IMG/VR virus record: IMGVR_UViG_3300042987_001047
Span: 1 to 22,968 of that record
Reading direction: 5' to 3' (one strand)
Origin: a virus
DNA length: 22,968 nt
A program made the position numbers and the translations under genes. This document shows, one piece after another, positions 1 to 22,968 of this stretch (position 1 is its first letter; each line of letters starts with the position of its first letter). The notes below the pieces were generated by a model. That model was not told where the DNA came from. It made no database searches and worked only from the letters and a program-made list of their open reading frames with translations.

Positions 1-619
1 TCAGCTGAGCCTCGGTGAGGCGCTTCGAAGATGCGTTCTTAATTTCAGTCTCGTACTTTTCAATTTGCTGAGCCTTGAGGATACCATTATCCCAGACCCA
101 TTCAACGCCTTCCATGATGCCATTTACGAAGGCCTCAGGGGCAGAAGGATCCTGGACGATGTCCACGGTGGCGAGAATAAAATCTTCTGCGACCTCCATG
201 ATTCCATCCTTTGCGGACTTCAGACTTCCCATACCGCGAGTAGAGACACCTAGCTGAACGCCGCCTTCCATAAGGCCTTTCACAATCTTACCCATCGGCG
301 TGTCCAGTATCAGTGCCTTTCCGACAACGTTGTTCCCGTCCCACTTGAGTTCGGTAATACGATGCGAAACTTTGTCCAGGTTTACGGTAGGACCGTCCGG
401 GTGATTCAACTCTCCGACCGCGCGGCCGGTGTTCACCTGTTCCTTGATGTACTTGTCTACAGCTGGTGCCAGAACCGTGCGCGGATAACGACGCTTGTTG
501 CGGTTCGGCTTCTCGGCCTGCATGAAGATGCCATGCAAATAGGATTTTGATTGACCGCCTTGAGCGGCTTCAGACAGCAGAGAAATCTGCGAATCGATGT
601 GTTCAGCAATTAGCTTCAT
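1..619 (-). CDS. 21: Prohead core protease, T4 gp21-like (3' end cut by window edge)
   Basis: Serine protease that digests the inner scaffold of the prohead and trims head proteins so that DNA can enter. I translated 206 codons from ATG at 619; no stop appears before the left edge, so the C-terminus is missing. The family signature is visible: His73 in GELNHP, Ser126 in GVSTRGMGS, and candidate acidic partners Asp153 and Asp157 in TVDIVQDPSAPEA. This His/Ser/Asp set and its spacing match the S77 family of T4 gp21. The start lies 1 nt after the stop of the upstream 96-aa gene, so it is probably translated from the same late message; no strong Shine-Dalgarno is seen. Scaffold and major capsid genes (T4 22 and 23) would be expected beyond the left edge. 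Confidence 0.9.
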   Translation of the reverse strand, partial: MKLIAEHIDSQISLLSEAAQGGQSKSYLHGIFMQAEKPNRNKRRYPRTVLAPAVDKYIKEQVNTGRAVGELNHPDGPTVNLDKVSHRITELKWDGNNVVGKALILDTPMGKIVKGLMEGGVQLGVSTRGMGSLKSAKDGIMEVAEDFILATVDIVQDPSAPEAFVNGIMEGVEWVWDNGILKAQQIEKYETEIKNASSKRLTEAQL

Positions 620-620
620 G

Positions 621-911
621 TTACTTTGGTTGAGCAGCGTGCATCTTGCTCAGACGATAGTGAGAGTCCGCAAGCTCTCTGTGATATGCTGCAGCTGCTG
701 GGTGTGAGTGCTCAGCGTCCTTGGCCAGCTTGTTGTGTGCCATGAAGGCGTAGGAGTGCACCGCAGATGCCTCGTCATGATTTCCGCCGTGGAAGAAAGC
801 ATTCTGCGACAGTGAGTGGGCCTCTTGCGAATGACGCCGAGCAGCATTTGCGTCGGCGTGGTAGTTGCTGGCCTCTGAAAGATTGCGGACGGTATCGAAA
901 AAGTTGCTCAT
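621..911 (-). CDS. Small His/Ala-rich protein in the position of T4 gene 68
   Basis: Protein of 96 residues with no sequence match I can name. It occupies the place of T4 gene 68 (prohead core protein) between the gp67-like gene and the protease gene, so a role in the prohead core is a positional guess only. The sequence is almost wholly alpha-helical in character, rich in Ala, and carries 12 histidines (one in eight residues), spaced about every 4-8 residues in a pattern of the form AxxxHxxAH; there is no cysteine. The regular His/Ala spacing suggests stacked amphipathic helices. Its ATG at 911 is 1 nt past the stop of the upstream gene (TAA, 913-915) and its own stop is 1 nt before the protease start, indicating one tightly coupled unit. 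Confidence 0.75.
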   Translation of the reverse strand: MSNFFDTVRNLSEASNYHADANAARRHSQEAHSLSQNAFFHGGNHDEASAVHSYAFMAHNKLAKDAEHSHPAAAAYHRELADSHYRLSKMHAAQPK

Positions 912-912
912 G

Positions 913-1371
913 TTAGCAGTTCCACTTCTTGAGTGCTAGTGCCTTGCGAGTAGGTTCGCCATTTGGCTTCTTCATTGGGCCTTTAACACCAGACATGCGG
1001 GCGCAGAATGACTTGCGACGATTTGCTGCCTTGCTGCCCTTCTTCAATTTTGAAGGAGGTGTGGTGACAGGAGCCTGAAGATTTCCGCCGGTCTTGCGGT
1101 TGTAGTAATCGCGACCCTTCTGAGTCAGCCCGCCGGTCGAACTCTTATGCCCCTTGGCATCGACTGCGGCTTCATCCAAGGCATCTTCCTCCAGGGTTTC
1201 TTCCTCTACTGACTCCGAAACCTTATTGTAAATCTGAGAGGCGACATCGACCTTTGCAGCATCCAGCGCAGCATTGACTTTCTCTCCCATCGCAGCTTTG
1301 AATGCCGACTCGGCAGCACCAGGCTTTCCTGTGCGCAGAGCATCGATCATCGAAATCAGATTGTTATTCAT
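913..1371 (-). CDS. 67: Prohead core protein, gp67-like N-terminus fused to a basic Cys/Arg/Lys C-terminal domain
   Basis: 152 residues. The first 50 (helical, opening NNNLISMIDALRTGKPGAAE, then an acidic run near 52-68) resemble T4 gp67 and its relatives in style and gene position between portal and protease; gp67 is a minor scaffold component cut by gp21. The last 75 or so residues are different in kind: GGLTQKGRDYYNRKTGG, then a Lys/Arg-rich stretch with KAANRRKSFCARMSG (115-128) and a terminal ALKKWNC. I recognise this tail from small phage proteins, from memory the DUF6321 type, function unknown. A consensus late promoter lies 16 nt upstream (1387-1394), giving a very short leader with no obvious Shine-Dalgarno. 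The acidic N-terminal and strongly basic C-terminal halves may pack together or bind DNA; that is inference. Confidence 0.75.
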   Translation of the reverse strand: MNNNLISMIDALRTGKPGAAESAFKAAMGEKVNAALDAAKVDVASQIYNKVSESVEEETLEEDALDEAAVDAKGHKSSTGGLTQKGRDYYNRKTGGNLQAPVTTPPSKLKKGSKAANRRKSFCARMSGVKGPMKKPNGEPTRKALALKKWNC

Positions 1372-1386
1372 TGAAATTATAATGTC

Positions 1387-1394
1387 TATTTATA
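1387..1394 (-). promoter_or_regulatory. T4-type late promoter (TATAAATA) before the gp67-like gene
   Basis: The minus strand reads CTATAAATA, an exact match to the T4 late promoter core, in the 41-nt gap between portal and gp67-like gene. If the usual late spacing applies, transcription starts near 1381, about 10 nt before the ATG at 1371. Confidence 0.8.
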
Positions 1395-1412
1395 GAATTC
1401 CGTTGCTCAGAA

Positions 1413-2996
1413 TTAGGCTGAGCGATCAAACTGTTCATTTCCAGAGATGTCTTCAATACCGCTACCAGTATCTTGTTGCGGATTCTGCAGAGCCTGTTCT
1501 GCGGCCATCTCGGCATCTAACTCAATCTCCTCTTGCATCTCCTCGATGTCCTCGTCGGTCATCTTCAGAACATGACGCTTCACCCAGTTCTGAGAGAAGT
1601 ACGTGCCAATGAATGGTGTGATAGCATTAAGCTGATCAATTCTTCCTGACAGGATCTCAGCATCCTTCATTTCACTGAAGAAGTTATCCTTGCGGAAGTC
1701 GAAGCGGATGCTTTCCTTGAGTTCTGCCCAATCCTCTTCGGTAATCACTCCCTTTAGGATAAGCTGGACTCTCAGCAGTTCGAAGAAGAGAGCCGAGAAC
1801 TTCTTGCGCAGCTTGTTGATGAACTTCTGGAATTTGACCTCGTCGCGAGTGATCTCGGAGGACTTGCCTAGGTTGAACCCTGTATCTGGCTCTAAGCGGG
1901 AGATCGGAACATTCAGAGAACGATAGAGCTTCTTCTGGAAGAAGATGATGTCGTCGATCTGGCTCAGGTTCTCGCCGCCTGGCAGAGTGCTGATCTCAGT
2001 TCCACGACCACCTTCGCGACGTGGTAGCCAGAAGTCTTCCAGCATAGACATGTGCTTGCGGTCGTCACGGATCTCACCGGTGACGGCATCATAGACCAGC
2101 TTGTTACGGTACTGGTTCATTATGTGACGCATGTACTCCTCGGCCTTGCCCTTTGGCAGATTGCCGACGTCGATGTAGAAGATACGACGCTCAGGAGCAC
2201 GGGAAAGACGATAGATCACCAGCGCATCTTCCATCATGCGGAGCTGATTAACCGGCTTTAATGCCTTATGAAGAGGCGAGAGAACACGCTTGCGAGAAGC
2301 GTCAAGGATTCCAGATGGAACGTAGCAGACAGCATCTTTGTTGATCTTCAGACCAACATCGGACTTCTGCAGACCACCGTCCTGGTACAGGTAGTACTCG
2401 TCCAGCGTCTTGATGATCTTGGCACCGGTGACAGAATCTGTCTCTTCCTTGATCTCACGAACCTTGCGGATGCGCAGAGCATCGACGGCGCGCAACTCGA
2501 GAATACCCTCGTCACGGTTCTCTTCATCGACAATGATATGGAAATATAGCCGGCCGTCAACGTACCAGCGACGGAAGATATCCTGGCCATTGAGATTGAA
2601 ATTGAGAAGTTGGCAAACCCGATCAAACTCCGCCTTGATCTCTTTCTTGATCGAGTTAGGCTGTTCCAGGTCGTCCAGATTGATGTCCACAGGAGCCTCG
2701 TGTTCCTCATGGATGATAGATTCGTTGACGATGTCCTCGATCGCCATGTCGCACTCCGGCTGTTCTGCAGAGATGCGATACTTGCGAATCAGGTCGACAT
2801 CCGTCTTTGCTGCATCGCCCTCGAGGTCCAGATACTGACCATAGTATCCACCTGCTGCGATCGCTGTCGAACCATCGTCCGACGTCGGCGGAACGAATGA
2901 CGCCGGCTGCTCTTCCTGATTCTTCTGACGAAGCAGGTCTCTATCCTGACCAGGTTTAACTCTGTCTAATGTGAATCCGAAGAATTGGAGAGGCAT
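1413..2996 (-). CDS. 20: Portal vertex protein, T4 gp20-like
   Basis: Forms the dodecameric ring at the head vertex through which DNA is packaged and ejected, and on which the prohead is nucleated. Its 527 residues match T4 gp20 (524) closely in length. Family landmarks are visible: FRRWYVDGRLYFHIIVD (141-157) in the wing/clip region, FYIDVGNLPKGKAEEYM (273-289), and EDFWLPRREGGRGTEI (320-335) followed by STLPGGENLSQIDD, the most conserved block of T4-type portals. The C-terminus is acidic (EDIEEMQEEIELDAE). The gene lies between the tube gene and the core gene as in T4. A late-promoter-like TAATAAATA lies about 65 nt upstream (3061-3068). No clear Shine-Dalgarno precedes the ATG at 2996. Confidence 0.97.
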   Translation of the reverse strand: MPLQFFGFTLDRVKPGQDRDLLRQKNQEEQPASFVPPTSDDGSTAIAAGGYYGQYLDLEGDAAKTDVDLIRKYRISAEQPECDMAIEDIVNESIIHEEHEAPVDINLDDLEQPNSIKKEIKAEFDRVCQLLNFNLNGQDIFRRWYVDGRLYFHIIVDEENRDEGILELRAVDALRIRKVREIKEETDSVTGAKIIKTLDEYYLYQDGGLQKSDVGLKINKDAVCYVPSGILDASRKRVLSPLHKALKPVNQLRMMEDALVIYRLSRAPERRIFYIDVGNLPKGKAEEYMRHIMNQYRNKLVYDAVTGEIRDDRKHMSMLEDFWLPRREGGRGTEISTLPGGENLSQIDDIIFFQKKLYRSLNVPISRLEPDTGFNLGKSSEITRDEVKFQKFINKLRKKFSALFFELLRVQLILKGVITEEDWAELKESIRFDFRKDNFFSEMKDAEILSGRIDQLNAITPFIGTYFSQNWVKRHVLKMTDEDIEEMQEEIELDAEMAAEQALQNPQQDTGSGIEDISGNEQFDRSA

Positions 2997-3024
2997 ATGA
3001 TATAACAGTTCAGTCTAAGAGAAA

Positions 3025-3059
3025 GGCGTGGGAGGAATCCGAAGACTCGCTCCCACGCC
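3025..3059 (-). terminator. Perfect 10-bp hairpin after the tail tube gene
   Basis: GGCGTGGGAG (3025-3034) is an exact inverted repeat of CTCCCACGCC (3050-3059), with a 15-nt loop. It begins 25 nt past the tube stop codon and is followed on the minus strand by TTTCTCTT, a weak U-rich tail. The position and GC-rich stem fit a rho-independent terminator or 3'-end stabiliser for the tube message. Confidence 0.6.
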
Positions 3060-3060
3060 A

Positions 3061-3068
3061 TATTTATT
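3061..3068 (-). promoter_or_regulatory. Late-promoter-like TAATAAATA before the portal gene
   Basis: The minus strand reads CTAATAAATATGG between the tube stop and the hairpin at 3025-3059. It differs from the T4 consensus TATAAATA by A for the first T, but the same TAATAAATA form recurs before the sheath gene (5455-5462) and the 133-aa gene (12968-12975). Transcripts would start near 3055, inside one hairpin arm, so the full hairpin would form only in read-through from the tube gene. Confidence 0.55.
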
Positions 3069-3083
3069 AGAGAAAAACGAACC

Positions 3084-3611
3084 TTAGTTCGTCGTGTTAC
3101 TTTCCCAGTAGGTGACCTGGAATTCGACGCCGAATTCTTCGATCGTGTTCTCTGAGTCGTAGCTCACATCGATTGCTGAGACCGCTGAAGGCCAGCAGCC
3201 GCGGAAATCGTAGCGCTTGAGGACCTGGCCCTGACGGTCGAGCTGCTCGACTGCCAGATCGGCCATATACTGAGCGGGATTGGTCTCTCCAGTATTTGCA
3301 GCGTGAGCATTGATGCCGTTCATCCAGCGCTCGAAAGCATTGCGAAGCTGGAAGTCGGTGTCATTGATTACAGTCACGCCCCATGCCTCGAACGTACGGT
3401 CTCCAGCGATCTGGAGTTGACGACCGCGGAATGGGATCGTGATTGGGGCGATCAGTGATGAAGGCAGTTGAGCAGCCTTGATCAGGAAGGAAGCAAGCTC
3501 AACATTTCCTGCAGCATAGGCAGGAAAGTTTGCGGTGACCTTGAACAGGTTGTTGCGTGCTCCGCCACCGACCAGCTTCGCCTTGAAGTCATTAATACCT
3601 AAGTTAGCCAT
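3084..3611 (-). CDS. 19: Tail tube protein, T4 gp19-like
   Basis: Stacks as hexameric rings to form the inner tube of the contractile tail, through which DNA passes. 175 residues, close to T4 gp19 (163). The N-terminus INDFKAKLVGGGARNNLFKV, the central ITIPFRGRQLQIAGDRTFEA and the C-terminal EEFGVEFQVTYWES are the typical tube-protein blocks, and the gene sits directly after the sheath gene as in T4. A strong Shine-Dalgarno (AAAGGAGAA, 3619-3627) stands 7 nt before the ATG at 3611, the best in this window, in keeping with the high copy number of tube subunits. A terminator-like hairpin follows at 3025-3059. Confidence 0.95.
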   Translation of the reverse strand: MANLGINDFKAKLVGGGARNNLFKVTANFPAYAAGNVELASFLIKAAQLPSSLIAPITIPFRGRQLQIAGDRTFEAWGVTVINDTDFQLRNAFERWMNGINAHAANTGETNPAQYMADLAVEQLDRQGQVLKRYDFRGCWPSAVSAIDVSYDSENTIEEFGVEFQVTYWESNTTN

Positions 3612-3618
3612 GATAGGG

Positions 3619-3627
3619 TTCTCCTTT
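3619..3627 (-). promoter_or_regulatory. Strong Shine-Dalgarno of the tube gene
   Basis: The minus strand reads AAAGGAGAA, a near-complete anti-16S match, 7 nt from the ATG at 3611. It stands out because most genes in this window have weak or no recognisable ribosome sites. Confidence 0.8.
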
Positions 3628-3639
3628 GGTTAGTGGTTA

Positions 3640-5394
3640 TTATTTTCCAACCAGCTCGGAGAAATCGACGCCAGTGCGAGTGGCGATGAAATTCAGAGTG
3701 ATGAAGTTGATTGAACGTGCTGGCTTGATGTAGATGTCAGCACGGAACTCGTTGCGATCGATTACGTCGCCTGTGTTGTTAGTCTCATCGCAGACCACCT
3801 TGAAGTCGGTGATACCACGGCGGCCCTGAACATCACGCAGGAATGGTTCGACCATATTGCGGAACATTGCGCGGGTGAACTCGTCGTTCAGCTCGAACAG
3901 CTGGAACTTAGCCGCAGTAGCGACTGACTTTTCAAGTGCAATGAACAGGCGACGGACGTTGATACGATCGAAGGCTGATGGCTTAGCCAGAGCAGTCTTG
4001 TCTCCATAGAGGACAGTTCCCTGACCTGGGAAGGAGACGATCGGATTGATGCGGGCCTTGTACAATGTATCACGATCAGCCTGTTTTGGATTGAAGGCGA
4101 TCTTCGTGATGCCAAGGAGTTGACCGCGATTCAGACCGGCTGGTGAGAACCAGGCATCAGCAACGTTGTCAGTATAAGCACAGAGACCAGCAACGTGTCC
4201 GCATGCAGGAATCCAGCGATAGACATCGTTGTACTTGTCATAGACCTTAACTGCCGTGCTGTCAATCACCGCATACGACGTCGAAGTGAGCGTATCTGCC
4301 CAAGTCTTGACATCAGCAGCAGGAGTTGCTGTTCCGACTGTATCCTCGGTTGGAGGCGATACGAAGACCACAATATCCTTGCGAGCATTGGCAACAGAGA
4401 TTAGCTTTTCAGCAATCGTATTAGCTCCGTTAGCATCATTCGTGGAGAACAGCAGGTTAACGTCAACTGTTTCTGCATCAGCAAAGACGTCAATTCCGGT
4501 GCTCAGCTGTGATGTACCGACTGTAGAACCATTCGCTCCGCCTGATAACGAATAACCTTTGACGGTCGATTCCGTTCCAAATGAGATTCCAGCGGAAGCT
4601 GCTTCTCCAGAATTTGGCATAATTAGCGCTTGGCCGTCTGGAGCATCAAAGTGGTCGAGCCAGTAGATATAGTTTGACTCGGTATTGACGACGTTCTTGT
4701 AGTAGTTTGAAGTGCCGTCCGCCTTGACCGCGTCAGAGGCCTGGGAAACGAAGGCGAACTTCTCAAGAACCTGACCCTTTGTTCCGCTGATCAGTCCATC
4801 CTCGTCGATAACGACGATATGGATTTCATCGTTTGACGCTCCATACTGAGCTGCGAATGCACTAGTTCCAGGAGCAGCATCAAAGTTTGATGCATAGTTG
4901 ATAACGGCACCATTTACGGTAGTTGTCCAGGCGCCGAAGGCAGCCGAGCTCGAGCAAACCTCAACTCGAAGCGAATCGCCGAGAACTCCGGGGAACTTGG
5001 CACCCCAGACTCCTACGTTAGCCGCACCACCTTCATACGAATCTTCGTATGACTGACGGTTCTTGATAAGCAATCCAATGTTACCGCCGGAACCCGATGT
5101 CGAATTCTTTGCAGTAGTTGATCCGCCACTTCCATCCGGAACTACGCGAACTACCTTCAAGGCAGTGGCGTACTTCAGAAATGAAGCGGCAGTGAAAAAT
5201 GATTTTGCTGTGGTGTCGTTCGGGGAACCGAATGTGTTTACGAGCTCTTTCTCGCTCGAGACAGTACGGATTTCCTCGGCAGGACCCCAGCTGAAAGCTC
5301 CGACGAATCCACCGATTGAGGTAGAAACGGCCGGAACGACGTTCGTCAAGTCAATTTCCTTGACCTGAACTCCGGGTGATACTTGGAATGCCAT
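3640..5394 (-). CDS. 18: Contractile tail sheath protein, T4 gp18-like
   Basis: Forms the outer sheath that contracts to drive the tube through the host envelope. 584 residues against 659 in T4; the difference probably lies in the exposed, variable middle domains. The N-terminus is typical of the family (SPGVQVKEIDLTNVVPAVST, then GGFVGAFSWGPAEEI), as is the C-terminal domain (FRNMVEPFLRDVQGRRGITD, then DIYIKPARSINFITLNFIAT). The middle is Ser/Thr/Gly/Ala-rich with low conservation. The gene lies between the large terminase and the tube, separated by 81 nt upstream and 28 nt downstream. A TAATAAATA late-promoter-like element stands about 60 nt upstream (5455-5462). The site before the ATG is weak (TGAGAA). 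Confidence 0.96.
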   Translation of the reverse strand: MAFQVSPGVQVKEIDLTNVVPAVSTSIGGFVGAFSWGPAEEIRTVSSEKELVNTFGSPNDTTAKSFFTAASFLKYATALKVVRVVPDGSGGSTTAKNSTSGSGGNIGLLIKNRQSYEDSYEGGAANVGVWGAKFPGVLGDSLRVEVCSSSAAFGAWTTTVNGAVINYASNFDAAPGTSAFAAQYGASNDEIHIVVIDEDGLISGTKGQVLEKFAFVSQASDAVKADGTSNYYKNVVNTESNYIYWLDHFDAPDGQALIMPNSGEAASAGISFGTESTVKGYSLSGGANGSTVGTSQLSTGIDVFADAETVDVNLLFSTNDANGANTIAEKLISVANARKDIVVFVSPPTEDTVGTATPAADVKTWADTLTSTSYAVIDSTAVKVYDKYNDVYRWIPACGHVAGLCAYTDNVADAWFSPAGLNRGQLLGITKIAFNPKQADRDTLYKARINPIVSFPGQGTVLYGDKTALAKPSAFDRINVRRLFIALEKSVATAAKFQLFELNDEFTRAMFRNMVEPFLRDVQGRRGITDFKVVCDETNNTGDVIDRNEFRADIYIKPARSINFITLNFIATRTGVDFSELVGK

Positions 5395-5426
5395 TGGATT
5401 AGATTCTCAAAGTTGAGGTTTGATGT

Positions 5427-5454
5427 GAAGCATAATACGGATTATCAATGCTTC
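5427..5454 (-). other. Imperfect hairpin in the sheath-gene leader
   Basis: GAAGCATAAT (5427-5436) can pair with ATTAT (5441-5445) and GCTTC (5450-5454) around an ACGG loop, leaving a 4-nt bulge at 5446-5449. It lies between the late-promoter-like element at 5455-5462 and the sheath ATG. No U-run follows, so it is not an evident terminator; a 5'-leader structure is possible. Confidence 0.3.
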
Positions 5455-5462
5455 TATTTATT
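5455..5462 (-). promoter_or_regulatory. Late-promoter-like TAATAAATA before the sheath gene
   Basis: The minus strand reads GTAATAAATAGAAG in the 81-nt gap after the large terminase gene. It has the same form as the element at 12968-12975. It would give the sheath, a high-copy protein, its own transcript with a leader of about 55 nt. Confidence 0.6.
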
Positions 5463-5475
5463 ACAGAGCACTTCT

Positions 5476-7107
5476 TCAGTATATTGGAGTAGCTGCTTCA
5501 TACCACACATTTCCGTCTTTATCGACTTCGGTACCATCTTTCTTGGTCTCAGGCTCCAGGTTGCCCATCACTCCGACCGGCGTGACATCCTCTTCAATTA
5601 GTTTCAGACGGTCTGCGTAAAGAAGGTCTCGAACATCCATGCTGGACATCTGAATGAAGAGGTCAGTTGCTGCGAACCAGCCGAACACGACCAGTGCCAT
5701 GACGGTATCATCATGATTTCCTTCGGAAGCCTCATACGACTGACCCTCAGCAATGAATGTGCTAAGCTCTGCAATCGTATCTGCATCAGCGATCAGCAGC
5801 TTCTTTCCCTCGATTAGGTCCTTCAGGTTAGAGCATCCGATCCTCTTGGTCTTCTTGGTCGTTGTCAGTCCAATTGAACCATTCGCCACGGTCGATTCGA
5901 CGAACATGTTCTCGTATTCCAAGTCGTAATACAGAGCATTACAAACCACAGACCCCTGGTCGTTGTTCTCCACTACGATGTAGGCATCGTTGTACGTCTT
6001 CGCGTACTTGTAGATCGTATCAGGAAAAATCAGAGGAGACACTAGCGCATCTCGAAATGTCGCCACCTGTTTGAATGGTTTAGCTGTCACATCAATGACT
6101 GAGAACGTAGAATAGTCCTGGTTTCGCCCCTTCGCCACGTCCACACACATCACATAGTTGTGGTCGGAGATCGGCTTCTCGTAGACGCAGACGTTATTCT
6201 GCCGATAGATTGGAGAGGCTGCCTTCAGCCCCAATAGCGTTTCAGCATTGATCAGAGTATTGCCCGTTCCATGGAACGAATTACCGAATTCTTGCTCGAA
6301 CTGCAGTTCTGACGTATTGGAGACGGTCTGCTTCTTCCAGTTCTCATCACGACCCGGCACGTCCCACCAGTCTACGCGGAAGGGCTTGAACTCGTTGACG
6401 CCTTGTACAGCACCTTCCCAGATCTTGTGGAACTGGTTGCCGACACCGTTGGCCGTTGAAGTGATGATGACTCGAGAGGTCTTACCGGACGAAACTACTG
6501 GATACGTCGAGGTGTAGAAGGTCGTGGCGTTCTCAACGAAGGCAAACTCGTCCATGAACAGAAGGTTTACAGACATACCACGGATAGATGATCCTGAGGT
6601 AGCGGAGGCGACGATTCGAGAGTTATTCGAGAACTCGATGGATCCCTTGTTCAGTGCTCGACAACCAGGCTGAAGGAAGAATGGCAGGTTCTCCAGGGCC
6701 AGGGTGACGCGCGCCAACATCTCTCGAGCCGTGGCAGCCTTATTGGCCAGGATGGCAATGGTCTTGTCAGGAGAGAACAGCGCGAACCAGAGCAGGTAGA
6801 TGACTGAACTGATGGACTTACCAGACTGACGGCATGCCAGAACGATGGAGAACCGATTCTCGTTGAAGTGCCTGAACATCCGATCCTGGTAGGGATACGG
6901 CTCGAACCGTACCAGACCGCGGTCCAGCGAGATCACCTTGACGTACGTCTTCGCGAAGTACACCGGATCCTTCATACACTTCAGGTACTCCGAGATCTCT
7001 TCCTCAGTGAATTTCTGCTGTACACCATCGCGCTTAACCTGCGGGTTGCCTAAGTACCCCAGATCAGCGTTCTTGACGTACATCTGGCTGTTCTGCGGCT
7101 GTGACAT
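5476..7107 (-). CDS. 17: Terminase large subunit, T4 gp17-like
   Basis: Packaging motor ATPase and headful nuclease that docks on the portal. 543 residues (T4 gp17: 610). The ATPase domain shows Walker A CRQSGKS (92-98), Walker B LLFMDE (182-187, catalytic Glu187) and the coupling motif TSTAN (216-220). The nuclease domain shows Asp323 in MCVDVAKG, Glu380 in VVENNDQG and the Asp466-Asp467 pair in GNHDDTVMAL, which match the three acidic positions of T4 gp17, so both activities appear intact. The ATG at 7107 lies inside the end of the small-terminase gene (44-nt overlap), a T4-like arrangement that suggests coupled translation. The stop is followed by a late-promoter-like element for the sheath gene. 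Confidence 0.97.
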   Translation of the reverse strand: MSQPQNSQMYVKNADLGYLGNPQVKRDGVQQKFTEEEISEYLKCMKDPVYFAKTYVKVISLDRGLVRFEPYPYQDRMFRHFNENRFSIVLACRQSGKSISSVIYLLWFALFSPDKTIAILANKAATAREMLARVTLALENLPFFLQPGCRALNKGSIEFSNNSRIVASATSGSSIRGMSVNLLFMDEFAFVENATTFYTSTYPVVSSGKTSRVIITSTANGVGNQFHKIWEGAVQGVNEFKPFRVDWWDVPGRDENWKKQTVSNTSELQFEQEFGNSFHGTGNTLINAETLLGLKAASPIYRQNNVCVYEKPISDHNYVMCVDVAKGRNQDYSTFSVIDVTAKPFKQVATFRDALVSPLIFPDTIYKYAKTYNDAYIVVENNDQGSVVCNALYYDLEYENMFVESTVANGSIGLTTTKKTKRIGCSNLKDLIEGKKLLIADADTIAELSTFIAEGQSYEASEGNHDDTVMALVVFGWFAATDLFIQMSSMDVRDLLYADRLKLIEEDVTPVGVMGNLEPETKKDGTEVDKDGNVWYEAATPIY

Positions 7108-7498
7108 TCTGCTCCTTCAGTTTTTCGATCAGGTGCTTCTGTAGATCAGTGGTTGATCCGAGGAAAAGGTTGTTCTGAGTCAGTGCTGGCTTCGCAGGAT
7201 CCGCATCATCTTTCTTCTCGATGTCCTTCTTGGCCTTCTGTAGAGTCATGAGTTTGTCGGTCATGTCTGAAGTGTTCTTCAGCATGTTGCTGAGGACCTC
7301 GAAGGCACGAGGGTGTTCTGACTGCATAGCCAGATTCAGCATCTGCTCGATCGCCTCGTTTGACTTTGCCACAAGGTTTCGATATGTCTCACGAGAGAAC
7401 TCGTAGTCATCCTGTATGTCTCCCTTCTTGGGAGGCGGCGGAGGAGCCGGCATGTTCTTCTCCAGCTGCTTGATCAACTCTTCTGATTTATTGGTCAT
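7064..7498 (-). CDS. 16: Terminase small subunit, T4 gp16-like
   Basis: Recognises or loads viral DNA and stimulates gp17 ATPase in packaging. 144 residues (T4 gp16: 164). The N-terminus carries a run of six prolines (residues 17-23, APPPPPP region). The core is helical (residues about 30-95: DYEFSRETYRNLVAKSNEAI and on through EVLSNMLKNTSDMTDKLMTL) and fits the coiled-coil oligomerisation domain of the family. A charged linker and a C-terminal helix follow. The assignment rests on position directly before gp17, length and helical pattern more than on strict sequence. The gene begins 17 nt after the gp15 stop; no Shine-Dalgarno is obvious. Confidence 0.88.
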   Translation of the reverse strand: MTNKSEELIKQLEKNMPAPPPPPKKGDIQDDYEFSRETYRNLVAKSNEAIEQMLNLAMQSEHPRAFEVLSNMLKNTSDMTDKLMTLQKAKKDIEKKDDADPAKPALTQNNLFLGSTTDLQKHLIEKLKEQNVTAAEQPDVRQER

Positions 7499-7515
7499 GA
7501 CGAAGAGAGGTTAGC

Positions 7516-8505
7516 TTAAGGATCTAGAAGAAACGGAGGATAGACTCCGGCGACGTTCGTGATTGACCTAGAGATACCAGAAGTCCCTCCGACCAAAGTA
7601 TCTCCGCCTCGGAAGACGCCGTCAGCATTCTCAACGACCACGACATTTCCAGAGAATGATGTCACGATACCAGTGGCTCCAGTCATGCTGTCGGTGACGA
7701 TTTCTCCATTCGTAAAGTTTCCGACACCGGAATTTACCGTGATGTTAAAAGTATTAGTGAACTCCAGGAAGTCGATCGAAGTAGTGACAGTGTAATTGTC
7801 ATTCTCGGTGGCCGAGGAAGGATCGACCTGAACAGTGATGCTGTCACGTCCTGCTCCCGGAGCAGCAAGCTCAACGTCAGCAACCTTGATGACCGCGCGC
7901 TTGGAGACTGGCCCGTAGAATCGTAGGCGTGTCTCGAAATCCAGTGTATAGATGATCGCCCGGCGCTGAACAAAATCTCCTTCGTAGTCCTCGTTCATCT
8001 GAACTCCGGTCAGTACGAACGGCATGTCAGTCTTTACATTCAGTGAATCCAGATCCTTGATAGTGACAGTGTACTCTGGCTGAAAGTGTGGAAGGATCTG
8101 CTCCAGACACTGAAGAGCATCATCCTGGTTCTTCGCCATGATCGACAACTGCAGCCCCATTCGGTATGGGGCATAATTACGGACCACGCTCTTCTGATTC
8201 GGATCCGCGGAGATGACCTCGATCAGATTGTTTCGATTCGTCTTTATGCTGGCATCGTAAGTCAGAGAAATGATCTCAAATGACATGCGAGGAAGCTTGA
8301 TTGCTACCTTGCTAGCATCCAAGTTAGGCTGCTCATCGAGTCTGGCCAGGAACTTCTGTTTTGGTCCATACGCCAGTGGGACTCGTGTGATGTTCACGAC
8401 CTTACCGCTGGAATCTTTACGGACAACAGAAATGTTATTGAAGAGCGTTCCAAATACTGAAACGACCTTGCGAATTGTGGCGTGGTAGAAGTGGCCCTGG
8501 AACAT
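7516..8505 (-). CDS. 15: Tail terminator / sheath stabiliser, T4 gp15-like, with C-terminal beta extension
   Basis: Caps the finished tail and forms the surface that joins it to the head neck. Residues 1-205 hold the family core: opening MFQGHFYHATIRKVVSVFGT, then KFLARLDEQPN, LPRMSFEIISLTYDASIK (71-88), APYRMGLQLSIM (112-123) and DFVQRRAIIYTLDFETRLRF (177-196). T4 gp15 has 272 residues; this one has 329. The extra C-terminal part (about 210-329) is a beta-rich segment containing NFTNGEIVTDSMTGATGIVT and then GVFRGGDTLVGGTSG, typical of small SH3-like barrel inserts in environmental T4-like phages. The gene starts 2 nt after the gp14 stop. Confidence 0.92.
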   Translation of the reverse strand: MFQGHFYHATIRKVVSVFGTLFNNISVVRKDSSGKVVNITRVPLAYGPKQKFLARLDEQPNLDASKVAIKLPRMSFEIISLTYDASIKTNRNNLIEVISADPNQKSVVRNYAPYRMGLQLSIMAKNQDDALQCLEQILPHFQPEYTVTIKDLDSLNVKTDMPFVLTGVQMNEDYEGDFVQRRAIIYTLDFETRLRFYGPVSKRAVIKVADVELAAPGAGRDSITVQVDPSSATENDNYTVTTSIDFLEFTNTFNITVNSGVGNFTNGEIVTDSMTGATGIVTSFSGNVVVVENADGVFRGGDTLVGGTSGISRSITNVAGVYPPFLLDP

Positions 8506-8507
8506 TC

Positions 8508-9467
8508 TCAGTTCTCCCTAGAGACTTCTCCAAACGGATTATGTTCCGTAAAGTCGATGATCTCATTTGACTCGAGCTCGAAGGCACGATTCTGTGCCTG
8601 CTGGTTGCTGTTCACGAAGGTACGATCCGCGGCTTCGGTCGCAATCGTGTATGCCTGCAGAATATCCCACTGCGCTCCGGATGTCTGCCCGATCAATTTG
8701 CCAATCTGATTTTCCGTGACCTGGAACTCGTTGTAGTCTCCTGTATTAGTAGTCACCAGTCCCAGATAGAGGTTGAGTTGACCTGCGACATTGATATCCT
8801 CAAATCGTAGCACCTGAGCCGAGATGGTTTTAGCAGCGATACCTCCGGAGGCAGGAGAAAGAATCTGCGTGACAGTCTCACCGAGTTCAAATTGAGTGCC
8901 ATTCGAGTTGCCAATCTTGAAGACATATTCTGTGGCAAAAGATCGTGATAGTGCATCAAGCTCGCTGACCCCGGTCTTGATCTCCTCGTTGGAGTACTCG
9001 AAGAGCTCGCAACGTAGCTTGTAGACTGGAAATTTCGACAACTGGTAGAATGGGGACTGGTGGTCGACGAACTTAATCTCAAACAGACCCTTCGACATCG
9101 GAAGATAGATCAGGTCACCTTCAGCTGGACGATTCGAGATGATGCCGTTGTTCCAGAATCCGACCAGCTTCTCCCAGGTCTTCTTAGCTACCACGAAGGT
9201 AGCCTGATCGCGAATCTCAAGACCGAACTTGCTCATCAGAGAACCGTCACCCTCGAATCCATCCACGCTTTCCAGGTACATCTCAATGGAATACGCATCA
9301 CTGAACTTAGACTCGATGGCCTCATTAAGGACCATGTCGCGCGAGACCATGTGTCTAGGAAGGTACATGACCTCCTGACCGTAGATCTTCAGGGACTCGA
9401 TGATCAGATCCTCATAGAGGTTCTGTTCCGAGCGTACCGTCTGTGAAAAGTAGACGTTTCTCGGCAT
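8508..9467 (-). CDS. 14: Neck protein, T4 gp14-like
   Basis: Part of the head-completion neck complex beneath the portal; works with gp13 to seal the filled head and accept the tail. 319 residues (T4 gp14: 256). The opening MPRNVYFSQTVRSEQNLYED and the blocks EVMYLPRHMVSRD, FSDAYSIEMYLESVDGFEGD and KFGLEIRDQATFVVAKKTWE are characteristic. The region from about 190 to 285 looks like an added beta module (ELGETVTQILSPASGG, then GKLIGQTSGAQWD), similar in style to the extension in the next gene. A good Shine-Dalgarno (AGGA, 8 nt before the ATG) overlaps the end of the gp13 gene, so the two are probably translationally coupled. Confidence 0.93.
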   Translation of the reverse strand: MPRNVYFSQTVRSEQNLYEDLIIESLKIYGQEVMYLPRHMVSRDMVLNEAIESKFSDAYSIEMYLESVDGFEGDGSLMSKFGLEIRDQATFVVAKKTWEKLVGFWNNGIISNRPAEGDLIYLPMSKGLFEIKFVDHQSPFYQLSKFPVYKLRCELFEYSNEEIKTGVSELDALSRSFATEYVFKIGNSNGTQFELGETVTQILSPASGGIAAKTISAQVLRFEDINVAGQLNLYLGLVTTNTGDYNEFQVTENQIGKLIGQTSGAQWDILQAYTIATEAADRTFVNSNQQAQNRAFELESNEIIDFTEHNPFGEVSREN

Positions 9468-9472
9468 TTGAA

Positions 9473-10222
9473 TTATCCTACAAAGAAGTCGACAGGTTTC
9501 TCATACTTTGCCTCCATCTCATCCTCAAGCTGCTTGATCTCCTCGATCGCCTCCTGATAGATCTGTTGGCCATTCATCGTGACTCCGCCTGGAAGCTGGA
9601 TTCCCTCAAACTTCTTGAGGTTGATGCCCCACTGGCGCTTGATCAGCGCGGTGGCATACTTCTTCAGGAACATGTCGTTGTAGATGTCGGTGTACGTCGT
9701 CGGGTCGACGGTCGAATACGCGTCGATCATGATGTAATCCCCCTCGATGATCGTGCGTGTCCAGTCGACGTCGATGTGAAGGCGATTCATGTGACGGTTG
9801 AAGCGGACCGGAGGTACTCCATTCAGCTGCATATCCAGCATCTCCAGGAACTGGCGAGTCATCTCGTAGTTGACCAGAGCACCTGCGTATTGCAGATCGT
9901 ACACGTCATTTAAGTGCATCTGATAACGTGCTGACCACATTCCAGAGGATGACGATGAGTTGTTCGTCATCGGGAATATACGAGAGACGAACAAGTATCT
10001 CTCAGGAAGATCGATGTACTTGTTCGTGACGTCGGTAGATGTGATCAGGTGCTTGGTATATGTGCGGATGACGGCATCCGAGTGATACTCCTGATAGAAT
10101 TGCAGTGCCTCATCGATACGATCCTCCACCTGATCGTCATCGACGTTGATCTCAATGACCGGAGCTCCTAGTGAGCGAAGGCAGTAATCGATGAGCTGCT
10201 GGCGTGAGGAAGGATTGGCCAT
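9473..10222 (-). CDS. 13: Neck protein, T4 gp13-like
   Basis: Head-completion protein of the neck, partner of gp14. 249 residues, shorter than T4 gp13 (309) and nearer to the cyanophage-type version. The opening MANPSSRQQLIDYCLRSLGA, followed by PVIEINVDDDQVEDRIDEAL and the helix EALQFYQEYHSDA, is the standard N-terminus. The centre holds the VYDLQYAGALVNYEMTRQF and RFNRHMNRLHIDVDW blocks, and the end is an acidic helix (AIEEIKQLEDEMEAKYEKP). It is the first of the conserved assembly series 13-21 and follows the AT-rich accessory island by 21 nt. In T4 the genes ahead of 13 would be wac and 12; neither is recognisable here. Confidence 0.93.
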   Translation of the reverse strand: MANPSSRQQLIDYCLRSLGAPVIEINVDDDQVEDRIDEALQFYQEYHSDAVIRTYTKHLITSTDVTNKYIDLPERYLFVSRIFPMTNNSSSSSGMWSARYQMHLNDVYDLQYAGALVNYEMTRQFLEMLDMQLNGVPPVRFNRHMNRLHIDVDWTRTIIEGDYIMIDAYSTVDPTTYTDIYNDMFLKKYATALIKRQWGINLKKFEGIQLPGGVTMNGQQIYQEAIEEIKQLEDEMEAKYEKPVDFFVG

Positions 10223-10243
10223 ATTAGTATTTGGCTATTATCT

Positions 10244-10459
10244 TTAACTCGAAAGTTGATCAAATTCGGACTTAGTAATTTGATATAACAACCAAGGATC
10301 GTTCGTTTCTGGAAATTGTGTATTCCTGACGATCTTAAAAAACTTATCCTGAAAAGCAAACGATGCAATATTGCCGGAAGTGGTCTTTGCAGTTTCTAAC
10401 AAGGTATTGAATTGTTGCTGTTCTTCAGCAGAATTCAGTCCGAAAACGAGGGTAGGCAT
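10244..10459 (-). CDS. Small unknown protein, third copy of a repeated module
   Basis: 71 residues, function unknown. Residues about 6-45 align with the 78-aa protein next door and with the end of the 276-aa zinc-ribbon protein: Asn/Ser + EEQQQFNTLL, a variable spacer, then FAFQDKFFKIVR. The shared pattern is Q-x-x-F-x-x-LL, about 12-18 residues, then F-x-[FY]-[KQ]-[DS]-x-[FY]-[FY]-x-[LI]. After that the sequence runs WLLYQITKSEFDQL, comparable with WVLIPMTLEKYNSM in its neighbour. The ATG is separated from the upstream stop by 1 nt. No signal peptide or membrane segment. The DNA is AT-richer than the adjacent gp13 gene. A small structural or regulatory protein of the accessory island is possible. 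Confidence 0.65.
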   Translation of the reverse strand: MPTLVFGLNSAEEQQQFNTLLETAKTTSGNIASFAFQDKFFKIVRNTQFPETNDPWLLYQITKSEFDQLSS

Positions 10460-10460
10460 A

Positions 10461-10697
10461 TTAAGAAGATGGACTTATTTCAGGTGCAGGCGGAAGTGTT
10501 GTTATGTTTAACGGAATTCCCGTTATCATACTATTGTATTTTTCCAACGTCATGGGTATTAATACCCAATTTAATGGATTATACTCGTCGCGCTTAAGCG
10601 TATAATACTTGTCTTTGAAGAAAAATGTCTTTTGCTCATCGTCAGCTTTATGCTTTTCGACAAGCAAACGAAATTGTTCTTGATCCGAAATAGTCAT
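10461..10697 (-). CDS. Small unknown protein, second copy of a repeated module
   Basis: 78 residues, function unknown. Residues 2-36 (ISDQEQFRLLVEKHK, then TFFFKDKYYTLKR) are clearly related to residues 204-240 of the upstream zinc-ribbon protein (IPEQLEFSRLLVKHQ, then VFAYKSQYFYLTPR) and more distantly to the 71-aa protein that follows. Both this protein and the 276-aa one end in a Pro-rich tail of the form ITTLPPAPEI / ITLPDITTIAP. The gene starts 2 nt after the upstream stop and ends 1 nt before the next ATG, so the three genes are one unit. It looks like a free-standing copy of the C-terminal module, produced by duplication. Confidence 0.68.
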   Translation of the reverse strand: MTISDQEQFRLLVEKHKADDEQKTFFFKDKYYTLKRDEYNPLNWVLIPMTLEKYNSMITGIPLNITTLPPAPEISPSS

Positions 10698-10699
10698 AA

Positions 10700-11530
10700 T
10701 TATGAATTAGGCGCAATCGTGGTAATATCCGGTAGTGTTATTCCTGGAGGAAGATTATTTGGATCTAATACGCGTATCATAAATCGCCCCGGTTTACCAT
10801 TTGAGTCTGTACGCGGCGTCAAGTAAAAATACTGAGATTTGTATGCAAATACTTTATTTTCGCTCGGCGATTGATGCTTCACCAAGAGCCGACTAAATTC
10901 CAATTGTTCCGGTATTGAAAGATTTTGATGATTTGGGAGACCTTTTATTACTGAGGCGTTTGGTTGCAATTGAGAAATCCTACGAACACCATCAGGGCCT
11001 ATAACGGCTCTAAATTGCATTTCTTTCCAGGCAAATCGTCCGTCAAACTTTAAGGCTTGTGTAGCAAGACGATCAATTGCTTCAGCATCTTCTTTTGAAA
11101 ATTCCTTGTAAATATCAAGATCCGGCATCGCACGATGCGGACTGTCGAAATTTTTCTGTGCAATCTCAGCCGGATACATTTTTTGTAGAGAAGGCCCCCA
11201 TTTGTTTACCGGGCACTGCGAACTTTCAAAGTGGACTTTCTTATCCATGAAACACCCACATCTAGTACAACGCGGTTCCCGAAAAAATTGACAGGCTTTA
11301 CATATATCCATACGCGCCGCGGCTTTTTCTGCAGTTGCTAGAAAAGGTTTCCCTTTAGCGGCGTCAATGCTAGACGTCCATGCTTGTTTCAATAGATTTC
11401 TTGCCAACTGAAATGCTGATGGAAATTCAGATATATTTTCTTCTGCAAGTGCAGACTTGATTTCTTCAAATTTCTCCACAGTAAGAGCGGAGTTCTGATT
11501 GGTAGGTTGTTCTGGTACTGGATTAATCAT
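10700..11530 (-). CDS. Zinc-ribbon protein with C-terminal repeated module
   Basis: 276 residues, no named function. Three parts are visible: a helical N-terminus (to about 70, including the block FQLARNLLKQAW); a cysteine cluster Cys77-x2-Cys80-x7-Cys88-x2-Cys91-x-Cys93-x12-Cys106 (ICKACQFF, CTRCGCFMDKK, QCPVNKWG) that should bind zinc; and a C-terminal module (204-240) repeated in the next two genes. Similar CxxC/CGC/CPxxKW ribbons occur in short bacterial and phage proteins of unknown role. The segment between them (about 135-200) has no recognised fold. The gene starts 12 nt after the stop of the cysteine-rich fibre-like gene and belongs to the AT-rich island. It might help fold or bind that neighbour; this is inference from adjacency only. 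Confidence 0.72.
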   Translation of the reverse strand: MINPVPEQPTNQNSALTVEKFEEIKSALAEENISEFPSAFQLARNLLKQAWTSSIDAAKGKPFLATAEKAAARMDICKACQFFREPRCTRCGCFMDKKVHFESSQCPVNKWGPSLQKMYPAEIAQKNFDSPHRAMPDLDIYKEFSKEDAEAIDRLATQALKFDGRFAWKEMQFRAVIGPDGVRRISQLQPNASVIKGLPNHQNLSIPEQLEFSRLLVKHQSPSENKVFAYKSQYFYLTPRTDSNGKPGRFMIRVLDPNNLPPGITLPDITTIAPNS

Positions 11531-11542
11531 AATTAAAATTAT

Positions 11543-12469
11543 TTAGCAAGCGCTATATGAACTGCTGTACTCGGGACCCTGTTGCTCTTGGCATGTATAG
11601 CGATCACCATTCCCGCAGCTATTTCCACACGGGCAGTAGCAATCTTCCGAGCATGTAACTTGACCATTTAAGCATGGATAATTTGGATTAGATACCCAGC
11701 TACAATTGCAAGAGCAGTCGCAAGTGCAGTTTTCGTTATTCTCATCGCAGCAGCCGGTACAACATCCAGTGCATTCATAATTCTGAGAATTATTACAGTA
11801 ATCGCAAGCACCCGGATCGCACGAACAGCCACCGGTGCCATATCCATAGCTATTATCGCAATTGCAATCATAGCTACACGGATTGCAATTGCATGTTTCA
11901 GAACAATTATGGCATCCCCAAGTTCCGTTATCATTGCAATCTGGGCCGTTTTGGCTGCAATAGTCAAATTCATTACAAGTCATCCAAACTACCCCGATGC
12001 CGGGAGAATATGTAGTACCTACGCTATTCACCATCTTAAGCCTAAAAGCCATATTTTGGCTGTAATTGACGTAGTTGTTTGCATCAACATTGATCCATCC
12101 CGGGGCATTATATGTACCCAAATTCGCCGCGTCTGCCCAAGTACAGCTAGATATAGGTGCTCTTTGAAGCGTGATCGTGATATTTCCAGTCCCGGCATTT
12201 AAATACCAACTTATCTCGTTATCGAAGTTATACCATAAGCATCTGTAACTTGGAGTTGATGTATAAGAACTGACGGATGCTGCTACTGCGCTACTCTTTC
12301 CGAATCCATCGAACAAACTAACAGCGCTACCGGCGGTCGTTTTCTGAAACAATGCTCGAACTGTAGATTGGTTCAGAGAGATCTGCGTGGTATTAGGACT
12401 AACACCAAGTTCGGTGTTAACCTGTTGCATCGAAAGTGAAACTCCTGCTCCAAAATTCGGTAGTGCCAT
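11543..12469 (-). CDS. Tail-fibre-like protein with an extreme Cys-rich C-terminal domain
   Basis: 308 residues. Residues 14-58 (MQQVNTELGVSPNTTQISLN, then VRALFQKTTAGSAVSLFDGFGKS) are the VNTELG / ISL / VR-LF / GKS module that opens many phage tail-fibre and adhesin proteins, so virion association is likely. Residues 60-160 are beta-rich (WYLNAGTGNITITLQ). From 165 to the end, 32 of 144 residues are Cys, in short CxC, CxxC and CC steps mixed with Asn, Asp, Gly, Ser and Tyr; I see no perfect period. This could be a disulphide-bonded rod or a metal-loaded domain. A TATAAATA late promoter stands 11 nt upstream, implying a nearly leaderless message. The reading frame is open throughout, so a frameshift artefact is unlikely. 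No signal peptide. Confidence 0.8.
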   Translation of the reverse strand: MALPNFGAGVSLSMQQVNTELGVSPNTTQISLNQSTVRALFQKTTAGSAVSLFDGFGKSSAVAASVSSYTSTPSYRCLWYNFDNEISWYLNAGTGNITITLQRAPISSCTWADAANLGTYNAPGWINVDANNYVNYSQNMAFRLKMVNSVGTTYSPGIGVVWMTCNEFDYCSQNGPDCNDNGTWGCHNCSETCNCNPCSYDCNCDNSYGYGTGGCSCDPGACDYCNNSQNYECTGCCTGCCDENNENCTCDCSCNCSWVSNPNYPCLNGQVTCSEDCYCPCGNSCGNGDRYTCQEQQGPEYSSSYSAC

Positions 12470-12479
12470 AGTATTGTCC

Positions 12480-12487
12480 TATTTATA
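12480..12487 (-). promoter_or_regulatory. T4-type late promoter (TATAAATA) before the Cys-rich gene
   Basis: The minus strand reads ATATAAATAGGAC, an exact late-promoter core, between the hairpin at 12498-12526 and the ATG at 12469. With T4 spacing, transcription would start near 12474, leaving about five untranslated bases; the AGGA at 12477-12480 would then be outside the transcript from this promoter and useful only to read-through messages. Confidence 0.8.
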
Positions 12488-12497
12488 TCAAAGCAAA

Positions 12498-12526
12498 GCG
12501 AGCCCTTTCTGAATGGAAGGGCTCGC
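12498..12526 (-). terminator. Perfect 10-bp hairpin after the 133-aa gene
   Basis: GCGAGCCCTT (12498-12507) is an exact inverted repeat of AAGGGCTCGC (12517-12526), with a 9-nt loop. It starts 18 nt past the 133-aa stop codon, and the minus strand continues TTTGCTTTG, a moderate U-rich tail. It directly precedes the late promoter at 12480-12487, so it forms a terminator/promoter boundary. Confidence 0.7.
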
Positions 12527-12544
12527 AGAATTAGCTAGACTGCC

Positions 12545-12946
12545 TTAGCCTGCTGGAGGAGGCGTTGCTGGAGGAACTGTTGGAGCTGCAGGCTGTTCAG
12601 TCGGCTCAGGATCCCATGGGAACTTGCCTGATCCGACTTCTTCGGACGCATTGACCTTCTCATCGATCTGACGCTGGATCTGCTCGTTGACATGCTCCTC
12701 GTATGAGCCAGTGACGATGCCCTGAATCCAGCCTAGCACCGTCTCTTCGGTTAGCTGATCGAATGGAGTGAAGCTGTTGGGATCGACCTGAGCAGGATCG
12801 AACGGAGTTGCACCGGAGAAAGACCCAGTGTTGCCATTCTCGTCGGTTCCAGTCTTCTGCCAGTATGTCTGAAAGACCACCCCATTGAGTGATCCGGAGT
12901 TGCGCTTCTTCAGCGAGGTGAGTTTCCAGGTATAATTGATTGCCAT
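12545..12946 (-). CDS. Virion-type protein of unknown role, Pro-rich C-terminus
   Basis: 133 residues. Residues 1-90 (INYTWKLTSLKKRNSGSLNG, VVFQTYWQKTG, then PFDQLTEETVLGWIQGIVTG and a helix with Gln/Glu repeats) resemble a family of small proteins common in tail regions of cyanophage-type T4-like phages, starting with an xYxWKIxSL strand and holding a LTExxVxGW helix; I recall it as an uncharacterised DUF. Residues 108-133 are Pro/Ala/Thr-rich and disordered. It has its own promoter-like TAATAAATA (12968-12975), which overlaps the stop of the upstream outer-membrane gene, and a terminator-like hairpin follows, so it may be transcribed alone. A tail or baseplate accessory role is inferred from context. 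Confidence 0.75.
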   Translation of the reverse strand: MAINYTWKLTSLKKRNSGSLNGVVFQTYWQKTGTDENGNTGSFSGATPFDPAQVDPNSFTPFDQLTEETVLGWIQGIVTGSYEEHVNEQIQRQIDEKVNASEEVGSGKFPWDPEPTEQPAAPTVPPATPPPAG

Positions 12947-12967
12947 GTTAGTTTAAGGTTGCTTCTC

Positions 12968-12975
12968 TATTTATT
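12968..12975 (-). promoter_or_regulatory. Late-promoter-like TAATAAATA overlapping the outer-membrane gene stop
   Basis: The minus strand reads TTTTAATAAATAGAG. The first TAA is the stop codon of the outer-membrane protein gene (12974-12976). The ATG of the 133-aa gene is 22 nt downstream. Same form as the elements before the portal and sheath genes. Confidence 0.6.
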
Positions 12976-13777
12976 AAAATCGCCAGGCGAAGATTATGAA
13001 GGATCGGCTGTCATACCCATCTTTCAGCAATCTGGGCATATATTCTAGGCTCAGATGAGCCGCAGAATTGATCTTGTACTGGAAATTAGGACCGACATAC
13101 CATTCATGGAATCCGCCTTCATAGTCATTGTAGCGGTACATGGTGCTGATTCCCAGTGTGACATGCTTCGTCAATACCTTTGCAATACTGAGAGTGGCTG
13201 CGTACTCACGTTCCTGAGCTTCCTTGGTGTCTGCGATGTTCGCCTCGTAGATGGCATTCAGTCCCCAGATATAGTCAGTCTTGCCGATACGGTCTCCGAG
13301 CAACAGCTTCGGTTCAATTCCTTGTTGGCCATTCAGGAGCTTGTGCTCAAAGTACAGTGTAGGATTGCCGAAGATCTTGCCCCAATCGGCCAGAGCATAA
13401 CGAACCTCCCAACTGAATCCACGCCAGCCGAACTGCTTCTTGTTCTCGGGACCGTCGTAGACCGTGTGAGCATACAGGTCAAGCTCGAGGCGATTACCCA
13501 GGCCGAAGGCGAACTCGTCGCGCATACGTACCTGGACAGGTCCGTTCTGGCGTTCGCGTATATCGAACCACTTCTCGTAGATGACTGCTTTCGGAGGAGT
13601 CATCACGTAGACCCGAGTACTAGGAAATTTCCTGGTCAACGTCCATTCTGGCTGGCCGTATTCTCCAGCAGAAGAAAAGGGAGCATTGCGATTTGCAACG
13701 ACTCGAACTTCATTAAGCTGCTCTGCAGCAAAAGCCGAGGCAGCCATTAGCATTGCGATCAATGTCAGTTTTTTCAT
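12974..13777 (-). CDS. Secreted outer-membrane beta-barrel protein, phage-encoded
   Basis: 267 residues from ATG at 13777. That start is preferred to an in-frame ATG 14 codons earlier because it gives a clean Sec signal peptide (KKLTLIAMLMAASAFA, likely cut after Ala17 in AFA|AEQ) and a 4-nt overlap with the permease stop. The mature protein alternates polar and hydrophobic residues with many aromatics (RLELDLYAHTVYDG, TLYFEHKLLNG, HLSLEYMPRLL) and ends SFIIFAWRF, with the terminal Phe expected of proteins inserted by the BAM complex. I estimate 10-12 strands; this is not computed. The mature N-terminus reads LNEVRVVANR, reminiscent of TonB-box regions (EVVVTAxR), though it is far too short for a TonB-dependent receptor. 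Role unknown: transport with the neighbouring permease, surface masking or receptor blocking are options. Confidence 0.8.
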   Translation of the reverse strand: MKKLTLIAMLMAASAFAAEQLNEVRVVANRNAPFSSAGEYGQPEWTLTRKFPSTRVYVMTPPKAVIYEKWFDIRERQNGPVQVRMRDEFAFGLGNRLELDLYAHTVYDGPENKKQFGWRGFSWEVRYALADWGKIFGNPTLYFEHKLLNGQQGIEPKLLLGDRIGKTDYIWGLNAIYEANIADTKEAQEREYAATLSIAKVLTKHVTLGISTMYRYNDYEGGFHEWYVGPNFQYKINSAAHLSLEYMPRLLKDGYDSRSFIIFAWRF

Positions 13778-14790
13778 AGGAATGTAAATAATGCAGCGGT
13801 AGCTAAAAGTAGTGTACACCAGGCACCGATCGTCTTATAATAAGACCAGAGCGGCGTACCAAAGTATTTATTGCCTATCATCACACACTTGTGCGCAGGA
13901 CTGAGAAGGTAACCGGCATATTCAACTGCGAAGAACCAGAGGAAATACTTAGTACCAAACGCTAGAGTCATCACGGTGGCCATTGCGATAAACTTTCCGC
14001 TGGATCCCATAATGAAGCTGGCCAGAAATCCGACAGCAGTAATTAGTGCCATCCCAGTAAAAGCACCGGCATCAACCTCGAGTGCTCGAACGAATGTAGC
14101 GAGCATAGATTCGTACCCTTTGCTGAAGTAGCCCAGGAGAATCACTATGGCAGCTACGGCCAACACTCCCCAGCGAACATAGGACAGAAGTTTCCTGAGG
14201 TTCCAGGTCCTGGTCAGAAATGCGTAGTACAGAGCCAGAGATCCAAAGATCGGAAAGATGTATTGCTGTCCGCCTAGATACACGTAGGTCAGGATGGCAG
14301 CGAAGAACGGCAGGACATTACGAATCACCGAGCTCATCTTGAACGGAATGGTGTCGATGTGAATGTCATCCTCCTTCATTCGCCAGACGATGTGATAGGT
14401 GATGAACGAGAGAGTGACGAATATCAGAGGAGAGATCATCCAGAGCCAGGCCCAATAAGACATACCGAGAGCTGCCATCGGTATGATGACGGTCTTCTCA
14501 AGTGGACTCCAGAGATAGTAGTGATGCGTAGAGAGATAATCCACGACTCCCATCTTATGCCGGCACTTGGAGTGAGCCATGGTATCCAATACTCCGGCAC
14601 TGACCGTCACTCTGCCTTCGATAGGAAGAACTCCACCAGCAGCACTGGTCAGAAACAGGACCAGACGATTGCTCTTGAATGACTCCTTGATGTAGGAGTA
14701 GATCGGCATGAACAGGTTGTGCTCCTTGACGATCCCGGCGATAATCATCACGAAGAACAACATCCAGAGATATTGTAGTGCGTCTATCAT
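13774..14790 (-). CDS. Polytopic inner-membrane permease-like protein (possibly DUF401-type)
   Basis: 338 residues from ATG at 14790, chosen over a GTG at 14838 because the ATG falls 5 nt after the upstream stop and starts directly before a membrane segment. About nine or ten hydrophobic segments are visible near 5-21, 42-58, 100-118, 119-136, 158-172, 177-193, 207-222, 243-262, 266-288 and 320-338. Two polar signatures stand out: GGVLPIEGRVTVSAGVLD (52-69) and SPAHKCVMIGNKYFGTPL (297-314). This pair, one per half of the protein, resembles the GG-x-x-P / SP-x-H-x-C-x-x-x-x-x-YF signatures I associate with DUF401 membrane proteins, distant relatives of ArsB/NhaD-type ion transporters; the match is from memory. 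The substrate cannot be read. The gene overlaps the outer-membrane gene by 4 nt. Confidence 0.8.
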   Translation of the reverse strand: MIDALQYLWMLFFVMIIAGIVKEHNLFMPIYSYIKESFKSNRLVLFLTSAAGGVLPIEGRVTVSAGVLDTMAHSKCRHKMGVVDYLSTHHYYLWSPLEKTVIIPMAALGMSYWAWLWMISPLIFVTLSFITYHIVWRMKEDDIHIDTIPFKMSSVIRNVLPFFAAILTYVYLGGQQYIFPIFGSLALYYAFLTRTWNLRKLLSYVRWGVLAVAAIVILLGYFSKGYESMLATFVRALEVDAGAFTGMALITAVGFLASFIMGSSGKFIAMATVMTLAFGTKYFLWFFAVEYAGYLLSPAHKCVMIGNKYFGTPLWSYYKTIGAWCTLLLATAALFTFL

Positions 14791-14795
14791 AATTT

Positions 14796-16436
14796 TTATG
14801 CTTTCTTCACGACTGCGATGTAGAATCCGTTCCACCACATCTCTGGATCTTCCTGCTCATTTAGGACGATCTTGTCATAGATGATCTCTAGACCAGATTC
14901 TGCGATTCCTTTCCGAGCTCCGCTGACCACGCCGTCCCAATTTGCATCATCGAAGATCAGGACAGCCTCATCAGCAAAAACATCAGAGAAGTATTTAGCA
15001 GCCTGCCGGTTCATCTCCTCCGAGTGGTCGGCATCGTAGAAGAACAGGTCGATCGATCCTAGCTGAGACTTGTCCACATTTCGAAAGTCGCAGTCGAAGA
15101 CCTTGATCGAATTGGCGCCCTTGAACGCTCGTGCGTTCTGAATGAATGACTCCTTAGATGCTGCGATTGCTACCTTCTGATCAGCTGAGACCGTATTCTC
15201 TTTCCAATGATCGACGGCGTATGCTCTCAGGGCGTTGTCTTCCAGAGTAGCGCAGAACGTTCCGCCGTTCAGGACTCCAATCTCAAGGTATCCAGTGGAG
15301 ATCTTGCCCAGGCCATTCAGGAACTGCCTCATCTTATTTGACGTCAGACCGTCGACTGGACTATGGATCGGCCAGTTGACGGTATCTAGAAGAAGTTGAG
15401 CGACAGCTGCTACCTTCGGATTGTTCTTGTTACCCTTGGCCTTCCAGACCTTGTCGCAGTAGTTGCAGTCCCAGCAATCGAACTTGCAGGTCTTGATCTT
15501 CTGCCTCCAGGCATTGATCGGCTTCTCGATCAGATTCGTCTCCTCGATGTAATCGTTGAAGCCATCGAACAGGATCTCCTCACCTCGGGCGAACCGAGAG
15601 ATGATATCCATCGTCTCGTCCAGTCGATTGCTGTTCTCTCGGCCGTGCATCTTGATGACATCGATGCCTAGATCCAGGAATTGCAGCCAGTCCTCTCGCC
15701 ACGGCGGGAAGTTAGCGTTCTTCAGCTTGACCGCCGAGTCTCGAGTGTCCCACAATTGGCAACTGACACGACTGATCGGATCTGTGAAGTACTGTGGACC
15801 GTCAGTCCGCGTGTTGTTGAACTGGTAGTGCTCATTCATCACCGGGCATCCACCAGCGCACCCCTCATTGGCCAGCAGGGACAGCTTGATCCCATACCTA
15901 TCCTTGGCCTTCTTGATCTCCTTCAGTCTATCGTGGTCGCGCATCAGCACTCGATCCAGGTTGACATAGTCGAATCCGGCCTCAGCAAGCTTGGCCACAT
16001 CTCGGGCCTCGGAGACACCACGCAGGATGGTGTTCTTCACGAACAGCTCTGGGAAGTTATGCTTGACCTGCTTGGTCAGCATCCAGTGCGTGTGCGGAAG
16101 CGTGCAGGACCTGACGCCCTTCTCGTAGAGTGGGCGGAAGTTTTTGATCCACGTCTCTAGGTTCTTCTGGTCTGGTCGTATAGCGATGTTGTTGAACGTC
16201 GCCGAGACTGGAATCCCAGTAGAATTCTGGACGTACAGAGCAGCCTCAACGAGGAAGGCAGCATCATCAGGTCCTCCAGCGAACACGTCGCCCATCGCAT
16301 CCTGCAGGAATGGCGGTATCCTGCAGGTGAAGTAGATGTCGTAGATCCAGTCCTTATGTGTCTTGCAGAAGGAGAGGAATTTGCTGAACTGCTGCTCTGT
16401 TAGTTTCGGATTGAGCGGTATACTAAAGATTTTCAC
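14796..16436 (-). CDS. U32-like Cys-cluster domain fused to a class I methyltransferase
   Basis: 546 residues from GTG at 16436 (opening VKIFSIPLNPKL); a TTG seven codons earlier (16457) is possible but adds a basic stretch inside the neighbour's frame. The N-terminal part (to about 300) looks like the TIM-barrel of U32 'peptidase' family proteins: GFDYVNLDRVLMRDHDRLKE, then LLANEGCAGGCPVMNEHYQF with Cys193 and Cys197, SCQLWD with Cys226, and a CKFDCWDCNYC cluster (317-327). U32 relatives such as UbiU/UbiV and RlhA act in hydroxylation and bind [4Fe-4S] via conserved cysteines. Residues about 375-546 are a SAM methyltransferase: YLEIGVLNGGTF (motif I, 383-394), DLFFYDADHSEE (463-474) and LIFDDANWDGVVSGARKG (493-510). 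The target is unknown. The gene overlaps the coiled-coil gene by 14 nt and precedes the permease by 5 nt. Confidence 0.78.
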   Translation of the reverse strand: MKIFSIPLNPKLTEQQFSKFLSFCKTHKDWIYDIYFTCRIPPFLQDAMGDVFAGGPDDAAFLVEAALYVQNSTGIPVSATFNNIAIRPDQKNLETWIKNFRPLYEKGVRSCTLPHTHWMLTKQVKHNFPELFVKNTILRGVSEARDVAKLAEAGFDYVNLDRVLMRDHDRLKEIKKAKDRYGIKLSLLANEGCAGGCPVMNEHYQFNNTRTDGPQYFTDPISRVSCQLWDTRDSAVKLKNANFPPWREDWLQFLDLGIDVIKMHGRENSNRLDETMDIISRFARGEEILFDGFNDYIEETNLIEKPINAWRQKIKTCKFDCWDCNYCDKVWKAKGNKNNPKVAAVAQLLLDTVNWPIHSPVDGLTSNKMRQFLNGLGKISTGYLEIGVLNGGTFCATLEDNALRAYAVDHWKENTVSADQKVAIAASKESFIQNARAFKGANSIKVFDCDFRNVDKSQLGSIDLFFYDADHSEEMNRQAAKYFSDVFADEAVLIFDDANWDGVVSGARKGIAESGLEIIYDKIVLNEQEDPEMWWNGFYIAVVKKA

Positions 16437-17133
16437 CTGGCGTCTTGTTCGCCTCAAGCTTCAATTGCTCATTGGCAAATGCATCGATATAGTTGATATT
16501 GCTGTCAGTAAGCTTGAGCTGCTCGACGGCTTCTTTGCCGATTGCATCGACAGCTTTACCGAGCGCGAGATTATACTTGATCGCCAGTCCAAGAGTCTGT
16601 TTGACGTCCTCCAGAGGCATCATCAGGATCGAGTCCATATTGCCCTGGCTGATCCGGCCGATGGTGTTGATATCCAGCGAGGCCTGTTTCGCCATGCGGG
16701 TGATCCAGTAGTTGCGCTCCTCGAGTTCATTGTGCGCAGCAAAGTTCTTGAGATCCTCGATGTTCGGAACTAGGTCACGAATCATAGCAATGAAGTTGTC
16801 GATCTCGTTCTGGCACATCCTCTCCTTCTTGTCGTACATATGGATGTCCCAGTCAGCCTGCTCAAGATCGACTTCCAGCAGCTGTTTCTTCAGGGCATCG
16901 ATCTCGTTTCCGATGTCACGCAAGATTATCTGGCGTTGGATTTGCCGCTTCTTGCGCTCACGGTCGATCTGCTTCTTCATACCAATGCGCGTGTCGAGCT
17001 CAATCAGAGCCTGACGAACACGGCGGTAATCGGTAACCTGCGAGTTAACCACAAAGTAACGCGACTGGAAATCAGACATTCCCAGCGAGTTCTCATTCTC
17101 CGTCACGAAGTTCAAAATCTCAGTGTCATTCAT
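16423..17133 (-). CDS. Coiled-coil protein of unknown function
   Basis: 236 residues, not recognised. Residues about 45-95 are a highly charged predicted coiled coil (MKKQIDRERKKRQIQRQIIL, then GNEIDALKKQLLEVDLEQAD); a second helical segment covers 105-135. The C-terminal half (150-225) is also helical, with LEDVKQTLGLAIKYNLALGK and AVEQLKLTDSNI. No signal peptide, membrane span or cysteine-rich motif. It follows the lysine-rich 201-aa gene by 14 nt and its end overlaps the methyltransferase fusion by 14 nt. It sits at the end of the fibre gene group, so a tail-fibre assembly chaperone or virion component is a fair but untested guess. No recognisable ribosome site. Confidence 0.7.
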   Translation of the reverse strand: MNDTEILNFVTENENSLGMSDFQSRYFVVNSQVTDYRRVRQALIELDTRIGMKKQIDRERKKRQIQRQIILRDIGNEIDALKKQLLEVDLEQADWDIHMYDKKERMCQNEIDNFIAMIRDLVPNIEDLKNFAAHNELEERNYWITRMAKQASLDINTIGRISQGNMDSILMMPLEDVKQTLGLAIKYNLALGKAVDAIGKEAVEQLKLTDSNINYIDAFANEQLKLEANKTPGENL

Positions 17134-17147
17134 ATAGTATATGTATG

Positions 17148-17753
17148 TCAGAATTTATACCCAAACTTTAGAGGGAAGTCCTTTCTAATGTTGCGCTCTT
17201 CATTCCATTTGCCTAGGCGAGTGGCTAGATCCTTTGACATCTCGATTCCTAGGATCTCCTCACGGGCCTGAACGATCTCATCGATGGTCTTCATCTTGTC
17301 GATGTCTTTCTTCAGGTCAGCATGCTTCTTAGCATTGTGCGCTGGTCTCTTCTTACCATCAAGCTCAGGCTTTCCCTTCTTACGGTCATCCATCTCAATG
17401 TCCACATGGAAGTGAAAGGCTTTCTTCATCAGTGAGATGACAGCTTCTTTCTGAGGATCAGTGATGTAGACTTTCGTTCTGCGGCTGCCCTTTGCCAGTT
17501 CGTCGGCATCTGGCTGTAGACCTTCCAGATCAGAGTACGCTTTACGGTATCCTCGAGTCTCACCGTAGATATTGCGAACCGCGGCCTCAGCCTCAGTTAT
17601 TTCTAGCAAAGGGATATTGTCTGGATGAGCACGCACTTCTGCTAATGCCGCATCAGTAACCGAGATGATGTTGAAATTATCCACGCATCCGAGGACTGTC
17701 ATTCCATTGATCTGCGGAATGTACCTGAAGAATTTTGCAAGATAGTATGCCAT
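17148..17753 (-). CDS. Lysine-rich protein of unknown function
   Basis: 201 residues, not recognised. The N-terminus (AYYLAKFFRYIPQINGMTVL, then DAALAEVRAHPDNIPLLEIT) looks like a small folded domain. The middle (about 120-165) is very rich in Lys, Asp and His (DDRKKGKPELDGKKRPAHNA and on), probably a flexible basic linker. The C-terminus (165-201) is helical followed by basic and aromatic residues ending KFGYKF. The gene starts 8 nt after the stop of the second fibre-like paralogue and lies 14 nt before the coiled-coil gene. No signal peptide. A structural or assembly role near the fibres is suggested only by position. Confidence 0.7.
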   Translation of the reverse strand: MAYYLAKFFRYIPQINGMTVLGCVDNFNIISVTDAALAEVRAHPDNIPLLEITEAEAAVRNIYGETRGYRKAYSDLEGLQPDADELAKGSRRTKVYITDPQKEAVISLMKKAFHFHVDIEMDDRKKGKPELDGKKRPAHNAKKHADLKKDIDKMKTIDEIVQAREEILGIEMSKDLATRLGKWNEERNIRKDFPLKFGYKF

Positions 17754-17761
17754 AAGATGAT

Positions 17762-18832
17762 TTATATGTTGGTTCCGAGTGTGCCGCCGAGCAATATGCA
17801 GCTACCAGTTCCGCAGCAGCCAGATGATGCTCCGCCGTGTCCTTTGGGTTGAGTGTCTGATCCCATTGCGACCTGAGTATCTGAGGTGTAATACTGCTTC
17901 TGAGTATTGTTAGTCTGAGCACCGTTGTAAGATCCCAGCGCATATCCCCAATCCTGTCCGATCTGCATATTTTCTTCGCCGTTTGATTCTGGCCGCGCAA
18001 TCGTGGTGATCTGAGTCAGCGTGGTGTCATTGAACTTGTATGTCGTACCAGTAACATTTGTGGTTGCATTGTATCCGAATCCCCACTTGCTAGACAAGCC
18101 TTTTGCCACGCCATCAAGATTTCCCGCAAAGCTCCATGCGCCAGCTGCAGACCAAGTCTCGGTTGAAAAGCTCAACTTAGCCGAGTTTCCATTAGCGCCC
18201 ACTGTTCCGAAGTACTGGCCAAAGAATCCAGTGTATGCGCCATACGTATTTCCGCCTGATCCGGCAGTACAGACATTTCCAAGGTAACCGGAATAAGCCA
18301 TCGTGTCAGTGACTGTGCTGAACTTTTCGGTGACGTTTGATCCACCTCCTGCGATATAGATTGCAGTGAGACCTGGATTCATCAGTGTCTTGGTATCCTG
18401 CCGAGCAATCTTAAGGTCCCAGGATGACTGGTGAGTTCTCAGTGTCTCAGAGATCATACTCATCGATGACACGAATGATGTCGCTCCGTTCCATGACACA
18501 CCGTTTGGAAACACGTAGGAATAGTAATCGCTGAATCCACCGTTGATGTAGTTGGCGATGTAGTCCATCATGTCGCCAAGGTTGACGGTCGTGTCCGTCA
18601 TATGTACAGTGCGGTTTGTGTTCCTCCAGGGGGAACTATCCTTGTACCCGCAATGCAGATATCCACGGGTGTAGATCGTACGGTACTTGAACGTATCCTG
18701 GCCGATCGGATTAGGATTTATCGCATATCCGTCTGAATTCCAGCTCTTGCCGTCGTAGAAGTAGACGTCTCCGTTTGGAGAGACGTACCTGGTACCGGAA
18801 CTAGGAGAACTTGGGAAACTTAGTACGGCCAT
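17762..18832 (-). CDS. Fibre-like virion protein, second tandem paralogue
   Basis: 356 residues. It begins with a short phage virion module: VLSFPSSPSSGTRYVSPNGD, then YFYDGKSWNSDG. A body of glycine-, serine- and aromatic-rich beta repeats follows, with NTNRTVHMTDTTVNLGDMMD (72-91), a series of SSMSMISETLRT / STVTDTMAYSGYLG / SFSTETWSAAG blocks that suggest a repeating blade or strand unit, and a Gly-rich end with GSDTQPKGHGGASSGCCG and a final GGTLGTNI. The preceding gene is its close paralogue across the full length. Known tail genes of cyanophage-type T4-like phages have this look (xTRGYxxxGYxxxxPWxNxNRTxH); function there is virion structural, and receptor binding is plausible. The start is 3 nt after the upstream stop. 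Confidence 0.78.
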   Translation of the reverse strand: MAVLSFPSSPSSGTRYVSPNGDVYFYDGKSWNSDGYAINPNPIGQDTFKYRTIYTRGYLHCGYKDSSPWRNTNRTVHMTDTTVNLGDMMDYIANYINGGFSDYYSYVFPNGVSWNGATSFVSSMSMISETLRTHQSSWDLKIARQDTKTLMNPGLTAIYIAGGGSNVTEKFSTVTDTMAYSGYLGNVCTAGSGGNTYGAYTGFFGQYFGTVGANGNSAKLSFSTETWSAAGAWSFAGNLDGVAKGLSSKWGFGYNATTNVTGTTYKFNDTTLTQITTIARPESNGEENMQIGQDWGYALGSYNGAQTNNTQKQYYTSDTQVAMGSDTQPKGHGGASSGCCGTGSCILLGGTLGTNI

Positions 18833-18835
18833 ACA

Positions 18836-19897
18836 TTATATAGAGGTACCCATCGTACCGCCTAGAAGAGTAACACTGCCACTGCCGCAAGAGCCTGATG
18901 ACATTCCGCCGTGTCCTTTAGGCTGACCATCGGATCCGAGCGCGACGCAACTATCAGTCAAATAAGAGGTCTTCGTAGAATTGTTAGTCTGACCAGCCCC
19001 ATTGTACGAGCCGAGGGTGTAACCCCAATCCTGTCCAACCTGGCAGTTTTCTTCACCGCAACTTTCAGGGCGACTGAAACTAGTAGATAGAGTTCCAGTC
19101 GTATCGTTGAACTTGTTGTAGGTAGATGATCCAGCATAACTGCCAGCCGCATTGTATCCCCAACCCCATTTACTAGAAAGCCCCTTTGGCTGACCGTCGC
19201 TGTTATTTGCTCCCCAGGCCCAAGTACCGGTAGTCCAGGTTTCAGTTGACCACGCTAGCCACGCTGAAGATCCACTCGATCCGATAATTCCATACGTTGC
19301 TCCCCAAAATCCGCTGGCCGCATAATTTCCATTTCCAGAACTTCCGACATAACTGGCATACATCATCGTATCGGTTATTGTATTGAATTTGTCAGTAGTA
19401 CCAGAATATCCGGAGGTAATATAGATTCCGGTCAATCCAGGATTCATCAGAGCTTTACAGTTTGTTCTGCTGACGGTCATGTAACGATTCGAGTTGATCG
19501 TTCGAAGCGTCTCAGTGATCATACTCATCGAAGATGTTACGTTAGAGTTTCCTCCCACAGCACCCGAGTTGTTAAAAACGTAAGTATTATAGTCACTGAA
19601 CCCGCCATCGATGTACGATGAGTTATTGTCCATCATATCACCCAGATTGACACTTGTATCCGAGACGTGAATAGTGCGATTCGTATTTTTCCAAGGAGAT
19701 CCGCCCTGATATCCGCAATGAGTGTATCCGCGAGTGTAGATCGTACGGTACAGGAACGTGTTGTTAGCAATTGGATTTGGATTGATCGTCGTTCCAGTCG
19801 AAGACCAGACACGGCCATCGTAGAAGTACGGATGTCCGTTTGGAGAAATGTACCGTGCGCCAGTAGCAGGTGAACTTGGAAAACTTAGTACTGACAT
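18836..19897 (-). CDS. Fibre-like virion protein, first tandem paralogue
   Basis: 353 residues, full-length paralogue of the next gene: VLSFPSSPATGARYISPNGH, YFYDGRVWSSTG, TRGYTHCGYQGGSPWKNTNR and GSDGQPKGHGGMSSGSCGSG all have a counterpart there. Differences concentrate in the middle (about 95-240), where loop lengths and Gly/Ser/Asn content vary, as expected if the loops face a receptor. Cysteines here (for example SRPESCGEENCQVGQDWGY) are partly replaced in the paralogue (SRPESNGEENMQIGQDWGY counterpart with Ala for Ser at the start), so any disulphide is not shared. A good Shine-Dalgarno (AAAGG, 9 nt before the ATG) lies at the end of the fibre gene, whose stop is 4 nt upstream. Probably a tail adhesin or whisker component. 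Confidence 0.78.
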   Translation of the reverse strand: MSVLSFPSSPATGARYISPNGHPYFYDGRVWSSTGTTINPNPIANNTFLYRTIYTRGYTHCGYQGGSPWKNTNRTIHVSDTSVNLGDMMDNNSSYIDGGFSDYNTYVFNNSGAVGGNSNVTSSMSMITETLRTINSNRYMTVSRTNCKALMNPGLTGIYITSGYSGTTDKFNTITDTMMYASYVGSSGNGNYAASGFWGATYGIIGSSGSSAWLAWSTETWTTGTWAWGANNSDGQPKGLSSKWGWGYNAAGSYAGSSTYNKFNDTTGTLSTSFSRPESCGEENCQVGQDWGYTLGSYNGAGQTNNSTKTSYLTDSCVALGSDGQPKGHGGMSSGSCGSGSVTLLGGTMGTSI

Positions 19898-19901
19898 TGG
19901 A

Positions 19902-22900
19902 TTATGCCTTTGATGCTAGGAGTGCCTTCAGCTCGTCGATCTGGACCTGTTGAGCCTTGATCGCCTCGATGAGAAGCGGGATCATCTTCTCGTAGCGAAC
20001 AGTCAGGTATTCGTCTGAGATAGGAGCGGTCGTCACGATCTCAGGGAGAATTGCTTGTACTTCCTGAGCAGACACGCCGATCTCTCGTTTCTTCTGATAA
20101 CCTAGAGCCACAGCAGTCTCATTCGCCTCGAAGTAGAAACCGGACAGCGCCTTCACCTTCTCGATTGGATTCTCAATTGGACCAAGTTTGGTCTTCAGAC
20201 GTTCGTCAGAATAGTAAGCAGTGATGTTGTCTGTCGCACGGATTTCACCGGCAGTGCCAGATGCATTAGTGTTGATTCCTAGGGACTGGAATCGCGCATA
20301 TCCAGCATTGCTGATCGACGCGACATTCGCCGGCGTACTGACATCGCGGAAGATCCATCCACGATTCGCCGTATTATTCATAGTAAAGTAAGTAGCCCAG
20401 TCAGTACCATTTGATACACTGCCGTGTGTGCCGTATGTCGCGGTACTTGCAAACATCATTCCATATGTCGGCTGAGTGGTTGTTCCTCCAGTATTAACCC
20501 ACGATGGATAGAGCGCCAAGCCAAAACCAGCGCTTGATCCAGCGCCATTAACCTCTAAGCTATATTTGAGCTTTGCGCTCATTCCGCTAGTCACACTGTC
20601 TGCTGCCGGATCTACGAAATATGTGGTATCATTTTGGTCATAGAATACAGAAGAGCGCATCGAATTTGCGCTCCATAGGTCACCGCTCATATTGAGCGTC
20701 AGTCTTCCCGCTGACGCGCTCCATCCACCAATTCGGAATACGTTATCTGGATCCAATCCCATGTTTACTGCATAGGATCCGGATCGATGGAAAGACAAGA
20801 ATGCAGCGCCGCCGTCACTAGAATATGCCTGAAGACCAGGACTGTTGGTAGCTCCAAGATATACGCCGGATCCTTTATTGCTGTAAAAATATTGGTTACT
20901 GTAATAGCTACCGGAACCATTGACCGTCAGTCCGTTAAGATTGGACGTACTACCAGGATCGGTGTAATACGTGGTATCCCCTAGATCGTAATACCGATTG
21001 GCATAGAAATAACCATTGGACTCGACGTATGCTCGAGTATTATTTCCAGTCCTGAAGTAGATCGCACCTCCTGCATTCGGCGTATTCAGGAATGTGTTCG
21101 TGCTTCCATCAGTGATCAGCGTATAATCAGATCCTTGTCTCCATAGACCGGCATATGACTGATAGCTAGGATGCACACCGATCGTCATCGGATACGATCC
21201 ACCCGATGTCGCAGTGATGTTTCCGGTTGCAGTCAGCAGTCCGCTGACACTTACGTTGCCGTTGATGTTACCACCACCGACAGGATAGTACTGCGACATA
21301 TCTGGTGTCGGTGTGGCCACAACCCAGGCATTTGCCGTAGACCACCAGATGTTCAGCTTACCAGTATCAGTGTTCCACCAGAGGTCACCGTTTGCGATTG
21401 CAGTCGGAGTACCTGTCGTAGCACCAGACTGAATGAACATTCCTGGCAGAGTGATGCCGCTAGTGTAGTTGGAGCTGGCTTTTGTCCATGCGCCGTAGAG
21501 TGTTCCGCCGGAGTAAGCATTACCATAGCTCGATCTAACCGCCCAATTACCATTGTTGTTCAATAAACCGAAACCGTCGTTGTCCCAATAAACTAATCCC
21601 TTGAGCGTGCTAGCATGTCCTGCTCTGAATTTCAGCCCGCCGTATGTGAGACTTCCTCCACCAGCAACATTGTAGTAACCGGCTTCACCCGAATAAAAGT
21701 GCATCGCATAGTCGCTATTGTATAGACCATTTGCACCATTTGTCCTGAACCAATTTGCGCTGAAGACATCTCCTAAGTATACTTCACCGCTTCCTCCGCG
21801 TTGTACGATCTGACTTGCAGTATTTGCAGAAGTTGCCGTGATCGTGGCGGAGTTTGCCTGGTTATCAATCGAACGAGCACGGTCAACACGCACACCGTAC
21901 GTGTTGCTTCCGTTCCATCCCATTAAGCTGATGGCCTCACCCCATGTATTACTTCCAGCGCCGGTACTATTGATAGTGTTCTGCGCAGTATACTTGTCGA
22001 TTATACCACCGCCTGGTTCAGTACCAGCGGACGCATCAATCAAAACGTGGTTGTTTCCATAGTTCTTCCAGCGAAGATATTTTGCAACCTCAAGGTCGTT
22101 TGCTGCAGTGCCCCTAGCTGTAGATATATTTTGACCAGTTAGCGTGATGTCGGCAGAACCGTTAAACGAAACACCTGCAATATTGCGTGCGGTCTGCAGT
22201 GTGGTTGCGGTTGACGCATTGATTGCCCAGCTGCCAGATGCATCGCCACCAGTGCGAGTCGGAACGTTCAATACTGTACGGAAATTGGCAGGAGTATAGT
22301 AGCGAATGTACTGGTCATATGAAGCGTAAACTCGGTCAATCGCAGAAGTACCCTGATCTCCACTTATAGTATTAATCCAACCAGCTTGAATATAGCCATT
22401 TCCATCAGTACGAACAATCTTATTTGCTTCATTGTTGGTTCCGGTATGAACATCTAACCCATCTAGAAGATCCGCATTTAGATTTGTGACCTTCGTCGTT
22501 GAAGTTACTGTTAATGGAGCAGTACCTGTGGCAACGTTTGATATCAGTCTTGTACCAGTGACTGTTCCAGATACAACCAAATCCGATACGCCGTTTGCGC
22601 TCGGCTTGAGCGTCATTGCATCATATACTGTAGAACCTGACGGAGTGAATCTCCATCTCCACCAATCATTATTGTTGTCGTCCGTGAGATTAAAGTCAAA
22701 GAATGTAGAAGTTCCACTAATTGTCGTGGCAATAGAAGCACTGTCTGATCCTTCAGTGGTAAATCCAATAGACGTTACACTTGTCAGAGAAGTATGATTA
22801 TGGCTCGCCGCCGCTGCACCAATTTCTCCTAAAGTCCACGAAACGTCCGCCGATCCGTTTACTGATTTTCCGGTACTGCCAATCGTGAATGTGCGTGCCG

Positions 22901-22968
22901 TAGTCCACGTTGCTGCACTAGATGCGGTTGACGCATTGCCTGAGAAAGCACCACTGAACGTGGGAGCA
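19902..22968 (-). CDS. Long tail fibre with C-terminal S74 self-cleaving chaperone (5' end beyond window)
   Basis: The frame stays open to the right edge, so ATG 22616 is internal and at least 1021 residues are present. By my translation the upstream part contains TARTFTIGSTGKSVNGSADV followed by SWTLGEIGAAAASHNH, a classic fibre repeat. Next come LNADLLDGLDVHTG and YYTPANFRTVLNVPTR repeats, glycine/serine-rich beta regions, and two YYD-x-x-DTTYYxDP units (for example DLGDTTYYTDPGSTSNLNG). The last 102 residues are a peptidase S74 intramolecular chaperone, beginning SDERLKTKLGPIENP and ending in a helix (LIEAIKAQQVQIDELKALLA). In this family the Ser of SDxRLK attacks the chain to release the chaperone after trimerisation. 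This is the probable host-range determinant. The N-terminal attachment part is not in the window. Confidence 0.92.
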   Translation of the reverse strand, partial: APTFSGAFSGNASTASSAATWTTARTFTIGSTGKSVNGSADVSWTLGEIGAAAASHNHTSLTSVTSIGFTTEGSDSASIATTISGTSTFFDFNLTDDNNNDWWRWRFTPSGSTVYDAMTLKPSANGVSDLVVSGTVTGTRLISNVATGTAPLTVTSTTKVTNLNADLLDGLDVHTGTNNEANKIVRTDGNGYIQAGWINTISGDQGTSAIDRVYASYDQYIRYYTPANFRTVLNVPTRTGGDASGSWAINASTATTLQTARNIAGVSFNGSADITLTGQNISTARGTAANDLEVAKYLRWKNYGNNHVLIDASAGTEPGGGIIDKYTAQNTINSTGAGSNTWGEAISLMGWNGSNTYGVRVDRARSIDNQANSATITATSANTASQIVQRGGSGEVYLGDVFSANWFRTNGANGLYNSDYAMHFYSGEAGYYNVAGGGSLTYGGLKFRAGHASTLKGLVYWDNDGFGLLNNNGNWAVRSSYGNAYSGGTLYGAWTKASSNYTSGITLPGMFIQSGATTGTPTAIANGDLWWNTDTGKLNIWWSTANAWVVATPTPDMSQYYPVGGGNINGNVSVSGLLTATGNITATSGGSYPMTIGVHPSYQSYAGLWRQGSDYTLITDGSTNTFLNTPNAGGAIYFRTGNNTRAYVESNGYFYANRYYDLGDTTYYTDPGSTSNLNGLTVNGSGSYYSNQYFYSNKGSGVYLGATNSPGLQAYSSDGGAAFLSFHRSGSYAVNMGLDPDNVFRIGGWSASAGRLTLNMSGDLWSANSMRSSVFYDQNDTTYFVDPAADSVTSGMSAKLKYSLEVNGAGSSAGFGLALYPSWVNTGGTTTQPTYGMMFASTATYGTHGSVSNGTDWATYFTMNNTANRGWIFRDVSTPANVASISNAGYARFQSLGINTNASGTAGEIRATDNITAYYSDERLKTKLGPIENPIEKVKALSGFYFEANETAVALGYQKKREIGVSAQEVQAILPEIVTTAPISDEYLTVRYEKMIPLLIEAIKAQQVQIDELKALLASKA

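Follow-up and report, generated by a model that had tools for sequence, protein, structure and literature searches.

Gene organization of the locus

The minus strand of a T4-like environmental phage encodes, in this order, an enzyme, a permease, and a predicted outer-membrane barrel. The enzyme gene (positions 14796–16436, minus strand) starts with GTG at 16436, has a stop codon ending at 14796, and codes for 546 residues. It is separated by a gap of 5 nt from the permease gene (13774–14790, minus strand; ATG at 14790, stop ending at 13774, 338 residues). The barrel gene (12974–13777, minus strand; ATG at 13777, stop ending at 12974, 267 residues) is coupled to that of the permease by a 4-nt start/stop overlap with the sequence ATGA (13774–13777, minus strand). 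This direct reading bears out the description in the earlier note of three tightly packed genes running in the direction of the structural genes. The close packing continues beyond the three genes. A gene for a protein of 236 residues (16423–17133, minus strand; PHROG 1409, E 3e-54) overlaps the enzyme gene by 14 nt. Farther upstream are a gene for 201 residues (17148–17753, minus strand; weak match to PHROG 1604, E 2e-4) and genes at 17762–18832, 18836–19897, and 19902–22616, with gaps of 14, 8, 3, and 4 nt. The same strand of the window, which is the whole analysed stretch of 22,968 nt, carries genes for portal, tail tube, tail sheath, terminase, sheath-stabiliser, head-closure, and fibre proteins, and phage structural region is therefore its correct label. 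Homologues of all three genes keep open reading frames in divergent phages and cluster there, indicating that the arrangement exceeds chance.

The T4-type late-promoter motif TATAAATA occurs exactly twice on the strand of the three genes, at 12480–12487 and 1387–1394, each time just 5' of a gene. Only exact matches were used, because the scan allowing one mismatch found 19 sites against 9.6 expected, which is near chance for single sites. The scan of the window found no exact motif directly before the enzyme, permease, or barrel genes, so that their late expression, although likely, is an inference.

Predicted structures of the permease and the barrel

The permease belongs to PHROG 14035 (E 1.4e-80) and scores 26.2–27.6 bits for DUF401 (PF04165), which passes the Pfam cut-off of 24; the same family is matched by 31 of 34 relatives. 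The related TIGR00529 model is matched far under its cut-off (38.9 vs 378 bits). The predicted structure has a mean pLDDT of 88.2, and its best PDB fold is LaINDY (6wtw), a match of moderate strength (E 7.5e-4, TMq 0.69), followed by TRAP SiaQM, Pho90, and NaDC. A sequence search of the PDB with the permease returned nothing. The permease thus models as a carrier of the ion-transporter superfamily, with the fold shared by LaINDY, TRAP-M, and Pho90. It differs from the DUF401/TIGR00529 proteins and ion-transporter carriers in being phage-encoded and paired with an outer-membrane barrel. No function of DUF401 was found in the titles and abstracts of the literature. In GTDB the permease was found on one contig of a metagenome-assembled genome (40% identity, L100), which has cell-type neighbours and no barrel seen near the permease gene.

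The barrel protein contains a signal peptide, a TonB-box-like segment LNEVRVVAN, a conserved N-terminal segment GEYGQPEWTLTRKFPSTRVYVMTPP, and 12 beta-strands (residues 65–266). Its AlphaFold2 model (mean pLDDT 86.8, 12 strands) is most similar among PDB folds to FapF, the COG4313 channel, NanC, and KdgM, and the protein models as a 12-strand outer-membrane channel. The likeness lies in the twelve strands and the overall fold; at approximately 10–13% identity, there is no detectable sequence homology. The N-terminal parts of FapF, the COG4313 channel, and NanC/KdgM are known, whereas the barrel has the TonB-box-like N-terminus in that place. The earlier designation of the protein as a BAM-type barrel was abandoned, as BAM/Omp85 proteins have 16-strand barrels with POTRA domains, whereas the model has 12 strands and neither POTRA nor Omp85 was matched. 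The barrel also lacks matches to the Plug domain (PF07715) and the 22-strand receptor barrel (PF00593), and differs in its 267 residues and 12 strands from TonB-dependent receptors. It may work like such a receptor but is not classed as one. No Pfam family scored above its cut-off, a PDB sequence search gave chance-level matches only, and homologues were found neither in isolated phages nor in GTDB genomes.

Linkage of the permease to outer-membrane partners in related phages

The permease is directly adjacent in 70 of 80 IMG/VR loci that contain the barrel, and in three it is fused to the barrel in one reading frame. In the remaining loci, the permease is 2.3 kb away (two), the contig end cuts the locus (four), or the permease is absent (one, L198, the one true barrel locus without it). 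The IMG/VR loci are redundant, and dereplication at 90% identity left 27 barrels, including 21 adjacent to the permease, two fused, one near, two cut by contig ends, and one without permease. Both orders occur among the 21 adjacent pairs, with the barrel first in 12 and the permease first in nine. The fusions come from three contigs (L014/L136, L137, and L138) and represent two divergent lineages. A would-be signal-peptidase site (TEAKA|D in the L014 type) follows the last permease helix of the fusions, which places the part that corresponds to the barrel in the periplasm. The permease and barrel thus recur as a genuine unit, and the possibility raised in the earlier note, that the genes are rarely adjacent in relatives, does not hold for this pair. 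The permease need not occur in the pair, because many permease loci, among the best 80 retained of 435, have no adjacent barrel (e.g. L021–L038), and a search run without a positive control found no barrel match in three complete permease-carrying cyanophage genomes. The gene that follows the permease in cyanophages S-H25 and MbCM1 was considered as a candidate barrel and rejected because it is glycine-rich and fibre-like. Modifying enzymes, a 2OG oxygenase and a tryptophan halogenase, adjoin the permease in some relatives; they are variable and missing from many loci.

The slot of the barrel can be filled by other proteins. Within groups of permeases more than 85% identical, the same slot holds either a small barrel (L049, L099) or a protein of approximately 590 residues (L052, L095, L098). 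Of 24 such large proteins with at least 40% identity, 23 adjoin the permease and the remaining one is cut. Large partners L107, L115, and L076 have no Pfam match, and L048 matches Plug with an E of 1.3e-3, under the Pfam cut-off. The large partners are homologues of L125, for which PF00593 scores 49 bits, and a profile that includes distant members matches the haem receptor PhuR (2.5e-8). A PDB sequence search with an alignment of five members returned nothing, and isolated phages gave no match. On this sequence evidence, the large partners (L048, L052, L076, L095, and relatives) appear to be like TonB-dependent receptors (PF00593/PF07715). Further partners in the slot are Gcw_chp (L044), DUF2490 (L073), and OMP_b-brl/KdgM-like proteins (L042, L064, L066). 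A candidate TonB-box-like motif occurs in most large partners and in most small barrels, where it follows the signal peptide. Among the sequences that could be aligned, 19 of 21 small barrels and 22 of 23 large partners contain it, as counted with a loose pattern that was written after viewing the sequences and has no background rate; the copy in the window departs from the usual form. The motif suggests that host TonB-ExbBD may open or energise the barrel through its N-terminal segment.

The enzyme is less closely tied to the pair. It belongs to PHROG 1458 (E 4e-166) and combines a Cys-rich, U32-like N-terminal part with a SAM-methyltransferase-like C-terminal part, two families that the earlier note also named. 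The second assignment is corroborated by Methyltransf_24, at 40.9 bits against a cut-off of 26.3, whereas the likeness to U32 is limited to motifs. The N-terminal part has invariant Cys. U32 proteins typically have a Cys cluster and a K-x-x-G-R segment, and in an hhalign comparison with one such protein the segments NEGCxGxC and FKMHGRE are aligned, at a probability of only 5% (P 0.008). PF01136 was not matched in the window by a search that matches it in eight of 14 control genomes, and no credible PDB match was found for this part. The enzyme is present in 123 cyanophage records, few of which also carry the permease, and its usual home in cyanophages is the tail-fibre region. Therefore, we judge the enzyme to be a resident, independent neighbour in the tail region, which the transport unit does not need. 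The gene of 236 residues lies ahead of the enzyme gene in many viral loci and in L001, L002, L004, and L008, and in most enzyme loci homologues of the gene of 201 residues adjoin the gene of 236 residues. Together, these two upstream genes and the enzyme gene match the T4-GC 352/353/354 block of T4-like cyanophages. The permease is missing from most cyanophage copies, and the barrel family of the window from all copies in the phage collection. Relatives also show the order enzyme–barrel–permease (L008) or start with the barrel and have two intervening genes (L156). The proposed three-gene cassette thus reduces to the linked permease and barrel, and the proposal that the enzyme makes or modifies the transported molecule found no support.

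Proposed uptake across two membranes and alternative explanations

The linkage, fusions, exchange of partners, predicted folds, and motifs, all established computationally, are best explained by an uptake unit that the phage encodes for both membranes, that has an interchangeable partner in the outer membrane, and that would feed the infected cell; we give this explanation about an even chance. It retains the earlier proposal that a small molecule is moved across both membranes, but without the enzyme. Late in infection, the barrel would be exported and form a 12-strand channel in the outer membrane, which host TonB-ExbBD would open or energise through the TonB-box-like N-terminus. The solute, which is probably small, charged, and anionic by analogy with the superfamily, would pass through the barrel into the periplasm, and the DUF401 permease, as a secondary carrier, would bring it into the cytoplasm to feed phage production. 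The outer-membrane partner would be swapped between phages while the permease stays. Import is the favoured direction because of the TonB-box motifs and receptor-like partners, and we infer a benefit to the phage. More tentatively, import across both membranes could be TonB-energised, a minimal TonB-coupled channel of 12 strands could stand in for a full TonB-dependent receptor beside a constant inner-membrane carrier, and the system could be used by T4-like phages in several Gram-negative host groups.

It is possible, albeit unlikely, that the barrel serves superinfection exclusion or surface remodelling. A late outer-membrane barrel might mask or displace a receptor, or tie up TonB, for which the TonB-box motif could compete, and so keep out TonB-dependent phages; the permease would be a helper or block DNA entry at the inner membrane. 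Late barrels of multiple families suit surface alteration, and phage-encoded outer-membrane and lipoprotein exclusion factors exist, the former including the porins of lambdoid phages. The Llp protein of phage T5 blocks FhuA (PMC9586334). However, exclusion leaves unexplained why almost every barrel of the family adjoins, or is fused to, a permease with a carrier fold, and why receptor-like proteins of approximately 590 residues replace it beside the same permease.

Quite unlikely is export by the pair of a compound from the infected cell, such as a toxic metabolite, a signal, or the product of a neighbouring enzyme. The ion-transporter superfamily includes exporters, FapF, which is the top PDB fold match for the barrel, is a secretion channel, and an oxygenase or halogenase adjoins some permeases. 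Nevertheless, the TonB-box motifs and receptor-like partners indicate import, and the neighbouring enzymes vary and are missing at many loci.

The adjacency might reflect shared history only, if the tail-fibre region is a hotspot that gathers independent cargo. The surrounding genes form a mosaic whose cargo includes 2OG oxygenases and a halogenase, and permeases without a barrel are common. We consider this improbable: the pair occurs in both gene orders and is fused in two lineages, the permease has several unrelated barrel families beside it, and some permease loci lie among replication genes (e.g. L028 and L031, assigned by eye), all of which argues for function over place. Furthermore, barrel-like ORFs constitute 37 of 157 permease-adjacent ORFs but seven of 607 others in the same loci, as counted on redundant loci with a home-made, untuned score. 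A virion or lysis role for either protein, suggested by their position in the structural region, is highly improbable given the signal peptide and 12-strand barrel, the multi-helix carrier fold, the lack of matches to virion or lysis families, and the occurrence of the permease outside tail regions.

If the pair is an uptake unit, some lytic phages install their own route through both membranes, beyond redirecting host metabolism, and the link between nutrients and infection becomes open to test. The unit would provide the first functional context for DUF401 and a channel of 12 strands that is possibly coupled to TonB and much smaller than the TonB-dependent receptors known so far. It would also caution against assuming that a phage barrel in the outer membrane always acts in exclusion. 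Viral transporters and outer-membrane proteins are known as auxiliary genes, whereas no inner-membrane carrier linked to an outer-membrane partner was found described in a limited search of the literature. A SusC-type TonB-dependent receptor has been reported in a marine megaphage (PMC9723777). BFVD holds phages with annotated outer-membrane barrels, and Pfam includes a cyanophage barrel family, PF24653.

Linkage of the permease and the barrel

The permease, a 338-aa DUF401 protein (positions 13774-14790, minus strand), and the 267-aa outer-membrane barrel (12974-13777, minus strand) overlap by 4 nt, and a 5-nt gap separates the permease from the 546-aa enzyme (14796-16436, minus strand). As the earlier note described, these coordinates and spacings match open reading frames in the window. 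The three genes prolong a tightly packed series that begins with tail-fibre genes. The window is a virus record of 22,968 bases whose minus strand also carries T4-type structural genes, and its terminase is most similar to that of Phage C48C1 (64.5%).

The permease and the barrel belong together. In the IMG/VR barrel loci examined (80 of 106 relatives, redundant), the permease directly adjoins the barrel in 70, is fused with it in three, lies 2.3 kb away with the enzyme between them in two (loci L156 and L167), and is missing at a contig end in four (L132, L139, L165, L200). The sole locus of the 80 with full flanks and no permease is L198 (barrel at 3887-4735), where the whole 119-kb record lacks a permease match. 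The 27 barrel representatives at 90% identity comprise 21 adjacent, two fused, one near, two cut and one without permease. The dereplicated adjacent pairs occur in both gene orders (12 barrel-permease, 9 permease-barrel), an observation that speaks against simple inheritance of a single arrangement. Permease and barrel share a single open frame in L014 (the same as L136), L137 and L138; a signal-peptidase-like site stands between the last permease helix and the barrel. L137 and L138 are closely related, and L014 is divergent.

The dependence is one-sided, of the barrel on the permease: many permease loci lack an adjoining barrel, while nearly all barrels of the window family have a permease. 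The permease set comprised the best 80 of 435 IMG/VR stretches encoding relatives and is skewed toward close relatives of the window. In the phage collection, the permease occurs in nine records only, all cyanophage, and the barrel in none. A barrel profile, run without a positive control, matched none of 20 records with barrel-less permeases (three complete cyanophage genomes, otherwise mostly fragments). A simple reading of such loci is that the permease can also use host porins. A home-made outer-membrane score, run once on redundant loci, was positive for 37 of 157 permease-adjacent reading frames versus 7 of 607 others in the same loci; it overlooks some true barrels without a terminal aromatic residue (L046, L049, L065).

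Exchange of the outer-membrane partner

The outer-membrane partner of the permease is exchangeable. Among permeases clustered at 85% identity, one cluster has a 302-aa barrel in L049 and a 584-aa receptor-like protein in L052; another has a 294-aa barrel in L099 and ~590-aa receptor-like proteins in L095 and L098, both with a signal peptide almost the same as in the L099 barrel. The partners in the L044 permease group are a Gcw_chp barrel, barrels of ~185-200 aa, or none. All 23 uncut members of the ~590-aa family with at least 40% identity adjoin a permease; none of six distant members (25-29% identity) does so. The family appears, indirectly, to be TonB-dependent-receptor-like: it has one weak Plug match, is homologous to L125, which passes PF00593, and its profile matches PhuR only when distant members are included. 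The ~585-aa TonB-dependent-receptor-like genes of L125-L130, 25-29% identical to the partner family, lie on IMG/VR contigs without permease that could be cellular or prophage DNA.

Near-identical signal peptides (MRKTITMLSLMLALLFTTTMSFGQ) are common to the small barrel and the ~590-aa protein (L095 4214, L098, L107, L099 5120, L080), suggesting a recombination junction at the signal peptide or TonB box. A segment such as LQEIVVTAK or LDPVVVTA follows the signal peptide in most small barrels and large partners. Its appearance is suggestive of a TonB box, under a pattern drawn up post hoc from the same sequences without a background rate.

Predicted folds and putative role

The barrel model has 12 strands (mean pLDDT 86.8, 18 sequences); among PDB structures it comes closest to FapF, the COG4313 channel, NanC and KdgM. 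The permease model (mean pLDDT 88.2, 31 sequences) is closest to LaINDY, TRAP SiaQM, NaDC3 and Pho90. The computed results are linkage, fusion, partner exchange and folds. The likeliest role of the pair is to import a solute across both membranes during infection; the barrel may be coupled to TonB, transport is probably inward and the substrate presumably anionic. The hosts are probably Gram-negative, because the proteins have signal peptides and TonB-type motifs and include outer-membrane barrels; the variety of signal-peptide styles may point to two or more host groups. No description of such a permease-barrel unit was found in a limited search of open-licence papers.

The enzyme and its fibre-region neighbours

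The single three-gene cassette proposed in the earlier note holds for the permease and the barrel but not for the enzyme, which has relatives (below 60% identity) in 123 cyanophage records. The enzyme is a resident of the fibre region and no partner of the pair: in S-H25, metaG-MbCM1 and P-HM2 it lies there behind homologues of the two upstream window genes. Along its whole length it matches PHROG 1458. Its C-terminal part is Methyltransf_24 (Pfam); the N-terminal part has invariant cysteines and a weak likeness, against a single template, to U32 hallmark segments, and failed the U32 Pfam test.

The enzyme is split into adjacent Cys-rich and methyltransferase genes in L015-L019 and L080-L099. 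Between enzyme and permease, L084 carries a tryptophan-halogenase gene (4289-5806; PF04820, 331 bits), which the intervening genes of L079 (4416-5939), L086 and L087 resemble by eye. L022 has a 2OG-Fe(II) oxygenase gene there (4635-5243; PF13759, 54.7 bits), and such a gene and a ~245-aa gene separate enzyme from permease in many relatives (L022, L023, L025, L035-L038, L076).

The adjacent fibre-region proteins at 17762-18832 and 18836-19897 (both minus strand) are clearly similar to each other by eye, and the former matches PHROG 1417. The 308-aa product of 11543-12469 (minus strand), whose gene is preceded by an exact TATAAATA motif, has an N-terminus resembling that of a fibre protein, and of its 34 cysteines, 32 fall within the last 170 residues; a Cys-rich protein of L007 (1427-2458) resembles it.
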